From Rhodothermales bacterium (GTDB lineage Bacteria; Bacteroidota; Rhodothermia; Rhodothermales; JANQRZ01): 64,000 nucleotides of DNA. Numbering within the stretch: position 1 is the stretch's first letter; every line of letters begins with the position of its first letter. Position numbers and translations under genes: made by a program. The stretch covers positions 1-64,000 of the forward strand of contig JBDUXZ010000002.1 in NCBI GenBank assembly GCA_039944855.1. Reading direction: 5' to 3'. Shown piece by piece: positions 1 to 64,000 of the stretch. Below the pieces are notes generated by a model. That model saw nothing but the letters and a program-made list of their open reading frames with translations, was not told the origin of the DNA and searched no databases.

Positions 1-2481
1 GAAGAGCCACAGCGCGAGGGTGTAGTCCCCGGCCGCGACGTCGAGGTCCTGCTCGATCCCCGTGTTGAGCGGGCCGTTCCCGGAGCCGAGCACGACGTAC
101 CAGTCGCCGGTGCGGGCGAAGTCGGGGCCGCCGGCGGGGGGGCCGAAGATGGGGTTGCCGCCGAGGTAGGCGCCGTTGGTCGGGGTCCAGAACGTCGTGA
201 CGCGGCCGCCCTCGAACGAGGGGTCCGCCACGATCCCGCCGCGATAGCTCGCAACGGAAGTGCTCGTCGGCGAAGCGGGCACGCTGGAGCCGTCGAAGGC
301 TACCAGGGCTTCCGCACCGGCGCGGGTTGGGGCGAGCGCCGAGGTCGGAGCCGGACCCGCCGGGTCGGCCTCGGCCACCGACGCGGTGTACGCCAGCGGG
401 CCGGCCCCCGTGTTCGAGAGCGTCAACGTCGCCGTTTCGACGTCGCCCGCCTCGATGGTGATGTCGAGTTCTTCCGGGTCCACCGACGCGATCCCGCTCG
501 GCGTGTTATCCCGCGCCCGGAACAGGTAGACCCCGCCGCCGGCGTCGACGGCGACGACGAGGTCGCCCTGCGCGTCCACGTCCGTCATCCGGTCGGACGA
601 GATCACGGCGGACGTTTCGACCGGGCTCGACGGGTCGGTCACGTCGTACTGCCGGAGGCCGAAGCCTTCGTCGGCGATGTATGCGAAGCCCTGCGAATAC
701 GCGACGCCGCTCGCGATCCCTGCGATAGCGCCCGTGCCGAGGCTCTGCGGCATCGTCGGGTCAGAGACGTCGACCACGTTGAGCCCGACCTGCCCATCGG
801 CGAGGTAGGCGCGGTTGCCGTTCAGATCGACCGACGAGAGGAAGCCGCCCACCATGTTCGTGTTGAGCTGCGCCATCGCCTCCGGGTCTGATACGTCGAC
901 CGTCACGAGGCCGCCGCCGAAGGTGGCGACGTACGCGACGTCGTCCCGCACCTGCACCCCGAATGCGTTGCTGTTCGGGTTGAAGTTGTCGAGGATGCTG
1001 AAGCTGCCCGGCTCCGCGATGTCGACGGAGATGAATTGGAAGAAGCCGTTCGCGATGAACGCCACGTCGCCCGCGAGGTCGATCCCGAAGGACTGGCTGC
1101 CCGTCGTGAAGGTGTCGAGCGCGACGGGACTCGTCGGGTCCGACACGTCGAACCGCGTGAGGCCCGTGCCCGGCGCCCCGGTCCGATCCACGACGTAGGC
1201 GATCCCGTCGCGCACGTCGGAGCCCGAGGTGTTCGGGAGCGCGTCCGCCCGGCCGACAATCTCGGCGTTCTCGGGGTCGGAGATGTCGATGATCCGGTAC
1301 TCGCCGATGAGGTCGGCGACGTAGGCGTAGTCGCCGTCGACGTGGACTTTGAAGGAGAACCCGCCGTTCTGGATGAGCGCGATCTCTTCGGGGGCCGAGA
1401 GGCTCGTCACGTCGATCACGCGGACGCCGTCGAAGCGGTTGCCGACGTAGGCCGTGTCACCAGCGCGAACGACGCTCTGGCCCGAGCCGGTGTTGCTGAA
1501 CGGCACGGAGCCGATCTCGTCAATCGCCGTGGGATCGGTGATGTCCAGCACGACGAGGCCGGCTTCGCTGGCAACGAACGCCATCGTGCCGTCGAGTTGG
1601 ATGCCGCGCACCTGGCTGCTCGCGATCCCGAACGTCCCGACCTGGGTCGGTGCGGCGGGGTTCGTCACGTCGAGGGCCGTGAGCCCAAACCCGTTGCTGA
1701 GCACGTAGGCGATGCCGTCCGCGTAGGCCACGTTCGTAGCGAAACCGGTTGTGGTGAACGAGCCGAGTACGCTCGGGCTCTCCGGGTTCGTGACGTCGAC
1801 GGTGCGGAAGCCGGCGTTGCCACCCGAGATGTACGCCGTCGTGCCGGAAACGGCCACCTTGAGGACCGACGCGCCGGAGACGGGGAGCGTCGTCACCCGC
1901 GTCGGCGCGGCGGGGTCCGAGACGTCGTACACGCTGAGGCCGGCCGTCGACGCCCCGACGTAGGCGTAATCCCCGCTCACGGCGACGCCGAAGGCCGTCT
2001 GCCCGAGCGCCTCCCCGACCACGGTGAGGTCCGCCGGATCGGAGATATCGACGATGCGAAGCCCGGCGCCGGCGGGAAAGTTGGACCGCGACGAGACGAC
2101 GTACGCGAGGTCGCCCGCGATCTGCACGTCTTGCACGACCGACTGCTCGGCGAGGATGCGGCTGAGCAGCACGGGCGCCGCCGGATCCGACACGTCGAGC
2201 GCTTCGAAGTAGCCTCCGTTCGAGCGGTAGAGCACGTCGCCGACGACAGCGATGCCACGCGTTTCTCCAGCGGCGAGGTGCTTGATGAGCGTGAGGTCAT
2301 CGCCGCTGCGGGACCGGAAGGTTCCGGCCGCCGCGCCGTCATTCAAGAGGGCATGGGGAGCGGTTTCCGGAGCAATGATGGCTTCGCCGGTCTCCGGGTG
2401 GAGCCGTTGTGCCTGAGCCTGCGACGGGGCCGCCAAGCACAGCAGTAGACCTAGCGTGAGGAAGTAGCGGGAGAAGGGCAT
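1..2481 (-). CDS. LVIVD-repeat secreted beta-propeller protein (3' end beyond window)
   Basis: An exported protein of unknown role whose C-terminus lies beyond the left edge; 827 codons are open from the ATG at 2481. Residues 1 to about 22 form a signal peptide ending near AQAQ. Residues about 60-650 carry roughly 13 repeats of 40-50 residues, each with an AYV strand followed by a GL...DVSDPxxP turn (for example GLSVYDVSDPAAP and LRIVDISDPADL). This is the LVIVD pattern, known to fold as a beta-propeller. An Ig-like stretch (about 655-720) and the start of another beta-rich domain follow. Related proteins in this phylum often end in a T9SS sorting tail, but that part is not visible. It is divergent from the T9SS protein at 2871. 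The family is clear; the ligand is unknown. Confidence 0.85.
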   Translation of the reverse strand, partial: MPFSRYFLTLGLLLCLAAPSQAQAQRLHPETGEAIIAPETAPHALLNDGAAAGTFRSRSGDDLTLIKHLAAGETRGIAVVGDVLYRSNGGYFEALDVSDPAAPVLLSRILAEQSVVQDVQIAGDLAYVVSSRSNFPAGAGLRIVDISDPADLTVVGEALGQTAFGVAVSGDYAYVGASTAGLSVYDVSDPAAPTRVTTLPVSGASVLKVAVSGTTAYISGGNAGFRTVDVTNPESPSVLGSFTTTGFATNVAYADGIAYVLSNGFGLTALDVTNPAAPTQVGTFGIASSQVRGIQLDGTMAFVASEAGLVVLDITDPTAIDEIGSVPFSNTGSGQSVVRAGDTAYVGNRFDGVRVIDVTSLSAPEEIALIQNGGFSFKVHVDGDYAYVADLIGEYRIIDISDPENAEIVGRADALPNTSGSDVRDGIAYVVDRTGAPGTGLTRFDVSDPTSPVALDTFTTGSQSFGIDLAGDVAFIANGFFQFISVDIAEPGSFSILDNFNPNSNAFGVQVRDDVAYVATFGGGLVTVDVSDPEAMAQLNTNMVGGFLSSVDLNGNRAYLADGQVGLNVVDVSDPTMPQSLGTGAIAGIASGVAYSQGFAYIADEGFGLRQYDVTDPSSPVETSAVISSDRMTDVDAQGDLVVAVDAGGGVYLFRARDNTPSGIASVDPEELDITIEAGDVETATLTLSNTGAGPLAYTASVAEADPAGPAPTSALAPTRAGAEALVAFDGSSVPASPTSTSVASYRGGIVADPSFEGGRVTTFWTPTNGAYLGGNPIFGPPAGGPDFARTGDWYVVLGSGNGPLNTGIEQDLDVAAGDYTLALWLF

Positions 2482-2870
2482 AAGGGCAAGAGGTGAGTTG
2501 GGATAGGAGTCGCCGCACGATACCTCTCAACTCCCCTAATGTCTTCACACGAATCCCACATACACGACAATTTCAAAGAAGACGGCAGCGGCGAACTGCC
2601 CGGCTAGACTTCCTCCATGTAGACGCTCGTCCCTGCCCGCCAACCCTTTGGCCAATACTCATTAATTCACAATGAGTAATGGAATGCATCAGGTTTGAAT
2701 ATTGAGCCCGGACCCTCCGCTTCGCATCGGATCGCTTGAATTTCTGGGTAGTCTTTAGCCACCCACCTCGCCCCATTTATTTCCGGGGCACGGTGCGCCG
2801 ATGCTCTTAGCAGCCCCCCACCGGCTGCGGAGCATTACCCACCCGACGCGCCACCCACCACACCCCCACG
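2482..2870. other. AT-rich divergent intergenic region
   Basis: This 389-bp spacer separates two divergent genes for exported proteins, so it should hold both promoters. It is clearly more AT-rich than the surrounding coding DNA between about 2640 and 2790. Besides the palindrome at 2656-2678, no promoter could be placed firmly and no credible small gene was seen. Confidence 0.6.
2656..2678. promoter_or_regulatory. Perfect 8-bp inverted repeat, operator-like
   Basis: TACTCATT, a 7-nt centre (AATTCAC), then AATGAGTA: a perfect inverted repeat in the AT-rich middle of the divergent spacer. The symmetry and position fit a transcription-factor site serving one or both flanking genes. There is no T-tract after it, so it does not look like a terminator. 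The binding protein is unknown. Confidence 0.45.
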
Positions 2871-3647
2871 ATGCGGACTTCCCTCCGCCGAGCCCTCTGC
2901 TCGGCCCTATTGATTTATGCCCCCGCTGTAACCGCCCAACTCGGCCCTCACTTCTCGGACTGTATCGATCCCACTGGCCAGAACGCCTCCCTCATCCTCC
3001 CGCGTGACGCAGTCATCACCGTCTCCCCAGACTCGGTGGCCATCGATCCCGTCGCTTCCGACGACGAACTCGCCGTCCTCACCCCCGAAGGGGCCTGCGC
3101 CGGCACACTCACGTGGGACGCGGAGATGAACGCCACAGCGATGGCCGTGTGGGAAGACAACCCGGTGACGGCGCTCAAAGACGGCTTCGTCCCCGGCGAC
3201 ACGCTGCGGTACGGCCTGTGGGATGCCTCGTCCGGCCGCGAAGTCCAAGGATCGGTCGTCCGGTACGAACCCTACGCCGACCCCTCCGGCATCTTCTCCC
3301 CGGAGGCGGTGTATTTCGTCGCCGAGCTCGCATTCGGCGAGACGATGGTCGCCACCGGCGATGACGAGGCGCCCGAGTTCGCCTTCACGTTCGAGCCGAA
3401 CTACCCCAACCCGTTCGCCACGAGCACGACGTTCCGGTACGCTATTCCCGAGACCACCCACGTCCGCCTCGAGGTCTACGACCTCCTCGGCCGCCGCGTC
3501 GCGACGCTCGCCGACGAGGACGCGCTGCCGGGGTGGCACGAGCGGCGCTTCGACGCCGACGGACTCGCGAATGGTGCCTACATCGCGCGCCTCACGGCCG
3601 GTACTCACTCCGATACGCAGCGAATCACACTTCTTCGCGGGCGCTAA
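2871..3647 (+). CDS. Secreted protein with T9SS type A C-terminal sorting domain
   Basis: A 258-residue exported protein. Residues 1-23 are a signal peptide ending AVTAQ. The middle part (about 30-165) is not recognised; it is acidic, with short beta-rich stretches. Residues about 172-258 are a T9SS C-terminal sorting domain: NYPNPFATSTTFRY, then VRLEVYDLLGRRVATL, then NGAYIARL. In T9SS substrates this tail directs passage across the outer membrane and is removed or used for anchoring. The stop codon overlaps the 3' end of the convergent MBL gene by 4 bp. The sorting tail is secure; the function of the mature part is unknown. Confidence 0.85.
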   Translation: MRTSLRRALCSALLIYAPAVTAQLGPHFSDCIDPTGQNASLILPRDAVITVSPDSVAIDPVASDDELAVLTPEGACAGTLTWDAEMNATAMAVWEDNPVTALKDGFVPGDTLRYGLWDASSGREVQGSVVRYEPYADPSGIFSPEAVYFVAELAFGETMVATGDDEAPEFAFTFEPNYPNPFATSTTFRYAIPETTHVRLEVYDLLGRRVATLADEDALPGWHERRFDADGLANGAYIARLTAGTHSDTQRITLLRGR

Positions 3648-4294
3648 CGCACCGCGCCGGTGTCCGCGAGAAACGGGTTCGTCCGCCGCTCGTGGCCGAC
3701 CGTCGTGGACGGCCCGTGGCCGGAGTACACGACCGTGTCGTCGGGCAGCGTCAGCAACTGGGACTGGATCGCGTTGAGGAGCGTCGGCATTGAGCCCTGC
3801 CACAGATCGGTCCGGCCGATCGAGCCCTGGAAGAGCGCATCGCCGCTGACGACGAAGCCGTTCGCAGCGTCGTAGAAGCTGACGGAGCCGGGCGAGTGGC
3901 CGGGCGTGTGGCGGATCTGCCACGTCGCGTTCCCGAACTGGATCGGCTCGCCCGCTTCGAGTGAGGCGTCGGGCGTCGGCGGCCGCTCCAGTTCGACGCC
4001 GAACATCCGCGCTTGCAGTTCGGCGCCTTCGAGGAGCGGGAGATCGGCGGCGTGGAGCTTCCACGTCATCCCGAACTGCCGGGCGAAGAAGGCGCAGCCG
4101 AGGATGTGGTCGATGTGGGCGTGCGTGAGGAGGAGGTGGCGGATGGTGAGGCCGTTGCGCGTGATGTAGTCGAGCACGGTCTGCTTCTCGGCCTCGGTCG
4201 CGGTGCCGGGGTCGATGAGTACGGCGTCGCCCGCGTCGTGGCAGACGTAGCAATTCTCGGCGAAGGGGCTAACGACGAAGGGTTTGACGGTCAT
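3644..4294 (-). CDS. MBL-fold metallo-hydrolase, glyoxalase II-like
   Basis: A 216-residue cytoplasmic metallo-beta-lactamase-fold hydrolase. The metal motif is THAHIDHILG, followed by TPGHSPGS, a bridging-aspartate region VVSGDALFQGSIGRTD and a final histidine in VYSGHGP. This is the short, single-domain type usually annotated as hydroxyacylglutathione hydrolase-like, acting on small thioesters. The ATG at 4294 was chosen because it begins directly with the fold (MTVKPFVVSPFAENCYV). An open frame continues 48 residues upstream, but that part is low-complexity and runs into the promoter region. It is divergent from the metallophosphoesterase at 4383. The substrate cannot be told from sequence. 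Confidence 0.88.
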   Translation of the reverse strand: MTVKPFVVSPFAENCYVCHDAGDAVLIDPGTATEAEKQTVLDYITRNGLTIRHLLLTHAHIDHILGCAFFARQFGMTWKLHAADLPLLEGAELQARMFGVELERPPTPDASLEAGEPIQFGNATWQIRHTPGHSPGSVSFYDAANGFVVSGDALFQGSIGRTDLWQGSMPTLLNAIQSQLLTLPDDTVVYSGHGPSTTVGHERRTNPFLADTGAVR

Positions 4295-4382
4295 GGATCG
4301 GGGGTCCGGATGCGGGCTGTAAATATCGTGTGGGGGCGGGGTGCCGGGTGAACCGGCGTGTGCCCGCCGCGTTCGGGGTGCC

Positions 4383-5660
4383 ATGCGGATTCTTTTGCCC
4401 ATCGCTCTTCTCTCGCTCGCGGCCCTGCTCGTGGACACGTACGTCTACCGCAACTGGCGGCGCTTCGCGATTCGGCGACCGCGCGCCCGGTGGACGCTGC
4501 CCGTCTACCGCGCGCTGATGGCCGCGATGCCGCTCGTGCTCCCGCTCTATTTCTCGCTCTCGAACTGGTGGGCGGTGGAGCCGAAGGCGGTGCGGTTCGT
4601 CATCGTCGGGCTGTGGCTGACGTGGTACGTGCCGAAGGGGGTGATCGCCGCCGCGCTCGCGCTCAAAGACTTTGGGCGGTTCGCGATGTGGCTGTTCGCG
4701 TGGTTCAAGCGCCAGCCCGCGCTCGTGCCCGCCGGTGGGGCTGCGGAAGACCGCCTCGAGCCGCTCGACCTCACGGACATGAAGCGGATCAGCCGGGGCG
4801 AGTTCCTCCGGCAGATGGGCTGGACGGCGGCGAGCGTCCCGTTCGTGTTCGTCGGCTACAGCGTCTTCCGCGGGCTCTACGACTTCGACGTTCGGCGCGT
4901 GGACGTGCCGATCCCCGGCCTGCCGCGCGCGTTCGACGGCCTCCGCATCGCGCAGCTCTCCGACCTCCACGCCGGCAGCCTGTTCTCCGCGAAGCCGATG
5001 GAGGAGGCCGTGGACCTCGTCCTCGCAGAAAAACCCGACCTCGTCGCGATCACGGGCGACTACGTCAACCACGACGCTGCCGAAGCTCCGATCCTCCTCC
5101 CCGCCCTCGACCGGCTGCGCGCCCCGCTCGGCGTCTTCGGCTCGCTCGGCAACCACGACCACTACGCCGACGTGCGCGACGTGGCCCGCCGCGTGAACGC
5201 GACCGCCGTCGACCTCCTCGTGAACGACGGCCGCACGCTCGCCGTGGACGGGGCGCGACTGCACGTCGTCGGCACGGACAACACCGGCTTCGGGCAGCGC
5301 CACGGCGACCTCGGTGCGGCGATGCGAAGCGTCCGCCCGAACGGCGACGACGCGACGGTGCTGCTCGCGCACGACCCAACGTTCTGGGACAACACCGTCC
5401 GCCCGAGCGGCCACGCCGTCGACCTCACGCTCGCGGGGCACACGCACGGCGGGCAGGTCGGCTTCGAGTTCGGGCCGGCGCGGTGGAGTCTCGCGCGTGT
5501 GATGTACCCGCGCTGGGCCGGGCTCTACGGCGAGCCGCTCACACCAGACGGCGACGGCCGGCAGTTCCTCTACGTGAACCGGGGGCTCGGGACGGTCGGC
5601 CCGCCGGTGCGGCTGGGCATCCGGCCGGAAATCACGATCTTGACGCTGCGCCGCGTGTGA
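4383..5660 (+). CDS. Membrane-anchored calcineurin-like metallophosphoesterase
   Basis: A 425-residue protein with hydrophobic N-terminal segments (residues 1-20, 40-60 and 65-90) and a C-terminal phosphoesterase domain from about residue 170. The two-metal motifs appear in order: LSDLHAGS, ITGDYVNHD, GSLGNHDHY and LAGHTHGGQ. This layout matches the YaeI/YkoQ type of membrane-attached phosphoesterase, whose known members cleave phosphodiester or phosphoanhydride bonds of lipids. The ATG at 4383 starts the first membrane segment; an upstream GTG in frame at 4341 is less likely. It probably shares a transcript with the LptF/G-like permease that begins 8 bp downstream, so an envelope-lipid role is plausible but inferred. 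Confidence 0.88.
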   Translation: MRILLPIALLSLAALLVDTYVYRNWRRFAIRRPRARWTLPVYRALMAAMPLVLPLYFSLSNWWAVEPKAVRFVIVGLWLTWYVPKGVIAAALALKDFGRFAMWLFAWFKRQPALVPAGGAAEDRLEPLDLTDMKRISRGEFLRQMGWTAASVPFVFVGYSVFRGLYDFDVRRVDVPIPGLPRAFDGLRIAQLSDLHAGSLFSAKPMEEAVDLVLAEKPDLVAITGDYVNHDAAEAPILLPALDRLRAPLGVFGSLGNHDHYADVRDVARRVNATAVDLLVNDGRTLAVDGARLHVVGTDNTGFGQRHGDLGAAMRSVRPNGDDATVLLAHDPTFWDNTVRPSGHAVDLTLAGHTHGGQVGFEFGPARWSLARVMYPRWAGLYGEPLTPDGDGRQFLYVNRGLGTVGPPVRLGIRPEITILTLRRV

Positions 5661-5668
5661 CGAGCCCT

Positions 5669-7282
5669 ATGAAACGATTGCATCGGATGTTGCTGGCGAA
5701 CCTGCCGGGGCCGTTTGTCGCGGCCTTCGGGACGCTGCTGTTCCTGCTCCTGATGCAGTTCCTCATCAACTACCTCCCCGAGCTCGTCGGGCGCGGGCTG
5801 CCGGCGTCGGTGATCGCGGAGCTGATCGCGTACAGCCTCGCGTACATGGTCGTGCTCGCCGTGCCGATGGCGGTGCTCGTCTCGACGCTCCTCGTGTTCG
5901 CGCGGCTGGCGGAGTCGCAGGCGTACGCCGTCGCCAAGAGCGCGGGGATCTCGCTCTTCGGGCTGGCGTGGCCGGTCCTGCTCGCGAGCGTGTTCGTGGC
6001 GGGCGCGATGATGGTCTTCAACAACGACGTGCTGCCGGAGGCGAACTACCGGATGAAGGGGCTGTGGCAGGACATCCGCGAGAAGAAGCCCGGCTTCGAG
6101 CTGGAGCCCGGCGTGTTCTACGACGGCATCCAGGGCTACGCGATCCGCGTGGCCGACACGCCGGCCGAGTCGAACGCGCTCGACGAGGTGCTGATCTTCG
6201 ACGAGTCGGAAGCGGGGCAGCGGACGACGATCACGGCCGAGCGCGGCGAGCTCGAAACCCTGCCCGGCGGGAGCGCGCTCCAGATGACGCTCTACGACGG
6301 CGAGATCCACCGGCTCGGCCACGTCCGCGACGACGGCCGCCGCACCGAGCGCTACGAGCGCGTCCTCTTCGACCGCCACCGCCTCCGCCTCGACCTCTCC
6401 GACCTCGCCTTCGAGCGGCGCGACACCGAGAGCACGTCGCGCAGCGACCGGACGATGCGCACGAGCCAGATGATCGCCCTCGTCGACTCCCTCGACGCGA
6501 ACGCGGCGGCGCGGACGGCGACGCTCCGCGACCAACTTGCGGCCCTCGGCCGGCCTCCGAACGAGGCGGTGCCGCAGCGCACGACGGCGCTGCCCAACTT
6601 CGCCGAGTTGACGCAGCAGCTCGCCGCCCGCAAAGCCGCCGCCACGGGCGAGCCGCTGCCGGACAGCGTCCCAACGACACCGACCGCCTCCCCGTTCACC
6701 GCATCGGCCCTCCGCGCCTCCGACGCCGCGAGGGAGACCGCGCCCGATACGCTCGCGGAGTCGCTGACCGATTCGCTCGCAGCGGCCGACACGCTGAGCG
6801 CCCCGTCCCGCCCCATCCTCGCCGGGCTCGACGATGCCGGGCAGCAGGCCGTGTACCAACTCGCCGCGCAGCGGATGCGGTCGGTCAAGAGCGAGATCGA
6901 CGCGGCGCAGAACGCGCTCCGCTGGGAGCGCCAGCGCGCCGACCGCTACCGCGTCGAGATCTACAAGAAGTACTCGATGGCCGTGGCGTGCGTGGTGTTC
7001 GTCCTCATCGGCATCCCGCTCGGGCTCTCGGTGCGGCGGGGCGGGCTCGGCGTCGTCGGCACGCTCGCCGTCGGGATCTTCCTGTTCTATTGGATCACGC
7101 TCGTGCAGGGCGAGAAGCTGGCCGACCGCGACCTGCTCCAGCCGTGGGTCGGGATGTGGGCGGCGAACGCGCTCATCGGCGGGCTCGGCCTCTACCTCCT
7201 CGTCCGGGAGTCGCGCGACCCCGCCTCCCGCGACCCGCTCAAGCGCCTCCTCGCCCGCTTCCGCCCGACGCCGACGCGCTGA
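5669..7282 (+). CDS. LptF/LptG (YjgP/YjgQ) family permease
   Basis: A 537-residue inner-membrane permease. It has three N-terminal membrane helices (about residues 10-40, 55-85 and 100-120), a long periplasmic beta-jellyroll region, and three C-terminal helices (about residues 435-510). In the Lpt system LptF and LptG with LptB2 extract lipopolysaccharide from the inner membrane and feed the LptC-A-D bridge. The periplasmic part is extended by a low-complexity Ala/Thr/Ser/Asp-rich insert (about residues 285-395), which makes it longer than the usual 360-residue enterobacterial protein. Such long forms occur in Bacteroidota. It starts 8 bp after the phosphoesterase gene. F cannot be told from G here. 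Confidence 0.88.
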   Translation: MKRLHRMLLANLPGPFVAAFGTLLFLLLMQFLINYLPELVGRGLPASVIAELIAYSLAYMVVLAVPMAVLVSTLLVFARLAESQAYAVAKSAGISLFGLAWPVLLASVFVAGAMMVFNNDVLPEANYRMKGLWQDIREKKPGFELEPGVFYDGIQGYAIRVADTPAESNALDEVLIFDESEAGQRTTITAERGELETLPGGSALQMTLYDGEIHRLGHVRDDGRRTERYERVLFDRHRLRLDLSDLAFERRDTESTSRSDRTMRTSQMIALVDSLDANAAARTATLRDQLAALGRPPNEAVPQRTTALPNFAELTQQLAARKAAATGEPLPDSVPTTPTASPFTASALRASDAARETAPDTLAESLTDSLAAADTLSAPSRPILAGLDDAGQQAVYQLAAQRMRSVKSEIDAAQNALRWERQRADRYRVEIYKKYSMAVACVVFVLIGIPLGLSVRRGGLGVVGTLAVGIFLFYWITLVQGEKLADRDLLQPWVGMWAANALIGGLGLYLLVRESRDPASRDPLKRLLARFRPTPTR

Positions 7283-7306
7283 GACGAGGACCCGCCGTCC
7301 TCACGC

Positions 7307-7330
7307 AGACGCAGCGTGCTGCGTCTCTAC
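7307..7330. repeat. Palindromic repeat of the GTAG-ended family (partial)
   Basis: AGACGCAGC, a 2-nt centre, then GCTGCGTCT followed by CTAC. It matches the perfect palindrome at 59551-59578 except that the left GTAG end is lost and the central dinucleotide is GT instead of AT. It lies in the 90-bp gap between the permease and rsmI. Confidence 0.7.
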
Positions 7331-7372
7331 CTTCCCCTCGTCCCGAACCCTTCTCCCTTTATCCTTCACGAC

Positions 7373-8047
7373 GTGCTCGTCCTCGTCCCCACCCCCGTCG
7401 GCAACCTCGAAGACGTGACGCTGCGTGCGCTCCGCGTGCTGAAGGAGGCCGCCCTCATCGCCTGCGAGGACACGCGCACGAGCGGCGTCTTCCTCGACCA
7501 CTACGGCATCGAGACGCCGCGCACGAGCTACCACGACCACAACGAGCGGCAGAAGGCGCCCTACCTCGTCGAGCGGATGCAGGCGGGCGAGACCGTCGCG
7601 CTCATCACCGACGCCGGCAGCCCCGGCATCTCCGACCCCGGCTTCTACCTCGTCCGCGAGTGCGTCCGCGCCGGCGTCCGCATCGAGGCCCTCCCCGGCC
7701 CGACGGCGTTCGTCCCGGCCCTCACCGCCAGCGGGCTGCCGACGGACCGGTTCGTGTTCGAGGGCTTCCTCCCGCCGAAGAAGGGTCGGCAGACGCGGCT
7801 CAAAGAGCTGGCCGAGGACCCGCGCACGCTCGTGCTCTACGAGTCGCCGCACCGCCTCGTGAAGACGCTCGGCCAGCTCGCCGAGCACTTCGGCGCGGAC
7901 CGGCCGGCGGCCGTGGCTCGGGAACTGACGAAGAAGTTCGAGGAGGTCGAGCGCGGAACGCTCGCCGAACTCGGCGTGTTGTTTGGCGAGCGCGCGAAGG
8001 TGCGCGGCGAAATCGTGCTCGTCGTCGGCGGCCGTCCCTCGCCGTGA
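7373..8047 (+). CDS. rsmI: 16S rRNA (cytidine1402-2'-O)-methyltransferase RsmI
   Basis: A 224-residue SAM-dependent methyltransferase of the tetrapyrrole-methylase fold. Family motifs: LVPTPVGNLEDVTLRAL at the N-terminus, CEDTRTSGVFLDHYGI, LITDAGSPGISDPGF, ALPGPTAFVPALTASGL, and FVFEGFLPPKK followed by LVLYESPHRL. RsmI methylates the 2'-O of C1402 in the decoding centre of 16S rRNA. The GTG at 7373 was chosen because the family begins right at the first beta-strand; the open frame upstream (from 7316) runs through the palindromic repeat and is unlikely to be coding. The short C-terminus, without the extra tail of the E. coli enzyme, is common in this phylum. Confidence 0.93.
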   Translation: MLVLVPTPVGNLEDVTLRALRVLKEAALIACEDTRTSGVFLDHYGIETPRTSYHDHNERQKAPYLVERMQAGETVALITDAGSPGISDPGFYLVRECVRAGVRIEALPGPTAFVPALTASGLPTDRFVFEGFLPPKKGRQTRLKELAEDPRTLVLYESPHRLVKTLGQLAEHFGADRPAAVARELTKKFEEVERGTLAELGVLFGERAKVRGEIVLVVGGRPSP

Positions 8048-8095
8048 GCGGTGCGTGCGGACCGTACCTTATCTCCTCCCCCTCTCCCCGCTGCC

Positions 8096-8638
8096 ATGAA
8101 GCCGCTCTTTCTCCTGCTCATGCTGGCCCTCGCCTCGGCCCCCGCCGCGTGCGCCCAGTCCACCACGTCCGCGTCCGAAGTCCCCATTTCGCCTGATACC
8201 GTTATGACCCGTGCCGAGAAAAGCGTCGCCGACATCGTGCAGACCGACGGCGTCCACATCGTCCACTTCTGGGCCCCGTGGTGCGACAACTCCATCGCCG
8301 AACTGCGGAACGGGTGGTACGAACTCGTCGAGCGCCACCCCGACGTGTCGTTCACGTTCGTCACGATCTGGAACGACGGCGAGAGTGGGCGCGAGGCGAT
8401 GACGCGGTTCGGCCTGCCCGAGCGCGTCGTCGAAGTGACGCAGCCGGACTTCGGCCCGAGCGACGACAAAGCGCAGCGGCGGCGGACGTTTCTCGGCCTC
8501 CCCGTCACGTGGATCCCGACGACGTGGGTGTTCCACCAGGGCGGCGAACTCGCCTACGCCTTCAACTACGGTGAGATCGAGATGGAGCAGATCGACCGAG
8601 CGATTGCCGGCGCCCGCTCCGACTGGCCGCACGACTGA
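8096..8638 (+). CDS. Exported thioredoxin-fold protein with CxxS motif
   Basis: A 180-residue exported thioredoxin-like protein. Residues 1-20 are a signal peptide ending AAACAQ-like; a lipoprotein site at that Cys is possible but a poor match. The active-site loop is HFWAPWCDNSIAEL, so only the N-terminal cysteine of the usual CxxC is kept (C-D-N-S). A cis-proline strand is seen near VTWIPTTWVF. CxxS thioredoxin folds can form stable mixed disulfides or act as isomerase-like proteins rather than dithiol reductases. A TACCTT box 25 bp upstream of the ATG suggests its own promoter. The fold is secure; the redox role is inferred. Confidence 0.82.
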   Translation: MKPLFLLLMLALASAPAACAQSTTSASEVPISPDTVMTRAEKSVADIVQTDGVHIVHFWAPWCDNSIAELRNGWYELVERHPDVSFTFVTIWNDGESGREAMTRFGLPERVVEVTQPDFGPSDDKAQRRRTFLGLPVTWIPTTWVFHQGGELAYAFNYGEIEMEQIDRAIAGARSDWPHD

Positions 8639-8644
8639 GCACGA

Positions 8645-8980
8645 GTGCCTGACTTCGTCGCCACCGTATTCGGGATGTGGCTGGCAGCCGCCATGGGCGT
8701 CTCGGTCGCTCTGGTTCTCGACTTCGCTCTGCTCGTCGCTGCGGAGAACCGCCTGCCTTTCGCGCGTAGCTTCGCTCCGGGAGCGATTTGGCTCGTGTAC
8801 CGGATCGTGTTCAACATCGGCATCATCCTCACGAACGCGACGCTTGTTTTCCTCTTCGCGACAGACGTAGTCCCACTCGCTGACCTGTCACGGGGGACAC
8901 TCTGGCTGCATATATCGGCCACGGTCCCGGCGTTGTGGTTGGGAGGAGCCGCGTTCATCGCCATGCGGCATTCCCGATAG
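8645..8980 (+). CDS. Small four-helix membrane protein, unknown
   Basis: A 111-residue protein with about four hydrophobic segments (residues 5-32, 45-70, 68-80 and 88-105), so a polytopic inner-membrane protein. No family is recognised. The start is taken as the GTG at 8645, six bases after the thioredoxin-like gene; an internal ATG at about 8674 would remove part of the first helix. Tight spacing suggests co-transcription with the thioredoxin-like gene. Coding potential rests on an uninterrupted frame with membrane-like composition, so it is less certain than its neighbours. Confidence 0.6.
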   Translation: MPDFVATVFGMWLAAAMGVSVALVLDFALLVAAENRLPFARSFAPGAIWLVYRIVFNIGIILTNATLVFLFATDVVPLADLSRGTLWLHISATVPALWLGGAAFIAMRHSR

Positions 8981-9065
8981 TGATCCTGTGCTTCGCTGTT
9001 ACGCTGATGCTCCGGCGCCGGAGGCTACCCTCCCTTCCACGCACGCAGACCCTCGCCTGCCCCCG

Positions 9066-10412
9066 ATGATTCGCTGCCTCCTGCTCGCCCTCCTATGCAC
9101 AGCGACGGCACACGCTCAACCCTCGACCTCGGCGGTGCCCGACGGGCTGCTCGGACGGTGGGCGGGCGCGAGCATCGAGAACGGGACGCCGCGCCTCTTC
9201 GAACTCGCGTTCAGCACGGCCGATGACGGCAGCCTCCGCACCGAACTCACGCTCCCGTACAACGGCTACGACCGCTTCCCCTTCGCCTTCACGTTCACCC
9301 CGGGCGGCGCCTACGACGGCGTGCTCACGTCCGACCTCTTCGGCGATGCGATGCGCCTCGTCGTCGATCTCGGCGAAGGGCATCTCCGGGGGACGGTGAC
9401 CGAGGGCGACTCCGTCACCGCGCGCGTCCACCTCCAGAAAGTCGTCGCCTTCGATCTCCCTCCGATTCGAGTGGAGGATCTCACCTTCACAGCCGGGCGC
9501 GATACGCTCGCCGGATCGCTCTTCCTCCCCGTCGGCGCGGCCCGTCCGCCCGCTGTCGTCCTCGTTGCGGGACGGGGCTACGGCGCGCGGAGCGAGATGT
9601 CGGGGTGGGCGCGGCTTCTCGCGCGCAACGGCGTCGCGGCCCTCGCCTTCGACGGACGCGGTACGGGCCGTTCGACGGGGGACAGCGACGCAGTGACGGG
9701 CGAGGACCGGTTCGACGACGTGCGCGCCGCGCTCGACGCGCTGCACACGCGCGGCGACCTCGGGCCGGTGGGGCTGATGAGCAACAGCGCGGGCGGGTGG
9801 ATCGTGCCCGGCATGGCGGCGGAGCGCGACGACGTGGCGTTCGTCGTCACCCTCGTCGGGCCGGCCGAGTCGCTCGCCGATCAGCAGGGCCACGTCACGA
9901 CGGCGTTCATGCGCGCCTCGGGCGAGCGCTTCTCGGAGGCCGAGTACGCCGAGGCGTTCGCGTACCAACGGCAGACCGTCGTCTTCGCGCAGGCCGACGC
10001 CGCGTGGGCCGACTTCGAGCGGATCAACGCGCCCGCTCGCGCCGCCCGGTGGTCCGAACACGCGCTCATCCCCGACCGCCTCGACGACGCCGACCTCGAC
10101 TACTTCCGCCGCCGCCGCGCCTTCGCGGCCCCGCCGTGGGACCGCGTGCGCGTGCCCGTCCTCGCCGTCTACGGCGAAGACGATCCCATCGTCCCGCCCG
10201 CCGACAACGTCCCGCGCCTCCGCGCTGCGCTTGCCGCGAACCCCGACGTGACCGTGCTCGTGCTGCCCGGCGCCGACCACTCGCTCGCTCGCCCCGTCGC
10301 CACAGTCGGAGAGGGTGCGTGGCCCGACCGCTTTTACCGGCCGTGGACGCGGAGCCCGCTGCTCTTCGACACGCTCGTCGCGTGGTTCGGCGATCGGTTC
10401 GGTGCGCCGTAG
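9066..10412 (+). CDS. Exported alpha/beta hydrolase
   Basis: A 448-residue exported serine hydrolase. Residues 1-18 are a signal peptide (ending AHAQ). Residues about 20-135 form a beta-rich N-terminal domain. The alpha/beta-hydrolase domain begins near residue 150 (LTFTAGRDTLAGSLFLP, then PAVVLVAGRGYGARSEM and FDGRGTGRSTG). The nucleophile elbow reads GLMSNSAGGWI, the acid is in VYGEDDPIVPP and the histidine in LPGADHSLARP. The elbow has Ser-Asn-Ser in place of the usual Gly-x-Ser. Similar exported hydrolases of this phylum are annotated as esterases or dipeptidyl-peptidase-like. The ATG at 9066 starts the signal peptide. The substrate is unknown. Confidence 0.87.
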   Translation: MIRCLLLALLCTATAHAQPSTSAVPDGLLGRWAGASIENGTPRLFELAFSTADDGSLRTELTLPYNGYDRFPFAFTFTPGGAYDGVLTSDLFGDAMRLVVDLGEGHLRGTVTEGDSVTARVHLQKVVAFDLPPIRVEDLTFTAGRDTLAGSLFLPVGAARPPAVVLVAGRGYGARSEMSGWARLLARNGVAALAFDGRGTGRSTGDSDAVTGEDRFDDVRAALDALHTRGDLGPVGLMSNSAGGWIVPGMAAERDDVAFVVTLVGPAESLADQQGHVTTAFMRASGERFSEAEYAEAFAYQRQTVVFAQADAAWADFERINAPARAARWSEHALIPDRLDDADLDYFRRRRAFAAPPWDRVRVPVLAVYGEDDPIVPPADNVPRLRAALAANPDVTVLVLPGADHSLARPVATVGEGAWPDRFYRPWTRSPLLFDTLVAWFGDRFGAP

Positions 10413-10429
10413 TGCGCGCGTAATGCAAT

Positions 10430-10452
10430 GACGGCCGGGCGCCGTCGTTTTA
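10430..10452 (+). terminator. Rho-independent terminator after the hydrolase gene
   Basis: GACGGC, a 5-nt loop, then GCCGTC followed by GTTTTAG, starting 18 bp after the hydrolase stop codon. The stem is 6 bp, extendable by a G-U pair and an A-T pair. It separates the hydrolase from the DUF2723 gene. Confidence 0.6.
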
Positions 10453-10555
10453 GAGGAAGCCGCACGGGATCGGGCGAGGCACGGCCCACGCCGGCCGTAT
10501 CTTCCCCGATTCGATCCTGTGCGCCCCCGCCTTCTTCGGACCCCGCCCGACTTTC

Positions 10556-13447
10556 ATGAAAGGAACCACGATTGACCGGCTCGTCGCGGCCGGCGTCTTC
10601 GTCTACGCCCTCGTCCTCTACCTGATGACCGTCGCGCCGACGGCATCGTTCTGGGACTCCGGCGAGTTCATCGCCATCTCACACGGGCTGCAGGTGTCGC
10701 ACCCGCCGGGCGCGCCGTTCTACATGCTCGTCGGGCGGCTCTTCTCGATGGTGTTGAGCCCGATCCTCGGGCTGTTCATGGAGACGGGCCACATCGCGGT
10801 CGCCGTCAACCTCGTGAGCGTCCTCGCGAGCGCGCTCACGGTGCTGCTGACGCACCTCGTGATCGTCCGCCTCGTGCGGATCTGGCAGGGCACGCCCGAT
10901 ACGTGGTCGCCCGTGGACCGGCTCGCGGCGCTCGGCGGCGGCGTGGTCGGCGCGCTGACGTTCGCGGTGACGGACTCGTTCTGGTTCAACGCCGTCGAGG
11001 CCGAGGTCTACGCGATGTCGATGTTCTTCACGGCGATCGTGGTGTGGCTGATCCTGCGGTGGCGTGAGGAGAAGCTCGAAGAGGAGGCCGCGCTCCGCGC
11101 CGTAGGCGAGCACCCGTTCGGGCTGAAGTCCGACCGCTACCTCGTCCTCATCGCCTACCTCTTCGGCCTCGCGATCGGCGTCCACCTCCTCAACGTGTTG
11201 ACGCTGTTCTTCATCGCGCTCGTGGTCTACTTCGCCGACTTCGAGCGGCCGGAGTGGACGGTGCAGAGGCGGTGGATCGGGATCGTCGCGGCGGGCGTCG
11301 TGGCGTCGGTGATCTTCCTCTTCATCTACCCCGGCCTCGTGCAGGGGCTGCCGAGCCTCGCCGAGTCGTTCGGGAGCCTGACGATGACCCTCCTCGTCGT
11401 AGCCGCGGTGTCGGTCGGCGCGGTGTGGTGGACGCAGACGCGGCGGCGGCCCGTCGGCAACCTCATCGCCATCTCCGTCCTGATGCTGCTCGTCGGGTAC
11501 TCGACGTATGCCCTCATCTTCATCCGCTCCGCCGCCGACCCGCCGATCGACGAGAACGACCCCGAGACGACGGAGGCGATCGTGTCGTACCTCAAGCGCG
11601 AGCAGTACGGCGCGACGCCGCTGCTCAAGGGCGCGACGTACGACAACGCCACGCGGCAGTTCACGCGCGACGAGAAGTTCTTCCCCCGCCGCTGGTCGCC
11701 GATGCCGCAGCACATCCAGACGTATGCGCAGTTCGACTCCGACGCCGAGTTCTTCTGGAAGTACCAGGTCGGCCACATGTACGCGCGCTACTTCCTGTGG
11801 AACTTCGTCGGCAAGACGTCGGACCTGCAGGATGCGCAATGGACGAGCGGGCTCACGCGGACGGCGAGCACGGCCGAGGTCCGTACGCCGAGCGAGCGAG
11901 CCAGCTACAACGTCTACTACGGGCTGCCGCTACTGCTCGGCCTCGTCGGGATGATCTTCCACTTCACGCGGGATTGGCGACGGGCGTTCGCCGTGTCGGT
12001 GCTGTTCTTCATCACCGGCATCGGGATCATCCTCTACCTCAACCAGACGCCGCTGCAGCCGCGCGAGCGGGATTATTCCTACGTGGCGAGCTTCTTCGCG
12101 TACAGCCTGTGGGTGGGGATCGGGGCGACGGGCCTCGTCTCGCTCGTGGCGGGCTCGCTCGCCGAGGCGGGCAAGCGCCGCGGCCTCCAGCTCGGCGCGG
12201 CGACGGCCGTGGCGGCGCTCCTCTTCGTGGCCGTGCCGGGGCTGATGCTCGCCGAGAACTACGACGACCACGACCGCTCGGGCCGCTACGTCGCGCCGGA
12301 CTTCGCGTACAACATGCTGCAGTCGCTCGCGCCGAACGCGATCATCTTCACGAACGGCGACAACGACACGTTTCCGCTGTGGTACCTGCAGGAGGTCGAG
12401 GGCGTCCGCCGCGACGTCCGCGTGGCGAACCTCTCGCTGCTGCAGACGCCGTGGTACATCAAGCAGCTCAAGAACCAGTACTCCCGCGACTCGGCGCCCG
12501 TCCCGATGACGTTCCCGAACGACCGCGCGGTGGACGACATCCTGCCGGTCCGTTGGGACCCGCGCGAGGTGATGCTGCCCGTGCGCGGGCTCTCGGCTGA
12601 GACGCGCGAGCAGCTCGGCAACCCGATTTCCCTCCCGGATTCGATGGTGTGGACCGTGCAGGGCCGGCCCTACGCCCCGGACGTGAACGTGCTCTACGTC
12701 AACGACCAGGTCGTGCTCAGCATCCTCGCCGCGAACGCCGCGAACGGGTGGGAGCGCCCGATCTACTTCGCCACGACCGCCGCGCAGGACAGCCAGGTGG
12801 ACCTCGACGACTACCTCCAGGCCGAGGGCCTCGCCATGCGCGTCGTCCCGATCGAGAACGACGCGATGGGCGGGCGGATCGTGCCCGACGTGCTCGTGGA
12901 TCGGCTCTCGAAGTTCCGCTTCACGAACCTCGACGACCCCGACGTCTACTTCGACGAGAACATCCGCAACATGATGGACAACTACCGCTCGTCGGTGATC
13001 GGCCCGGCCGCGGAGGGGCTCGCCCGGCAGGGGCGGCGGGAGGCGGCGCAGGCGCTCCTCGACCGCGTCGAGGCGGAGATCCCGTTCGAGACGATCCCGC
13101 CGGACTTCATCTCGCTCTACACCCTCGCCGAAGCGCATTCCGTGCTCGGCAACAACGACCGCGTGCTCGCCCTCGTCGAGCGCGCCGAGCCGCTCGCGAT
13201 GGAACAGCTCCAGGCCGCGACGACGCAGCGGGGCATCGAGATCGGCGTGCAGTACTACCAGACGATTCAGTCGCTCTACCTCGACCAGGGCGCGTTCGAC
13301 CGCGCCGCCACGTTCAGCGGCCAGATCGCCGACGCCCTCGGCGACGAGAACTTCCGGCTCTCGCCCGAGGAGCTCCGGCGGATGTACGAGTCCCGGCTCC
13401 CGCGCCCCGCGCCCGCCGAGGCCGAAGCCCCCGCCGGGCAGGGCTGA
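10556..13447 (+). CDS. DUF2723 polytopic membrane protein
   Basis: A 963-residue membrane protein of the DUF2723 family, which is widespread in Bacteroidota. The N-terminal signature is clear: VAPTASFWDSGEFIAISHGLQVSHPPGAPFYM split over residues 24-58, with the acidic pair and SHPPG loop that resemble GT-C glycosyltransferases using lipid-linked sugars. About 12 membrane helices span residues 10-570. A second conserved part follows (ENYDDHDRSGRYVAPDFAYNML, then IIFTNGDNDTFPLWYLQ), and the last 170 residues are soluble and helical, TPR-like. A glycosyl-transfer role at the envelope is an inference from the fold signature. It has its own TATCTT box 52 bp upstream. Confidence 0.85.
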   Translation: MKGTTIDRLVAAGVFVYALVLYLMTVAPTASFWDSGEFIAISHGLQVSHPPGAPFYMLVGRLFSMVLSPILGLFMETGHIAVAVNLVSVLASALTVLLTHLVIVRLVRIWQGTPDTWSPVDRLAALGGGVVGALTFAVTDSFWFNAVEAEVYAMSMFFTAIVVWLILRWREEKLEEEAALRAVGEHPFGLKSDRYLVLIAYLFGLAIGVHLLNVLTLFFIALVVYFADFERPEWTVQRRWIGIVAAGVVASVIFLFIYPGLVQGLPSLAESFGSLTMTLLVVAAVSVGAVWWTQTRRRPVGNLIAISVLMLLVGYSTYALIFIRSAADPPIDENDPETTEAIVSYLKREQYGATPLLKGATYDNATRQFTRDEKFFPRRWSPMPQHIQTYAQFDSDAEFFWKYQVGHMYARYFLWNFVGKTSDLQDAQWTSGLTRTASTAEVRTPSERASYNVYYGLPLLLGLVGMIFHFTRDWRRAFAVSVLFFITGIGIILYLNQTPLQPRERDYSYVASFFAYSLWVGIGATGLVSLVAGSLAEAGKRRGLQLGAATAVAALLFVAVPGLMLAENYDDHDRSGRYVAPDFAYNMLQSLAPNAIIFTNGDNDTFPLWYLQEVEGVRRDVRVANLSLLQTPWYIKQLKNQYSRDSAPVPMTFPNDRAVDDILPVRWDPREVMLPVRGLSAETREQLGNPISLPDSMVWTVQGRPYAPDVNVLYVNDQVVLSILAANAANGWERPIYFATTAAQDSQVDLDDYLQAEGLAMRVVPIENDAMGGRIVPDVLVDRLSKFRFTNLDDPDVYFDENIRNMMDNYRSSVIGPAAEGLARQGRREAAQALLDRVEAEIPFETIPPDFISLYTLAEAHSVLGNNDRVLALVERAEPLAMEQLQAATTQRGIEIGVQYYQTIQSLYLDQGAFDRAATFSGQIADALGDENFRLSPEELRRMYESRLPRPAPAEAEAPAGQG

Positions 13448-13523
13448 GCCCCGGCGCTCGACGGACGCCCGCCCGCGCTATCTTCCTCCCGTCCACCCTC
13501 CCTCTCCCATCCCAGTGCTCCCC

Positions 13524-13982
13524 ATGCCGTTCACCTTCTCCGACGACGATTTCGACCGCCTCGCCGCCGCCTTCGGCGTCGAACCGAAGCGCGACGGGCC
13601 CGTCGTCCGGTTCGAGATGAAAGACGCGGAGAGTGGGCGCCGGCTCGTCCTCGAAATACAGCCCGCCGTCGACCTGCCGGCCGGACTCGCCGACGCCGAT
13701 GCGCCCACCGGGCTCGTCTCCGTGTACGGGATGAACGCCTTTCTCCAGCTCCAGGGCTGTACCGGCTACATCGCCTCCGAAGAGCTCGGCGAGGCCATCT
13801 TCTTCGCGCGCAAGCACGACACGACGAACGGCCTCGTCGTCGAGCGCGGCGCGGGCTGCTCCCTCTACGCGAACGTCGACGATCGCCTGCTGAAGGCGGA
13901 CTTCACCCAGCTCCCCTCGGAGATCATGATGAGCTCCGTCGCCCTCTCGATGACGGAGACGCTGTTCGGGGACCTGCCGTGA
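13524..13982 (+). CDS. Conserved hypothetical protein
   Basis: A 152-residue soluble protein that I do not recognise. It begins MPFTFSDDDFDRLAAAFG and contains VYGMNAFLQLQGCTGYIASEELGEAIFFAR; it has no signal peptide or membrane segment and is mildly acidic. The ATG at 13524 is preferred over an in-frame GTG at 13515. A TATCTT box 39 bp upstream suggests a separate promoter. It ends 10 bp before ybeY. Codon use matches its neighbours, so it is probably a real gene. Confidence 0.72.
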   Translation: MPFTFSDDDFDRLAAAFGVEPKRDGPVVRFEMKDAESGRRLVLEIQPAVDLPAGLADADAPTGLVSVYGMNAFLQLQGCTGYIASEELGEAIFFARKHDTTNGLVVERGAGCSLYANVDDRLLKADFTQLPSEIMMSSVALSMTETLFGDLP

Positions 13983-13992
13983 GGGATGCGTG

Positions 13993-14457
13993 ATGGGTGA
14001 GGGTGCTGCGATCGAAATCTCCCAGGCGCACCCCGCCCGCTCGCTCGACGAGGCGGCCCTCGCCCGCCTCCTCCAGCACGTCGCCTATGCCGAGGGGTTC
14101 GAGCTCCGCTCGCTCGGCGTCGTCCTCGCCGACCACGAGACGGTCCACCGCCTCAACCGCGAGTTCCTCGACCACGACTACGTCACCGACGTGCTCTCGT
14201 TCTCGCTCGACGAAGACGCGGCGGCCGAGGGCATCGTCGACGGCGAGGTCTACGTCGACCTCGACACGGCCGCCGAGCGGGCGCCGGAGTTCGGGACGAC
14301 GTTCGAGGAGGAAGCCCGCCGCTACGTCGTCCACGGCCTGCTCCACCTGATGGGCTACGACGACGCGACCGACGCCGAGCGCGACGCGATGCGCCGGCTC
14401 GAAGACACGTATTTAAGAGCGGAAGAACGGACGAGTGGAAGAACGGAAGATTCCTGA
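13993..14457 (+). CDS. ybeY: Endoribonuclease YbeY (rRNA maturation)
   Basis: A 154-residue zinc-dependent RNase of the UPF0054 family, involved in 16S rRNA 3'-end maturation and ribosome quality control. The metal motif is VVHGLLHLMGYDDATDAERDAM: two histidines as in E. coli, with Asp where the third histidine (GYDH) normally lies. To my knowledge this substitution is common in Bacteroidota. The upstream signature VLADHETVHRLNREFLDHDYVTDVLSF is intact. The last 13 residues (AEERTSGRTEDS) are encoded by a GGAAGA-type repeat array. The ATG at 13993 is chosen; GTG at 13990 is adjacent and possible. Confidence 0.93.
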   Translation: MGEGAAIEISQAHPARSLDEAALARLLQHVAYAEGFELRSLGVVLADHETVHRLNREFLDHDYVTDVLSFSLDEDAAAEGIVDGEVYVDLDTAAERAPEFGTTFEEEARRYVVHGLLHLMGYDDATDAERDAMRRLEDTYLRAEERTSGRTEDS

Positions 14458-14516
14458 ATCGACCGTCACGCTCCTTCTTCCCTACTCCCGCTCTTCCCCC
14501 CTCCCACTCTTCTGCT
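14415..14516. repeat. Imperfect inverted array of GGAAGA/TCTTCC words
   Basis: From 14415 to 14452 the plus strand is built of GGAAGAACGG-like words; from 14471 to 14516 it is built of the complementary CTCTTCC-like words. Together they can fold into an imperfect hairpin filling the ybeY-topA gap. The left arm is translated as the YbeY C-terminus; the right arm ends directly at the topA start. Confidence 0.65.
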
Positions 14517-14517
14517 C

Positions 14518-16557
14518 ATGCGGCTCCTCATCGTAGAGTCTCCCACGAAGGCTGCTACGCTCGCCGGCACGCTCGGCGCGGCGTACCGCGTGCGCGCCAC
14601 CGAGGGCCACGTCGCGGACCTGCCGGAGGACGAGTTGGGGATCGACATCGAGGACTCGTTCGAGGCGACGTGGAAGACGGCGAAGGGCAAGCGGAACGTG
14701 CTCGCCGCGCTCCGCCGCGACGCTGAGGGGTGCAAGCAGATCCTCCTCGCCACCGACCCCGACCGCGAGGGCGAAGCCATCGCCCGCCACCTCGCCGACG
14801 CGCTCGCCCGCACGAAAATCCCCACCGCCCGCGTGTTCTTCCGCGAACTCACGCCTGAAGCTGTCCGCACCGCCGTCGCCCGGCCGCGCTCGCTCGACGC
14901 GGACCTCGTGGCCGCACAGCAGGCCCGGCGCGTCGTGGACCGGCTCGTCGGCTACGCCGTCAGTCCCGTGCTCCAGCGCAGCGTCGACAGTCCGAAGCCG
15001 CTCTCGGCAGGGCGTGTGCAGACGGCCGCGCTCCGGCTCCTCTGCGAGCGCGAGCGCGCCGTCGCCGACTTCCAGCCCGGCGAGCGGTGGAGCGTGGAAA
15101 CGGTCTTCCACACGGCCGCGGAGGTCGACTTCCCAGCCCGGCTGCACAAAGCCTACGGGCAGGTGCTCGAAACCGACACGCTCGATCAGGGCGCGGCGTG
15201 GCAGCTCGCCGAGGCCGCAAAAGCGAGCCGCTACAGCGTCCGCTCGATCCGCCTCACGACCGACGTACACAAGCCGCCGCCGCCCTTCACCACGGCCGCC
15301 CTCCTCCAGTCCGCCTCTGACGTGCTCGGCCTCGAACCGGCCGCGACGATGCGCCTCGCTCAGCAACTCTACGAAGGCATCGAGTTGGAGGACGATGTGC
15401 CGTGCGGGCTGCTGACGTATCCCCGGACCGACGGCGTGCACATGGCGAAACCGGCCATCGCGGCGGCCCGCAACGTCATCGCCCGGGATTACGGGACGGC
15501 CTATCTCCCGTCGCGGCCCAACAGGCACACCGTCGCGGGGGCCAGCGCGCGCAACGGGCAGGAAGCCCACGAAGCCCTCCGCCCCACCGACTTCGCCCGC
15601 TCGCCGAAGAGCGTCCGCAAGTACCTCCGCCCCGAGCAGTACCGGCTGTACGAACTCGTCTACGACCGCGCCGTCGCCAGCCAGATGGCCCCGGCCGTGC
15701 TGGAGCGCGCCACGGCGGACGTCGCCGACAGCGGGAACCAGTTCGTCTTCCGCGCCGAGGGCGTCCGCGTCCGCACGCGCGGCTTCCTCCAGTTCGAGGC
15801 GGCGCAGCCCGAGGACGCTCCGCTGCCGCCGTCGCTCGAAGAGCGCGAGACCGTGCTGCTCCGCACGATCACGCACGCGCGCCGCGCCACGGTCGCTCCG
15901 ACGCGCTACACCGAAGCCGGGCTCGTCGGGGCGATGGAGGCCGAGGGCATCGGGCGGCCGAGCACGTACGCCGCCACGCTCGGCACGCTGCGCGAGCGCG
16001 GCTACGCGGTCCGCCGCGAGCGCCACCTCCAGCCCACCGACCTCGGCCTCCGCGCCTGCGCCTTCCTTGTCCACCGCTTCCCCGCGCTCTTCGACCTCCG
16101 CTTCACCGCACGGATGGAGGCGGGACTCGACGCGATCGCGGCCGGGAAGACGGCGTACCGGCCGATGATGCATGCTTTCTACCACGGCGATCTCCTCCCG
16201 GCGCTCCGCTCGCGCGATGCCGCCCCGTCGCTCCCCAACGGGCCCGGCCGCACCGCCGCACGGCGAGGCCCGGCCACCGCCGCCAACGGGGAGCCCGAGT
16301 GCGAGCGGTGCGGCAAACCGATGGTCCTCCGCGACGGGCCGCACGGCGCGTTCTACGGCTGCTCCGGCTTCCCGGCGTGCCGGCAGACCCGCTCGTTCGA
16401 GCCGCCCGCCCAGACCCGGCCGTGCCCGCGCTGCGGCACCGGCCACATCGTCGAGCGGACGACGAAGCGCGGGCGGCCCTTCGAGGGCTGCTCCGCCTAC
16501 CCCGCCTGCGACTTCTCGCGGTGGGTCGGCCCCGCTGTCTCCGACTCCGTCAGTTAG
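14518..16557 (+). CDS. topA: DNA topoisomerase I (type IA)
   Basis: A 679-residue type IA topoisomerase, which relaxes negative supercoils through a 5'-phosphotyrosine link. The Toprim domain is at residues 1-120 (LLIVESPTKAATLAGTLG; LATDPDREGEAIARHLAD). The catalytic tyrosine is Y301 in LLTYPRTDGVHM, where most bacterial enzymes have YMRTDS. Further family motifs are HEALRPTDFARSP and YTEAGLVGAMEAEGIGRPSTYA. Two C4 zinc ribbons close the protein (CERCG...CSGFPAC and CPRCG...CSAYPAC). It is shorter than the usual Bacteroidota TopA (roughly 780-850 residues), so it may be a second copy, but nothing essential is missing. Confidence 0.93.
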   Translation: MRLLIVESPTKAATLAGTLGAAYRVRATEGHVADLPEDELGIDIEDSFEATWKTAKGKRNVLAALRRDAEGCKQILLATDPDREGEAIARHLADALARTKIPTARVFFRELTPEAVRTAVARPRSLDADLVAAQQARRVVDRLVGYAVSPVLQRSVDSPKPLSAGRVQTAALRLLCERERAVADFQPGERWSVETVFHTAAEVDFPARLHKAYGQVLETDTLDQGAAWQLAEAAKASRYSVRSIRLTTDVHKPPPPFTTAALLQSASDVLGLEPAATMRLAQQLYEGIELEDDVPCGLLTYPRTDGVHMAKPAIAAARNVIARDYGTAYLPSRPNRHTVAGASARNGQEAHEALRPTDFARSPKSVRKYLRPEQYRLYELVYDRAVASQMAPAVLERATADVADSGNQFVFRAEGVRVRTRGFLQFEAAQPEDAPLPPSLEERETVLLRTITHARRATVAPTRYTEAGLVGAMEAEGIGRPSTYAATLGTLRERGYAVRRERHLQPTDLGLRACAFLVHRFPALFDLRFTARMEAGLDAIAAGKTAYRPMMHAFYHGDLLPALRSRDAAPSLPNGPGRTAARRGPATAANGEPECERCGKPMVLRDGPHGAFYGCSGFPACRQTRSFEPPAQTRPCPRCGTGHIVERTTKRGRPFEGCSAYPACDFSRWVGPAVSDSVS

Positions 16558-16591
16558 TCGCGCCCTTCGCCCGACCCGCTGTCGGATTCAC

Positions 16592-16620
16592 TTGACAAAC
16601 GGCTTCGGCGGCGGTATTCA
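16592..16620 (+). promoter_or_regulatory. Promoter of hpf
   Basis: TTGACA at 16592-16597 and TATTCA at 16615-16620, with a 17-bp gap. Read as a Bacteroidota promoter this is TTG, 20 nt, TATTCA, the same spacing as at 46663-46691. Transcription would begin near 16626, at the first base of the leader hairpin. Confidence 0.55.
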
Positions 16621-16625
16621 GCCTA

Positions 16626-16662
16626 GTACCTCTCCGTATTTCTCACACCAGTCCAGAGGTAC
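16626..16662 (+). promoter_or_regulatory. 5' leader hairpin covering the hpf ribosome binding site
   Basis: GTACCTCT (16626-16633), 21 nt, then AGAGGTAC (16655-16662), a perfect 8-bp inverted repeat. The right arm contains AGAGG, a good Shine-Dalgarno sequence with proper spacing to the ATG at 16665, so folding would hide the ribosome binding site. The left arm starts at about the predicted first transcribed base. Confidence 0.55.
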
Positions 16663-16664
16663 GT

Positions 16665-16979
16665 ATGCAGACCCGCATCACCGCTCGTCACACGGAGCTT
16701 TCCGACGGCCTCCGCGCCCACATCGAAGCCTCCGTCTCCAAGCTCGACCGCTACTACAACGGCATCCACGACGCCCACGTCGTCCTCGACGGGCACGAAT
16801 CCACGAATCCCGGCAAGAAGGTCGAGGTGAAGGTGAACGTGTACCGCCAGACCCTCACCGCGCAGGACGCCGCCGCGACGTACCAGGAAGCCGTGAACGG
16901 CTGCGTGCGTCAGCTTCGGCGCCAGGTGATCCGCTACAAAGGCAAAGTCCGCAGCACGGACAAGGACGTGCACCGCTAA
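16665..16979 (+). CDS. hpf: Ribosome hibernation promoting factor (short HPF/RaiA family)
   Basis: A 104-residue protein of the HPF/YfiA (sigma-54 modulation) family, which binds the 30S decoding centre and inactivates ribosomes in stationary phase. It begins MQTRITARHTELSDGLRAHIEASVSKLDRYYNGIHDAHVVLDGH when read in pieces, with the typical beta-alpha-beta-beta-beta-alpha length and basic C-terminus. It is the short form without the dimerising C-terminal domain. A promoter, a leader hairpin and a strong terminator flank it, so it is a single-gene transcription unit. In this phylum the short form is the usual one. Confidence 0.92.
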   Translation: MQTRITARHTELSDGLRAHIEASVSKLDRYYNGIHDAHVVLDGHESTNPGKKVEVKVNVYRQTLTAQDAAATYQEAVNGCVRQLRRQVIRYKGKVRSTDKDVHR

Positions 16980-17004
16980 GCCGGCGCCCCCTGTCCCCTC
17001 GTAT

Positions 17005-17036
17005 GCCCCCGGCTGCCGATGCGGCCGGGGGCTTTC
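17005..17036 (+). terminator. Rho-independent terminator after hpf
   Basis: A 9-bp perfect stem (GCCCCCGGC with GCCGGGGGC), a 10-nt loop and a T-rich tail (TTTCTTGT), 25 bp after the hpf stop. It should isolate hpf from the transporter gene that follows. Confidence 0.88.
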
Positions 17037-17137
17037 TTGTGCGCTTCTGCTCCCTGCGGCTCCCTCCGGTTCCGTATCATCCCATCGCGCTTCCCCCATC
17101 GCCACCCCGCCGCTTCCTCCCACGTCCTTCGCTCGCG

Positions 17138-18322
17138 ATGTCGCGCGTCCTCCAAGTCCTCGCCCTCCTCTTCGTCCTGCTCCTCTTCTTCGTCAGCCTC
17201 GAGTTGATGGGCGACTCGTTCAAGCTGATGGGGAAGGGCTTCGCCCGGACCCTGCTCGAAACGACGGCGAACCCCTTCGTGGGGCTCTTCATCGGCATCC
17301 TCGCCACGTCGCTCGTCCAGAGTTCGTCCACGGTCACGTCGATGGTCGTGGGCATCGTAGCGGGCGGCGGGCTGACCGTCGCCGGCGCCGTCCCGATCGT
17401 GATGGGCGCGAACATCGGCACGAGCGTGACGAACACGATCGTCTCTCTCGGCCACATCACGCGGAAAGACGAGTTCCGCCGGGCGATGGCGGGCGCAACC
17501 GTGCACGACTTCTTTAACCTCATGGCCGTCGCCGTGCTGTTCCCGCTGGAGTTGATGACGGGGATCATCTCCTCCACCGCGCACGCCCTCGAAGAAGCCG
17601 TCTTCGGCATCGGCGGTACGGACCTGCTGAGCCCCGTCAAAGTCATCACCGACCCCATCGCGGACTGGGTAATCGGCGTGACGAACCAGAATGGGGTCGT
17701 CGTGCTATCGCTCGGGGTGCTCGGGCTGTTCGTCGCGCTGCGCTACCTCGTTAAGCTGTTGCGCGCGCTCTTGCTCGGTCGGAGCGAGCGGCTCCTCCAC
17801 AAGTACGTCTTCGGCCGCCCGGCGGCGGCGTTCGCCTTCGGCATCCTCATCACAATCATGGTGCAGAGTTCGTCGATCACGACGAGCGTGATGGTGCCGA
17901 TGGTAGGCGCGGGGATCGTAACGGTGGCGCAGATCTTCCCCTTCGTCCTCGGCGCCAACATCGGCACGACGATCACGGCCCTCCTGGCCGCCTTCGTGCT
18001 GGCAGCGGGCGGCGGCCCCACGGCCGAGGCAGCCATGACGGTGGCGTTCGCGCACCTCACGTTCAACGTGATGGGCGTGCTCCTCCTCTGGCCCATCCCT
18101 GCCTTCCGCCGGACACCTATCTGGCTGGCCGAGAAGCTAGGCGAGTACGCCGTGAAGAACCGGGCGTACGCCTTCGGCTACATCGCGCTCGTGTTCTTCA
18201 TCCTGCCGATCCTCGTCATCCTCGCCACGCGCAACCTCGACACGTCGTTCTACAGCGACGCCCCGCCGGCCGAGCCGCCCGACGCCATCGAGCTCGTGGA
18301 CCCGCCGCCGCCGGAGCCGTGA
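17138..18322 (+). CDS. Na/Pi cotransporter family protein (NptA/PF02690 type)
   Basis: A 394-residue inner-membrane transporter with about ten helices and two inverted Na/Pi-cotransporter repeats. Each repeat carries the QSSS signature: SLVQSSSTVTSMVVGIVAGGGL (read in parts, near residue 60) and IMVQSSSITTSVMVPM (near residue 245), each followed by GANIGTS/GANIGTT. The family moves inorganic phosphate with sodium. There is no C-terminal PhoU domain; the C-terminus is a short acidic Pro-rich tail. The ATG at 17138 begins the first helix. It faces the convergent metF gene with a 12-bp gap. Phosphate as substrate is inferred from the family. Confidence 0.88.
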   Translation: MSRVLQVLALLFVLLLFFVSLELMGDSFKLMGKGFARTLLETTANPFVGLFIGILATSLVQSSSTVTSMVVGIVAGGGLTVAGAVPIVMGANIGTSVTNTIVSLGHITRKDEFRRAMAGATVHDFFNLMAVAVLFPLELMTGIISSTAHALEEAVFGIGGTDLLSPVKVITDPIADWVIGVTNQNGVVVLSLGVLGLFVALRYLVKLLRALLLGRSERLLHKYVFGRPAAAFAFGILITIMVQSSSITTSVMVPMVGAGIVTVAQIFPFVLGANIGTTITALLAAFVLAAGGGPTAEAAMTVAFAHLTFNVMGVLLLWPIPAFRRTPIWLAEKLGEYAVKNRAYAFGYIALVFFILPILVILATRNLDTSFYSDAPPAEPPDAIELVDPPPPEP

Positions 18323-18334
18323 GGTCGGGTTCGG

Positions 18335-19291
18335 CTACGCCATCTTCCGCAGCGCCTCGACGACGCGCGTGACGTGCTTCGCCGTCTGCATGATGTAGAA
18401 GTGCACCGACGGCACGCCCCGGCTCATCAGCTCCTCGCTCTGCGCCTTCGCCCACTCGACGCCGACCTCGGCCACGCGGTCGGGCGAGGCGGACTCAACC
18501 TCGGCCGCGAGCGCCTCGGGAATCTCGACGTGGAAGTTGCTGGGGAGCGAGTGGAGGTGCCGCTTCGTCGTGAGAATCTTGATGCCGGGCACGATCGGCA
18601 CCGTGATGCCGACCTCGCGGCAGCGCTCGACGAAGTCGAAGTAGTGCCGGTTGTCGTAGAACATCTGCGTGACGATGTAGTCGGCGCCGGCGTCCACCTT
18701 CCGCTTGAGGTCGAGCACGTCCCACGTCGGGTTCGGCGACTGGAAGTGCTTCTCGGGGTAGCCCGCGACGCCGATGCAGAAGTCCGTCGGTGCGCCGTCG
18801 ATGAGCTCTTCGAGGAACTTGCCCCGGTTCATCGACTGGATCTGGCCGACGAGGTCGCACGCCGTGTCGTTGACGGAGCGGTGCGGGCCGAGCTTTTTGG
18901 GCGTGCCCTTGTCGTCCCCCCGCAGCGCCATCACGTTGCGGACGCCGAGGTATTGGAGCTCGATGAGGGCGTCCTCGGTCTCCTCGCGCGTGAAGCCGTG
19001 GCAGAGCAGGTGCGGCACGGTGTCGATCCCGTAGCGATACTGGATGGCCGCGCAGAGGCCGAGCGTGCCAGGCCGTTTCCGCTTGACGTGGCGGCGGATC
19101 GTGCCGTCGGGCATCTCTTCGTAGTAGACCTGCGCCGAGTGCCCCGTCACGTCGATGAACGGCGGCTCGAACGGGAGGAGCTGCTCGACGATGTCGAAGA
19201 CGCCTTGCAGCGAGCCGCCGCGCACGGGCGGGATGATCTCGTACGAGATGAGCGGCTCCGTGGCGCGCTCGAAATGCTCGGTAACTTTCAT
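18335..19291 (-). CDS. metF: Methylenetetrahydrofolate reductase
   Basis: A 318-residue FAD-dependent TIM-barrel enzyme that reduces 5,10-methylene-THF to 5-methyl-THF for methionine synthesis. Family features: SYEIIPPVRGG near the N-terminus, GLCAAIQYRYGIDTVPHLLCHGFTREETEDAL in the folate/FAD region (split here), VMALRGDDKG, CIGVAGYPEKH and ADYIVTQMFYDNRHYFDFV, and PIVPGIKIL. The conserved folate-binding glutamate is in YEI. The start at 19291 (MKVTEHFERA) is preferred; the open frame continues upstream only through repeat DNA. It is the last gene of the respiratory block, 73 bp behind a small unknown gene. Confidence 0.93.
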   Translation of the reverse strand: MKVTEHFERATEPLISYEIIPPVRGGSLQGVFDIVEQLLPFEPPFIDVTGHSAQVYYEEMPDGTIRRHVKRKRPGTLGLCAAIQYRYGIDTVPHLLCHGFTREETEDALIELQYLGVRNVMALRGDDKGTPKKLGPHRSVNDTACDLVGQIQSMNRGKFLEELIDGAPTDFCIGVAGYPEKHFQSPNPTWDVLDLKRKVDAGADYIVTQMFYDNRHYFDFVERCREVGITVPIVPGIKILTTKRHLHSLPSNFHVEIPEALAAEVESASPDRVAEVGVEWAKAQSEELMSRGVPSVHFYIMQTAKHVTRVVEALRKMA

Positions 19292-19293
19292 GG

Positions 19294-19365
19294 GGTATAG
19301 GTTGGGGGTTCGCGGTTCGAGGTGATGGGCGTTCACTCCGAACCCACAACCCAGAACCTCAAACC
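19294..19365. repeat. Imperfect inverted array of GGTTTG/GGTTCG words
   Basis: The left half carries GGTTGGGGGTTCGCGGTTCG and the right half AACCCACAACCCAGAACC-type complementary words. Together they fill the 73-bp gap between metF and the next gene. It is the first of three similar arrays in the respiratory block (others at 28615-28683 and 33488-33556). Confidence 0.65.
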
Positions 19366-19679
19366 TAGTTGCGTCGCCGGTAGACGTCTTCGATCCACGC
19401 TTCAGGGATGCCGTGGGAGCAGCCACCGGCGTGGTGGTACGGCCGGGCGAGTTCACGCACGTGCAGGCGCATGTCGTCGCGGATCTCGCGGAACCCGACG
19501 TGGACGACCTCCCCGCGTGCGCGCGCCGCGTGCCGCTCGGCCGCTTCATCCCGGATGAATGGCAGGGGCCGCTCGGGGAAGAGCACGCGGTACATCGCCA
19601 CCGCCGACCAGACCGCCATCAGCACCGCCACCGGCACGGCGGCCACGACGAGAGCGGAGAGGGCGGCAGCGGGGACCAT
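19365..19679 (-). CDS. Small membrane protein at the end of the caa3 oxidase cluster, unknown
   Basis: A 104-residue protein with one N-terminal membrane helix (residues about 3-32, ending VAMYRVLFP) and a basic, charged soluble tail that contains PYHHAGGCSHGIPEAWIEDVYRRR. I do not recognise the family. It starts 6 bp after the ctaF stop codon, so it is almost certainly co-translated with the oxidase. The HH...C...H cluster could bind a metal, but this is only an observation. A role as an oxidase accessory or assembly protein is inferred from position alone. Confidence 0.68.
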   Translation of the reverse strand: MVPAAALSALVVAAVPVAVLMAVWSAVAMYRVLFPERPLPFIRDEAAERHAARARGEVVHVGFREIRDDMRLHVRELARPYHHAGGCSHGIPEAWIEDVYRRRN

Positions 19680-19685
19680 GGCCGA

Positions 19686-20189
19686 TCAGGGGGCAGGCGG
19701 CGCCCCGATGAGTGCGGTGTCACCCGGCAGCACGAGCGGCTGCGCTTCGAAGGCGGGCTGAAGCTCCTGCGTCCGCTGCTGCAACTGTAGCTCCTGCATC
19801 TCCACCTCGTCGATCGCCGTCGCCGACCGCTCGTCGAAGGTGTCGCGGAAGCCGGTGTCGAGGAAAGTGAAGATGAAGAACACGGCGAGGAAGACGAGGC
19901 TGAGCGAGAAGGCGAGCGCGTTCACCTTGTTGTCGTACTTCAGCGCCATGAAGAACATGGCGACGAGCGTCGCCTTGACGCCCGCAATACCGAGCGCGAC
20001 GGGCACGCTGAGCGCACCGAGGTGGATCGTCCCCGACCGCTCCATCAGCCCGAGCACGACGGTGAGGATCGTGAGGAAGATGAGCGCGCCGAACACCTTC
20101 AGCAGGATGCCGGACGAGAGGATGTGGTGCCCGTGATGCCCGTGGTCGGCGGGGTCATGCGCGGACGTGTCGTGGGGGTGGTCAGCCAT
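19686..20189 (-). CDS. ctaF: Cytochrome c oxidase subunit IV (prokaryotic COX4 type)
   Basis: A 167-residue subunit IV of the caa3 oxidase. A His/Asp-rich N-terminus (residues 1-25) precedes three membrane helices (about 28-50, 58-80 and 88-112). The second is followed by the typical VKATLVAMFFMALKYDNK motif of PF03626. The C-terminal 55 residues are soluble, Gln/Glu-rich and end APPAP; this extension is longer than usual. It lies directly after ctaE in the transcription order, as expected for the quinol-to-oxygen cluster of this phylum. Confidence 0.9.
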   Translation of the reverse strand: MADHPHDTSAHDPADHGHHGHHILSSGILLKVFGALIFLTILTVVLGLMERSGTIHLGALSVPVALGIAGVKATLVAMFFMALKYDNKVNALAFSLSLVFLAVFFIFTFLDTGFRDTFDERSATAIDEVEMQELQLQQRTQELQPAFEAQPLVLPGDTALIGAPPAP

Positions 20190-20196
20190 AGTTGGA

Positions 20197-20270
20197 AGCG
20201 TGATGCGTACTACGTGATCTCAGAGGAAACGGTGATGCTCAGTCTCACGCATCACGTTTCACTCGTCACG
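20197..20270. repeat. Inverted array of GTGATGCGT words between ctaE and ctaF
   Basis: AGCGTGATGCGT near 20197 pairs with ACGCATCACGTT near 20247. Further partial copies (ACGTGAT, TCACTCGTCACG) fill the remaining spacer. The same word family precedes accA (41959-42055). The right end overlaps the ctaE stop codon. Confidence 0.65.
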
Positions 20271-21120
20271 AAATGAGGTACATCAAGGGGAAGAGGAAAA
20301 TCCAGATCACGTCCACGACGTGCCAATAGAGCCCGACGTTCTCGATCGGGGTGTACCACGCGTCGGAGTATTTGCCGCGCCACGTCTTGACCGCGAGGAT
20401 GGTGATCGCCACCATGCCGATGAGCACGTGGAGGCCGTGGATGCCGGTCATCACGTAGTAGATCGAGAAGAACAGGCCGGCGCGCTGGTTGTGGAGTCCG
20501 TGACTCCCCAGCCCGTGCACCTCGACGACGGCCTGGTCGACGCGGCCCGGGTCGTCTACGGCCGGCGTATCGTGCGCGGCAGCCCCGCCGTGCTCGCCCG
20601 CCGCGATGTTCGCATCGCCGAGGCCGGGGAGCGTGAACTCCGTGCCCTCGGCGTAAACCATGTTCGCGCCGGGGTAGATGCCGAGCTCGAACTTGTGCGT
20701 GTACTCGAAATACTTCACGACCATGAACATACCCGCGAGCGCGACCGTCGTGACGAGCAGCCAGAAGCAGAGCTTCTTGTTGTTCATCTGGATCGCGCGG
20801 ATCGACCACGCGACCGTCAGCGAACTCGCGAGGAGGACGGCGGTGTTGACCGCGCCCATGATCGTGTCGAGCTGCGAGCTCGCCTCGACGAAGAGCTCGG
20901 GGTACATCGCGCGGTAGATCCCGTAGGCGACGAACATGCCGCCGAAGAGGAGGATCTCCGTCACGAGGAAGAGCCACATCCCCAGCTTCGCCGCGTCGAA
21001 CTGCTGCTCGGAGGAGACGAAGTAGTGCTTGAGGTGCGGCGGGTGGTCCGCCGCGTGGGCGTGCCCGTGGCTCCCCGCGTGCGGGTCGTCGACGGTGACC
21101 GAGGTCGGGTGAACAGCCAT
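20266..21120 (-). CDS. ctaE: Cytochrome c oxidase subunit III
   Basis: A 284-residue subunit III of the haem-copper oxidase. A His-rich N-terminus (HAGSHGHAHAADHPPHLKHYF) precedes five membrane segments, starting FDAAKLGMWLFLVTEILLFGGMFVAYGIYRAMYPE when read in parts. The C-terminal half contains the family motif GLFFSIYYVMTGIHGLHVLIGM and ends with DVIWIFLFPLMYLIS. An insert of about 55 residues rich in Asp, Gly, Ala and His (about residues 155-210) sits in the loop between helices and is unusual for the family. The gene lies 45 bp after ctaD in reverse order of transcription, with a GC-rich hairpin in the gap. Confidence 0.93.
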   Translation of the reverse strand: MAVHPTSVTVDDPHAGSHGHAHAADHPPHLKHYFVSSEQQFDAAKLGMWLFLVTEILLFGGMFVAYGIYRAMYPELFVEASSQLDTIMGAVNTAVLLASSLTVAWSIRAIQMNNKKLCFWLLVTTVALAGMFMVVKYFEYTHKFELGIYPGANMVYAEGTEFTLPGLGDANIAAGEHGGAAAHDTPAVDDPGRVDQAVVEVHGLGSHGLHNQRAGLFFSIYYVMTGIHGLHVLIGMVAITILAVKTWRGKYSDAWYTPIENVGLYWHVVDVIWIFLFPLMYLIS

Positions 21121-21133
21121 GATGCAGAGGTTA

Positions 21134-21159
21134 CGTCGGGGCGCCGCAGCGCCCCGACG
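21134..21159. repeat. GC-rich intercistronic hairpin between ctaD and ctaE
   Basis: CGTCGGGGCGC, a 4-nt loop, then GCGCCCCGACG: an 11-bp perfect stem. It has no T-tract on either side, so it is more likely an RNA-processing or stability element, or a GTCG-ended relative of the GTAG palindromes, than a terminator. Confidence 0.6.
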
Positions 21160-21165
21160 GGATGA

Positions 21166-23013
21166 TTAATCGTGCTTCGATTTCGGTTGCGCCAGCCCGA
21201 GGTCGACGGACTTGTGCATCTCCTGCGGCCCGCCCTGCTCGGGGTTCGGGACCGGAGCGGGCATGCCGGGCACGCGGCCCGCGCTGCCGTCGCCGCCCGT
21301 GCCGTCGCCGGAGCCGTCGCCCGCGAAGAGCGCGTCGTAGTCGTAGGGGCCGTGCGTGACGAGCGGCGTGCGGTGGAAGTTGTGGTGGTCCGGCGGGCTC
21401 GTCGTGTGCGTCCACTCCAGCGTCGCCGCGCCCCACGGGTTGCCGGGCGCGGGCTTGCCACGGAACAACGACCATATCATGTTGCCGAGCACCATCAGCA
21501 GCCCGAGCCCGAGGAACCACGAGCCGACGGTCGAGACCATGTGGAGGTCGTGGTACTGGTCGAGATAGGTGAAGTAGCGGCGCGGCATGCCCTGGCTGCC
21601 CAGGACGAACTGCGTGAAGAACGTCATGTTGAAGCCAAAGAACGCGACCACGGCCGAGATCCGGCCCCACCGTTCGCTCATCATCTTCCCGAACATCTTC
21701 GGCCACCAGTAGAACAGCCCGCCGATCATCGCGAACACCGTCCCGCCCATCATCACGTAGTGGAAGTGGGCGACGATGAAGTACGTGTCGTGGAGGTGGA
21801 TGTCCACGCCGATCGCGCCGACCATGATGCCCGTCAGCCCGCCGATCGTGAAGAGGAACAGGAAGGCGAGCGCGTAGAGCATCGGCGTCGCCAGCCACAC
21901 CGAGCCCTTGTACATCGTCGCCACCCAGTTCAACACCTTGATGCCGGAGGGCACGCCGATGAGGAACGTAATGACGGAGAACACGATCGACGAGAGCGGG
22001 CTCTGGCCGGAGACGAACATGTGGTGGCCCCACACGAAGAACCCGAGCATGGCGATCGCCACCGATGAGAGCGCGATCGCGCGGTAGCCGAACACCTTCT
22101 GCCGGCTGAACACGCCCATCAGCTCCGAGATCACCCCGAAGGCGGGGAGAATCATGATGTAGACGGCGGGGTGGCTGTAGAACCAGAAGAAGTGCTGGAA
22201 GAGCACGGGGTCGCCGCCGAGCGCCGGGTCGAAGATGCCGATGTTGAGGAACCGCTCCATCGCGAGGAGCAGCATCGTGATGCCGATGACGGGCGTGGCG
22301 AGGATCTGCACGATCGAGACGGCATAGAGCGCCCAGATGAAGAGCGGCAGCCGGTTCCACGTCAGCCCCGGCGCGCGCATCTTGTGGATCGTGACGATGA
22401 AGTTGATCCCGGTCAGGATACTCGCGAAGCCGGCCACGAAGACGGCGAGCGTCATCGGGAGCACGGCCGTGTTCGTCGTGTCGGAGTACGGCGTGTAGAA
22501 CGTCCAGCCCGTGTCAATGCCGCCCGTGAAGATGGCGTAGAGCGCGATGCTCGCGCCGGCGAGGAAGATGTAGTACGAGGCGAGGTTCAGCTTGGGGAAC
22601 GCCACGTCTTTGGCGCCGAGCTGGATCGGAAGCGCGAAGTTGCCCAGCGACGCCGGGATGCTAGGCACGATGAAGAGGAACACCATCACCACGCCGTGGA
22701 ACGTGAACAGCCGGTTGTACTGGTCCGCCGTGAGGAAGTCGGAGCCGGGGTTCATCAGCTCGGCGCGCACGCCGAGCGCGGCAATCCCGGCGACGGCGAA
22801 GAAGAGCGAGACCGTGAAGAGGTACATCACCCCGATCCGCTTGTGGTCGACCGTCGTCGCCCACGCTTTGATCGTCGGCCATACGCGGGCGAAGCCGCGC
22901 ACGTCGGGGCCGGGACCCGGTTCGAGGAGGTAGTGGTGGACGGGCTCGTGACCGGGCGGGTACGCCCGCGTGGCGGGCTCCGTGCGGACAGGGGCGGTGG
23001 CGACCGTGCTCAT
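21166..23013 (-). CDS. ctaD: caa3-type cytochrome c oxidase subunit I (A2 type)
   Basis: A 615-residue catalytic subunit with 12 or more helices carrying haem a, haem a3 and CuB. Ligands visible in order: the haem a histidine in [11 protein letters not shown], the CuB His-Tyr pair in [17 protein letters not shown], the CuB pair in [10 protein letters not shown], and the haem histidines in [16 protein letters not shown]. The conserved Glu of HPEVY is replaced (HPAVY) and preceded by Tyr-Ser. This is the YSHPxV signature of A2 oxidases such as R. marinus caa3, where Tyr/Ser take over proton delivery. The C-terminal 60 residues are soluble, Gly/Asp-rich. It pumps protons while reducing oxygen. 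Confidence 0.96.
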
Positions 23014-23062
23014 AGTTCGGCTCTGCGTTATCGTGGAGGGGTCAATCGTCGCCCCCTACGGT

Positions 23063-24118
23063 CTATTCGGCGGGAACGGGTTCGGCGGCGGGATCAGCAG
23101 CAGGGACCGCAGCGCTATCGGCGGGGGCGGCGGTGCTGTCGGAGGCGGCAGCAGCTGCGGCGTCCTCGTCCGACCAGTCGCCGTTGATCTCGCGGATGTA
23201 GGCGACGATCCCGGCGAGTTGGCGCTCGGTGAGGTTCGGGTACGCCGGCATCGCCGCGTTCTCGTATCCCTGTACGATGTGGGCCTGCGGTGCAACGATG
23301 GACTCAACCGTGTAGTTCGCGTCCATCACCGCGCTGCCGCCGTCCGCGAAGGGGCGCACCTCGCCCCACGTCCCGAGCCAGCTCGGCCCGACCTTCGCGG
23401 AGCCGTCGATGGAGTGGCACGCGTTGCACGCCTGCTGCGTGTAGAGCTGCTCGCCTAGGCGCGGGAGCGGGAGGTCGTCGCCGCCGCCGCCGGTCTGGAG
23501 CCACTCGTTGAACGTGCCCCGGTCCACGGCGATCACCTTCGCGTACATCTCCGAGTGGCTCGTCCCGCAGTACTCCGTGCAGAAGACCTGATACTCCCCG
23601 GCCTCCTTCACCTCGAACCAGACCGTCGTGTACCGGTTGGGCACCGCGTCGTGCTTGACGCGGAACGAGGGGATGTAAAACGAGTGGAGCACGTCCGTCG
23701 ACGTCATCACGAGCTGCACCGGCTCGCCGACGGGCACGTAGAGGTCGCCGACGCTCGTGGAGCCGTTGGGGTACTCGAACTCCCACAGCCACTTCTTCCC
23801 GACGACGCGGATTTCGTACGAGTTGTCCGGCGCGATCCCCGCGCTGACGAACGTTTGGAAGCCCCAGAAGAACACGACGAGGACGAGGAGCGACGGGATG
23901 ATCACCCACGACAGCTCCAGCCACTTGCTCGGGTGCACCTCGACCGGTCGGTCGGCGTGCGAGCGGCGGCGGTACTTCCACGCGTAGTACACCATGTAGA
24001 ACGTGACGCCCGCCATCACGACGACGCTCGCCCACAGGATGAAGTTGAAGAGGGCGTCGATCTCGTGCGCCGTCGTCGACGCCTGAGGCGGCAGCCAGAA
24101 GGTTCCTTTGTCTTCCAT
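23063..24118 (-). CDS. ctaC: caa3 oxidase subunit II with fused cytochrome c domain
   Basis: A 351-residue subunit II. Two membrane helices (about residues 22-48 and 70-95) anchor it. The periplasmic cupredoxin domain carries the CuA ligands in VFCTEYCGTSHSEMYAKV with an upstream His in DVLHSFYIPSF. A cytochrome c domain follows from about residue 222: the haem motif is CNACHS and the likely distal Met is in NAAMPAYPNLT. This fused haem is what makes the enzyme caa3, letting it accept electrons directly from ACIII or a soluble cytochrome. The C-terminus is an Ala/Asp/Pro tail of about 35 residues. It is 77 bp after the SCO1 gene. Confidence 0.96.
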   Translation of the reverse strand: MEDKGTFWLPPQASTTAHEIDALFNFILWASVVVMAGVTFYMVYYAWKYRRRSHADRPVEVHPSKWLELSWVIIPSLLVLVVFFWGFQTFVSAGIAPDNSYEIRVVGKKWLWEFEYPNGSTSVGDLYVPVGEPVQLVMTSTDVLHSFYIPSFRVKHDAVPNRYTTVWFEVKEAGEYQVFCTEYCGTSHSEMYAKVIAVDRGTFNEWLQTGGGGDDLPLPRLGEQLYTQQACNACHSIDGSAKVGPSWLGTWGEVRPFADGGSAVMDANYTVESIVAPQAHIVQGYENAAMPAYPNLTERQLAGIVAYIREINGDWSDEDAAAAAASDSTAAPADSAAVPAADPAAEPVPAE

Positions 24119-24195
24119 AGTGTTGAGAATGTAGCCGTGCTTGCGGGGCTAACGACGTGCCCTGCCCAGTAAAGTGAAGCTAAACGCCGGCGGTG

Positions 24196-25041
24196 TCAAG
24201 AGGGCGTCAGCGTCGGGTCCGCCGCGTCGAGTCGGGTGCTCTCACGGCGCCAGAAAAACAGGAGGAAGCCACCGAGCAGGATGAGCGTCAGCACGCCGCC
24301 GACTTTCATCGCATTCGTCGCGTGAAGGACGTAGGAGCCGGCGTCGGGGTCGTACTGAAAGCAGTAGAGGATGAGTTGGTCGAGCGGCGAGGCAATTGTG
24401 CCGCTGCCCGCTTCGAGCACAGCCGTGCGGAAGTCGCGCGGGTGGAACTCGAGGCCGTAGAGATAGCGCGTGATGACGCCTTCCGGGCTGATGAAGTAGA
24501 CGGCAGCGGTGTGCGCGAACTCCTGCTGCCGCTCGTTCCACTCGAAGCCGAAACCGATCTCGTCGGTGATCCGGTCGATGCTCTCCTGCGAGCCGGTGAG
24601 GAAGTACAACCCCTCGGCGGCCTGCGCCCCGTCGAAGCGGGCGAGGTAGCGCTCTCGGACCTCGGCGGCCCGCTCAGGCGTGTCGCGCGGGTCGAACGAG
24701 ATCGCGAGCGCCTGATAGTCGTCGCCGAGATCGAGGCCGGCCTCCCGCATCGCCGTCGTCATCCCGTCGAGGATGAGACTGCACAGCATCGGGCAGTTGT
24801 GGTAGACGAAGGCGACGGCGACGGGCCGTTCGCCGTCGAAGTAGTCGCCGAGCGTGACGGCGTTGCCTTCGGAATCGACGAACGCGATGTCAGACGACAC
24901 CGTCTCGCCGAGGTGCTCTTCGATGCCGACGCCGTCGAGCTCGTCGGGGATCTCACCGGGCGTCTGCGCTACAGATCGGCCGGCTGTGGTCAGCAGGACC
25001 ACGGCGAACAGGCAGGCGATCAGAGCGCGTAGCGTCATCAT
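24196..25041 (-). CDS. SCO1/SenC copper chaperone for oxidase assembly
   Basis: A 281-residue exported thioredoxin-fold copper protein of the SCO family, which loads the CuA site of subunit II. A signal peptide (residues 1-26, ending SVAQ) is followed by the copper motif VYHNCPMLCSLI, with cysteines 83 and 87, and a downstream histidine in EFAHTAAVYFISPEG. A C-terminal membrane helix (about residues 245-267, GGVLTLILLGGFLLFFW) anchors it, which is not typical of the mitochondrial type. It starts 3 bp after the unknown gene upstream and immediately precedes ctaC, as expected for its job. Confidence 0.92.
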   Translation of the reverse strand: MMTLRALIACLFAVVLLTTAGRSVAQTPGEIPDELDGVGIEEHLGETVSSDIAFVDSEGNAVTLGDYFDGERPVAVAFVYHNCPMLCSLILDGMTTAMREAGLDLGDDYQALAISFDPRDTPERAAEVRERYLARFDGAQAAEGLYFLTGSQESIDRITDEIGFGFEWNERQQEFAHTAAVYFISPEGVITRYLYGLEFHPRDFRTAVLEAGSGTIASPLDQLILYCFQYDPDAGSYVLHATNAMKVGGVLTLILLGGFLLFFWRRESTRLDAADPTLTPS

Positions 25042-25044
25042 CTA

Positions 25045-25806
25045 TCAGCGATCTTCGGGTTCTTCCGTCGGAGGTACATCGGTCTCTGCTTCAACGTCCG
25101 AGCCTTCTGCTTCCGTGCCCGGCCCGAGGTCGACGCCCGGCTGCGGGATCGTCTGCTCGCGCTGGATCAGGCTGTCGTAGCCGAGCGCGTCGAGTTCGTA
25201 CTCCCGGACACCGACTTCCGACTCGCGGATGGCGTCGAGGTAGAGCGTGCTGAAGTTGTCGGGCGCGGGGACGACCCCGTCGCTCCCCTCCTGTTGGGCG
25301 TAGTACGCTTCGGACACCTGGCTCATCGCTGCGCCGATGGGGAGCCGGTACAGGCTATCGGTGCGGCTGTAGTTCTCCATCTCGGCGGCCACGCGCTGGA
25401 CCTCGCGCAACTCCGGGTACAACACGACGGCGTCGCGCTCGACGGTCTTCTCGTCGGCGACTTCGGCCACGAGGAAAAACACGCCGAACACGGCGAGGCC
25501 GAGCGTGATCGCCGTCGCGAGCATGATCGAGAAGATCTGCGCGGCTTCGACGCCCTCGCCTTCGGCCCCGAGGCGCTCCGCCTCGGCCTGGGCGTCGGGA
25601 TCCCCCGTCACCTCCGCCGACACCTCGGCCGCCGATGCCTCCATCAACCCCTCGATGGGACCGAGTTCTTCCTGCTGATCGGGGCGCACTTCCCCCCTCG
25701 CTTCGGGCCGGGTGTGCGCATCCGGCGCGGGCGTCGGCTCTCCGCGATGCGGGTCCGGGGTGGGGCGGGGCGTGCCCTGAGGAGTATCGGAGTCGTGGTC
25801 AGCCAT
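25045..25806 (-). CDS. One-helix membrane protein at the head of the SCO-caa3 unit, unknown
   Basis: A 253-residue protein with a charged, Pro/Glu-rich N-terminal part (residues 1-90), one strong membrane helix (about residues 93-118, FSIMLATAITLGLAVFGVFFL split) and a C-terminal domain that ends in an acidic tail. No known family is recognised. The ATG at 25806 (MADHDSD) is chosen; an in-frame upstream start at 25824 is less likely. It is the first gene after the second copy of the 22-bp palindrome and precedes SCO1 by 3 bp. It could be an ACIII or oxidase accessory subunit, or an ACIII-oxidase supercomplex linker; this is inference from position. Confidence 0.75.
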   Translation of the reverse strand: MADHDSDTPQGTPRPTPDPHRGEPTPAPDAHTRPEARGEVRPDQQEELGPIEGLMEASAAEVSAEVTGDPDAQAEAERLGAEGEGVEAAQIFSIMLATAITLGLAVFGVFFLVAEVADEKTVERDAVVLYPELREVQRVAAEMENYSRTDSLYRLPIGAAMSQVSEAYYAQQEGSDGVVPAPDNFSTLYLDAIRESEVGVREYELDALGYDSLIQREQTIPQPGVDLGPGTEAEGSDVEAETDVPPTEEPEDR

Positions 25807-25841
25807 GGTGATGCAGGGTAACACGCGACGGGCGCGTCCTT

Positions 25842-25863
25842 GTTTTCAATAAAAAGTGAAAGC
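25842..25863 (-). promoter_or_regulatory. 22-bp inverted repeat upstream of the SCO-caa3 unit
   Basis: On the minus strand: GCTTTCA, 8 nt (CTTTTTAT), TGAAAAC. It ends 36 bp before the ATG at 25806. The same 7-8-7 architecture, the same arms and a T-rich centre on the same strand occur before actA (34392-34413). A GC-rich hairpin (25882-25897, 6-bp stem, no T-tract) lies just upstream, after the actF stop. Confidence 0.7.
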
Positions 25864-25922
25864 GGAATGAAACGTGCCGCTGCCCCCATCTGGGGGCCAT
25901 CCCGCTCTCGAACCGGCGCTGC

Positions 25923-27191
25923 TTACACGTTCTGGAAGCGGAGGGAAAACGCGTAGTACGGATCGTTGTACGGCGTGATGCTGTGCCGCGACGCCCGCCA
26001 CAGCGTAGCCCCCGTGAACACGCCGACCATCCCGAGCCAGAGTGTGATGTCGGTCCACGTAAGAGCCGCGTGTGCGTACGCCTCGTTATCGGTGGCGACG
26101 TAGAGGTTCGGCTTGATGAGCCACCACAGGTCGACCCAATGCATCACGAGGAGCCACACGCACATCACGGCGAGGACGGGATAGAGGCGCTTCGTGAAGC
26201 GGGGGATCAGGATGAAGAACGGCAGGATGAAGTGGAACCAGATGAGGGCGACGGTGACCGTCTCCCACCCGTGCGTCATCCGGTGCGTGAACCAGACCGT
26301 TTCTTCCGGGAGGTTGGCGTACCAGATCAGCATGTACTGGCTGAAGGCGATGTACGTCCAGAAGACGGTGAACGCGAAGAGGTACTTGCCGAGGTCGTGG
26401 TAGTGCTCCTCCCCCACTTCGAGCTTGAGCATGCCAGTCTGCCGGTAGGCCAGCGCCATGAGCGTCGTGGCCGCGATGCCGGCGAGGAACGCCCCGGCGA
26501 AGAAGTAGACGCCGAACATGGTCGAGAACCAGTGCGGGTCGAGGCTCATCACGAGGTCGTACGACGCGAAGGCCGTCGTGACGGCGACGAGCGGGATGCC
26601 CCACGCGCTGACGCGGCGGAGGTCGGCGCCGACATCGGCGCGCGGCTCGGTGTCCTGTCGCACGGAGATGCGGTAGAGCTTCGTCGAGACGATGATCCAC
26701 GCCGCGAAGTAGACGACGATGCGGACGTAGAAGAACGGGAGGTTGAGGTAGCCCTGCTTGCCGGCAATCACCGCGTCGTAGTGCGGGTCGAGCGGGTCGA
26801 AGAGCTCCGCGTGCGTCCAGTGGTAGAGATCGTGCATCGTAGACGGCAACAGCAACGGGAGGCCGAGGATCGCCAGCAGCCAGAAGTTCGCCATCAGCAT
26901 CTCGGGAAAGCGGCGGACGGCCGTGACCCACTTCGCGCGGGGGACGTGCTGGAACATCACGAAGAAGAGGGCGCCGATCGACACCGAGAGGCAGAACACC
27001 CACGCCGTGAGGTACGAGTACCAGAACGAGTAGTGGTCGCCGAAGAGCCCGACGAGGCTCACGAGCAGGAGCGCGGCGCCGAGGGCGAGCGGAACGAGCC
27101 ACGCGCGCGAGTCCGCCGTGAACTGGTACTTCCGCGCGACGCGCTCGCGGTCGGCGGCCACGGGGTCGATGATGCGGGTGAAGAGGCTCAT
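25923..27191 (-). CDS. actF: Alternative complex III subunit ActF
   Basis: A 422-residue membrane subunit of ACIII, of the NrfD-like/ActC-related family with about ten helices. Recognisable parts: AKYQFTADSRAWL-type N-terminus, LLVSLVGLFGDHYSFWYSYLTAWVFCLS (in parts), QHVPRAKWVTAVRRFPEM, SYDLVMSLDPHWFSTMFGVYFFAGAF, and FAFTVFWTYIAFSQYMLIWYANLPEET. These match quinol:cytochrome c oxidoreductase quinone-binding subunit 2. With ActC it forms the membrane core. It follows actE by 45 bp and is the last act gene; a GC-rich hairpin and a second operator follow its stop codon. Confidence 0.94.
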   Translation of the reverse strand: MSLFTRIIDPVAADRERVARKYQFTADSRAWLVPLALGAALLLVSLVGLFGDHYSFWYSYLTAWVFCLSVSIGALFFVMFQHVPRAKWVTAVRRFPEMLMANFWLLAILGLPLLLPSTMHDLYHWTHAELFDPLDPHYDAVIAGKQGYLNLPFFYVRIVVYFAAWIIVSTKLYRISVRQDTEPRADVGADLRRVSAWGIPLVAVTTAFASYDLVMSLDPHWFSTMFGVYFFAGAFLAGIAATTLMALAYRQTGMLKLEVGEEHYHDLGKYLFAFTVFWTYIAFSQYMLIWYANLPEETVWFTHRMTHGWETVTVALIWFHFILPFFILIPRFTKRLYPVLAVMCVWLLVMHWVDLWWLIKPNLYVATDNEAYAHAALTWTDITLWLGMVGVFTGATLWRASRHSITPYNDPYYAFSLRFQNV

Positions 27192-27236
27192 GCTGGAAGC
27201 GGTGAGGCGGGGTGAGGGTCGGAAGGCGACTCGCCC

Positions 27237-27899
27237 TTACGGCTGGATGGTGACGTTGGGGTTGTACGCCTCGAGCTGGTCGCGGATCGGGGCCGGGACG
27301 TCGCCCGCGCCCGCGTTCTGCGAGCGCTGGAGGGCACGGATGTAGCTCACGATCGCCCAGCGGTCGGGCACGGAGATCTGGTGCGCGTAGCTCGGCATGC
27401 TGCGGACGCCGTTCGCGATGGCGTCGTAGAAGTAGCCGTCGGCGCGGGCGCGGAGCGCGTCGGTGTGGTAGCTGGGGGCCGGGACGTAGCCGTAGCCCTG
27501 CCCGCCGTTGCCGACCATGATGATGCCGAGCCCATCGCCCGAGTAGCCGTGGCACGGCGTGCAGAAGATGTTGTAGCGCTCCTGCCCGCGCGCGAGCACG
27601 GCCGGGGTGACTTCCATCGGGATCGCCGGCACGTACGCGCCGTCGGGCGTGCGGCCGAGGAAATACGGAGCGTTCTCCGACGTCCGCAGCCCGGTCCGCT
27701 TGACGGTGCCGGGGACGGTCGGCCGCATCGCCGCGTCGTCGGCGAAGAAGGGGTTGGCCTCCTGCGCCTCGAAGGACTCCTGGAAGTCCATGTTGAGGTT
27801 GGGGTGGATCGGCGGGTTCTCCGAGTGCATCCCGCGGCACCCGCCGAGGGCGGAGCCGAGGCCGATCGCGGCGGCGAGGAAAAGCGTGGTTCGCATCAT
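27237..27899 (-). CDS. actE: ACIII subunit ActE, lipoprotein mono-haem cytochrome c
   Basis: A 220-residue lipoprotein. The signal peptide ends in a good lipobox (ALGGC, Cys21), so it is anchored by lipid on the periplasmic face. One haem-binding motif is present, FCTPCHGYSGDG, with a likely distal Met in MPSYAHQISVPDRWAIVSYIRALQ. ActE passes electrons from ActA towards the oxidase. The start is one of two adjacent ATGs (27899 or 27896). It lies 44 bp after actD in the operon and precedes actF. Confidence 0.94.
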   Translation of the reverse strand: MMRTTLFLAAAIGLGSALGGCRGMHSENPPIHPNLNMDFQESFEAQEANPFFADDAAMRPTVPGTVKRTGLRTSENAPYFLGRTPDGAYVPAIPMEVTPAVLARGQERYNIFCTPCHGYSGDGLGIIMVGNGGQGYGYVPAPSYHTDALRARADGYFYDAIANGVRSMPSYAHQISVPDRWAIVSYIRALQRSQNAGAGDVPAPIRDQLEAYNPNVTIQP

Positions 27900-27943
27900 A
27901 TCACGTTGGAAGCGAGCAGGGGGACGGAGGGCGTAGCGCCTCC

Positions 27944-28612
27944 TCAGATCGCGCGTGTGGTGTGGGGCGGCGGGGGCGCAGCGGGCGGCGCGTCGTCGAC
28001 CGTCACCACCTCGCCGCGCTCGTCGAGGTCGTAGGCGCCGTCGTGATCGACGTACTCGACGCCGAGGGCGCCGTGGTCGCGGAGGAGCGCGGCCGTCGCA
28101 GCCCGGTCGAACTGCTTGTCGCCCTGCGCGACCTGGAGGAAGAAGCCGTCGTCGGTGGCGCGGGCGAAGCGCTGCGAGTAAAAGAGCGGGTTGTACGGCT
28201 TCGGCAGGCCGTTGAGCGCGAACATCCCGCCGACGGCCGCGAGCGCGGAGAAGAGGATCGTCAGCTCGAACGCGATCGGCACGCTCGGCTCGACCGAGAA
28301 GAACGGCTTGCCGCTGATGTTGAGCGGGTAGTCGACGGCGCCCATCCACCACTGCATGAGGAAGGCGAGGGCGCAGCCCGTGAGCCCGCCGCCGATCACG
28401 AGGTAGCCGAGCTTCGAGGGGCTCAGCCCCATCGCGCGGTCCATCCCGTGGATCGGGAACGGCGAGAACGTGTCGATCTGCGTGTAGCCCGCGCGGCGGA
28501 CCGACTCCACGGCCTCGACGAGGTCGCCGGGGTTCGAGAACTCCGCGAGGAGGCCGACGTGCTTGTCGGCGCGGGCACGGAGGGCGTTGTCGATGAAAGC
28601 GGGGAGTGCCAT
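27944..28612 (-). CDS. actD: ACIII subunit ActD (DUF3341)
   Basis: A 222-residue DUF3341 protein with two central membrane helices (about residues 70-95 and 112-135). Conserved features include GLLAEFSNPGDLVEAVESVRRAGY near the N-terminus, FSPFPIHGMDRAMGL, and GLPKPYNPLFYSQRFARATDDGFFL. ActD packs at the membrane interface of ACIII and carries no cofactor. The C-terminal 25 residues are Pro/Ala-rich. It follows actC after a 76-bp gap that is filled by a GGTTTG-type repeat array. Confidence 0.94.
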   Translation of the reverse strand: MALPAFIDNALRARADKHVGLLAEFSNPGDLVEAVESVRRAGYTQIDTFSPFPIHGMDRAMGLSPSKLGYLVIGGGLTGCALAFLMQWWMGAVDYPLNISGKPFFSVEPSVPIAFELTILFSALAAVGGMFALNGLPKPYNPLFYSQRFARATDDGFFLQVAQGDKQFDRAATAALLRDHGALGVEYVDHDGAYDLDERGEVVTVDDAPPAAPPPPHTTRAI

Positions 28613-28614
28613 AA

Positions 28615-28683
28615 GAGGTTTGGGGTTTGAGGTTTGGAGTCTTGGGTTCTCATTCTCGAACCTCGAACCCCAAACCCACAACC
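28615..28683. repeat. Imperfect inverted array of GGTTTG words between actC and actD
   Basis: The left half (28615-28651) is made of GGTTTGGGG and GGTTTGAGG words; the right half (28657-28683) is made of the complementary CGAACC and CCCCAAACCC words. It can fold into a long imperfect stem. The same family occurs at 19294-19365 and 33488-33556. Confidence 0.7.
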
Positions 28684-28688
28684 GATAA

Positions 28689-30188
28689 CTAGCCTTTGTT
28701 GTCCTGCTCGGTGGCGGCAGTGCGGTAGGCGACGCGCGGCTCGGCCGGGGCACCGTCGGTCGCGCCGTGGCCGTCGCCGTGGGTGTGGTAGAAATGCGGG
28801 TCGGCCTGCGGCGTCACGGCCTTCACCTCGGAGATCGCTACCATCGGGACGAAGCGGAGGAAGAGGAGGAAGAGCGTGAAGAACAGCCCGAACGTGCCGA
28901 TGTACGTCGCCACGTCGACGATCGTCGGCGAGAAGTAGTCCCACGACGAGGGGAGGTAGTCGCGGTGGAGGCTGGTCACCGTGATGACGAAGCGCTCGAA
29001 CCACATCCCGATATTGACGACGATCGAGAGCGCGAACATGACGGGGATCGAGCGGCGGAACCGCTTGAACCAGAAGAGCTGGGGGAAGACGAGGTTGCAC
29101 GTCATCATGATCCAGTACGCCCACGCGTACGGCCCCGTCGCCCGGTTGAGGAAGGCGAACTGCTCGTAGACCACGCCGGAGTACCACGCGATGAAGAACT
29201 CCGTGATGTAGGCGAACCCGACGATCGTGCCCGTGACGAGGATGATCACGTTCATCTTCTCGAGGTGGTCGAGCGTGATGAGGTTCTCGAGGTTGTACAC
29301 CTTCCGCGCGACGATCATCAGCGTCACCACCATCGCGAAGCCGGAGAAGATGGCGCCGGCGACGAAGTAGGGCGGGAAGATCGTCGTGTGCCAGCCGGGC
29401 ACGATGGAGATGGCGAAGTCGAAGGAGACGACGGAGTGGACCGAGAGCACGAGCGGCGTCGCGAGGCCGGCGAGGATGAGGTAAGCCTTCTCGTAGTGGC
29501 GCCAGTGGCGGTTCGAGCCGGTCCAGCCCATCGAGAGGATGCCGAGGATTTTGGCGCGGAGGTTCCGGCCCTGCGCCACGGCGCGGTCACGGAGCGTGCC
29601 GAGGTCGGGCACGAGGCCGACGTACCAGAACAGGAGCGAGACCGTGCCGTAGATCGACACCGCGAACACGTCCCAGAGCAGCGGCGACTTGAACTGCGGC
29701 CACATCGCCATCTGGTTCGGGAGCGGCAGCGTCCAGAAGATCACCCAGACACGCCCCACGTGGAACGTCGGGAAGACGAGGGCGCAGGCGACGGCGAAGA
29801 GCGTCATCGCCTCGGCGGCGCGGTTGATCGAGGTCCGCCAGCGCTGGCGGAAGAGGAAGAGGATGGCCGAGATGAGCGTCCCGGCGTGGCCGATGCCGAC
29901 CCACCACACGAAGTTGACGATGGGCCAGCCCCACGCCACGGGCACGTTGTTGCCCCAGACGCCGACGCCGTTCCACACCTGGTAGGCGAGGGCGAGCCCG
30001 AGGATCATCAGCCCGCCGAGCGCGGCGCTGAAGGCGATGAGCCACCCGACCGGCGTCTTCTTCTCGGAGTGGTACGAGACCATCTCCGTGATGTCGTGGA
30101 ACGAGAGGTTCCCCTTGACGAGGCGCTCGTCCTCGAGGAGGAAGTGCTCGTCGTGGTTACCGGTGTGGGTCGTTGCGGTCGTTGCCAC
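28689..30188 (-). CDS. actC: ACIII subunit ActC (NrfD-like quinone-binding membrane subunit)
   Basis: A 499-residue NrfD-family membrane subunit with about ten helices, thought to hold the menaquinol site of ACIII. Conserved parts: [19 protein letters not shown] near the N-terminus, [34 protein letters not shown] (in parts), [48 protein letters not shown] and EFFIAWYSG. No ATG exists at the N-terminus, so the GTG at 30188 (reading [16 protein letters not shown]) is proposed; this choice is uncertain by several residues. The C-terminal 40 residues are His/Gly-rich and soluble. A GTAG palindrome precedes it. Confidence 0.93.
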
Positions 30189-30228
30189 AGGATCAGGCGA
30201 TGGGTGAGCGCGCACCGTCGTGCGCAAG

Positions 30229-30256
30229 GTAGGGGCGCAGCACGCTGCGCCCGTAC
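30229..30256. repeat. 28-bp GTAG-ended palindrome between actB and actC
   Basis: GTAGGGGCGCAGC, a 2-nt centre (AC), then GCTGCGCCCGTAC. Only one position breaks the symmetry. It belongs to the same family as the palindromes at 7307, 52081 and 59551. Confidence 0.75.
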
Positions 30257-30259
30257 GGA

Positions 30260-33200
30260 TCAGGCGTCGAGGTCGTGCGTCGGGACGGGCTGGACCGTCT
30301 CGGGCTGCGGGCGCAGGAGCGCGTCGAGCGTCGGGTTCGGGTTGCGGAGGCGCGCGAGGTAGCTCAGGCGCGGCTTCACGTTGAGCTCTTCGAGCAGCTC
30401 GTAGCGCCGGCCGTTCCGCTTCATCTGCGAGACGAGCGAGTCCGGGTCCGAGATGTCGCCGAAGACGATGGCGTTCGTCGGGCACGTCTGCTGGCAAGCC
30501 GTCTGCACCTCGCCATCGTTCATCCCGCGGTCCTCGATGTGGGCCACGCGCTGGGCGCCGCGGATGCGCTGGATGCACCACGTGCACTTCTCCATCACGC
30601 CGCGGAAGCGCATCGTCACGTCGGGGTTCATCGCCATCTGGAGCTCGAGCGGGAGCGTCTTCGTCCAGTTGTAGAAGTTGAACCGGCGGACCTTGTACGG
30701 GCAGTTGTTCGAGCAGTAGCGCGTGCCGATGCAGCGGTTGTACGTCATCTCGTTGAGCCCGTCCGGGGAGTGGCTCGTGGCCGAGACCGGGCAGACGCTC
30801 TCGCACGGCGCGTACTCGCAGTGCTGGCACATCATCGGCTGCATCACCATGTCCGGCGACGGGCCGTACTCGCCCACGCCCTCGGTCTCGAACGGGTCGT
30901 CGGTCCACTCGCTGACGTAGTAGCGGTCCATCCGCAACCAGTGCATCTCGCGGCCCCGGCTGACCTGGTCCTTGCCGACGACCATGATGTTGTTCTCGCT
31001 CTGGCAGGCGACGACGCACGCGTTGCACCCGGAGCACGCGTTGAGGTCGATCGTCATCCCCCACTGCTGGTCCGAGTACATCGCCTCGCCGATGCGGGGG
31101 TCGCTGGCGGGGCTGTCGTCTTCGCCCCACGCCGGCGGGTAAATCTCCCACGGCGTGTCTTCGATGGGCTTGACCTCGCTGCGGGGGAAGCCGGTCTCGC
31201 GGTACTCCTCCAGCGACGCCATGCGGACGATCGGGCGGCCCTCCATCGAGCCGTGGTCCTGCGTCGTGGCGATCTGGTAGCCGTCGCTGACGATCGCGAC
31301 TTCGGCGGCGGGGATGACGGGGGCGCCGTCGGTGCCCCGGAGAAGCGCGGCGTTGGCCTTCGCACCGATGCCGTTCGCGACGGGGCCGGGCCGGTAGACG
31401 TCGGCGTCCTTGTCGAAGAGGCGGGCGAGGAGGTTGCGGTCGGTGATGAGCCGCTCGGTCTCGAGGTCGCGCCCGAAGCCCATCGTCACCGTGATCGAGT
31501 CGTTGGGGTGGCCGGGCTGGATCCACGCCGGCACCTCGATCACCTGATCGCCGACGCGGATCCCGATGATGCTGGTGTAGACGTTGCCTGACTCGACGGG
31601 CCCGCCTTCGAACGAGCCCTCGACGGCATCGATGCCGAGGCGGGCGGCCGTGACGGCGCTCATCTGCGCGACGGCGTCCCACGTCACTTTCGTGACCGGG
31701 TCCGGCAGCTCCTGCATCCACGCGTTGTTCGAGAAGAACCCGTCGTGCAGCCTCGGGTCCGGCCGGACGACGACTTCGAGCGCGCCCTCGACGGGCACGG
31801 GGAGCCGGGCGAGGGAGCCGGAGCCGCCCGCGCCGCCGGCGACGGCCGCGTACTGCGTGCCGGGGAGGAAGCCGTTGTGGAGGAGCGTCCGCCACGCATC
31901 TTCGAAGTTGCCGGAGAGCAGGCCCTGCGCGCGAACCGTCTCGCGGACGAGGTCGTAGCCCGCCGTGTCGGTGCCGGTCACGAGCGCGCTCAGCACTTCG
32001 GTCTCGGAGTGGGCGGCCTCGTAGAGCGGCGCGATGAGCGGCTGGATGACGGAGTACGTCCCATCATAGGCTCGGCCGTCGCCCCACTGTTCGAGGTAGT
32101 GCGTGCGCGGGAGGTGCCACGTGGCGAGCCGCGCCGTCTCGTCGCGGTGCGAGCCGAGGTGGATCGAGACGGGGACTTCGGCGAGCGCAGCGGCGAAGCC
32201 GAGCGCGGGCGGCGCGTCATAGACCGGGTTTACGCCGATCATCACGAGGGCGTCGACGGCGCCGGCGCCCATCTCGCGGACGAGCTGCTGCATGGCCTCG
32301 GCCTGCGGCACGGCGGACTCGGCGCCGGTGTCGAGGTACTGCACGGCGCCGTTGCTGAATTGGGTGTTGAGCCGGGCGCAGAGCGCCTGGATCGCCGGCG
32401 GCTGCGTCGGCCCGGCGACGAAGACCGTAGCCCCGGCGCGGGCGTCCTCGACGATCGCGCGGACGACGGGGTGCTCGGCCATGAGCTGGCCGGCGGCCCC
32501 GGCCTCGCCCATCCCGAGCCCGGCGGCGACGGCGGCGGCGAAGAACGGGATCGCGCCCGCCTTCATCGGCACGCGGTGGTCGGCCATCCCGCCGGTCGGC
32601 GTGTAGGCACTCTCCACGACGTAGAGCCGGCTCATCTCGTCGGTCGGCTCCAAGACGCGGCGGCTCTGGGCGTACTCGCGCGCGTTGTAGACGGCGTTCT
32701 CGGTCGAGAGGAAGTCGGCGTCGAACGAGACGATGGTCTGGGCCTGCGAGAAGCGGTAGAGCGGGCGGAGCGGGCGGCCCGCCGCCTCCTGTACGCCGAG
32801 CGACGCGGTGTCTTCACCGATGCCGCGATACGTGACCCAGCGGGCGTTCGGGTTCTGCGCGAGGAGCTGGTCCCGCAGCCGGAGCACCGTCGGCGACGAC
32901 GTGGGCTCGGAGAGGACGACGAGGCGGCGGCCCTGCAGCTGCCGCGTGAACCCGACGAAGTCGACCCAGCTCGCGTCACCGGTCTCGCGGCGCATCGTGC
33001 GCGAGCGGTCGGGGTCGTAGAGGTTGAGGATGCTCGCCTGCGCGAAAACGTCGGCCGCGCCCCGGTTCATCGGGTGCTCGGGGTTACCATCCACCTTCGT
33101 CGGGCGCCCTTCGTGGCTCTCCACGAGGAGGCCCTGCACGTAGCCGCCCATCGGCATCGCCGTGGCATAGAAGTTCGGGATGCCGGGGACGATGTCCTCG

Positions 33201-33481
33201 GGCTTGCGCGCGTACGGCAGCACGGCCTCGACGGGGCGGCGGCACCCGCTGAGCCCGACGCCCGCCATCGCCATCGACGCGCCCATGATCTTCATGAACG
33301 AGCGGCGGCTCGGTCCGGGGTCGCCGTCGAGTTCGCTGCGGTCCGTGGCGGCGGGGTGGAACTCGTCTTTGACGATGGCCCGGTGCCCGGCGGCGTTGCG
33401 CAGGTCGGCCTGGCTGCGCCAGAACTTCGGCTGGCCGTCGGCTGCGACGTCGGACGAGGAGAGGATATCGAGTTCGATCAT
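30260..33481 (-). CDS. actB: ACIII subunit ActB (iron-sulfur, molybdopterin-oxidoreductase-like)
   Basis: A 1073-residue periplasmic subunit, a fusion of a molybdopterin-oxidoreductase-like part and a ferredoxin-like part. A twin-arginine signal is at residues 59-80 ([19 protein letters not shown]), preceded by a TAT-typical cytoplasmic stretch. Four cubane-type cysteine sets lie near residues 810-960: [35 protein letters not shown] and CTWCIQ...CQQTC. In known ACIII the N-terminal part has lost the molybdenum cofactor, and nothing here suggests otherwise. ActB passes electrons to ActA. It lies 73 bp after actA. Confidence 0.96.
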
Positions 33482-33487
33482 GGGTGA

Positions 33488-33556
33488 GGGTTTGAGGTTC
33501 GAGGTTTGGGGTTATGGGTTCGAGACCCCAAACCCACAACCCCAAACTCACAACTC
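33488..33556. repeat. Imperfect inverted array of GGTTTG words between actA and actB
   Basis: GGGTTTGAGG, TTCGAGG and TTTGGGG words (33488-33524) face complementary CCCCAAACCC and CAACCCCAAAC words (33526-33556). The array fills the gap and ends at the actA stop codon. It is the third member of the family in the respiratory block. Confidence 0.7.
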
Positions 33557-34226
33557 AATAGTGACAGGCGGAGCAGTTTTCCGGCGGGTTGATGCCTTCG
33601 GCCTCGATGCGCGCGAGGTTCGCCGCGAGGTAGGCGCGGTACGACTCGTCGGTCTCGCGGACCTCCTCGGCGTAGCCCATCGCCGTCACGAGCTCGGGGT
33701 CGCGGAGGTGCTCCTCGGGCGCGCGGTGGCACTCGAGGCACCACGCCATCGACATCGGACTGACCTGGTAGACGACGGGCATCTGGTCGATCCGCCCGTG
33801 GCAGCTCTCACACCCGACGCCGACGGCGACGTGGTTGGCGTGCGGGAAGCGGGCGTAGTCGGCGAGGTGGTTCACCTGCACCCACTCGATGGGCTCGCCC
33901 GTGGCCCAGCTCTCGCGGACGGGCAGGAGGGCGAGCGACTCCGACTTGATCTGCGCGTGGCAGTTCATGCACGTCTGCGTCGGCGGGATGTTGGCGTGGG
34001 GCGACTGCTCGACGGCGCTGTGGCAGTAGCGGCAGTCCATCCCGAGCTGGCCGGCGTGCAGCGCGTGGCTGTACGGCACGGGCTGCGTGGGCTGGTAGCC
34101 GACCTCGTAGAACTCGGGCGAGAAGTAGTACCAGATCAGGCCGATGAGGAGGACGCCGCCGCCGAGCGCTCCGAAGAGCGAGAGCGCCGGGTACGTGTTT
34201 GCCTTGCGGGGGAAGAGTTGGGCCAT
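33555..34226 (-). CDS. actA: ACIII subunit ActA (penta-haem cytochrome c)
   Basis: A 223-residue penta-haem cytochrome c, the first gene of the ACIII operon. One N-terminal membrane helix (about residues 15-33) anchors it. Five CxxCH motifs follow: CRYCH, CMNCH, CESCH, CLECH and CSACH, the last only one residue from the C-terminus. ActA takes electrons from the iron-sulfur clusters of ActB and delivers them to ActE or cytochrome c. A promoter and the 22-bp palindrome lie about 165 bp upstream. Confidence 0.96.
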   Translation of the reverse strand: MAQLFPRKANTYPALSLFGALGGGVLLIGLIWYYFSPEFYEVGYQPTQPVPYSHALHAGQLGMDCRYCHSAVEQSPHANIPPTQTCMNCHAQIKSESLALLPVRESWATGEPIEWVQVNHLADYARFPHANHVAVGVGCESCHGRIDQMPVVYQVSPMSMAWCLECHRAPEEHLRDPELVTAMGYAEEVRETDESYRAYLAANLARIEAEGINPPENCSACHY

Positions 34227-34391
34227 CAGACGCGATGCTTCGGGTGAGCTTCGGGAGCCGGAGGAAGGGGGGCGAGCCGGCAGCAGACGAAGGTAGAAGG
34301 GGATGCGGGAACCCGCATTGAAGATACTTAGAAAAGCCTTTTCACGCGGGCACGAAAGGCCGAACTCTGAGCGCGGCAGTCGGCGCGGCCT

Positions 34392-34428
34392 GCTTTCAAA
34401 TAATAATGAAAGCCTTCGCTCTGGCCAA
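34392..34428 (-). promoter_or_regulatory. Promoter and 22-bp palindromic operator of the act operon
   Basis: On the minus strand TTG (34428-34426), 20 nt, then TATTATTTG (34405-34397) matches the Bacteroidota -33/-7 pattern. Overlapping the -7 region is a perfect inverted repeat: GCTTTCA, 8 nt, TGAAAGC (34392-34413). The same element precedes the SCO-caa3 unit at 25842-25863. A 5' leader of roughly 160 nt would follow; no clear structure was seen in it. Confidence 0.6.
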
Positions 34429-34457
34429 CCCCTTGGTCGGGCGATGCCCGAGCCGCC

Positions 34458-34546
34458 CTACGCCACCCGCTCGCCCACTCGCTCTGGCACGGCGAAGTCC
34501 TGCCGCATCCGCCGGCGGAACCACAACGTCAGCCCCACCGCCGCCG
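34458..34546 (-). pseudogene. Relic duplicate of the MATE gene 3' end
   Basis: These 89 bp match the last 89 bp of the intact MATE gene (36175-36263) at 83 positions. Reading in the same frame gives the same last residues (QDFAVPERVGERVA) and still ends at a stop, TAG here and TGA in the intact gene. Of the coding differences, three are silent and one changes Trp to Arg. The match breaks abruptly at 34546, ten bases before the stop codon of the FG-GAP-like gene. So the FG-GAP-like gene is bracketed by two copies of this tail. Confidence 0.88.
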
Positions 34547-34555
34547 GCTTTGGCG

Positions 34556-36115
34556 TTACCTCACCACCGTGATCCGCTGGCTGAATCGCTGGCCGCCCAC
34601 CTCAGCGCGCACGAGGTACACGCCAGTCGGCAACGCTCTCCCATCAAGTATGAACACCTGGCGCCCTGCTTCCACACGGCCATCCGCAAGCATGGCGACC
34701 CTGCGACCGAGGACATCATAGGCATCGATCCGCACGTGCGTCGCGCGAGGTAAGCGGAGTTGCAGCGTAACCGGACCGCCCGCCGCCGGGTTCGGGTACG
34801 CGGTGAGCTCTGCGCTGTCTGCGCCAGCGACCGGCTCGGACTCGGCAGGCACTGCACGGCGGAGGTCCCAGACGTAGCCCGCCCCCCGCCCATCGTCGTT
34901 GTTGGGGGCGCCCGCCACCGCGTAGCGGCCCGACGCCCCGACGGAGTAGCCGATCTGGTCGCCCGGCGTGCGGTCGCTCGCCCACAACTCAGCCTCTTCG
35001 GTCCACAAGGGCACGCCCCCTTCAGATGTGCGGCGAAAGAGTCGGACGGTCCCGGCGAAGTTGTAGGCGCGGTCCCCGCCGAGCACCGCTACGGTGCCCC
35101 CGATATTCGGCGCAGCGGCGAGGGCAACTGACCACCCGAGACCCTGTGCTTTGCTACCATTTGCAGCAATGAGCTTCTTCTCGAAGACCCATGCGTTGTC
35201 GCCTTCGCGGCGGAAGACGTATCCGGCACCCACAGACAACATCCCGTTGATGTCTTGACTGGTCGCGCCGGCGAGGGCGAGGATCTCGCCGTCGGGAGTC
35301 TCTACGAGCGCGACGCCGAGCCCGAAAAGATCACCGACGTTGGCATCGGGGGCGACGAGTTTGGCTTCCTCGACCCAAGTGCCCTCGGGGGTTCGGCGGA
35401 AGGCGTAGGCGGCACCCCGCTGGTCGCTGTCGCTCGGTGCACCGATGAGCGCAAAGGGCACGCCGTCGCTGGATACGACTATTGACACTCCACGCCCGAA
35501 CCCCGCTTTCACACTGGCATCGGAGGCCAGAAGGCGCGCTTCCTCGACCCACATGCCGTCGGTTGTGCGTCGGAAGGCGTAGGCGGCACCGGTGGTGCCG
35601 CCTGCATCGTCGGCTCCGACCGCTCCCACCACAGCGTAATCCCCATGAATCGCCACTGCATGCCCGAAGGACTCATGTATATCTGCCCCGTTCGTAAGCC
35701 GCGCCTCTTGAACCCACTCAGCATCGACGGATCGCCGGAAGATGTAGGCCGCATCGGTCTCAGGGCGAAAAGAGTCACCACGCGCCCCGGCAATAACCAC
35801 GTCTTCTCTGCTGTCGCTCCACGCACCGACAGCCATGCCGAAGGTGAAGAAGCTCTGCTGCGAGGCGTTGAGCCGGGTCTCCTCTTCCCATCCGCCCGCC
35901 GTCTCGCGGAAGACGTAGGCCGCACCGGTCGTTGGGGCGGAGTCGTCGCGGAAGGCCCCGAGGACGACGAAGCCGTCGGCGGCGGCAATTGCCCAGCCAG
36001 CCGTGGCGAATGCATCCGCACTGGAACCAACGAGCTTCGCATTCTCGGTGATGACAGGCTGCGCCCACGCTGGCAATCCCAAAAGGAGGGCGACTAACAG
36101 CAGGAGGAGACGCAT
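34556..36115 (-). CDS. Secreted FG-GAP-like repeat protein with T9SS sorting domain
   Basis: A 519-residue exported protein. A signal peptide (residues 1-18, ending AWAQ) is followed by about six to seven repeats of roughly 55 residues. Each has a GAAYVFRR strand, a WVEEARL strand and a FGxxVA strand, as in integrin-like FG-GAP propellers. Residues about 430-519 are a T9SS tail: TAYPNPAAGGPVTLQLRL, then RIDAYDVLGRRVAMLADG, then PTGVYLVRAEV. It is bracketed by the MATE tail duplicates, so it was probably inserted here. Base composition is a little less GC-biased than its neighbours. The cargo function, probably adhesion or surface structure, is inferred. Confidence 0.86.
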   Translation of the reverse strand: MRLLLLLVALLLGLPAWAQPVITENAKLVGSSADAFATAGWAIAAADGFVVLGAFRDDSAPTTGAAYVFRETAGGWEEETRLNASQQSFFTFGMAVGAWSDSREDVVIAGARGDSFRPETDAAYIFRRSVDAEWVQEARLTNGADIHESFGHAVAIHGDYAVVGAVGADDAGGTTGAAYAFRRTTDGMWVEEARLLASDASVKAGFGRGVSIVVSSDGVPFALIGAPSDSDQRGAAYAFRRTPEGTWVEEAKLVAPDANVGDLFGLGVALVETPDGEILALAGATSQDINGMLSVGAGYVFRREGDNAWVFEKKLIAANGSKAQGLGWSVALAAAPNIGGTVAVLGGDRAYNFAGTVRLFRRTSEGGVPLWTEEAELWASDRTPGDQIGYSVGASGRYAVAGAPNNDDGRGAGYVWDLRRAVPAESEPVAGADSAELTAYPNPAAGGPVTLQLRLPRATHVRIDAYDVLGRRVAMLADGRVEAGRQVFILDGRALPTGVYLVRAEVGGQRFSQRITVVR

Positions 36116-36174
36116 AGCGATGTGACCAGGGTGGGTGATACCAGCAACGTAAGGATTTTTACGCCGCCGTGCCT

Positions 36175-37563
36175 TCACGCTACCCGCTCGCCCACTCGCT
36201 CCGGCACGGCGAAGTCCTGCCGCATCCGCCAGCGGAACCACAGCGTCAGCCCCACCGCCGCCGCGCCGAGCCCGAGCGTCAACCCCCACCACACGCCCTC
36301 CGCCCCGAGGTCCACGACGAAGCCGAGCACGACGGCCGTCGTCATCCCTATGCCCCAGTACGCCACGACGCCGACGATCATCGGCGCGCGCGTGTCTTTG
36401 ATGCCGCGCAGCGCGCCGGACGCCGTCGCCTGCACGCCGTCGACGAGCTGGAAGACGGCGGCGATGCCGAGCAGCCCGGCCGCCGCGCGCGCCACGTCGA
36501 GGTCGGCCCCGGTCACGTCGCCGACGTAGACCCACACGACCCACTCCGGCCGCAGCCAGAACAGGAGGGCCGAGCAGAGCATGAACGCCGCGCCCATCGC
36601 CACGCCCGACCAGCCGGCGCGCTCGGCCCCGGCCCGGTCGCCGCGCCCGGCGGCCTGCCCGACGCGGACCGTCGTCGCCATCGCCACGCCGAGCGGGACC
36701 ATGAACGTGACGCTCGCCGCGTTGATCGCGATCTGGTGCGCGGCGAGCGCCGCCGTCCCGAGCAGCCCGATGAGCAATGTTGTCGTGGCGAAGAGCCCGG
36801 CTTCGAGCCCGAAGCTGACGCCGATGGGCCAGCCGAGCTGAAAGAGCGTGCGGAGCGCCTCGGGGTCCGGCCGCCGGAGATGACGCAGGTCCGCGAGCCG
36901 GCGGAACGCGCGGTCCCCCTGCACCACGGCGAGGAGGCCGCCGAAGAGCACCGTCATCACGATCGCCGAGCTCCACCCGGCCCCGACGAGCCCGAGCGCC
37001 GGGAAGCCGAACTTCCCGAACATCAGCACCCAGTTCAGCCCCGCGTTCGCGAACGCCGCGACGACGGTGACGACGAGGATCGGGCGCGGGCGGCCGAGCC
37101 CTTCGGCGAAGCCGCGGAGCGCGGTGTACCACAGGTTCGGGAGGACGCCCCAGAGGATCGCGTGGATGTACGCGGCGGCGAGCGCGGCCGTCGCCGGGGC
37201 CTGCCCGGCCCAGAGGAGCAGCGTCTCGGCCTGGCTCAGGAGGGCCATGAGGGGGAGGCCGAGGAGCGTCGCCAGCCACAGCCCTTGCCGGACGGCGCGG
37301 CCTACCGCCGCCTCGTCGCCCGCGCCGACGGCCTGCGCGACGAGCGGGTTCACGGCCATCACCACGCCCATGCACACGAGCGAGAGCGAGAAGAACACCG
37401 ACGTGCCGATGACGCCCGCCGCCATCGCCTCCGGCCCGATCCGCCCGATCATGATGACGTCGACGAAGCCCATCGCCATCTGCGTGAGCTGCGTGAGCGC
37501 GAGGGGGACGGCGAGCACAAGCGTGGCGCGGAGCTCGCGGCGGAGGATCGGAAACGGTAACAC
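36175..37563 (-). CDS. MATE family efflux transporter (NorM-like)
   Basis: A 462-residue inner-membrane antiporter with 12 helices in two homologous halves. Typical N-terminal features: LALTQLTQMAMGFVDVIMIGRIGPEAMAA (in parts), followed by GVVMAVNPLVAQAVGAGDEAAVGRAVRQGL. The second half contains EAGLFATTTLLIGLLGTAALAAHQIAIN and DGVQATASGALRGIKDTRAPM. MATE proteins export cationic compounds in exchange for Na+ or H+. The ATG at 37563 begins the N-terminal segment. The gene's 3' end is duplicated at 34458-34546. It is divergent from the histidine kinase at 37711. Confidence 0.93.
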   Translation of the reverse strand: MLPFPILRRELRATLVLAVPLALTQLTQMAMGFVDVIMIGRIGPEAMAAGVIGTSVFFSLSLVCMGVVMAVNPLVAQAVGAGDEAAVGRAVRQGLWLATLLGLPLMALLSQAETLLLWAGQAPATAALAAAYIHAILWGVLPNLWYTALRGFAEGLGRPRPILVVTVVAAFANAGLNWVLMFGKFGFPALGLVGAGWSSAIVMTVLFGGLLAVVQGDRAFRRLADLRHLRRPDPEALRTLFQLGWPIGVSFGLEAGLFATTTLLIGLLGTAALAAHQIAINAASVTFMVPLGVAMATTVRVGQAAGRGDRAGAERAGWSGVAMGAAFMLCSALLFWLRPEWVVWVYVGDVTGADLDVARAAAGLLGIAAVFQLVDGVQATASGALRGIKDTRAPMIVGVVAYWGIGMTTAVVLGFVVDLGAEGVWWGLTLGLGAAAVGLTLWFRWRMRQDFAVPERVGERVA

Positions 37564-37710
37564 CAGAAACCCGGAAGCGGGGGCGCGTGCGCCCCGTGCG
37601 GAGAGAAGCCCCTCAACGAGCCCGGGGCCGATAAAGGTTCGGCAGAAGTAACCGATACCCTCCCTACGCGCACACTATTCGACGGCGCTTCAACGAGTTG
37701 TCCCGCCTCC

Positions 37711-39813
37711 ATGCCCTCCCTCCTCCCCGCGCTCCGAGATGGCGCGGAGCCCGACATGGAGCTCCGCGCCTACCGGGTGGTGTGCGTGCTGACGGCAGCC
37801 TTGCTCCCCGTCTTCGGCTACGTCTACCGCTGGGTAGACCCGGCGTTCTATGACCCGCTCTGGATGCGCTGGAGCCTCAGCGCCCTCTCCCTCGCGCTCG
37901 GCGTCGGTACGGTCGTCGCCCCGTGGGTGCGGCGGCACATCGAGACGCTGGGGTGCTTGTTCGTCTACGTCATCGTAGGGTGGTTCGCCGCGATTGCGGC
38001 GGTGAACGGCCTCGCGCCGGAGTACGCCGTCGGCTACCTCCTCGTCCTGATGATGATCGGCGTGGCAAACCTCGGCATCGACCTGCTGCGGGTGACGGTG
38101 CTCTGCGTGGTCTTCGCCGTCGCGGCGGGCGCGGCGGTGGCGTTCGCGCTGCCGAACCCCGGCGTGGACCCGTGGATCTTCACCGCCTGCGTGGCGGCCG
38201 GCGGCGTCGCCATCTCCGTCAGCACGTGGGTCCGGCTAGGTATCCGCCGGCACCTCCGCACCAGCGAGGCCCGCTACCGGACCGTGTTCGAGAGCACGAC
38301 GGACGGGATCGCCCTCGTCGACGCCGCGTCGCTCACCTTCCTCCACGCGAACGAGGCGTACCTCACGCTGACGGGCTACACCCTCGACGAACTCCGAGAG
38401 CGCACGCTCTACGCCGCCACCGTGGGCGGCCGACTCGCCGTGGACGCGCTTGTGCGGGAGGTGGAGCAGCACGGCTCCCTTACCGGCCGCGAGCAGCAGC
38501 ACCGGCGCAAGGACGGCCCGCCCATCCCTCTCGAAATCGGCCTCAACCGCATCGATGAGGGCGAGGTGCCGGTCCTCTGCCTCACGGCCCACGACCTCAC
38601 CGAGCAGCGGCGCATCCGGGACGAGCTCAAGGCCTCGAAGGACCGCGCCGAGGAGGTGCTCCGGCTCAAGAGCTCGTTCCTCCAGAACATGAGCCACGAA
38701 CTCCGCACCCCGCTCGTGAGCATCCTTGGCTTCGCCGAACTCCTCGCCGAGGAGCCCGACGACGGCGTGCGCGAGATGGGCGCGACGATCTACCGCAGCG
38801 CCCAGCGCCTCCATGACACGATGAACTCCGTGCTCGACCTCGCCCAGCTCGAAGGCAACGGCGTGGCGTACCAGCCCGAGGCGGTCAACGTCGGGGCCGA
38901 GGCGGAGCGCATCGCCCAGCCGTTCCGCGCCGCGGCCGAGGCGAAGGGCCTCGCGCTCCGCGTGAAGCTCATCCCCGACGCCGAAGCGCTCGTCGACCGG
39001 GCCGCCTTCGGGCGCATCCTCTCGGTCCTCCTCTCGAACGCCGTCAAGTTCACCCAGGACGGCGGCATCGGGCTCGATGTGGAGGCCGACTCCCACCGCG
39101 TCGTCGTCCGCGTCAGCGATACCGGCGTCGGCATCAGCGAGGACTTCCTGCCCCACCTCTTCGACGAGTTCCAGCAGGAGTCCACGGGGATGGGCCGGAG
39201 CTACGACGGCAACGGGCTCGGCCTCGCTATCACGAAGCGGCTCGTCGACATGATGGGAGGGCGGATCATGGTGAAGAGCGTCGTCGGCGAGGGCACCGTC
39301 TTCGCCGTGGCGTTCGGCCGATCGTGGACCGGGCCGCCGTCGGGCGACGGGCTGCCGGCCGGCGCGGGCGCGACGTCGGTGCTCACCGCGCGCCCGCGCG
39401 TCCTCGTCGTCGAAGACAACGCCGACACGCGGCGGCTCGTCGAGCGGACGATTGCCGAGTACTACGACGTCGAGACCGCGGCCGACGCTGAGACGGCCCT
39501 CGCCCTCGCGCAGCACGCCTGGTTCGACCTCCTGCTGCTCGACGTCAACCTCGGCCCCGGCCCCGGCGGCGTCGACCTCCTCCGCTCGCTGCGCGCGATC
39601 CCGGCCTACGCCTACGTCCCGGCCCTCGCCGTCACGGCCTACGCCCTCCCCGGCGACCACCGCCGCCTCCTCGAAGCCGGGTTCAGCGGGTACCTGTCCA
39701 AGCCGTTCACGCGCGACGAGCTGCTCTACGCGCTCGACGGTGTGTTCGCGGGGCCGTCCGACACGCTCGCGGGCGACGGTTTCGGTGACGTGGGCATGAC
39801 TGCTCGCCCCTGA
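37711..39813 (+). CDS. Membrane-bound hybrid sensor histidine kinase
   Basis: A 700-residue hybrid sensor kinase. Six hydrophobic segments (about residues 20-180) form the membrane sensor. A PAS domain follows (about 190-300: YRTVFESTTDGIALVDAASLTFLHANEAYLTLTGY in parts). The dimerisation domain has His329 in QNMSHELRTPLVSILGF. The ATPase domain runs to about residue 540 (LSNAVKFTQDGG, VRVSDTGVGIS, GNGLGLAITKRLVDMMGG). A receiver domain closes it (about 563-690), with phospho-acceptor D611 in FDLLLLDVNLG and a Lys in LSKPFTRDEL. The signal and the downstream partner are unknown; no separate response regulator is adjacent. Confidence 0.94.
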   Translation: MPSLLPALRDGAEPDMELRAYRVVCVLTAALLPVFGYVYRWVDPAFYDPLWMRWSLSALSLALGVGTVVAPWVRRHIETLGCLFVYVIVGWFAAIAAVNGLAPEYAVGYLLVLMMIGVANLGIDLLRVTVLCVVFAVAAGAAVAFALPNPGVDPWIFTACVAAGGVAISVSTWVRLGIRRHLRTSEARYRTVFESTTDGIALVDAASLTFLHANEAYLTLTGYTLDELRERTLYAATVGGRLAVDALVREVEQHGSLTGREQQHRRKDGPPIPLEIGLNRIDEGEVPVLCLTAHDLTEQRRIRDELKASKDRAEEVLRLKSSFLQNMSHELRTPLVSILGFAELLAEEPDDGVREMGATIYRSAQRLHDTMNSVLDLAQLEGNGVAYQPEAVNVGAEAERIAQPFRAAAEAKGLALRVKLIPDAEALVDRAAFGRILSVLLSNAVKFTQDGGIGLDVEADSHRVVVRVSDTGVGISEDFLPHLFDEFQQESTGMGRSYDGNGLGLAITKRLVDMMGGRIMVKSVVGEGTVFAVAFGRSWTGPPSGDGLPAGAGATSVLTARPRVLVVEDNADTRRLVERTIAEYYDVETAADAETALALAQHAWFDLLLLDVNLGPGPGGVDLLRSLRAIPAYAYVPALAVTAYALPGDHRRLLEAGFSGYLSKPFTRDELLYALDGVFAGPSDTLAGDGFGDVGMTARP

Positions 39814-39896
39814 GGCTTCGGCACAAGCGGCGGGCAATCGAGGCGACGTGCTGGGTGGATGCGCGGGTCCGACTCCACGTTGTATCTTGGGCCGCC

Positions 39897-41963
39897 ATGC
39901 CCTCCACCGCCGCCCATCTCCCCTCTGCGCTGCCGTCAGCGGAGCCTGCCACCGACGTGGTGGACGTCTCCGTCGTCATCGTCAACTACAACGTCCGCGA
40001 GTTCCTCGAGCAGGCCCTCGGGTCCGTCGAGCGGGCCGCCGCCGGCCTCTCGGTCGAGACGTTCGTTGTCGATAACAACTCGGTAGACGGGTCCGTAGCG
40101 ATGGTGCGGGAGCGGTTCCCGCACGTCCGCGTGATCGCGAACGAGGAGAACGTCGGCTTCGGCCGGGCCAACAACCAGGCCATCCGCGAGGCGAACGGGC
40201 GCTACCTCCTGATCCTCAACCCGGACACCCTCCTCCAAGAAGACACGCTCCGCACGCTCGTCGACTTCATGGACGCCCACCCGACAGCGGGCGCCTCGGG
40301 CTGCCGGATTCTGAACCCCGACGGGACGTTCGCCCCGGAGAGCCGCCGCGCCTTTCCGACGCCGTCCGTCGCGCTCTACCGGATGACCGGGCTCTCGCGG
40401 CTGTTCCCGCGCAGTGAGACGTTCGGCCGGTACAACATGACGTACCTCCCGCTCGACGAGGTCTGCGAGGTGGACGCGCTCAGCGGCTCGTGCATGATGG
40501 TCCGCCGCGACGCGCTCTACCGCGACGCTGCCCCGTCCGGCGACGGCGCGCCCGGCGAGGGCGCCGGCCTGTTCGACGAGGGCTTCTTCATGTATGGCGA
40601 AGACCTCGACTGGTGCTACCGCATCCAGCAGGCGGGCTGGCAGATTTTCTACACGCCCGATACGCAGATCATCCACTACAAAGGGGAGTGCACGCGGAAG
40701 GGCGAGCTCCGCTACGTCCGCCTCTTCTACGGGGCGATGCTGCAGTTCACCGAGAAGCACTTCGGCGGCAACTACTCGCGGACGCTCGCCGGGCTGATCC
40801 GCGCCGGCATCTTCGCCCGCGCCGGGATGAGCATGGCGAGCAAGGCGCTCGGCCGCCTCGCCGTCCCCCTCCTCGACTTCGGGATCGCGCTCCTCGTCGG
40901 CTTCGCCGTGGCGATGGGGTGGTCCGCGCAGCAGGACATCGCGTTCCAGCCGCTCTACTACACGGCGCTCGTCCCGGCCTATGCCCTCGCGGCGGTGCTC
41001 GGAATCGCGGCGGCCGGGGGCTACCGGCAACGGCGGCGCTTCCCCGTCCGCTCCGTCCTCTCCGGCATCGGCGGGGCCTTCCTCGCCGTGACGACCGTGT
41101 CGTTCTTCATCAAGAGCCTCGCGTTCTCACGGGCGACGATCCTCTTCGGCTTCCTCGCCGTGGCCGTCCTCCTCACGCTGTGGCGGCTCGTCGTGAACCG
41201 GCGGCAGTACGGGAACCGGCAGGCGCTCCTCGTCGGCAGCGCGGCCGAGGCGGGGCGGCTCCACGGCCTCCTCGCCCGCCGGATCGACCCGCCGGTGCGG
41301 CTCGTCGGCTACGTCGACGCCGACCGGAGTGCGGGCACGAGCGCGGCGGTCGCACGCCTCGGCGCGGCCCACCACCTCCGCGACCTCGTCCGCCTCCGCG
41401 GGATCGACGACGTGATCTTCGCCGCCGACAGCCTGACGAACACGGCGATCCTCGGCCACATGCGCGGGCTGCGCGACCTCCCCGTCCAGTTCAAAATCCT
41501 CACGCAGGGGCAGGACCGCATCATCGGCAAGGCGTCCATCGACGACTTCTCGACGCCGCTCCGCGAGGCGGAGCAGTTCGTCGCCCCGCTCCGCTCGGCC
41601 GCCGCGCGGCGCGCGCTCGAAGTGCCCGTCGCGCTCCTCGGTATGCTGCTCCACCCGCTCCTCCGGCTCGCGCTCCAGCTCCGCCCCGGCGCCTCGGCCC
41701 GGTTGCGGCGCATCGCCGCAGCGACGGCGCGGATGCCGTCCGTGCTCGCCGGCCGCCGCGCGCTCATCGGCTACGACCCCGGCCGCACGCACCCGCCGAG
41801 GGATTGGGGCCTCCGCCCCGGCGTCGTCTCCATCCTCGACACCCTCGCCGCCCCGCCGACGGACATCGTCGAGACGCACCGCGCGTATTGGTTCTACGCC
41901 CGCAACCAGTCGGCGACGTTCGACCTCGAAATCCTCCTCCGCGCCCTCTTTCGTACGTCGTGA
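39897..41963 (+). CDS. Family 2 glycosyltransferase fused to a sugar-transferase-like membrane module
   Basis: A 688-residue fusion. Residues about 20-290 are a GT2 (GT-A) domain of the rhamnosyltransferase type: SVVIVNYNVREFLEQAL, NNSVDGSVAM, ENVGFGRANNQAI, LLILNPDTLL, GSCMMVRRDAL and FFMYGEDLDWCYRIQQAGW. Four membrane helices follow (about 320-430). Then comes a Rossmann-like segment (ALLVGSAAEAGRLHGLL) like that of polyprenyl-phosphate sugar transferases, and a C-terminal segment (WGLRPGVVSILDTL and ARNQSATFDLEILLRALF) of the same family. The catalytic core of those transferases is not recognisable. The start at 39897 is 8 bp after a TATCTT box. Probably makes a surface polysaccharide. Confidence 0.85.
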   Translation: MPSTAAHLPSALPSAEPATDVVDVSVVIVNYNVREFLEQALGSVERAAAGLSVETFVVDNNSVDGSVAMVRERFPHVRVIANEENVGFGRANNQAIREANGRYLLILNPDTLLQEDTLRTLVDFMDAHPTAGASGCRILNPDGTFAPESRRAFPTPSVALYRMTGLSRLFPRSETFGRYNMTYLPLDEVCEVDALSGSCMMVRRDALYRDAAPSGDGAPGEGAGLFDEGFFMYGEDLDWCYRIQQAGWQIFYTPDTQIIHYKGECTRKGELRYVRLFYGAMLQFTEKHFGGNYSRTLAGLIRAGIFARAGMSMASKALGRLAVPLLDFGIALLVGFAVAMGWSAQQDIAFQPLYYTALVPAYALAAVLGIAAAGGYRQRRRFPVRSVLSGIGGAFLAVTTVSFFIKSLAFSRATILFGFLAVAVLLTLWRLVVNRRQYGNRQALLVGSAAEAGRLHGLLARRIDPPVRLVGYVDADRSAGTSAAVARLGAAHHLRDLVRLRGIDDVIFAADSLTNTAILGHMRGLRDLPVQFKILTQGQDRIIGKASIDDFSTPLREAEQFVAPLRSAAARRALEVPVALLGMLLHPLLRLALQLRPGASARLRRIAAATARMPSVLAGRRALIGYDPGRTHPPRDWGLRPGVVSILDTLAAPPTDIVETHRAYWFYARNQSATFDLEILLRALFRTS

Positions 41964-42055
41964 TGCCGGGGTGCTCCGTGATCCGTGATGCGTGAGACCG
42001 AGCGCCACCGCCGAACTTGAGTTCACGCATCACGCATTACGCATCACGGATTATG
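41959..42055. repeat. Inverted array of GTGATGCGTGA words before accA
   Basis: CCGTGATCCGTGATGCGTGAG (left, ending 41996, given in parts: GTGATCC, GTGATGCGTGAG) faces TTCACGCATCACGC and ATTACGCATCACGG (42022-42051). The core pairing GTGATGCGTGA with TCACGCATCAC is 11 bp and perfect. The array fills the gap before accA and ends at its start codon. A smaller relative lies at 20197-20270. Confidence 0.72.
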
Positions 42056-43030
42056 CACCTGCTCGATTTCGAAAAGCCCCTCTACGAGCTCGAAGAGAAG
42101 CTCCGCGAGCTACGCGCCTACAACGCCGAGGACCAATCGGTCGACCTCTCGCCGCAGATCGAGGCGCTCGAAGCCCGCGTCGAGTCCCTCCGCGACACGA
42201 TCTACCAGGGCCTCACGCGGTGGCAACGCGTCCAGCTCGCCCGGCACCCCGAGCGGCCCTACACGCTCGACTACATCCACGGCTTCGTCCGCGGCTTCCG
42301 CCAGCTCCACGGCGACCGCCTCTTCGGCGACGACCGCGCGCTCGTCGGCGGGCTCGGGCAGTTCCAGGGGAGCCGGTGGGGCAGCCGCGACCGGACCGTG
42401 ATGGTGCTCGGCCAGCAGAAGGGCCGCGACACGAAGAGCCGGAAGTACCGCAACTTCGGGATGCCCAACCCCGAGGGCTACCGGAAGGCGAAGCGGCTGA
42501 TGGAGATGGCGGCCAAGTTCGGCAAGCCCATCGTCACCCTCCTCGACACGCCCGGCGCGTTCCCCGGCCTCGAAGCCGAGCAGCGCGGGCAGGCCGAGGC
42601 GATCGCCCGCAACCTCCTCGTGATGGCCCGGCTGCCGGTGCCCATCGTCGTCGTCGTGATCGGCGAAGGCGCGAGCGGCGGCGCGCTCGGGATCGGCGTC
42701 GGCGACCGGATTCTGATGCTGGAGAACGCGTGGTATTCGGTGATCTCGCCCGAGAGCTGCTCGCAGATCCTGTGGCGGAGCTGGGACTACAAAGAGGAGG
42801 CCGCCCGCGCCCTCAAGCTGACCGCGCCCGACCTCATCGAGCAGCACGTCGTGGACACGATCGTGCCCGAGCCGCGCGGCGGCGCCCACCGCAACCCGCA
42901 GGCCGCTTTCGACGCCACGGGCCGCGCGATCGCCGCTGCCCTCGACGAACTCGACGGCATCCCCACCGACGACCTGCTCGCGCAGCGCCTCGCCAAGTTC
43001 GATCGGATGGGCGCCTGGGCTGAAGGCTGA
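42053..43030 (+). CDS. accA: Acetyl-CoA carboxylase carboxyltransferase subunit alpha
   Basis: A 325-residue carboxyltransferase alpha subunit, which with AccD transfers CO2 from biotin to acetyl-CoA, giving malonyl-CoA for fatty-acid synthesis. Family features: the N-terminal [84 protein letters not shown] (in parts), [31 protein letters not shown] and the C-terminal [13 protein letters not shown]. The ATG at 42053 (MHLLDFEKP) is the family start. It is followed 6 bp later by a thioesterase gene. Confidence 0.96.
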
Positions 43031-43036
43031 GACGGC

Positions 43037-43453
43037 ATGATCGAGCACGTCTACCGGCACCGGGTCCGCTACCGCGAGGTTGATCCGATGAGCGTCGTCT
43101 ACCACGCGCACTACGTGGACTACTTCGAGGCGGCGCGGACCGAGGCCCTCCGCGCGCACGGGCTCCCGTACAAGGCGCTCGAAGACGCCGGCATCATCAT
43201 GCCCGTCGTGGACCTGAACGTCCGCTACCTCCTTCCCGCCCGCTACGACGAGCTGCTGGAAGTGACCGTCCGCTTCCCCGAGACGCCGACCGTCCGCGTG
43301 CGCGCCGAGTACGAGGTGCGCCGAGCCGGCGACCCGACGCTTCTCGTCACCGGCACCGTCGTCCTCTGCTTCTTCGATACGGTCCGCCGCCGCCCCATCC
43401 GCGCCCCACAGCCTCTCCTCGACGTGTTCGCTCGCGCGGACTCCCCCGCATGA
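43037..43453 (+). CDS. Acyl-CoA thioesterase (YbgC/FadM 4HBT family)
   Basis: A 138-residue hot-dog-fold thioesterase. The catalytic motif is YREVDPMSVVYHAHYVDYFEAAR, with the usual Asp and the following Val-Tyr-His-Ala-x-Tyr loop. A second helix-strand part reads YLLPARYDELLEVTVRF. Members hydrolyse short or long acyl-CoA. The gene lies between accA and nadC and overlaps nadC by 4 bp (ATGA), so it is translationally coupled to nadC. Its substrate is not known. Confidence 0.9.
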   Translation: MIEHVYRHRVRYREVDPMSVVYHAHYVDYFEAARTEALRAHGLPYKALEDAGIIMPVVDLNVRYLLPARYDELLEVTVRFPETPTVRVRAEYEVRRAGDPTLLVTGTVVLCFFDTVRRRPIRAPQPLLDVFARADSPA

Positions 43454-44352
43454 CCGCTCCCGACCTCGCCTCCATTGACGCACTCATCGCCCGCGCCCTC
43501 GCTGAGGATGTCGGCGGCGGCGACGTGACGACGCTGGCGACGATCCCCGCCAATCGCCGCGCGACGGCGACGTTCCTCGCCAAAGAAAACGGTGTGCTCG
43601 CCGGGCTCGCCGTCGCCGAGCGCGTGTTCGCCGCACTCGACCCCGAAATCGCGATCCGGTGGGACGCCGCCGACGGCGATGCGATCGCCGCGGGCACACA
43701 GTTCGGGACCGTCGACGGGCCGGCGCGGTCGATCCTCGTCGGCGAGCGGCTCGCGCTCAATTTGATGCAGCGGATGAGCGGGATCGCCACGGCGACGCGG
43801 GCGATGGCCGAGGCGGCGGGCGATGCGACGATCCTCGACACGCGCAAGACGGCGCCGGGGCTCCGCGTCTTCGACAAGTGGGCCGTCCGCCTCGGCGGGG
43901 GCACGAACCACCGCATCGGGCTCTACGACATGTTCCTCATCAAAGACAACCACATCGCGGCGGCCGGCGGCATCCGCGCCGCGATTGAAGCGGCACGCCG
44001 TTACCGGACCGCGCACGCGTCTGACCCTTCGGCAGGCTCAGGGCAGGCTCTCGCGATCGAGATTGAAACCCGCACGCTCGCCGAGGTGGACGAAGTGCTC
44101 GCCGTCGGTGGAGTCGACCGCGTCCTCCTCGACAACATGGTGACGGTGGGCGACGACGGGCTCGTGGACGTGACGCTGCTAGCCGAGGCCGTCCGCCGCA
44201 TCGACAGCGCGTTCGAGATCGAGGCGTCGGGGAACGTCACGCTTGCCACCGTCGCCGCGATCGCGGCGACGGGCGTGGACTTCATCTCGTCCGGTGCGCT
44301 CACCCACTCCGTCCGCGCCCTCGACATCTCGCTGAAGATCGACCTCGCGTAA
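43450..44352 (+). CDS. nadC: Nicotinate-nucleotide pyrophosphorylase (quinolinate phosphoribosyltransferase)
   Basis: A 300-residue enzyme that turns quinolinate and PRPP into nicotinate mononucleotide in NAD synthesis. Family motifs: LAEDVGGGDVTTLATIP, ATFLAKENGVLAGL, ERLALNLMQRMSGIATATRAM, ILDTRKTAPGLRVFDKWAVRLGGGTNHRIGLYDMFLIKDNHI (in parts), VDRVLLDNM, and EASGNVTLATVAAIAATGVDFIS. At residues 192-200 the chain reads DPSAGSGQAL, encoded by a mini-repeat at 44025-44050. This replaces the short KIEVE-type strand entry of other NadC proteins. It is coupled to the thioesterase gene upstream. Confidence 0.95.
   Translation: MTAPDLASIDALIARALAEDVGGGDVTTLATIPANRRATATFLAKENGVLAGLAVAERVFAALDPEIAIRWDAADGDAIAAGTQFGTVDGPARSILVGERLALNLMQRMSGIATATRAMAEAAGDATILDTRKTAPGLRVFDKWAVRLGGGTNHRIGLYDMFLIKDNHIAAAGGIRAAIEAARRYRTAHASDPSAGSGQALAIEIETRTLAEVDEVLAVGGVDRVLLDNMVTVGDDGLVDVTLLAEAVRRIDSAFEIEASGNVTLATVAAIAATGVDFISSGALTHSVRALDISLKIDLA
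44025..44050 (+). repeat. 26-bp mini-repeat inserted in frame in nadC
   Basis: The unit reads CCCTTCGGCAGG, CTCAGGG, CAGGCTC, with an internal near-tandem GGCAGGCTC. I recall closely similar units as short intergenic repeats in several unrelated high-GC bacteria. Here it adds about nine residues to NadC without breaking the frame. Confidence 0.6.
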
Positions 44353-44374
44353 GGCTTAGCGCCACCTGAGCGGC

Positions 44375-45091
44375 TCAGCTGCCGAGCGACGTCGTACGCA
44401 TCGGCGGTGCGTCTAGCGACTTGACGAAGCCCTCGACGCCCCGGCTGCGGAGGCTCGCCGCGCTCGCCGCCGCGCTTTCGGCCGTCGCGAACACGCCGTA
44501 GCACACGCGGTAGACCCGCTGCTCGCCGACGGTGACGGGGAGCACCCACGCGCCGCGCAGGTCGTTGGCCTGCGCTGTGGCGCGGCCCTCGTCGGCGAAC
44601 GACGCGAGTTGCACCGTGAACCCGCGCTCGGTGGCAGAGGCCATCGGGGACGGCGCGACGGCACTCTGCGCCCGCTCCTTCTCCCGCATCGCCTGCACGC
44701 GGAGGAACGCGACCTCGTCCTCGTCGAGCCGGACCGTCACGTCACCGCCACGCGCCGCAAGGCCGAGTTGGTCCGCCGTGCGCGCCGAGACCTGCACGCG
44801 GAGTGGGGACGAAGCTGGCGTGCGGTCGTTGACGCGGGCGGTGACGGTCTGCCCGCTCTCCGGGTTCGTGAGCTGCACGAGCGTACCGAAGGGGAGCGTC
44901 GGGTGGGCGAGCGTCATCCGCTCGGGGTTGTACGGCTCGCCGCTGGCCGTCCGCTGGCCGGTCGCCCCGGTGTCGTAGCGGGCAGCGCGACCGCGCTCCA
45001 TCGCCACGATCTGGGGGGCGTCCTGCGCGAGGACGGGAGCGCCGAGCGGCAGCACGAAGAGAGCGGCGAGGAGGCAGACGAGACGAGACAT
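44375..45091 (-). CDS. RlpA-like double-psi beta-barrel protein with SPOR domain
   Basis: A 238-residue exported protein. A signal peptide (residues 1-22, ending VLAQ) precedes an RlpA-type double-psi beta-barrel (about 35-105): ARYDTGATGQRTASGEPYNPERMTLAHPTLPFGTLVQLTN (in parts) and VTARVNDRTP, with the conserved His and Asp of septal-ring lytic transglycosylases. A C-terminal SPOR domain (about 160-228, GFTVQLASFADEGRATAQANDLR) would bind denuded peptidoglycan at the division site. An acidic linker joins them. A TACCTT box lies 38 bp upstream on the minus strand. The enzyme activity is inferred from the family. Confidence 0.87.
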   Translation of the reverse strand: MSRLVCLLAALFVLPLGAPVLAQDAPQIVAMERGRAARYDTGATGQRTASGEPYNPERMTLAHPTLPFGTLVQLTNPESGQTVTARVNDRTPASSPLRVQVSARTADQLGLAARGGDVTVRLDEDEVAFLRVQAMREKERAQSAVAPSPMASATERGFTVQLASFADEGRATAQANDLRGAWVLPVTVGEQRVYRVCYGVFATAESAAASAASLRSRGVEGFVKSLDAPPMRTTSLGS

Positions 45092-45295
45092 AAGGGTCAA
45101 CGGCGTTGGAACCGGGCGGCGGAGGGGTCAAGGTATCGAAGGAGCGAAGCGTTTCCAACACGTTTCGGCTACCTCTGATCCTTGCATGGGACGCATTTAG
45201 CACAGGCGAGTTCACGTGCTTGTTGAGGTGATACTTTGCCTCCCCCGACCTACGGAGTCCGTGGCCCCCGACCGCACCGTCCAGTTAATCCCTTT

Positions 45296-45325
45296 CCATT
45301 CGCTTACCACCCATTCGCTTAACAC
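45296..45325. repeat. 15-bp tandem direct repeat
   Basis: CCATTCGCTTACCAC is followed at once by CCATTCGCTTAACAC, with one mismatch. It lies in the spacer between the RlpA-like gene and plsY. No function is suggested. Confidence 0.6.
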
Positions 45326-45390
45326 CGTCAGGCGAACGGCTTTCGCTATATTGAGCCCGAGTTGTGTGGGATGCCACCCCCTTCCGTTTT

Positions 45391-45481
45391 GTCATCCCGA
45401 GCGCAGCCGAGGGATCTCCCACCGCACAGAACCAACCGACGTGGGGGATCTCTCCGCTCGCTGCCGCTCGGTCGAGATGAC
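45391..45481. repeat. 91-bp GTCATC-ended hairpin repeat
   Basis: The left end is GTCATCCCGAGCG, then CAGCCGAGGGATCTCCCAC. The right end, read on the other strand, is GTCATCTCGACCGAGCGG, then CAGCGAGCGG, then AGAGATCCCCCAC. The arms match with small gaps. I recall this GTCAT-CGAG-GGATCTC type of repeat as common in intergenic DNA of many Bacteroidota, but cannot check. Confidence 0.65.
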
Positions 45482-45866
45482 GAGCGGGATAGGGCACAGC
45501 TTGGGTTATTGACTGCCTGTCGCTGTCCTACGCTTCCTGCTCCCACCCTCCGCCGCACCGTTTTCGCTCTCGCTAGGACCAAAGGGGTCGGAAGCGCTTC
45601 CAAACATTCTCTAACTGACGCCGCACGACGGGCAACGGTCCCATTTTTGCACATGGACGAAGTAGACGCTCCACTCACGGGGCCCGCCCTTGAAGAAGTA
45701 ATGCCAAGCCGTGGCCTCCGCAGTGCCAACGCTCGCCCGGCTCCCTCGCCGGGAGCAATTTACCCCGAGGGGCGTATTTCTACAGGTTAGACGTGACGCG
45801 CGACGGCGTCTTCCCCGTCCCGCCCCCACGATCTTGCGCTGAGCTTCCTCCTTCCTTCTCACCGTC

Positions 45867-46520
45867 ATGGCCTCTTTCGTCGTCATCCTCCTTCTCAGCT
45901 ACCTCGTCGGCTCCATTCCGACGAGCATCCTCGCCGCACGCTGGCTGCGCGGTATCGACATCCGGCAGCACGGGAGCGGCAACGCGGGCGCGACGAACGT
46001 CTTCCGCGTGCTCGGGCCCATGCCCGGTGCCGGGGTGATGCTGTTCGACCTCCTCAAAGGCGTGTTCGCCGTAGGCGTGATCGCACGGCTCCGCGTCGGC
46101 GGTGGGGCACCGCCCGAGTTCATGTTCCCCAACGGCGATGGCTGGCTGATGGTGGCGGCCGGCGGTGCGGCCGTGCTCGGTCACATCTACACGCTCTACG
46201 CTGGATTCAAAGGTGGCAAGGGCGTCGCGACGGGCGCGGGCGTAGTGGTCGCACTCGCGCCGGTTCCGGTCCTCGTCGGCCTCGGCCTCTTCGCCCTCAT
46301 CGTGTGGACGACACGCTACGTCTCGCTCGCCTCGATGGCGGCGGCGGCGTCGCTTCCGCTCACGCAGGTGGTGCGCGAGTGGGTCTTCGGCGTGGAGGTG
46401 TCGGCCCCGACGATGTGGTTCTGCGCGATCGTCCCGTTCCTCATCCTGTTCACGCACCGCGCCAACATCGGCCGACTGCTGCACGGGACGGAGAGCCGCG
46501 TCGGCACGAAGCCCGACTGA
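45867..46520 (+). CDS. plsY: Acyl-phosphate glycerol-3-phosphate acyltransferase
   Basis: A 217-residue five-helix membrane acyltransferase that moves an acyl group from acyl-phosphate to glycerol 3-phosphate, the first step of phospholipid synthesis. Family motifs: YLVGSIPTSILAARWLRGIDIRQHGSGNAGATNVFRVLG (in parts, with the GSGNAGATN phosphate loop), FDLLKGVFAV, VLGHIYTLYAGFKGGKGVATGAGV and RYVSLASMAAA. All three conserved loops are intact. A terminator follows 25 bp after the stop. Confidence 0.96.
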   Translation: MASFVVILLLSYLVGSIPTSILAARWLRGIDIRQHGSGNAGATNVFRVLGPMPGAGVMLFDLLKGVFAVGVIARLRVGGGAPPEFMFPNGDGWLMVAAGGAAVLGHIYTLYAGFKGGKGVATGAGVVVALAPVPVLVGLGLFALIVWTTRYVSLASMAAAASLPLTQVVREWVFGVEVSAPTMWFCAIVPFLILFTHRANIGRLLHGTESRVGTKPD

Positions 46521-46544
46521 TCCGAGCCCACGTTTGGGACATCT

Positions 46545-46577
46545 GCCCTCGTTGCTCCGCCGCGACGGGGGCTTTTC
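46545..46577 (+). terminator. Rho-independent terminator after plsY
   Basis: GCCCTCGT, a 12-nt loop, then ACGGGGGC and TTTTC. The 8-bp stem has one G-U pair. It begins 25 bp after the plsY stop codon. Confidence 0.7.
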
Positions 46578-46662
46578 ATGCGGCGCTCCCATGCTGAGTG
46601 GAGAGGCAGGCAGTGCCCATGGCGGCCGAACGCATGCCATCGCTTTTTGCCCTTCGCCGCCG

Positions 46663-46693
46663 TTGAACGCCCGAATCTCATTTCCTAACTTGG
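46663..46693 (+). promoter_or_regulatory. Promoter of the beta-barrel gene
   Basis: TTG at 46663-46665, 20 nt, then TAACTTGG at 46686-46693, 33 bp before the ATG at 46726. This fits the Bacteroidota -33/-7 pattern (TTTG, about 20 nt, TAnnTTTG) and has the same spacing as the proposed hpf and act promoters. Confidence 0.55.
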
Positions 46694-46725
46694 GCCTATT
46701 CCCTCCTCACTCCTCTTACATCGCC

Positions 46726-47454
46726 ATGCTTCGAATTGCAAGCCTCGTCCTCTTGCTACTGATCGGATGTGCTCCCGCCTCGGCCCAGAGCCTCTACACC
46801 TCTTTGCCCGGCGTCTTCGCGGCCGCCGGCACGTTCGGGCTGCAGGAGGGCATAGAACGCGACCGGGCCTTCGCCGCTGAAGCAGGCTACCGCATAGGAA
46901 ATGGGCTCGACCTCAGCCTCGGCGTGCGGCACGTGGCCTCGAGCGTTGTTCAGTCGGATTATGGTTCCGAATCGTCCGCCTGGGAGCTCCGTCCCACGGC
47001 CGCTTACCACCGTGAGTTGGGACCGCACGCGGTCCTGCAGGTACGCGGCCTCCTGAGCGCTGGGGCCTACCGCTCTACGTTCGGCGGCTTCAGCTTCGGG
47101 CCGACGATGGTGGACGCCACGCGTTTCGACGCCGACGTCTCTGCGCTCCTGTTCGGCCGCCTCCGACTGGGCAACCGGCTGGAGGTGTTGCCCGGTGCTG
47201 GCCTCTACCACCTCCGTACGCTCTCCGACGACGTGGATGTGTCCACCCCGTACGAGTGCGAAGACGTCTGTGTCGCGGGGCTCGTGGGCTACGATGTCGC
47301 CGTTCGCAGCACGGGCGTCGAGTTCGCCCTGCCCGTGAGCCTCCGCCTCGGCGAGCAACACCTCGTGCTGAGCCCGACGTTCCGCTACGCGCTGAGCGAC
47401 ACGTATCAGATTCTGGAGCGCGTCGTCGACCTCAGCCTCCGCTTCAACTTCTAG
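46726..47454 (+). CDS. Outer-membrane beta-barrel-like protein
   Basis: A 242-residue exported protein. Residues 1-21 are a signal peptide (ending SASAQ; a lipobox-like LIGC is also present). The rest alternates polar and hydrophobic residues in about ten strands, with aromatic strand ends and a C-terminal phenylalanine (VVDLSLRFNF), typical of beta-barrels inserted by BamA. Two cysteines (PYECEDVCVAG) may form a loop disulfide. No family is recognised. The convergent tesA ends 5 bp away. The barrel assignment is from pattern only. Confidence 0.75.
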   Translation: MLRIASLVLLLLIGCAPASAQSLYTSLPGVFAAAGTFGLQEGIERDRAFAAEAGYRIGNGLDLSLGVRHVASSVVQSDYGSESSAWELRPTAAYHRELGPHAVLQVRGLLSAGAYRSTFGGFSFGPTMVDATRFDADVSALLFGRLRLGNRLEVLPGAGLYHLRTLSDDVDVSTPYECEDVCVAGLVGYDVAVRSTGVEFALPVSLRLGEQHLVLSPTFRYALSDTYQILERVVDLSLRFNF

Positions 47455-47459
47455 CGGCG

Positions 47460-48173
47460 TCAGCTCCGTTCGGCGCGGGCGACTTCGAGCACGGGGCGTA
47501 GCGTAGCCCACACCGTCTCGGCCATGATGCGCTGGCCCTCGGCCGTCGGGTGGACGCCGTCGGGCTGGTTCAGCGCGCGGACGCCGCCGACGCCGTCGAG
47601 CAGGAACGGGATGAGCGCCACGTCCTGCTCGGCAGCTACGGCGCGGAAGACCCCGTTGAAGCGCTCGCCGTACGCACCGCCCATGTTCGTCGGCACCATC
47701 ATGCCGGCGAGGACGATGCGGACATCCGGGTTGGCAGCACGGGCGCGAGCGATGATGGCTTCGAGGTTCTCGCGCATCGCCTCGACGGGGAGGCCGCGCA
47801 GCCCGTCGTTCGCGCCGAGCGCGAGCACGAGCACGTCGATGTCCTGCCGGCTCGCGAGCCATTCGAGGCGGCGGAGGCCGCCAGCGGAGGTGTCGCCGCT
47901 GAGGCCCGCGTTGACGGTGCGGACGTTCCACCCGAGCGCCTCGACCTTCGCTGCGATGAGTGCGGGGTAGGCTTGGTCTTCGCCGCCGGCGAGCCCGTAG
48001 CCCGCCGTGAGTGAGTCGCCGAGGTAGACAATCGTGAGGGCGTCGTCAGAGGACGGGGTCGATTCCGGGGCCGCCGTGGCGGCGGGGGCCTCAGCGGGAG
48101 CCGGGTCGGGCGAAGACGAGCAGCCGGGAAGCAGGGCGAAGAGGAGCATGAAAGCGATGAGGGGACGGATCAT
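47460..48173 (-). CDS. tesA: SGNH-family arylesterase/lysophospholipase lipoprotein (TesA-like)
   Basis: A 237-residue SGNH hydrolase. A lipoprotein signal ends in LLPGC (Cys18), then a Pro/Ala/Glu linker. Catalytic blocks: YLGDSLTAGYGL (Ser), NAGLSGDTSAGG (Gly), LALGANDGLRG (Asn) and QPDGVHPTAEGQ (Asp, His). This matches TesA/arylesterases, which hydrolyse thioesters and lysophospholipids in the periplasm. It is divergent from ybbA-ybbP, exactly as in E. coli, which supports a linked function in lipid or small-molecule traffic across the envelope. Confidence 0.92.
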   Translation of the reverse strand: MIRPLIAFMLLFALLPGCSSSPDPAPAEAPAATAAPESTPSSDDALTIVYLGDSLTAGYGLAGGEDQAYPALIAAKVEALGWNVRTVNAGLSGDTSAGGLRRLEWLASRQDIDVLVLALGANDGLRGLPVEAMRENLEAIIARARAANPDVRIVLAGMMVPTNMGGAYGERFNGVFRAVAAEQDVALIPFLLDGVGGVRALNQPDGVHPTAEGQRIMAETVWATLRPVLEVARAERS

Positions 48174-48368
48174 GGCGCAGCGGGATATCGAATAGGGGGC
48201 AGCAAACCGCGAGCGTGGGGGGCAGTTCCGCCCCAGCCACGCCGTGCGAGGCCAGAAGCGTCGCACGAAAACGCACGCGGAATGAACACCCGTCGAAGGC
48301 CGGTCCCTGTTGCAACAGAGGTCCGCGACGGTCGTACCAGCGGTCCCTCTCGACCAGCCTGCGCGTCC

Positions 48369-49124
48369 GTGTCCCTCGCCCTCTCCGCCCGCCGCCTCAC
48401 CAAGACCTTCGAGAGCGGCGCCCGCCGCCTCACCGTCCTCGACGACGTCTCGTTCGACCTCGAAGACGGCGCGACCTGCGCCATCGTCGGGCCGAGCGGG
48501 AGCGGGAAGACGACGCTCCTCGGCCTGTGCGCCGGGCTCGACCAGCCCTCGTCCGGCTCCGTCGTGCTCTGCGGCGAGGCGCTCGACGACCTCGACGAGG
48601 ACGCCCGCGCGCGGACGCGAGGCCGCTCCGTCGGCTTCATCTTCCAGCAGTTCCGCCTCATCCCGACGCTGACGGCGCTGGAGAACGTCAGCGTCCCGCT
48701 CGAGCTCCGCGGCGAGCGGGCCGGCGCCGAGGCCGCGCGCCTCCTCGACCGCGTCGGCCTCGGCGACCGGCTCGACCACTACCCGACGCAGCTCTCCGGC
48801 GGCGAGCAGCAGCGCGTCGCCCTCGCCCGCGCGTTCATCAACCGGCCCCGCATCCTCTTCGCCGACGAGCCGACGGGCAACCTCGACGCCGAGACGAGCG
48901 AGCGCGTCGAGGACCTCCTCTTCGACCTCAACGCCGAGGCCGGCACCGCGCTCGTCGTCGTGACGCACGACCTTGACCTCGCGCGGCGGACGGAGCGCGT
49001 GCTGAAGCTGAAGGGTGGGCGGCTGGTGTCCGACGAAGCGACGCACGCGACCGTCAGCACCCCGAGAAACGGGCACGTGGTCGGAGTTGAGGGGCCGAAG
49101 AGCCGAGGGAACGGCGCCTCCTGA
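48369..49124 (+). CDS. ybbA: ABC transporter ATP-binding protein (YbbA-like)
   Basis: A 251-residue ATPase of the LolD/MacB type. Walker A is GPSGSGKTTLL, the Q-loop is GFIFQQFRLIPTLTALENV, the signature is LSGGEQQRVALARAF and Walker B is ILFADEPTGNLD, with an H-loop in VTHDLDLA. The GTG at 48369 gives the usual family start (SLALSARRLTKTF). An ATG at 48282 would add 29 residues without homology. The C-terminal 25 residues are an unusual tail. It is followed by the permease gene 37 bp downstream, and tesA lies divergent upstream. Confidence 0.9.
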   Translation: MSLALSARRLTKTFESGARRLTVLDDVSFDLEDGATCAIVGPSGSGKTTLLGLCAGLDQPSSGSVVLCGEALDDLDEDARARTRGRSVGFIFQQFRLIPTLTALENVSVPLELRGERAGAEAARLLDRVGLGDRLDHYPTQLSGGEQQRVALARAFINRPRILFADEPTGNLDAETSERVEDLLFDLNAEAGTALVVVTHDLDLARRTERVLKLKGGRLVSDEATHATVSTPRNGHVVGVEGPKSRGNGAS

Positions 49125-49161
49125 CCCGCCTCGCCGCTCTGATCCTCCGACACCCCGCCTC

Positions 49162-51687
49162 ATGCCCTTCGCTCCCACCTTCGCCTGGCGCGACAGCCGC
49201 AGCGCCCGCCGCCGCCTCCTCCTCTTCGTCGCCTCGATGGCGCTCGGAGTGGCCGCGCTCGTCGCGATCCGCTCCTTCGCCGACAGCCTCGAAACGGCCG
49301 TCACCGAGCAGGCGCAGACGCTCACCGGCTCCGACCTCACGCTCTCGGCGCGGCGGCCCTTCGCCAACAAAGACCGGGCGCTCGTCGATTCGGTTGCGCA
49401 GGCGTACCCCGGCGAACAGTCGCGCGAGCTGGCCTTCGCGTCGATGGCGTTCTTCCCCGCGACGGGGAACGCGCGGCTGACGGAGATCCGCGCGCTCGAC
49501 GGCGGCTTCCCCTATTACGGCGAGATCGCGACGACGCCCGACAGCGCCGCTGCCGTCTATCAGCAACGTGGCGAAGCGCTCGTCGACGCCTCCCTCCTGC
49601 TCCAGTTCGATGCTGCGCCCGGCGACTCCGTCCGCGTCGGCGAGCGGACGTACCGGATCGCGGGGGCCATCGATGAGATCGCGGGGCAGACGGGCGTCGG
49701 CTCGTTCGTCGGGCCGCGCGTGTACGTCCCGCTCGCTCGCCTCGACACGGCGCTCGTCGGGTTCGGCAGCCGTGTCGAATACCGCGAGCACTTCCTCTTC
49801 GACGCCGCCGACCCCGATGCCGTGCTCGCCGAGGTGCGCGACCGGCTCGGCGCGCTCGGCCTACGCGGCGAGACGGCGACGGGCGCGCAGGAGGACTGGA
49901 ACGACGCGCTCGGCAACCTCAACCGCTTCCTCGCGCTCGTCGGCTTCGTCGCGCTCCTGCTCGGCGGGATCGGCGTGGCGAGCGCGATCACGGTCTACGT
50001 CCGCCAGAAAGCTGACACGATCGCCACGCTCCGCTGCCTCGGGGCGACGGCCGGGCAGACGCTGCGGGCGTACGTCCTGCAAGCAGCCGCGCTCGGGCTC
50101 CTCGGCGCGCTCCTCGGCGCCGCGCTCGGCGTGGCGGTGCAAACGCTGCTGCCGCGCGTGCTTGGTCCCTTCCTCCCCGTCGACGTGGACTTCGCTGTGT
50201 CGTGGGGCGCGGTGATCGAGGGCGTCGGCCTCGGGCTCGCCGTGGCGCTCGTGTTCGCGCTCCTCCCGCTCGTCCGCATCCGCCGGATTCCGCCGCTGCG
50301 CGCGATCCGGCCGGGCGCTGAGGCCGAGGGCCGGTTCGACTGGCTGCGCGGGGCGATCTTCGCGTTCATCGCCCTCGGCGTGGCGGCGTTCGCATGGGTT
50401 CAGACCGGTGACTGGCGCGCGGCGGTGGGCTTCCCGCTCGGCGTGGGCGCGGTGCTCGGGCTGCTCGCGCTCGCGGCGTGGGCGACGACGGCGGCCGTGC
50501 GACGCTTCTTCCCGACGGGCTGGCCGTACACCGCGCGGCAGGGCCTCGCCAACCTCTACCGGCCGGGCAATCAGACGCTCGTGCTGATGCTGACGCTCGG
50601 GCTCGGGACCTTCCTCATCACCACGCTCTACCTCGTCCAGACCTCGCTCCTCGACCAGGTCGCGATCACGAGTAGCGGCGAGCGGCCCGGCCTCATCCTC
50701 TTCGACATCCAGCCCGACCAGCGTGACGGCGTACTCGCCCTCCTCGATGCCGAAGGCGAACCCGCCCTCGCCCAGATCCCCGTCGTCACGATGGGCCTCG
50801 ACGCGATCAACGGCCGCGACACCGACGCGCTCCGCCAGGACTCCACCGTGGACCTCCCCAACTGGGCACTTCGTCGCGAATACCGCTCGACGTATCGCGG
50901 CGCGCTCGTCGACTCGGAGACGCTAGCGGAAGGCACCTTCGTCGGCTCCGTCCCCGCCGACACGGCGCTCGTCCCGATCTCGTTCGAGACCGACCTCGCG
51001 ACCGACCTCGGCGTCGGCGTCGGCGACCGGCTGACGTGGAACGTGCAGGGCGTCCCCGTCGAGACCGTCATCACGAGCCTCCGCACGGTCGATTGGACAC
51101 GCGTACAGCCGAACTTCTTCGTCGTCTTCCCCGAGGGTCCGCTCGACGCCGCGCCGCAGTTCGACATCGTGCTCACGCGCGCGATCGACGCCGAGACGTC
51201 GGCGCGAGTGCAGCGGGCCGTCGTGAGTGCCTATCCCAACGTGTCAGTCGTGGACGTACGGCTCGTGCTCGGGCTCGTCGAGGGCGTGCTCGGGCGCGTC
51301 GCGTTCGTGCTCCAGTTCATGGCCCTGTTCTCGATCCTGACGGGGCTCGTCGTGCTCGCCGGGGCCGTGCTGATCTCGAAGTTCCAGCGCGTCGAGGAGA
51401 GCGTGCTGTTGCGGACGCTCGGCGCGAGCCGGCCCCAAGTCGGGCGGATTCTGTTCGCCGAGTATCTGTTGCTCGGGCTGCTCGCCGCGTCGGTCGGCGT
51501 GGGGCTCGCACTCATCGGTGGGTGGGCGCTCTCGGTGTTCGCGTTCCGCGTGCCGTTCGTGCCGGCGTGGGGCGCCGTCCTCGTCGCGCTCGCCGTCGTG
51601 CCCGCGCTGACGGTGGCGATCGGGCTGGCGGGGAGCCGGGGCGTCCTGCGCCGCCCGCCGCTCGAAGTCCTGCGCTCGGCGGGCTGA
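49162..51687 (+). CDS. ybbP: FtsX-family ABC permease (YbbP-like)
   Basis: An 841-residue permease with two FtsX-type modules. An N-terminal helix (about residues 18-42) is followed by a large periplasmic domain (about 43-250). Three helices follow (about 258-380, including GFVALLLGGIGVASAITVYVRQKADTIATLRCLGA in parts). Further helices lie at about 395-450 and 470-490, a second periplasmic domain at about 510-690, and three C-terminal helices (about 700-830). This double module matches E. coli YbbP, partner of YbbA, thought to extract or move lipophilic substrates. The ATG at 49162 (MPFAPTFAWRD) fits the family start. Confidence 0.93.
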   Translation: MPFAPTFAWRDSRSARRRLLLFVASMALGVAALVAIRSFADSLETAVTEQAQTLTGSDLTLSARRPFANKDRALVDSVAQAYPGEQSRELAFASMAFFPATGNARLTEIRALDGGFPYYGEIATTPDSAAAVYQQRGEALVDASLLLQFDAAPGDSVRVGERTYRIAGAIDEIAGQTGVGSFVGPRVYVPLARLDTALVGFGSRVEYREHFLFDAADPDAVLAEVRDRLGALGLRGETATGAQEDWNDALGNLNRFLALVGFVALLLGGIGVASAITVYVRQKADTIATLRCLGATAGQTLRAYVLQAAALGLLGALLGAALGVAVQTLLPRVLGPFLPVDVDFAVSWGAVIEGVGLGLAVALVFALLPLVRIRRIPPLRAIRPGAEAEGRFDWLRGAIFAFIALGVAAFAWVQTGDWRAAVGFPLGVGAVLGLLALAAWATTAAVRRFFPTGWPYTARQGLANLYRPGNQTLVLMLTLGLGTFLITTLYLVQTSLLDQVAITSSGERPGLILFDIQPDQRDGVLALLDAEGEPALAQIPVVTMGLDAINGRDTDALRQDSTVDLPNWALRREYRSTYRGALVDSETLAEGTFVGSVPADTALVPISFETDLATDLGVGVGDRLTWNVQGVPVETVITSLRTVDWTRVQPNFFVVFPEGPLDAAPQFDIVLTRAIDAETSARVQRAVVSAYPNVSVVDVRLVLGLVEGVLGRVAFVLQFMALFSILTGLVVLAGAVLISKFQRVEESVLLRTLGASRPQVGRILFAEYLLLGLLAASVGVGLALIGGWALSVFAFRVPFVPAWGAVLVALAVVPALTVAIGLAGSRGVLRRPPLEVLRSAG

Positions 51688-51736
51688 CGGTTACGATGCG
51701 GGCGCACCGGGTGTCTCTCGTCGAAACCCGCCGCCC

Positions 51737-52357
51737 ATGCGCATCGCCGAGCCCGTCCCCCGTTTCGACCCGAGCCGTCACCGCCGGCGCTCCGTCCGGC
51801 TGCGCTGGCACGACTACGCTGGCGGCCTCTACTTCGTGACGATCTGCACCCACGGCCGCCTGCCGCTCTTCGGCGAGATCGTGGACGGTGAGATGGCGTT
51901 GAGCGCAGCCGGAGACGCCGTCTTCGAGGAATGGATGCGGACGGGGGACATCCGCGCGGAGGTCGTCCTTGATGCGTTCGTCGTGATGCCCAACCACGTC
52001 CACGGCATCATCGGGATCATCGCCGGTACACCGCCCACCGTCGGCGTTGAAACGCCCGACGATGCGTTCCCCACCGTCGGCGTAGGGGCGACCGGCCGGT
52101 CGCCCCTACGGTCGGGACCAAGCGCGCGGCCGGGACCCCTGCCCAAATCGCTGGGCGCGCTTGTCGCCGGGTTCAAATCCGCCGTGACGAAACGGGTGAA
52201 CGCGGCGCGGGGGATACCGGGCGCGGCGGTGTGGCAACGGAATTACTGGGAGCGCGTGCTGCGCGACGACCGCGAACTCGGCATCGCCCGCCGCTACGTC
52301 GCCGACAACCCGCTGCGGTGGCACCTCGACCGGCTGCACCCGGACCGGACGGACTGA
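51737..52357 (+). CDS. REP-associated tyrosine transposase (RAYT, IS200/IS605-like Y1)
   Basis: A 206-residue Y1-type transposase domain protein. The N-terminus (RHRRRSVRLRWHDYAGGLYFVTICTHGRLPLFGEI in parts) is the usual RAYT start. The HUH pair is H87-V-H89 in FVVMPNHVHGII. The catalytic tyrosine is Y170 in VWQRNYWERVLRDDRELGIARRYVADNPLRW (in parts). RAYTs are single-copy, domesticated relatives of IS200/IS605 transposases linked to spread of REP palindromes. Between HUH and Tyr is a low-complexity insert with PTVGV repeated and the peptide VGATGRSPL (116-124), encoded by a perfect 30-bp palindrome. No flanking inverted or direct repeats of an IS were seen. Confidence 0.9.
   Translation: MRIAEPVPRFDPSRHRRRSVRLRWHDYAGGLYFVTICTHGRLPLFGEIVDGEMALSAAGDAVFEEWMRTGDIRAEVVLDAFVVMPNHVHGIIGIIAGTPPTVGVETPDDAFPTVGVGATGRSPLRSGPSARPGPLPKSLGALVAGFKSAVTKRVNAARGIPGAAVWQRNYWERVLRDDRELGIARRYVADNPLRWHLDRLHPDRTD
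52081..52110. repeat. Perfect 30-bp palindrome inside the RAYT gene
   Basis: CGTAGGGGCGACCGG followed directly by its complement CCGGTCGCCCCTACG, without a spacer. Its inner 28 bp carry the GTAGGGGCG...CGCCCCTAC ends shared with the palindromes at 30229 and, with A for G, at 59551. It is read in frame as part of the transposase. Confidence 0.85.
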
Positions 52358-52396
52358 CGGCGAGTTAACTTCCGGTCCCCTCTCCTCTCTACTCCC

Positions 52397-52999
52397 ATGA
52401 CCGACCTCACCTCCGATGCCGATGGGCACGCGCCCGACTCCTCCCCCGTCGCCCTTGTCCTCGTCGATGTGATCAACGACTTCGACTTCGACGACGCCGA
52501 GCAGCTGCTCCGCCACGCCCGGCCCGCCTCCGAGCGCATCGCCGCGTTGAAACGAACAGCGCGCGCGGCCGGCGTCCCGGTGATCTACGCGAACGACAAC
52601 TTCGGCCGCTGGCGCGACGACTTCGCCGCCGTCGTCGAGCGCTGCCTCCGTCCCGGCACGCCCGGCTGCGACATCGTCGAGCGACTGCGGCCCGAGGACG
52701 ACGACTATTTCATCCTCAAGCCGAAGCACTCCGCGTTCTTCGCGACGACGATGGAGACGCTCCTCGGCTACCTCGGCGTGCACACCCTCGTCCTCGCCGG
52801 GTTCGCGGGCGACATCTGCGTGCTCGCCACGGCAATCGACGCATACATGCGCGACCTCCACGTCGTCATCCCGTCCGACGCCGTCGCCTCCGTCGAACCC
52901 GAGGAGACGGATGCTGCGCTCGCCTACGCCCGCCGCGTGCTCGACGCCGAGACGCCGGAGACTGACGCCGTCGACTTCGCCGTATTGCGAGAGGCGTGA
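52397..52999 (+). CDS. Isochorismatase-family cysteine hydrolase
   Basis: A 200-residue hydrolase. The catalytic triad is visible: Asp in LVLVDVINDFDF, Lys in ILKPKHSAFFAT and Cys in LAGFAGDICVLATAIDAYMR. The usual cis-peptide before the cysteine region is present (AGFAGD). Members hydrolyse small amides or vinyl ethers such as nicotinamide or isochorismate; the acidic substitution near NDNFG is not diagnostic. A TAACTT box 25 bp upstream suggests its own promoter. It converges on rimK with a 4-bp gap. The substrate is unknown. Confidence 0.9.
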   Translation: MTDLTSDADGHAPDSSPVALVLVDVINDFDFDDAEQLLRHARPASERIAALKRTARAAGVPVIYANDNFGRWRDDFAAVVERCLRPGTPGCDIVERLRPEDDDYFILKPKHSAFFATTMETLLGYLGVHTLVLAGFAGDICVLATAIDAYMRDLHVVIPSDAVASVEPEETDAALAYARRVLDAETPETDAVDFAVLREA

Positions 53000-53003
53000 G
53001 CCG

Positions 53004-53897
53004 TTACAGCTCCGGCTTCGCCGGCCGCACGCTCTTCTCGACGAACTGGATGAGAAGGCCCGCCACGTCGCGGCCCGTCGCCTTCTCGATCCCTTCGAGC
53101 CCCGGCGACGAGTTGACTTCGAGCACGAGCGGGCCGCGGTTCGAGCGGAGGATGTCCACGCCCGCCGCGCGCAGGCCGAGCGCCTTCACCGCCTGCACGG
53201 CCGTCCGCCGCTCCGCCGGGCTGATCTTCGCGAGGCTCGCCGTGCCGCCCTGGTGGAGGTTCGAGCGGAACTCCCCCTCGGCTCCCTTCCGCACCATCGC
53301 CGCCACGACTTTGTCGCCGACGACGAGGCAGCGGAGGTCGCTCCCGCCCGCTTCCTTGATGTACTCCTGCACGAGGATGTACGCCTTGAGTCCGCGCAAC
53401 GCCTGGATCACACTCTGCGCCGCCTTTTTCGTCTCGCACAGCACGACGCCGACGCCCTGCGTCCCTTCGAGCAGCTTCACGATGAGCGGCGGGCCGCCGA
53501 CGGCGCGGATCACGTCGTCCACGGCATCGGGGTGGTGGGCGAAGGCGGTGACGGGCAGGCCGATGCCCGCCTTCGCGAGGAGCTGGTGCGCGCGGAGCTT
53601 GTCGCGCGAGCGCGTGATCCCGACCGACCCGTTGAGGCAGTACACGCCCATCGCCTCGAACTGCCGCACCACGGCGAGTCCGTAAAACGTGATCGACGCG
53701 CCGATGCGGGGGATCACCGCGTCGATGCCGTCGATCTTTTCGCCGCGCAGGTGCACCTCGGGCCCGCTCGCGCCGAGGTGGATCGTGCAGTGCAGCGTGT
53801 CGAGCACGAGCACCTCGTGCCCGCGCCCTTCGGCGGCCTCGACGAGCCGGCGCGTCGAGTAGAGGTTCGCGTTGCGCGAGAGGATGGCGAGCTTCAT
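53004..53897 (-). CDS. rimK: RimK-family ATP-grasp glutamate ligase
   Basis: A 297-residue ATP-grasp ligase. It starts [29 protein letters not shown] in parts, with [18 protein letters not shown], then [68 protein letters not shown] (in parts) and the metal-binding [26 protein letters not shown]. In E. coli RimK adds glutamates to the C-terminus of ribosomal protein S6. The rimB-like protease is encoded 52 bp upstream in the same direction, as in the RimABK set. Confidence 0.94.
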
Positions 53898-53949
53898 CGG
53901 GGACGGGAGACGTGCGGAGCGCGTAGGCCGGCAGGACCGCCGAAGGGCG

Positions 53950-54417
53950 CTACGTGTAGAGGTGGGCCGCGCGGGGCTTGCGGCCGTGGAGGTACGACAC
54001 GCTCGCGTCGACGAGCAGGCGGCCGGCGAGCGCTTCGCGGCCGAGCAGCATCCGCAGCCGCATCGAGCGCCGGTCCGTGAGCGTAACCTCGACGGGCCAT
54101 GTCAGATCCCCGAGCCGCAGCGCCGTGCGGATTACGACGCGCAACTCCTCGTGCCCACTCGAACTCGTGACCGAGCGCTCGTCCACGACGTCGGCCGTGG
54201 CCCACACCGCGAGCCGCTCGTTCTCCTGCAGCGGGTGGACGCCGAAGCGGACGCGCTCGCACCCGTCCTCGCGGAAGGTCTCGATGTCGAAGGCGTGGAG
54301 CGACGACGTTTTAGCCCCCGTGTCCACCTTCGCTTTCACGGCGGGCAGGCCGAGGTCGGGCAACGCGACCCACTCGCGCCAGCCGACGATGAGGGTCGGT
54401 TGCGGGCGGCGTTTCAT
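53950..54417 (-). CDS. rimB: RimB-like retropepsin-type protease (PF05618)
   Basis: A 155-residue protein of the family once called putative ATP-dependent zinc protease. The single aspartic-protease-like motif is [14 protein letters not shown], followed by [36 protein letters not shown] in parts, and the C-terminal [10 protein letters not shown]. In Pseudomonas RimB removes the poly-glutamate tail added by RimK. The start codon overlaps the pyrB stop by 4 bp, so it is translationally coupled to pyrB, and rimK follows 52 bp later. RimA was not found here. Confidence 0.88.
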
Positions 54418-55472
54418 GCGTCGCTCCGCTCGCCGTCACGCGCGCCCGTGCCGCCGGAGAGGAGGTAGAGGCACGCCATCCGCACGGCGACGCCGTTCGT
54501 GACCTGGTTCAGGATCACCGAGCGGTCCGAGTCCACGACCTCGCTCGCGAGCTCGACGCCGCGGTTGACGGGGCCGGGGTGCATGATGCGGAGGTCGGGG
54601 TAGTGGGCGAGGTGCGACTCCTTGATGCCGTAGCGCTCGTGGTACTCGCGGAGGCTTGGGAAGAGGCCGCCCTTCGAACCCGTCTGCCGTTCGAGCTGGA
54701 TGCGGAGCGCCATCGCCACGTCGCAACCCTCGAGCGCCGCGTCGAGCCGGTCGACGACGCGGACGCCCATCTGCTCGATGTCGCGTGGCATCATCGTGCG
54801 CGGGCCGCAGAGCGTGACGCTCGCGCCGAGCGCTTGCAAGCCGTGGATATTCGAGCGCGCGACGCGGCTGTGCGTGATGTCGCCGATGATCGAGACGTTG
54901 AGCCCGGCGAAGTCGCCCCGGTGGAGCTGCTCCCCGAAGCGCGGGAGGTCGAGGTCGGCGAGCGTGAGCATGTCGAGGAGGGCCTGCGTCGGGTGCTCGT
55001 GCGCGCCGTCGCCCGCGTTGAGCACGACGGAGTCGATCCACCGCGTGAGGAAGTGGGCGGCGCCGGGCGAGGCGTGGCGGATCACGACCATGTCGATCTT
55101 CATCGCCTCGATGTTGCGCGCCGTGTCCTTCAGCGTCTCCCCCTTCGAGACCGACGAGCCGCTCGCGGAGAAGTTGACGACGTCGGCCGAGAGCCGCTTC
55201 TCGGCGAGCTCGAACGAGAGCCGCGTCCGCGTGCTCGCCTCGAAGAAGAGGTTGACGACGGTGACGCCGCGCAGGCTCGGGACGCGCTTCACCGGGCGGT
55301 CGAGGACGGAGCGAAACTCGCGCGCGGTGCGGAGGATGAGGCGGATCTCTTCGGCGCTGTACGTCGCGAGCCCGAGGAGGTGGCGGTGCTCGAGAGTGAC
55401 GAGCGACGAGCGACGAGGGTCGAGTGGCTCTTCGGTTATGATCGCAGCGGGTTGGTCGGGAGAGGCACCCAT
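54414..55472 (-). CDS. pyrB: Aspartate carbamoyltransferase catalytic chain
   Basis: A 352-residue enzyme of pyrimidine synthesis, joining carbamoyl phosphate and aspartate. Family motifs: the carbamoyl-phosphate site [67 protein letters not shown], and [15 protein letters not shown]. The first roughly 30 residues before [17 protein letters not shown] are an extension encoded partly by GACGAGC repeat DNA (55396-55424). No later start codon is available, so it is accepted. It follows pyrR by 10 bp and overlaps rimB by 4 bp. Confidence 0.95.
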
Positions 55473-55512
55473 TCGTCGTTCGTTAGTCGTCGTTCGTCGC
55501 TCGTTCGACGAG
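55396..55512. repeat. Inverted array of GACGAGC/GTCGTTC words at the pyrR-pyrB junction
   Basis: GTGACGAGCGACGAGCGACG (55396-55415) faces TCGTCGTTCGTTAGTCG and TCGTTCGTCGCTCGTTCG (55473-55508). The left arm is translated in the PyrB N-terminus (RRSSLVT on the other strand); the right arm is translated as the PyrR C-terminus (VERATNDD). So the repeat replaced or extended both protein ends. Confidence 0.7.
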
Positions 55513-56067
55513 CCACACGCCGTCGGCTTCGTCGATCTCGGCGAGACGGACGCGGACCTCCTCGCCGGGCGTGGTAGGGACGGTGCGGCCGACGAAGTCG
55601 GGGCGAACGGGGAGCTCGCGGAGGCCGCGGTCGATGAGGGCGAGGAAGCGGACGGACGCCGGGCGGCCGAGGTCCATGAGGGCGTCGAGCGCGGCGCGCG
55701 TCGTGCGCCCGGTGTAGACCACGTCGTCGACGAGGACGAGGCGGCGGTCGTCGACGTCGAAGGGGATGTCGGTAGGGTGGACGACGGGCTGCCGGAGGCG
55801 CTTGCGGAAGTCGTCGCGGTACATCGTCGCGTCGAGCACGCCGAAGGGGAGCTTCAGCCCTTCGAACGCCTCGATCTTATCGCGGAGGCGGCGGGCGAGG
55901 AAGACGCCGCGCGTCTGCATCCCGACGAGGGCGAGGCGATCGGCCGGCTCGGCCGCGTCGTCGAGGTGCTCCACGATCTGCCGCGCGAGCCGGTTGAGGG
56001 TCCGGTCGAGGTCGGCCGCGTCCATGAGCTGGGCCTTGACGGTATCATCGGGAGAGAGCAGCGCCAT
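55483..56067 (-). CDS. pyrR: PyrR bifunctional regulator/uracil phosphoribosyltransferase
   Basis: A 194-residue PyrR-type protein. The PRPP loop is [25 protein letters not shown], preceded by [19 protein letters not shown] and followed by [27 protein letters not shown] (parts). In Bacillus it binds pyr mRNA leaders and also has uracil phosphoribosyltransferase activity. It is encoded just upstream of pyrB, as expected. The extreme C-terminus is encoded by the GACGAGC repeat. Its start ([15 protein letters not shown]) is the first ATG of the domain. Confidence 0.94.
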
Positions 56068-56120
56068 GCCCCAAAGGTACGGAGGCGCGAGATCGGCCCG
56101 TCGGTGATTTTGCGGGGAGA

Positions 56121-56645
56121 TCAGTGAATCCGCAGCGGCACGGCGAGCATCAATCCCCAGCAGACGAACGCGCAGGCGTAGATCGCCCCGGCGATGAGCG
56201 GCGTGTGCTCCAGCAGGCCCGTCATCGCGAGGAGGTTGTGCCAGTCGTGGCTCTCCGGCCCGAGGTTGCCGATGAGCGGGAGCGCCCGCGCCTGTGCGTC
56301 GGCGGCGTAGACGCTGACGTCGACGAAGTTCTGCCCGAGCAGGAGGAGCGCGAGCTGGGTGCCGAGCTTGTTGCTCCAGTAGACACCCTGGAACACGAAG
56401 AGCGCCGGCAGCAGCAGTTGGAGGAGCGAGCCGCCCGCGATCATCATGAACCGGCCGAAGAACCGGAAGAAGAAGTGCCCGGCCTCGTGGATGATGAGGT
56501 CGAAGGCGTGGACGATGGTCCACAGCGCCTCGCCGAGCCAGAACCCGCCGCCCTCGAAGGCAAACACGACGCAGAACGGCAGTAGCAGGACCGACGAGCC
56601 CCACGTCTCAGACCACAGCCGCTGCCGAAAAGGAACCGAGAGCAT
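56121..56645 (-). CDS. Membrane protein with HEAGH zinc-protease motif
   Basis: A 174-residue polytopic membrane protein with about four helices. An HExxH motif lies in a hydrophobic segment, DLIIHEAGHFFFRFFGRF, followed by GGSLLQLLLPALF and GQNFVDVSVYAADAQARALPL. This resembles small M50-like membrane peptidases, where HExxH and a second NxxD motif (here NFVD) bind zinc. Whether it is an active intramembrane protease is inferred. It lies 53 bp upstream of pyrR on the same strand, and divergent from the DUF58 gene. Confidence 0.75.
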   Translation of the reverse strand: MLSVPFRQRLWSETWGSSVLLLPFCVVFAFEGGGFWLGEALWTIVHAFDLIIHEAGHFFFRFFGRFMMIAGGSLLQLLLPALFVFQGVYWSNKLGTQLALLLLGQNFVDVSVYAADAQARALPLIGNLGPESHDWHNLLAMTGLLEHTPLIAGAIYACAFVCWGLMLAVPLRIH

Positions 56646-56726
56646 ACGGGCAGTATCGGCCGCCGCGTTGGGGTCTCAAACAAACCGGGGCCTCGCTCGT
56701 AGCACCCGCCCTCCCACGCCTGCCCG

Positions 56727-57668
56727 ATGCCCGCCGACGCCCGCCTCCGCTACCTCGACCCCCAGACGATCTCGCAGCTCGACTCGATGGAGCTGCGCGC
56801 GCGGCTGATCGTCGAGGGCTTCATCACCGGCCTCCACAAGAGCCCGTACCACGGCTTCTCCGTCGAGTTCGCCGAGCACCGCCCGTACAACCCCGGCGAC
56901 GAGCTGCGGCACGTGGACTGGAAGGTCTACGCCAAGACCGACCGCTACTACGTCAAGCAGTACGAGGAGGAGACCAACCTCCGCCACTACGTCGTCCTCG
57001 ACACGAGCCCGTCGATGCGCTATCAGGGCGACGCCGCGCTCTCCAAACTGGAGTACGGGGCCTACCTCGCCGCCGGGCTCCACTACCTCATGGCGCGGCA
57101 GCGCGACGCGACAGGGTTGATCGCCTTCGACGAAACGGTGCATACGAGCGTCGCGCCGAAGAGCACGCAGGGCGCGCTCCGCAACCTCCTCGCCCAGCTC
57201 CAACACCTCGTCGACGCTCCCCCGCCGAAGCGGCGCGATGCGGCGCAGACCGGAGCCGCCGCGGCGCTGCACGAAGTCGCCGAACGGATCGCCCGGCGCT
57301 CGCTCGTCGTCGTGATCACGGACCTCTTCGAGAACGTCGCCGCCCACGACGACCTGCTCAAAGCGCTCCAGCACCTCCGCTACCGCGGCCACGAGGTCCT
57401 CGTCTTCCACGTGCTCGACGGCGCGACCGAGCGGCGCTTCGCCTTCCCCGACGTGCCGATGCTCTTCCGCGACATGGAGACGGGCGAGGAGGTGACGCTC
57501 CAGCCCGCCCAACTCCGCGAGAGCTACGCCGAGGCCGCGAGGGCCTTCGCCGAGCGGTTCCGCCGCCGCTGCCGCGAGTACCACGTGGACTTCGTCGAGC
57601 TCGACACGGCCGAGCCGTTCAACACGGCGCTCCTCGCCTACCTCAACAAGCGCCGCCAGCTCTACTGA
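56727..57668 (+). CDS. DUF58 domain protein (vWA-like)
   Basis: A 313-residue soluble DUF58 protein. The conserved N-terminal part is GLHKSPYHGFSVEFAEHRPYNPGDELRHVDWKVYAKTDRYYVKQYEEETN in pieces, then a von Willebrand A-type fold with a MIDAS motif DTSPSMRYQG and a later VVITDLFEN. In many bacteria it works with a MoxR ATPase and VWA proteins as a metal-loading or envelope chaperone set, but those partners are not adjacent here. A GC-rich hairpin (57675-57691) follows the stop without a T-tract. Confidence 0.92.
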   Translation: MPADARLRYLDPQTISQLDSMELRARLIVEGFITGLHKSPYHGFSVEFAEHRPYNPGDELRHVDWKVYAKTDRYYVKQYEEETNLRHYVVLDTSPSMRYQGDAALSKLEYGAYLAAGLHYLMARQRDATGLIAFDETVHTSVAPKSTQGALRNLLAQLQHLVDAPPPKRRDAAQTGAAAALHEVAERIARRSLVVVITDLFENVAAHDDLLKALQHLRYRGHEVLVFHVLDGATERRFAFPDVPMLFRDMETGEEVTLQPAQLRESYAEAARAFAERFRRRCREYHVDFVELDTAEPFNTALLAYLNKRRQLY

Positions 57669-57755
57669 CGCACGGGCTCGGGGGCCGAGCCGTCCACCTC
57701 GTCACGCCGTAGGCCGTCCCGCCACACGGCCCGCGACGCCCGACTCGTCGGCGAC

Positions 57756-57763
57756 TACCTTTG
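57756..57763 (+). promoter_or_regulatory. -7 promoter element upstream of the M28 peptidase
   Basis: TACCTTTG, 30 bp before the ATG at 57794, matches the Bacteroidota -7 consensus TAnnTTTG exactly. No clear -33 TTTG was found about 20 nt upstream. Confidence 0.45.
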
Positions 57764-57793
57764 CCCGATTCCACGCCAACCCTCCGACTCCGC

Positions 57794-59521
57794 ATGAACC
57801 CCCGTCCTGCTCTCCTGCTCGTCGCGCTCGCGCTCGCTAGCTCCGCCGCGTGCGCGCAGCCCGTCCCCACGCTCGACGCCGACCCCGAACTCGCCGTCCG
57901 CTACGCCGAGACGATCACGCCGTCCGACCTCGCCGCCCACCTCTACGTCTTCGCCTCCGACTACTTCGAGGGCCGCGAGACGGCGACGCGCGGACAGAAG
58001 CTCGCCGCGCAGTACCTCGCCGGACAGTACCGCAAGATCGGCGTGTCGCCGAAGGGCACGGCCGCGACGGACGACCCGCTGAGCCCGGCGGCCTACTTCC
58101 AGCCCTTCGCGCTCACCGAAGCCTACGTCGCGAGCGCCGGGCTCACGGTGCAGCGCGGCGGCGAGACCGTCGCCACGAGCACGTTCACGCCCGAGCGGCA
58201 GGACGGCCTCGCCTACCTCCGCAGCGGCGGCGACGGTAGCATGACTGGCGGCGTGGTCTTCGCCGGCTACGGCATCGGCGGCAACGAGGCGTACGACGAC
58301 CTCGCCGCGCTCCGCGACGCGGGCCTCTCCGTCGCTGGCAAATGGGTCCTCGTCCTCGGCGACGAGCCGCTCTCGGCCGAGGGCCGCAGCCTCCTCACCG
58401 AGGACGGCGTGCCGACGGACTTTTCGACGTCGTGGTACCGGAAAGCGCTCGGCTTCCTCCGCAGCGACCTCGGCGCGCCCGCCGGCTTCCTCGTCGTCGC
58501 CGACACGAGCCCGCTCCAGCCCCTCGGCGTCGCCGAGCAGGCCGCGGCGACGGCGCAGAGGCTCGGCTCCCTCTCGCTCGCCGGATCGGAGAGCGGCGGC
58601 GGCAGCCGGTTCCCCGCGATGTTTAACGTCTCGTCGGACTTCGCGAACGCTATTCTTGCCTCGTCGGGCCGCACCGTCGCCGAGTTGCAGCGGGCCATCG
58701 ACAGCAGCCTGATACCCGTCGTGTTCGCCGTGGACGACGTGAACGTGGAGGCCGCGGTCGAGCGCGCGACGCGGACGGTCGAGAGCGAGAACGTGCTCGC
58801 GTTCATTGAGGGCTCCGACCCCGTGCTCAAAGACGAAATCGTCGTCCTCTCATCGCACTACGACCACGTCGGCATGGACCCGCTCGCGATTGGCGACGGG
58901 ATCTACAACGGGGCCGACGACGACGGCTCGGGCACGGTTACGATCCTCGAAATCGCCGAGGCGTTCGAGCAGGCGCGGCGCGACGGCCACGGCCCCCGCC
59001 GCTCCGTCCTCTTCCTCAACGTCTCCGGCGAAGAGAAGGGCCTCCTCGGCTCGGCCTACTACGCCGACACCGAGCCCGTCTTCCCACTCGAAAACACCGT
59101 CGCGAACCTTAACATCGACATGATCGGGCGGTACGACCCCGAGCTCGACGGCGCGACGAACTACGTCTACCTCATCGGCTCGAAGATCGTCTCCGACGAC
59201 CTCGACCGGATCTCGACGGCAGCGAATGCCCTCGTCGGCGGCGGGCTCGAACTCAACGACCGCTTCAACACGAAGGACGACCCGAACCAGTTCTACCGCC
59301 GCAGCGACCACTGGAACTTCGGCAAGCACCGCATCCCGTTCGTGTTCTACTTCACCGGCACGCACGAGGACTACCACGGCGTCGGCGACGAAGCGCACAA
59401 GATCGACTACGAGCGGATGGCGCGGATCGGCCGGCTGATCTTCGCGACGACGTGGCAAATCGCCAACCAGGACGCGCGCCCGGCGATCTCCGGCGCGGGC
59501 TTCTGGGACGGCGAGGGCTGA
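57794..59521 (+). CDS. Exported M28-family zinc aminopeptidase
   Basis: A 575-residue exported metallopeptidase. A signal peptide (residues 1-22) is followed by an N-terminal part with a PA-like insert (about 120-290). The M28 domain contains the two-zinc ligands: His-Asp in LSSHYDHVGMDP, Asp in YNGADDDGSGTV, Glu-Glu in LNVSGEEKGLLGS and Asp in NLNIDMIGRYD, with a final His near GTHEDYHGVGDE. These ligands are complete, so it should be active. Members remove N-terminal residues from peptides. It has its own promoter-like box and a palindrome after its stop. Confidence 0.93.
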   Translation: MNPRPALLLVALALASSAACAQPVPTLDADPELAVRYAETITPSDLAAHLYVFASDYFEGRETATRGQKLAAQYLAGQYRKIGVSPKGTAATDDPLSPAAYFQPFALTEAYVASAGLTVQRGGETVATSTFTPERQDGLAYLRSGGDGSMTGGVVFAGYGIGGNEAYDDLAALRDAGLSVAGKWVLVLGDEPLSAEGRSLLTEDGVPTDFSTSWYRKALGFLRSDLGAPAGFLVVADTSPLQPLGVAEQAAATAQRLGSLSLAGSESGGGSRFPAMFNVSSDFANAILASSGRTVAELQRAIDSSLIPVVFAVDDVNVEAAVERATRTVESENVLAFIEGSDPVLKDEIVVLSSHYDHVGMDPLAIGDGIYNGADDDGSGTVTILEIAEAFEQARRDGHGPRRSVLFLNVSGEEKGLLGSAYYADTEPVFPLENTVANLNIDMIGRYDPELDGATNYVYLIGSKIVSDDLDRISTAANALVGGGLELNDRFNTKDDPNQFYRRSDHWNFGKHRIPFVFYFTGTHEDYHGVGDEAHKIDYERMARIGRLIFATTWQIANQDARPAISGAGFWDGEG

Positions 59522-59550
59522 GCGAGAACTGGCACTGCGCTCGGGCGGAG

Positions 59551-59578
59551 GTAGAGACGCAGCATGCTGCGTCTCTAC
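59551..59578. repeat. Perfect 28-bp GTAG-ended palindrome
   Basis: GTAGAGACGCAGC, then AT, then GCTGCGTCTCTAC: a perfect palindrome between the convergent M28 and L,D-transpeptidase genes. A version lacking the left end is at 7307-7330. It shares ends with the RAYT-internal palindrome. Confidence 0.85.
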
Positions 59579-59597
59579 GGCGGGGTCGGCGCTGGGT

Positions 59598-60554
59598 TTA
59601 CGATTTCGAGGCGCGGAGGCGGTCGAAGTGGACCTGCTGGTCGGTGCCGGGCGGGACGCTGAACGGGTCGGCGGGGAGGTCGGCGAGGTTCGGGCGCGGG
59701 CCGGCGGGGGTGTGGACGAAGCGCTGCGGGCGGCCGTCGGGCTCCTCGCCGTCGCCGAGCACGAGGACCGTCGTGCCCTGCTCGACGACGCGGCCGGCGC
59801 TGTCGCGCTTCCAGCCGTCGGCCCAGTCGTAGATCCACTTCGCGTCGGCGGCGATGAGGCGGACGCAGCCGTGGCTGGCGGGCGCACCCGTCGGCATCGT
59901 GTACTGGTGGATGTGGAAGCCGCGCGGGGCGTGGAAGTTGAACACCCACTTCATCAGCCACTCCTCACCTTCCGGGCTCTCGGACGAGATGCGCTCGGGC
60001 TCCTGCCAGTTGAAGTTGTACCGGCCGCCCGGCGTGCGCGAGCCCTCCGCGCCCGTGTTCACGACGCCCCACCGCTGGAGCCGGCCGTACTCGTAGGCCG
60101 CCCACGCCTGCACCTTCTTATCGATGACGAACAGCTTGTCGAAGTCCGCCGCGCCTTCATAAAAACGGGGGAACGGGGCATACGCGCGGATGTCGAGGTC
60201 CGCCCGGCTCGGGACGATCAGCGTGTCGCCAACGCTGAGCTCGGGCACGCGGACGTAGTTGATGAACTCGATGAGCGGGAGGTGCTCGCGGCCCGCGCGG
60301 GCGTCGCCCTCGCCGAGCTCTTTGTAGAGCCGGTGGCGGGCCCACACCGAGTTGCCCTCGGGGTCGCTGAGCACCGCGTAGCGGTACGTCACCTCCGGCA
60401 ATGCGTCGAGGTCGCCGTGCCGAGCGTAGAGGAGCGCTTCGAGGTCTTGCTGGTCGTAGTAGCGCTGGTACGAGCCCTGCGCGGCGGCCGGCGCGGCGAG
60501 TGCCGTGCAGCCGAGCACCAACAAGAGAAGGGGACGAAACACGAGCGGACGCAT
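59598..60554 (-). CDS. Exported L,D-transpeptidase (YkuD)
   Basis: A 318-residue exported protein. A signal peptide (residues 1-26, ending AAAQ) precedes a basic region, then a YkuD domain from about residue 140. The catalytic motif is HIHQYTMPTGAPASHGCVRLIAADAKWIYD (in parts), with His228 and Cys230, plus an Arg two residues later. These enzymes make 3-3 crosslinks in peptidoglycan or attach lipoproteins. A LysM-like part is suggested by VGDTLIVPS (about 108-116). The ATG at 60554 is chosen because it starts the signal peptide. Confidence 0.92.
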   Translation of the reverse strand: MRPLVFRPLLLLVLGCTALAAPAAAQGSYQRYYDQQDLEALLYARHGDLDALPEVTYRYAVLSDPEGNSVWARHRLYKELGEGDARAGREHLPLIEFINYVRVPELSVGDTLIVPSRADLDIRAYAPFPRFYEGAADFDKLFVIDKKVQAWAAYEYGRLQRWGVVNTGAEGSRTPGGRYNFNWQEPERISSESPEGEEWLMKWVFNFHAPRGFHIHQYTMPTGAPASHGCVRLIAADAKWIYDWADGWKRDSAGRVVEQGTTVLVLGDGEEPDGRPQRFVHTPAGPRPNLADLPADPFSVPPGTDQQVHFDRLRASKS

Positions 60555-60667
60555 TATGAGCAGGGGAATGATTGCAGAAGGGGGCATACTACGGCGGAGC
60601 CGGGAGCAGGCTCCGGCGTCCTGCGGTTTCTGGCCTTGTGCCGTACAAGATTCCCGCCAACTTCCCG

Positions 60668-61762
60668 CTAGCCGCCGTCGCGCCAGCGGAGGCGGACGAC
60701 GAGCGGGCGGTGGTCCGAGAACGTGACGGCGGGGACGTGGGCCTCGACGACCTCCCACGCGGGGTCCACGAGCACGTGGTCGATGCGGACGACGGGGAAG
60801 TCGGCGCGGTACGTCCCGCCCCAGCCCGAGCCGGCGACGGCGAAGGCATCGGTCCGGCCCTCGGCGAGGCGGTGGTAGCCCCAGTTGTTCGCCGTCGCGT
60901 TGAAGTCGCCCGCGACGATGACGGGGAGCGTCTCCGCCTCGATCTCGCGGACGATCTCCTCGACCTCGGCGGCGCGGCGGCGGTACGCCTCGCGGTAGCG
61001 GCGGACGAACGGGAGCCACGTGCCCGGCTGGAGGAGGCGGACGTCCTCCTCCCACGGCTTCTCCTGCCCGAAGTAGCGGAGGTGGACATTGTAGTGGACG
61101 CCCTCGCGCCCCTGCCACCGGAACCGGGTGCGGACGTACTGCGACGCGCCCCGGTCCTCCGGCCCCGTCTCCAGCGTCCGCTGCAACTGCTGAACAACGA
61201 CGAGCCCGCCCGGCGCGTCGGGCCGGATCAGGACGGGCTGGTGCGTCACCCAGTCTGGCGGGATCGCGAGTAAGTACCCCAGCGAATCCACGGCGGGGCT
61301 GACGTACGACGCGATCGTCGGTCGGTACGGTGGCTGCGTGCGGTGGCGCGCGACGGTCTCCTGGAGCCCCACGAACACGGGCCGCTCCGCCACGAGCAGA
61401 TCGAACACGTCGGCCGCCAGTTGCTCGGCGCTCGGGCCGAAGCGCGGGACGTTCAGCGTCATCACCACGAGGTCATCGTCGGCGGCGGGGCCGGCCTGTT
61501 GGAGCCGCTCGAACGGGACGAGCCGGAGCGCGAGCACGACGAGCGCCACGACGTGGAGCGCCACCCAGCCCCACCGTTTCATCGCCACGGGCACGGCCGT
61601 CAGCACGAGGAGGGCGACGGCGAACGCCGGGAGCGCGACGGCGAGCAGTTCACTCCACCAGAACGTCCGAGGGTCGACGTGGACGGCGGCGTAGCCCGTC
61701 GCTGCGGCGAGCAGGACGAGCCCGTCGAGCAGCACGAACAGGGCCCAGAAGAAACGGCGCAC
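60668..61762 (-). CDS. Membrane endonuclease/exonuclease/phosphatase family protein
   Basis: A 364-residue protein with three N-terminal membrane helices (about residues 4-25, 35-60 and 65-90) and a C-terminal EEP domain. EEP motifs in order: VVMTLNVPRFG (Asn), VGLQETVARH (Glu), VIVAGDFNATANNWGY (Asp, Asn), RIDHVLVDP (Asp-His) and TFSDHRPLVVR (Asp-His). All catalytic residues are present. Members include nucleases and phospholipid phosphatases, and the membrane anchor suggests a periplasmic or outer-face phosphodiesterase. The start is a GTG at 61762 (MRRFFWALF); no ATG is available nearby. Confidence 0.87.
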   Translation of the reverse strand: MRRFFWALFVLLDGLVLLAAATGYAAVHVDPRTFWWSELLAVALPAFAVALLVLTAVPVAMKRWGWVALHVVALVVLALRLVPFERLQQAGPAADDDLVVMTLNVPRFGPSAEQLAADVFDLLVAERPVFVGLQETVARHRTQPPYRPTIASYVSPAVDSLGYLLAIPPDWVTHQPVLIRPDAPGGLVVVQQLQRTLETGPEDRGASQYVRTRFRWQGREGVHYNVHLRYFGQEKPWEEDVRLLQPGTWLPFVRRYREAYRRRAAEVEEIVREIEAETLPVIVAGDFNATANNWGYHRLAEGRTDAFAVAGSGWGGTYRADFPVVRIDHVLVDPAWEVVEAHVPAVTFSDHRPLVVRLRWRDGG

Positions 61763-61833
61763 GAGGGAAGGGGATGACGGTGGGAAGGTGGAGGATACCG
61801 CCGTATCGCCTCGCCCTGCCACGCCGCGCCCGT

Positions 61834-62811
61834 TCAATCGTTCTGGCTCGCTTCGTAGAGCGCGCGCTTTTCCTCTTCGGTGAGCGCGTCGTACCCCCGC
61901 TCGTTGATCTTGTCGAGGATGCGGTCGATGTCCGCTGGGCCTACGACCTCGACGTCTTTCTTGGGCACCCGTTTCATGCGGCGCCCCGTGTCCGACTTCC
62001 CGGACGAGGCGGCGCGGCGCGGCGCGTCCTCGTCGCCTTTCCGGCCGGCCAGCCAGCGGTCGAGCCGGGCGAGCACGCCGCCCTTCTCCTCGCCGCGCGC
62101 CGGGGCGCTGTAACCGCCGTAGGCAGAGCGTTGTGGGAAAAACGCCTGCGCCCACGCCGCGAGGTCGGTGCCGCGCTGCTGCGCCCAGCCGAAGAGGAAG
62201 CCGATGCCCGCACCGCCGAGGTACGTCAGGAGCAGCGCGGGATGGCCGAGCGTGAACAGGACCGAGAGCAGGAGGAAGCCACCCGCCAGCCACTTCAGCG
62301 GGACGACGCCGATGATGAACAGCCCGATGCCGCGGTTCGGGTAGAGCGCCGCCACGCAGAAGAGCACGCCGAAGACGGGCGCCATCGCCCCGTCCACCGG
62401 GAACAGCCGGCCGTCGGGGATCACCGCGCCGAGGAGCACGGCGAGGAGCGCGCCACCGATCGCGGCGAGCACGTAAAGCCCGAAGAGCCGGTGGCTGCCG
62501 TAGGTCTCCTCGAAGTCCCGGCCCATCCAGTAGAGCCAGAGCATGTTGAACCCGAACGAGATCAGCCCCCAGAACCCGACTTGCAAATGGACGACGCTGT
62601 ACGTCAGGAGCTGCCACGGCCGGAACAGCGGCGTCGGCAGCGCCGGGTTCAGCGCGAGGTACTCCACGACGAACGTCGCCGCCGGCCCCGAGAGGCGGAC
62701 GAAGAACCACGCGACGTAGATCACCGTGTTCACGGTGAGCAGGAGGCGCAGCGCCGGCGGCAGCAGGCGGTACCACCGCTGAAATCGGTCCAGGGGAGAT
62801 TCTCCGGTCAT
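61834..62811 (-). CDS. Rhomboid-like protein lacking the catalytic dyad (pseudoprotease)
   Basis: A 325-residue six-helix rhomboid-fold protein. The Ser of the GxSG motif is lost (LFPVDGAMAPVFGV), and the second-helix His is Tyr (LLTYLGGAGIGFLFG). In the next gene both are intact (GASGGVFG and FAHLGGALAGF). So this one should not cut proteins by the rhomboid mechanism. The C-terminal 110 residues are soluble and basic, ending in the common VVGPADIDRILDKINERGYDALTEEEKRALYEASQ module (in parts). It starts 120 bp after the active rhomboid. A role as a client-binding partner is inferred. Confidence 0.87.
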   Translation of the reverse strand: MTGESPLDRFQRWYRLLPPALRLLLTVNTVIYVAWFFVRLSGPAATFVVEYLALNPALPTPLFRPWQLLTYSVVHLQVGFWGLISFGFNMLWLYWMGRDFEETYGSHRLFGLYVLAAIGGALLAVLLGAVIPDGRLFPVDGAMAPVFGVLFCVAALYPNRGIGLFIIGVVPLKWLAGGFLLLSVLFTLGHPALLLTYLGGAGIGFLFGWAQQRGTDLAAWAQAFFPQRSAYGGYSAPARGEEKGGVLARLDRWLAGRKGDEDAPRRAASSGKSDTGRRMKRVPKKDVEVVGPADIDRILDKINERGYDALTEEEKRALYEASQND

Positions 62812-62931
62812 AAAGCCGCGGGGAGACCCGCTATCAATCCGACGGTCCGGCGGGGAAGGCTCGCAGGGCCCCTCCCGTCCCCGGATGATACCACGCGCGC
62901 AACGACGCGCCGAGGCAGCAAGCGGAAAAGT

Positions 62932-63642
62932 TTAGTACCCAGCGCGGCGCGGTTGCGGCCCAATCGGGAGCTTCCCGCGCCAGTACTGGATGAGGAGGAA
63001 GCCGGCGAGCGCGCCGCCGAGGTGGGCGAAGTTCGCCACGCCCGCCTGCGTGCCCGTGACGCCGGCGTAGAGCTGGAGCACCATCAGCCCCGTCACAAAC
63101 CACTTCGCTTTGATCGGGATCGGGGGAATGAGCAGCATCACGCGCTCCTCGGGGTACATCATCCCGAAGGCGAGGAGCACGCCGAACACGCCGCCCGAGG
63201 CCCCGACCGTCGGCACGATCACCGGGTCGCCGATGCCGAAGAGGAACGGCGACGAGGTCACGAGGAGCTGGAGCAGGCTAGCTCCGATCACGCAGAAAAA
63301 GTAGAAAAACAGGAAGCGCTGGCTCCCCCACGTGTTCTCGATCCGCATCCCGAACATCCAGAGGCCGAACATATTGAAGAAGATGTGGCCGAGCCCGCCG
63401 TGGAGGAACGCCGTCGTGACGAGCTGCCACGGGTAGAACTGCGGAACCGCGTTCACCTGCCCGAACCGGCTCGGCGCGACGTCGGGCGTCCCCGCCGGCC
63501 ACAGCGCGAACCACTGGAAGAGGAAAGCCTGCATCTGAGGCGCGACGGTGGCGAAGTACACGAGCCCGTTGATGATCAGGAGGTTCTTGATCACCGGTGG
63601 CATTACGCTCCACGTCGGCGGCTGGTACGCGGTCTGGTTCAT
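62932..63642 (-). CDS. Rhomboid intramembrane serine protease
   Basis: A 236-residue six-helix rhomboid protease. The nucleophile is the Ser of VPTVGASGGVFGVLLAFGMMYP and the base is the His of ANFAHLGGALAGFLLIQYW. The typical FLHGGLGHIFFNMFGLWMFG segment, with oxyanion His/Asn, is intact. Rhomboids cut membrane proteins within their helices; the client is unknown. It starts with MNQTAYQPP at 63642, and is followed by the catalytically dead paralogue. Confidence 0.92.
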   Translation of the reverse strand: MNQTAYQPPTWSVMPPVIKNLLIINGLVYFATVAPQMQAFLFQWFALWPAGTPDVAPSRFGQVNAVPQFYPWQLVTTAFLHGGLGHIFFNMFGLWMFGMRIENTWGSQRFLFFYFFCVIGASLLQLLVTSSPFLFGIGDPVIVPTVGASGGVFGVLLAFGMMYPEERVMLLIPPIPIKAKWFVTGLMVLQLYAGVTGTQAGVANFAHLGGALAGFLLIQYWRGKLPIGPQPRRAGY

Positions 63643-63741
63643 TGACTAAAACAGGGGTGACGGAGTAGGGGTAGAACGGGGCCCCCGATGCGGGGGTTGC
63701 GTCGAACGAGCCGAGCCGGGGAAGGTTGCGAACGGTCGGAT

Positions 63742-63916
63742 AAGGGGAAAGGGTGAGGGGAAAAGGGTAAAATGAGCGCATCTGCCGGGACCGCATTACG
63801 CTCCCCGTGCGCTCGCCCGTACCGACTCGACGGTGCCGTACCGACTCGGCTGTGCCGCTTCAATGGCTTAATCCGATCTCCCCTCTTTACCCTTCACCCT
63901 TTTCCCTTTTCCCCTT
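63742..63916. repeat. Inverted array of AAGGGGAAA/TTTACCC words
   Basis: AAGGGGAAAGGGTGAGGGG and AAAAGGGTAAA (63742-63771) face TTTACCCTTCACCC and TTTTCCCTTTTCCCCTT (63885-63916). The arms are about 30 bp with small gaps. The right arm ends six bases before the GTG of the next gene. The 110-bp loop holds a 19-bp tandem repeat (63819-63856). Confidence 0.7.
63819..63856. repeat. 19-bp tandem direct repeat
   Basis: GTACCGACTCGACGGTGCC is followed at once by GTACCGACTCGGCTGTGCC, with two mismatches. It lies in the spacer between the rhomboid and the next gene, inside the loop of the inverted array. Confidence 0.6.
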
Positions 63917-63921
63917 CGACT

Positions 63922-64000
63922 GTGTACCTCTTCCTCTCCGACCTCCACCTCGGGCGCGGCACCGCTGCCGAGAGCCGCGCCGCCGAACGCGACGCGCTCG
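63922..64000 (+). CDS. Calcineurin-like phosphoesterase, LpxH-like (5' end only)
   Basis: Only 26 codons are visible before the right edge. They begin GTG (read as Met), then YLFLSDLHLGRGTAAESRAAERDAL. SDLHLG is the first metal-binding motif of calcineurin-like phosphoesterases and this start is typical of UDP-2,3-diacylglucosamine diphosphatase (LpxH) or related enzymes of lipid A synthesis. The family is clear; the exact substrate is not. Confidence 0.7.
   Translation, partial: MYLFLSDLHLGRGTAAESRAAERDAL

Follow-up and report, generated by a model that had tools for sequence, protein, structure and literature searches.

Global control of respiratory genes is exerted by FNR, CRP, ArcA and Rex, which differ from the regulators considered here both in protein family and in operator. 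Among GbsR-type proteins, CydE of Alishewanella represses the operon for cytochrome bd (Xia et al. 2018, PMC6096048); that operon is its own, sulfate derepresses it, and the DNase footprint of CydE, site 1, covers TATTTCAGAAATTTCTGAAAGTTCA (PMC6096048). CioR of Chromobacterium violaceum is likewise of the GbsR type and represses both itself and a cytochrome bd operon, again in a local arrangement, and the accessible part of that report yielded no operator with a TTTCA-N8-TGAAA core (PMC11837568). The Bacillus proteins GbsR, OpcR and OpuAR, which are of the same family and have been modelled on Mj223, control osmoprotectant genes, have choline/betaine ligands and use an AT-rich inverted repeat with a 4-bp spacer, in contrast to the 8-nt spacer described below (PMC7396694, PMC6207618). 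B. subtilis GbsR acts by roadblock repression from operators downstream of the transcription start (PMC7396694). SlyA of Salmonella, a member of the MarR superfamily, is tied to respiration and inhibited by the quinone precursor 4-hydroxybenzoate (PMC12506092), although it differs in subfamily and targets from the GbsR-like candidate discussed here. A survey of the GbsR family gave no consistent functional picture for its Bacteroidetes members (PMC6207618), and in the literature we found no described respiratory GbsR regulon from Bacteroidetes or Rhodothermia.

Two palindromes in the 64-kb window (the whole stretch of DNA that was analysed) are most probably, with a probability of about 0.82, operators of a dimeric winged-helix MarR-family protein, of the GbsR type, which would control a respiratory regulon as a ligand-released repressor; its gene is unlinked to the window and lies at C24:205596-206207. 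The palindrome at 34392-34413 (minus strand), GCTTTCATTATTATTTGAAAGC, has perfect 7-bp arms about an 8-nt centre and is the putative operator of the act operon, encoding alternative complex III (ACIII); that at 25842-25863 (minus strand), GCTTTCACTTTTTATTGAAAAC, has an exact core and one outer-arm mismatch and is the putative operator of the SCO-caa3 unit. Both lie where the sequence-only reading had placed them. Allowing up to one mismatch in the 14 arm positions, these two matches in the window compare with ~0.002 expected from base composition.

The genes that follow are all on the minus strand. The act operon begins with actA (33555-34226), encoding a multihaem cytochrome c (Pfam Cytochrome_C7), followed by actB (30260-33481), encoding the ACIII iron-sulfur subunit (Pfam Fer4_7, Fer4_11). 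The first gene of the SCO-caa3 unit (25045-25806, within an ORF of 25045-25824, with the likely ATG at 25806 directly after a -7-like box) has no Pfam match, and a similar protein follows the operator in both same-family genomes, G001 and G002. It is followed by genes for an SCO1/SenC copper chaperone (24196-25041, PF02630), cytochrome c oxidase subunit II with a cytochrome c domain, as in caa3 enzymes (23063-24118, COX2, Cytochrom_C), and subunit I (21166-23013, COX1).

The -7-like boxes discussed here are guesses from consensus. At act, the best match is TATCTTC (34320-34326, minus strand), located within a presumed promoter block at 34315-34336, CTTTTCTAAGTATCTTCAATGC, which reads CTTTTCTA[a/t]GTATCTTCAATGC (window 34336-34315) and is conserved in both same-family genomes, where the block is retained as CTTTTCTATGTATCTTCAATGC and the palindrome is absent. 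An overlap of the act palindrome with the -7 box, as had been suggested, is doubtful for the box actually used, because this conserved block lies ~55-95 bp downstream of the palindrome. Downstream of the main operator at act there is a weak second copy with one core mismatch, TTTCGTGCCCGCGTGAAA (34340-34357, minus strand), which may be due to chance; no second copy is present in the other actA promoters listed. In the SCO unit the presumed box, TACCCTGC (25813-25820, minus strand), lies 23 nt after the operator core, and TACCTTCC is present at the same 23-nt spacing in G001. The idea that an operator arm is built into the -7 box was dropped, since TA at -4/-3 is found in 20/85 gene-facing arms versus 15/85 far arms, an excess that is not significant.

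Within the organism's own genome (4,599,743 bp in 41 contigs), four matches with up to one mismatch in the 14 arm positions were found, versus 0.15 expected by composition, with the act palindrome as the only one without a mismatch. Two of the four are outside the window: C20:313744, after citrate synthase and just upstream of sdhC, and C23:1094, ~65 nt before menF, the product of which scores above the cut-off for isochorismate synthase (TIGR00543). The exact core TTTCA-N8-TGAAA occurs nine times, versus ~0.19 expected by composition and none for a control with the core read backwards, so the motif is not one that is common throughout the genome. Seven of the nine cores precede actA, the SCO-caa3 unit, nuoB (in the nuoA-nuoB gap), sdhC, menF, a polyprenyl-diphosphate synthase gene and dxs; one is before a gene for a MoxR-like AAA protein, and one before a short gene that is followed by that of a DisA-like protein. 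In four relatives there are 48 exact cores versus no backwards controls. When spacings of 4-12 were scanned in five genomes (G000, i.e. the organism's own, G001, G002, G013 and G032), N8 accounted for 57 of 67 matches, compared with eight matches in total for the backwards control over all nine spacings. This specificity, together with the core itself, sets the site apart from TGTGA-N6-TCACA and TTGAT-N4-ATCAA, in agreement with the sequence-only reading that its arms are not those of FNR or CRP. The information content of the core positions is not evidence, because these were selected for, yet 85 curated sites also carry signal outside the fixed core: the left arm is preceded by a purine followed by a non-A, and the outer spacer positions favour T and A. 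The operator consensus is R-B-TTTCA-N8-TGAAA-V-Y.

Most of these placements are seen again at the orthologues in other families, and the fetched loci with a site come from many families of the order. Sites were found at loci of polyprenyl-diphosphate synthase (15), sdhC (10), nuoB (8), the SCO unit (8), menF (7, in family f12 divergent from menG), actA (5, plus G039), dxs (4) and crtI (3), and at two loci each of nuoI, DAHP synthase, ccmF and NDUFA9-like, MoxR-like, DisA-like and gcvP genes; in G013 genes for ETF-QO and a chlorite-dismutase-like protein carry one site. Conservation in close relatives differs between the two window sites. The SCO-caa3 palindrome has kept its position in both same-family genomes, and also outside the family (G013, G032, G039), whereas the act site is absent from G001 and G002. 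It is present in G013, G039, G046, G012 and G023, and G032 has a decayed version of the copy that is intact in G039. The target set reads mostly as one pathway, from isoprenoid and chorismate supply through menaquinone, complexes I and II, ETF-QO, ACIII and cytochrome c maturation to the caa3 oxidase. The rarity of the motif, its fixed spacing and its recurrent position before these genes support the earlier proposal of one regulator for the quinol-to-oxygen branch, with the difference that the actual target set is wider than that branch.

The lead to the candidate regulator came from a perfect site in G022, located 130 bp before a MarR-like gene. Of 99 genomes from the order, 45 encode an orthologue of this protein (E <= 1e-20), and so do the genomes that a class-wide sample listed for other orders. 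At 11 of 30 orthologue loci an exact core lies within 180 bp upstream of the coding start, with 0.02 expected for the 30, and G003 brings the total to 12 genomes from six families; in G013 and G053 the operator takes in the likely start codon. Among 80 further fetched loci, which lie partly on the same contigs as the earlier ones, all four exact cores precede the GbsR-like gene, and the remaining 251 kb contain none. The protein is assigned to MarR_2 by Pfam (PF12802, 27.3 bits versus a cut-off of 27), and its nearest solved structure is that of Mj223 (1ku9; sequence E 9.8e-15, fold E 4.2e-9), indicating a MarR-like winged helix with Mj223-like architecture. It resembles CudC/GbsR, with a score far below the cut-off for the NCBIfam CudC equivalog (59.4 versus 218 bits) that marks the GbsR/OpuAR osmostress subgroup. 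Across 26 aligned sequences the stretch SRGNANMNL of the recognition helix does not vary; a thiol switch was rejected, there being no invariant cysteine.

CydE is among the closest known systems, in that both are GbsR-type MarR proteins associated with control of a quinol-oxidising respiratory enzyme, and in that the footprint TATTTCAGAAATTTCTGAAAGTTCA includes TTTCA-GAAATTTC-TGAAA, i.e. the exact core with N8; the exact core is absent from the second CydE footprint. CydE acts locally, on a single operon that contains its own gene, whereas the regulator here is unlinked and the operons are scattered. The sequence evidence thus links one Bacteroidetes GbsR group with a defined operator and with a coherent regulon, in which quinone synthesis is combined with the complexes of electron transport, among them ACIII.

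The sequences themselves show the site, how rare it is, its spacing, conservation and target genes, and in relatives its presence at the promoter of the regulator gene. By computation we infer that the GbsR-like protein binds the sites in its own organism, that the sign of control is repression, and both that a ligand exists and what kind it is. The dimer would bind operators before isoprenoid and quinone genes, i.e. dxs, polyprenyl-diphosphate synthase and menF, with menG and DAHP synthase in relatives, as well as before genes for complex I (from nuoB onward), succinate dehydrogenase, ACIII and the caa3 oxidase, to which ETF-QO, CcmF and phytoene desaturase would be added in relatives. With gene starts in relatives as given by a simple ORF caller, the distance from the end of the core to the ATG is 2-22 nt at the polyprenyl synthase gene (14 of 15 loci; 2-13 nt to the first ATG at 13 of 15) and at crtI, ccmF, DAHP synthase and moxR, with crtI, ccmF and moxR similarly close. 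Such an operator must overlap or follow the transcription start, unless the transcript is leaderless, so that a dimer bound there would halt RNA polymerase as a roadblock, or keep it away by steric block, until a ligand frees the repressor. Repression is the best reading at these start-codon-proximal operators, and in many relatives the regulator would also repress its own gene.

The sign of control may nevertheless vary with position. It is possible, though less likely than not, that the GbsR-like protein is an activator or dual regulator, activating from ~45-90 bp upstream at SCO, dxs and act, and repressing at gene starts. The SCO core in family f1 ends 23 nt before a TACCYT -7-like box, and the dxs and actA cores are ~60-85 bp upstream of the best such box, so at these three sites, all of them upstream of the presumed -7 box, activation and repression are equally likely. 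However, the promoters here are guessed and additional ones may overlap the sites, and the characterised GbsR-type proteins GbsR, OpcR, CydE and CioR are repressors (PMC7396694, PMC6096048, PMC11837568). That the palindrome is instead an RNA hairpin, a terminator or a chance repeat is very improbable, since, although any 7-bp inverted repeat can form a stem, the sequence itself is conserved across families beyond complementarity, the N8 spacing is specific, the reversed control gives no matches in genomes rich in the motif and the targets recur as orthologues, and neither window site is followed by a T-run.

The motif and regulon might also be real with a different regulator bound, the gbsR-like gene being merely a target, but this appears improbable. 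A TetR gene (G002, locus L132) and a NarL-type response regulator gene (G032, locus L148) each adjoin an exact site; these two, and a TetR protein encoded near crtI (L032), were rejected as the regulator since each is beside a site once only, compared with 12 genomes and six families for the GbsR-like gene, and the CydE footprint places a GbsR-type protein on the very same core. The distribution of sites is less clear-cut. Families f5, f14 and f15 have an excess of cores (76/29, 15/1 and 143/34 versus control) without a close GbsR orthologue, of which repeated near-identical copies explain only part, and many f13 genomes have the orthologue and few sites. Overall the core is enriched over control 6.8-fold in genomes with the orthologue versus 2.8-fold in those without, a presence/absence correlation that is too weak by itself to prove the link between regulator and site.

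A quinone precursor as the ligand of the GbsR-like protein, as suggested by the target set and by analogy with SlyA, is offered as a hypothesis only. A tentative extension, to which we would give rather less than even odds, is a feedback circuit in which the protein responds to the quinone pool or to a menaquinone precursor derived from chorismate, and coordinates isoprenoid supply with menaquinone synthesis, complexes I and II, ACIII and the terminal oxidase across Rhodothermales. In such a circuit, if it exists, respiration would be under global control by a regulator that belongs to none of the ArcA, FNR, CRP and Rex families.

It counts against the GbsR-like candidate that the promoter of the organism's own gbsR-like gene has no site, and likewise those in G001, G002, G032, G039 and G046. 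Nor is one present upstream of gbsR-like genes in 16 loci of family f18. At the f18 loci the gbsR-like gene seems to come after another ORF. In most of the translated loci from the order the gene is flanked not by cydAB but by a divergent gene and by one that, judged by eye, is YraN-like. In G129, from another order of the class, a paralogue has a symmetrical site, TTTCAGTAATTACTGAAA, 37 bp upstream.

In the genome from which the window derives (G000), the operators of the polyprenyl synthase gene (locus L018, contig C5, 452996-453013) and of sdhC (L020, contig C20, 313746-313763) have an identical stretch of 18 bases in common, TTTCAGGAATAAGTGAAA, including the centre; relative to the gene, the stretch is oriented alike at both sites. 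In the same-family relatives G001 and G002, the operator is followed by a gene for a protein similar to the one encoded at the head of the SCO-caa3 unit (window 25045-25824, minus strand), which itself is without a Pfam match.

The operator core, TTTCA-N8-TGAAA, is repeatedly present in the gap upstream of a gene for a two-CBS-domain protein (loci L223, L244, L263, L271, and L089), which at these loci is often divergent from an unassigned membrane-protein gene, with a DUF4230 gene nearby. In two genera of the same family as G000, the core lies upstream of a gene for a DisA-type diadenylate cyclase domain protein (L022 and L120). It also precedes the glycine dehydrogenase gene gcvP in two families (L238 and L089, in genomes G021 and G060) and an S-adenosylhomocysteine hydrolase gene (L133, in G013). 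The gbsR-like candidate regulator gene, located outside the window, adjoins a divergent gene, the product of which looks like a SAM hydroxide adenosyltransferase.

Several contigs of G065, G082, and G085, all of the Rhodothermales family f15, carry recurring near-identical cores, e.g. TTTCACTCGCCCGTGAAA and TTTCAACTCAGAATGAAA; these look like a repeat family apart from the respiratory regulon.

Follow-up and report, generated by a model that had tools for sequence, protein, structure and literature searches.

In a Rhodothermales genome, the gene for a secreted FG-GAP repeat protein stands between an intact MATE efflux gene and an actA-like cytochrome gene as an insertion relative to related genomes, and on its far side lies a displaced copy of the MATE gene's 3' end. 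The first-pass annotation had treated this locus as a single case and suggested a search for others beside duplicated 3' gene ends in the same genome; such others were found, and the locus is one member of a recurrent class of at least a dozen small cassettes behind housekeeping genes in this Rhodothermales family. We judge it, on balance, rather probable that the FG-GAP gene is a horizontally acquired cassette that entered at the MATE stop codon by homologous (RecA-type single-crossover) recombination of a gene 3' end together with its cargo.

Structure of the MATE–actA locus

The window, that is, the whole stretch of 64,000 nucleotides that was analysed, carries all parts of the locus on its minus strand: the target, an intact MATE efflux gene (36175..37563; PF01554, E=3.2e-60), whose orthologues in two genomes of the same family (G001 and G002) are 78% identical; the proximal tail, which is the last 89 bp of that gene including its stop TGA (36175..36263); a 59-bp spacer of 56% G+C from the MATE stop to the FG-GAP start (36116..36174); the cargo gene (34556..36115); a 9-bp spacer from the cargo stop TAA to the distal tail (34547..34555); the distal tail, a displaced copy of the MATE 3' end (34458..34546); the native MATE–actA intergenic region (34227..34457) with an actA-leader stretch that is conserved in relatives (CTTTTCTAAGTATCTTCAATGC); and the actA-like multihaem cytochrome gene (33555..34226). 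No tRNA gene was found at the MATE locus. The sensor kinase adjoining MATE (window 37711-39813) shares 47-49% identity with the kinase at the syntenic position in the sister genus, against 82-84% for the gene beyond it, which points to fast evolution or replacement of the kinase.

The two tails form a direct repeat in the same orientation (34458-34546 vs 36175-36263) with 83 of 89 positions identical, exactly as the first-pass annotation had described it, and a self-BLAST of the whole window (repeats of at least 45 bp and at least 80% identity, 300-9000 bp apart) returned this pair as the sole qualifying direct repeat (E=2.7e-33). That annotation was likewise correct that the distal tail keeps the frame and a stop (TAG, against TGA in MATE itself) and that three of the four codon changes are silent: CTG/TTG, CCG/CCA and GTA/GTG, the fourth being TGG/CGG (W to R).

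The content of the insert is the FG-GAP open reading frame alone. Its 519-aa product carries FG-GAP_2 repeats (PF14312, E=6e-48, 161 bits, over the cut-off), a signal-peptide-like N-terminus and a T9SS C-terminal sorting domain (Por_Secre_tail, PF18962, 27.6 bits vs a cut-off of 27; TIGR04183, 31.8 bits vs a cut-off of 23). Given that its GC3 (0.74) is below that of its neighbours (0.94-0.96) and of the four other FG-GAP genes of the genome (0.79-0.95), the gene looks foreign in origin. In a search of 114 genomes of the order, the best homologue of the protein reached 41% identity over part of its length, so that no close donor emerged; nor was a donor genome found. PADLOC defence models matched neither the FG-GAP protein nor the PIN-like toxin of the dnaE cassette described below, apart from a weak match to AbiEii.

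In five genomes compared (G001 and G002, of the same family but another genus, and G059, G032 and G046, of another family), actA and actB come directly after MATE, and this stretch has no FG-GAP gene. This adjacency, which had been predicted for relatives without the insert, identifies the FG-GAP/T9SS gene as an insertion. The decay of tandem MATE genes, against which the first-pass annotation had set its own reading, is rejected: relatives have one MATE gene at the site. As the stretch conserved upstream of actA lies on the distal side of the cassette, the distal flank is native.

Recurrence of tail-flanked cassettes

A scan for direct repeats anchored on one side by a stop codon, covering 1.64 Mb (contigs C2, C5, C20 and C23 and most of C24; 36% of the genome), yielded eight loci, MATE included, that share one plan: a gene, a small cargo, and a displaced copy of the gene's own tail, 38-123 bp in length. 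Besides MATE (tail of 89 bp, FG-GAP/T9SS gene), the targets, whose names were assigned by reading translations, are a PorV/P-like gene (81 bp; two T9SS genes), a patatin gene (62 bp; an antitoxin-like ORF and a PIN-like reading frame), a DUF819-like transporter (75 bp; a lipoprotein-like ORF), dnaE (123 bp; a PIN-like/antitoxin-like pair whose GTG start overlaps the dnaE stop), a glycerate kinase (68 bp; a SnoaL-like/DUF4440 protein), icd (73 bp; a lipoprotein-like ORF, an antitoxin-like ORF and a frame-shifted PIN toxin) and SAHH (38 bp; a creatininase), the last being the weakest of the eight. REP-like repeats and paralogous tails were set aside from this count. The REP-like repeats, at C5:240466/248766, C20:331774/332580 and C24:3619/5465, are dispersed between genes, measure 66-94 bp, have a hairpin-like core and are unrelated to the tails; one candidate (L011) had a tail-flanked look and was discarded as a terminator hairpin.

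Targeted searches extended the set. A ninth locus, asnS, lies just beyond the scanned part (C24:183976-186083, tail copy C24:186009-186083) with DUF4160 and DUF2442 cargo, and a fumC cassette is present in G002. The scan of 0.4 Mb of G001, a genome of the sister genus, gave three loci (fba, aroC and asnS). The asnS gene of G001 (C16:150147-151697) carries a cargo different from that behind asnS in the window's genome; cassettes thus occur behind asnS in two genera, so that certain genes may act as hot spots. In 0.74 Mb of other bacteria (512 kb of loci and 226 kb of E. coli), no such locus was found apart from the known e14 icd/icdC pair, where about 4 would be expected at the family's rate (P about 0.02, a rough value, the control loci being short).

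The inserts measure 0.4-3.4 kb, and their cargo consists mostly of toxin-antitoxin-like modules, T9SS proteins and lipoproteins; neither integrase nor relaxase nor conjugation genes were seen inside the inserts read, by domain search at MATE and by ORF listing at the other loci. The inserts are compact: at most loci only 3-18 bp separate the cargo stop from the distal tail, and the cargo often starts a few bases past the host stop. One family of PIN-like/antitoxin-like cassettes occurs behind dnaE in the window's genome and behind fumC in G002, each time with the tail of its own host gene. Arrays occur as well: on contig C50 of G002 (658-2328), a gene end is followed by a PIN-like/antitoxin-like pair, a tail copy, a T5orf172 gene and a further tail copy, so that two cassettes are interleaved with three tail copies, all readable in frame and 79-84% identical to each other. 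In G027, whose family is a different one, the 3' end of tRNA-Ala(GGC) occurs nine times, some of the copies lying between T9SS FG-GAP genes (C261:1405, 3335 and 6230; C114:52, 3352 and 4098; C256:5160; and others); the cassette pattern may therefore reach tRNA genes and other families.

Divergence of the tails

Pooled over 11 tail pairs, the codon differences comprise 44 silent and 16 replacement changes, a ratio with P of about 1e-11 to 1e-14 under no constraint, depending on transition bias; at single loci the ratio is 9:1 (dnaE) and 9:0 (aroC). It argues that the two tails diverged in separate lineages, each while serving as a working gene end, and thus bears out the earlier suggestion that the MATE tail copy evolved as functional coding sequence. 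Such separate coding histories indicate that the pairs are not local duplications that drifted apart, a candidate rejected by the pooled ratio, and that one tail of each pair came from another lineage. A transposon target-site duplication, whose copies are identical at the start and neutral afterwards, is rejected by the same ratio (P about 1e-11) and by the aroC tails, which end in two different C-termini. At the PorV/P-like gene, glycerate kinase and fumC, the distal tails are decayed or frameshifted.

Native and foreign tails

The clearest polarity comes from fumC: the site is uninterrupted in G001, while G002, of the same genus, has a PIN-like/antitoxin-like pair followed by a decayed fumC tail, which continues into the native downstream DNA of G001, and its proximal gene end has another stop codon. 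The repeat is weak (40 bp, 82%, E=7e-5), yet exactly placed. The empty site in G001 identifies the distal tail as native and the proximal gene end as the part that came in with the cassette. At icd in the window's genome, the distal tail agrees with both relatives at three of three silent sites and the proximal tail does not. The native tail is thus the displaced one at no fewer than two loci, fumC and icd.

At dnaE and aroC, the proximal copy is native-like in its 5' part and the distal copy in its 3' part. A single crossover within the tail would produce such a switch of identity, whereas a joint at the beginning of a tail that is native throughout would not. MATE offers two polarisable sites; both lie in the 5' part, where the proximal copy has the native state, in agreement with such a crossover. 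Summed over all loci, the polarity is mixed (native state proximal at 41 sites, distal at 22, neither at 19), so that the direction is not proven locus by locus and the tally counts against the single-crossover model. At SAHH and fba, the first 65-280 bp past the proximal stop are conserved in relatives; the interval there is therefore not all cassette.

Discussion

Entry by homologous recombination had been offered in the first-pass annotation as the alternative to an integrative element, and it has become the better fit, notably to the switch between native and foreign identity inside the dnaE and aroC tails. Under this mechanism, DNA from a related organism would bring the 3' end of the target gene followed by cargo; the donor tail would recombine by homology with the tail of the recipient's gene; the target gene would stay whole and take the donor's 3' end; and the native tail would be pushed downstream behind the cargo, where it would decay. 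Its most economical form would be a single crossover by which a circular or circularised molecule, made up of gene tail and cargo, joins the chromosome; the tail would then serve as both address and attachment site without an integrase. Successive entries would lead to serial displacement, as in the array of G002. We infer the RecA-type single crossover, the circular intermediate and present-day mobility. There is an experimental precedent: in E. coli, most suspected events of homology-facilitated illegitimate recombination (HFIR) were duplications of 109-950 bp that arose by single crossover of a circularised molecule (PMC3240628). Against the RecA route, most of the tails (38-123 bp) are short for efficient exchange, although longer ones may be lost by excision. 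The position of cargo stops 3-18 bp before the distal tail is left unexplained by single crossover, HFIR and integrase entry alike.

Integrase-dependent entry is the alternative to which we leave a small but real chance. It holds that the loci are decayed, CIME-like elements: a site-specific tyrosine recombinase, acting in trans or since lost, would have used the gene 3' end as attB, with a restoring 3' end in attP. The geometry of 3'-end integration with the target restored, which the earlier integrative-element reading had emphasised, stands, and it is that of E. coli e14 at icd (icd/icdC tails 153/165 identical), where the incoming 3' end likewise carries mostly silent changes and the native tail is displaced as the pseudogene icdC; icd is a target here too, as is an aldolase gene (fba), and the tRNA-Ala tail array with T9SS genes in G027 points the same way. 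CIMEs are themselves integrase-less and att-flanked, measure 1.2-13 kb, occupy the 3' ends of rpmG, rpsI and fda, and form tandem arrays (PMC7563491); like CIMEs and accretion arrays (PMC7563491, PMC5704250), the loci described here place integrase-less cargo between two copies of a target 3' end and leave the target intact. A classical integrase element, by contrast, is not supported, because there are at least a dozen unrelated target genes, which would need as many integrases, because the inserts are far smaller than most such elements, and because no integrase lies in the inserts read. The first-pass annotation was right about the absence of an integrase: the genome has only ten PF00589 matches, none of them on the 199-kb contig C2. 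Moreover, to yield the switch of native identity seen at dnaE and aroC, integrase-mediated exchange would have to take place far inside the tail. e14 differs in being a 15.2-kb prophage with intE and xisE at one site, and CIMEs differ in that the cassettes here are 0.4-3.4 kb, often hold one gene or a toxin-antitoxin-like pair, and sit behind about a dozen different genes in one family. No parent ICE or IME was seen in the sequence read; integrase genes lie elsewhere in the genome. In structure the loci agree with CIMEs, the nearest named kind, as an integrase-less, gene-sized and probably homology-driven sort with many targets.

We consider HFIR of linear donor DNA unlikely. Here, homologous pairing in the gene on one side would be combined with a microhomology joint of 3-10 bp into the native tail on the other, which explains the one-sided homology, the wholly native distal tails of icd and fumC, and serial displacement. 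A homologous junction on one side is indeed seen, with a foreign proximal gene end on a native gene body at icd, aroC and fumC; the genome has a ComEC homologue; and the model has been proposed for the T6SS immunity arrays of V. cholerae (PMC5361080). Those orphan immunity arrays and the C-terminal displacement of Rhs/CDI proteins resemble the present loci in that an incoming end with cargo displaces the old 3' end and arrays grow by successive events (PMC5361080); there, however, the target (toxin) itself diversifies, whereas the cassettes here sit behind conserved housekeeping genes and carry unrelated cargo. However, HFIR typically deletes DNA of similar size and does not duplicate it (PMC3240628), whereas duplication is observed here; the distal tail should be native throughout, whereas its 5' part looks foreign at aroC and dnaE; and random ends leave the closeness of cargo stops to the tail unexplained.

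We also consider it doubtful that Rhodothermales have a cassette system of their own, in which circles with a host-gene tail as address would insert exactly at stop codons, rebuild the gene end and form arrays, possibly helped by an attC-less integron-type integrase. Such an integrase, a solo one (TIGR02249, over the curated cut-off), is encoded in three of three family genomes: C5:74605-75585 (minus strand) in the window's genome, C2:38046-38993 in G001 and C27:8944-9900 in G002. Integron cassettes proper are compact single-ORF or toxin-antitoxin units with a repeat right behind the cargo stop, as are the cassettes here, but the repeats here are gene tails and not attC: no attC pairs were found within about 15 kb of intI in the window's genome, and the tails showed no attC-like folding (mean z 0.00 and 0.12, equal to random gene ends). 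The loci are therefore rejected as integron cassettes.

A metagenome assembly artefact, in which the shared gene tail served to join contigs from strains with and without the cassette, is very improbable: G001 is a metagenome bin, as the window's genome may be (which counts against our reading), and the tails differ at roughly strain-level divergence, but across three separate assemblies distal tails are frameshifted or decayed at three loci, an array holds three tail copies, and only a few bp separate cargo stops from the tail.

Returning to acquisition by homologous recombination of gene tails, a partial literature search found no paper that describes a class of gene-tail-flanked cassettes. 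Single accessory genes often sit between conserved genes without a visible mobile element. The displaced tail is a datable scar: it marks the entry point, shows the foreign gene end and persists long enough for counting. If the pattern is general, single-gene transfer events could be read directly from one genome through such scars, which would also provide a sequence test between homologous, illegitimate and integrase-mediated entry; and it would explain how toxin-antitoxin modules and secreted proteins settle harmlessly behind essential genes.
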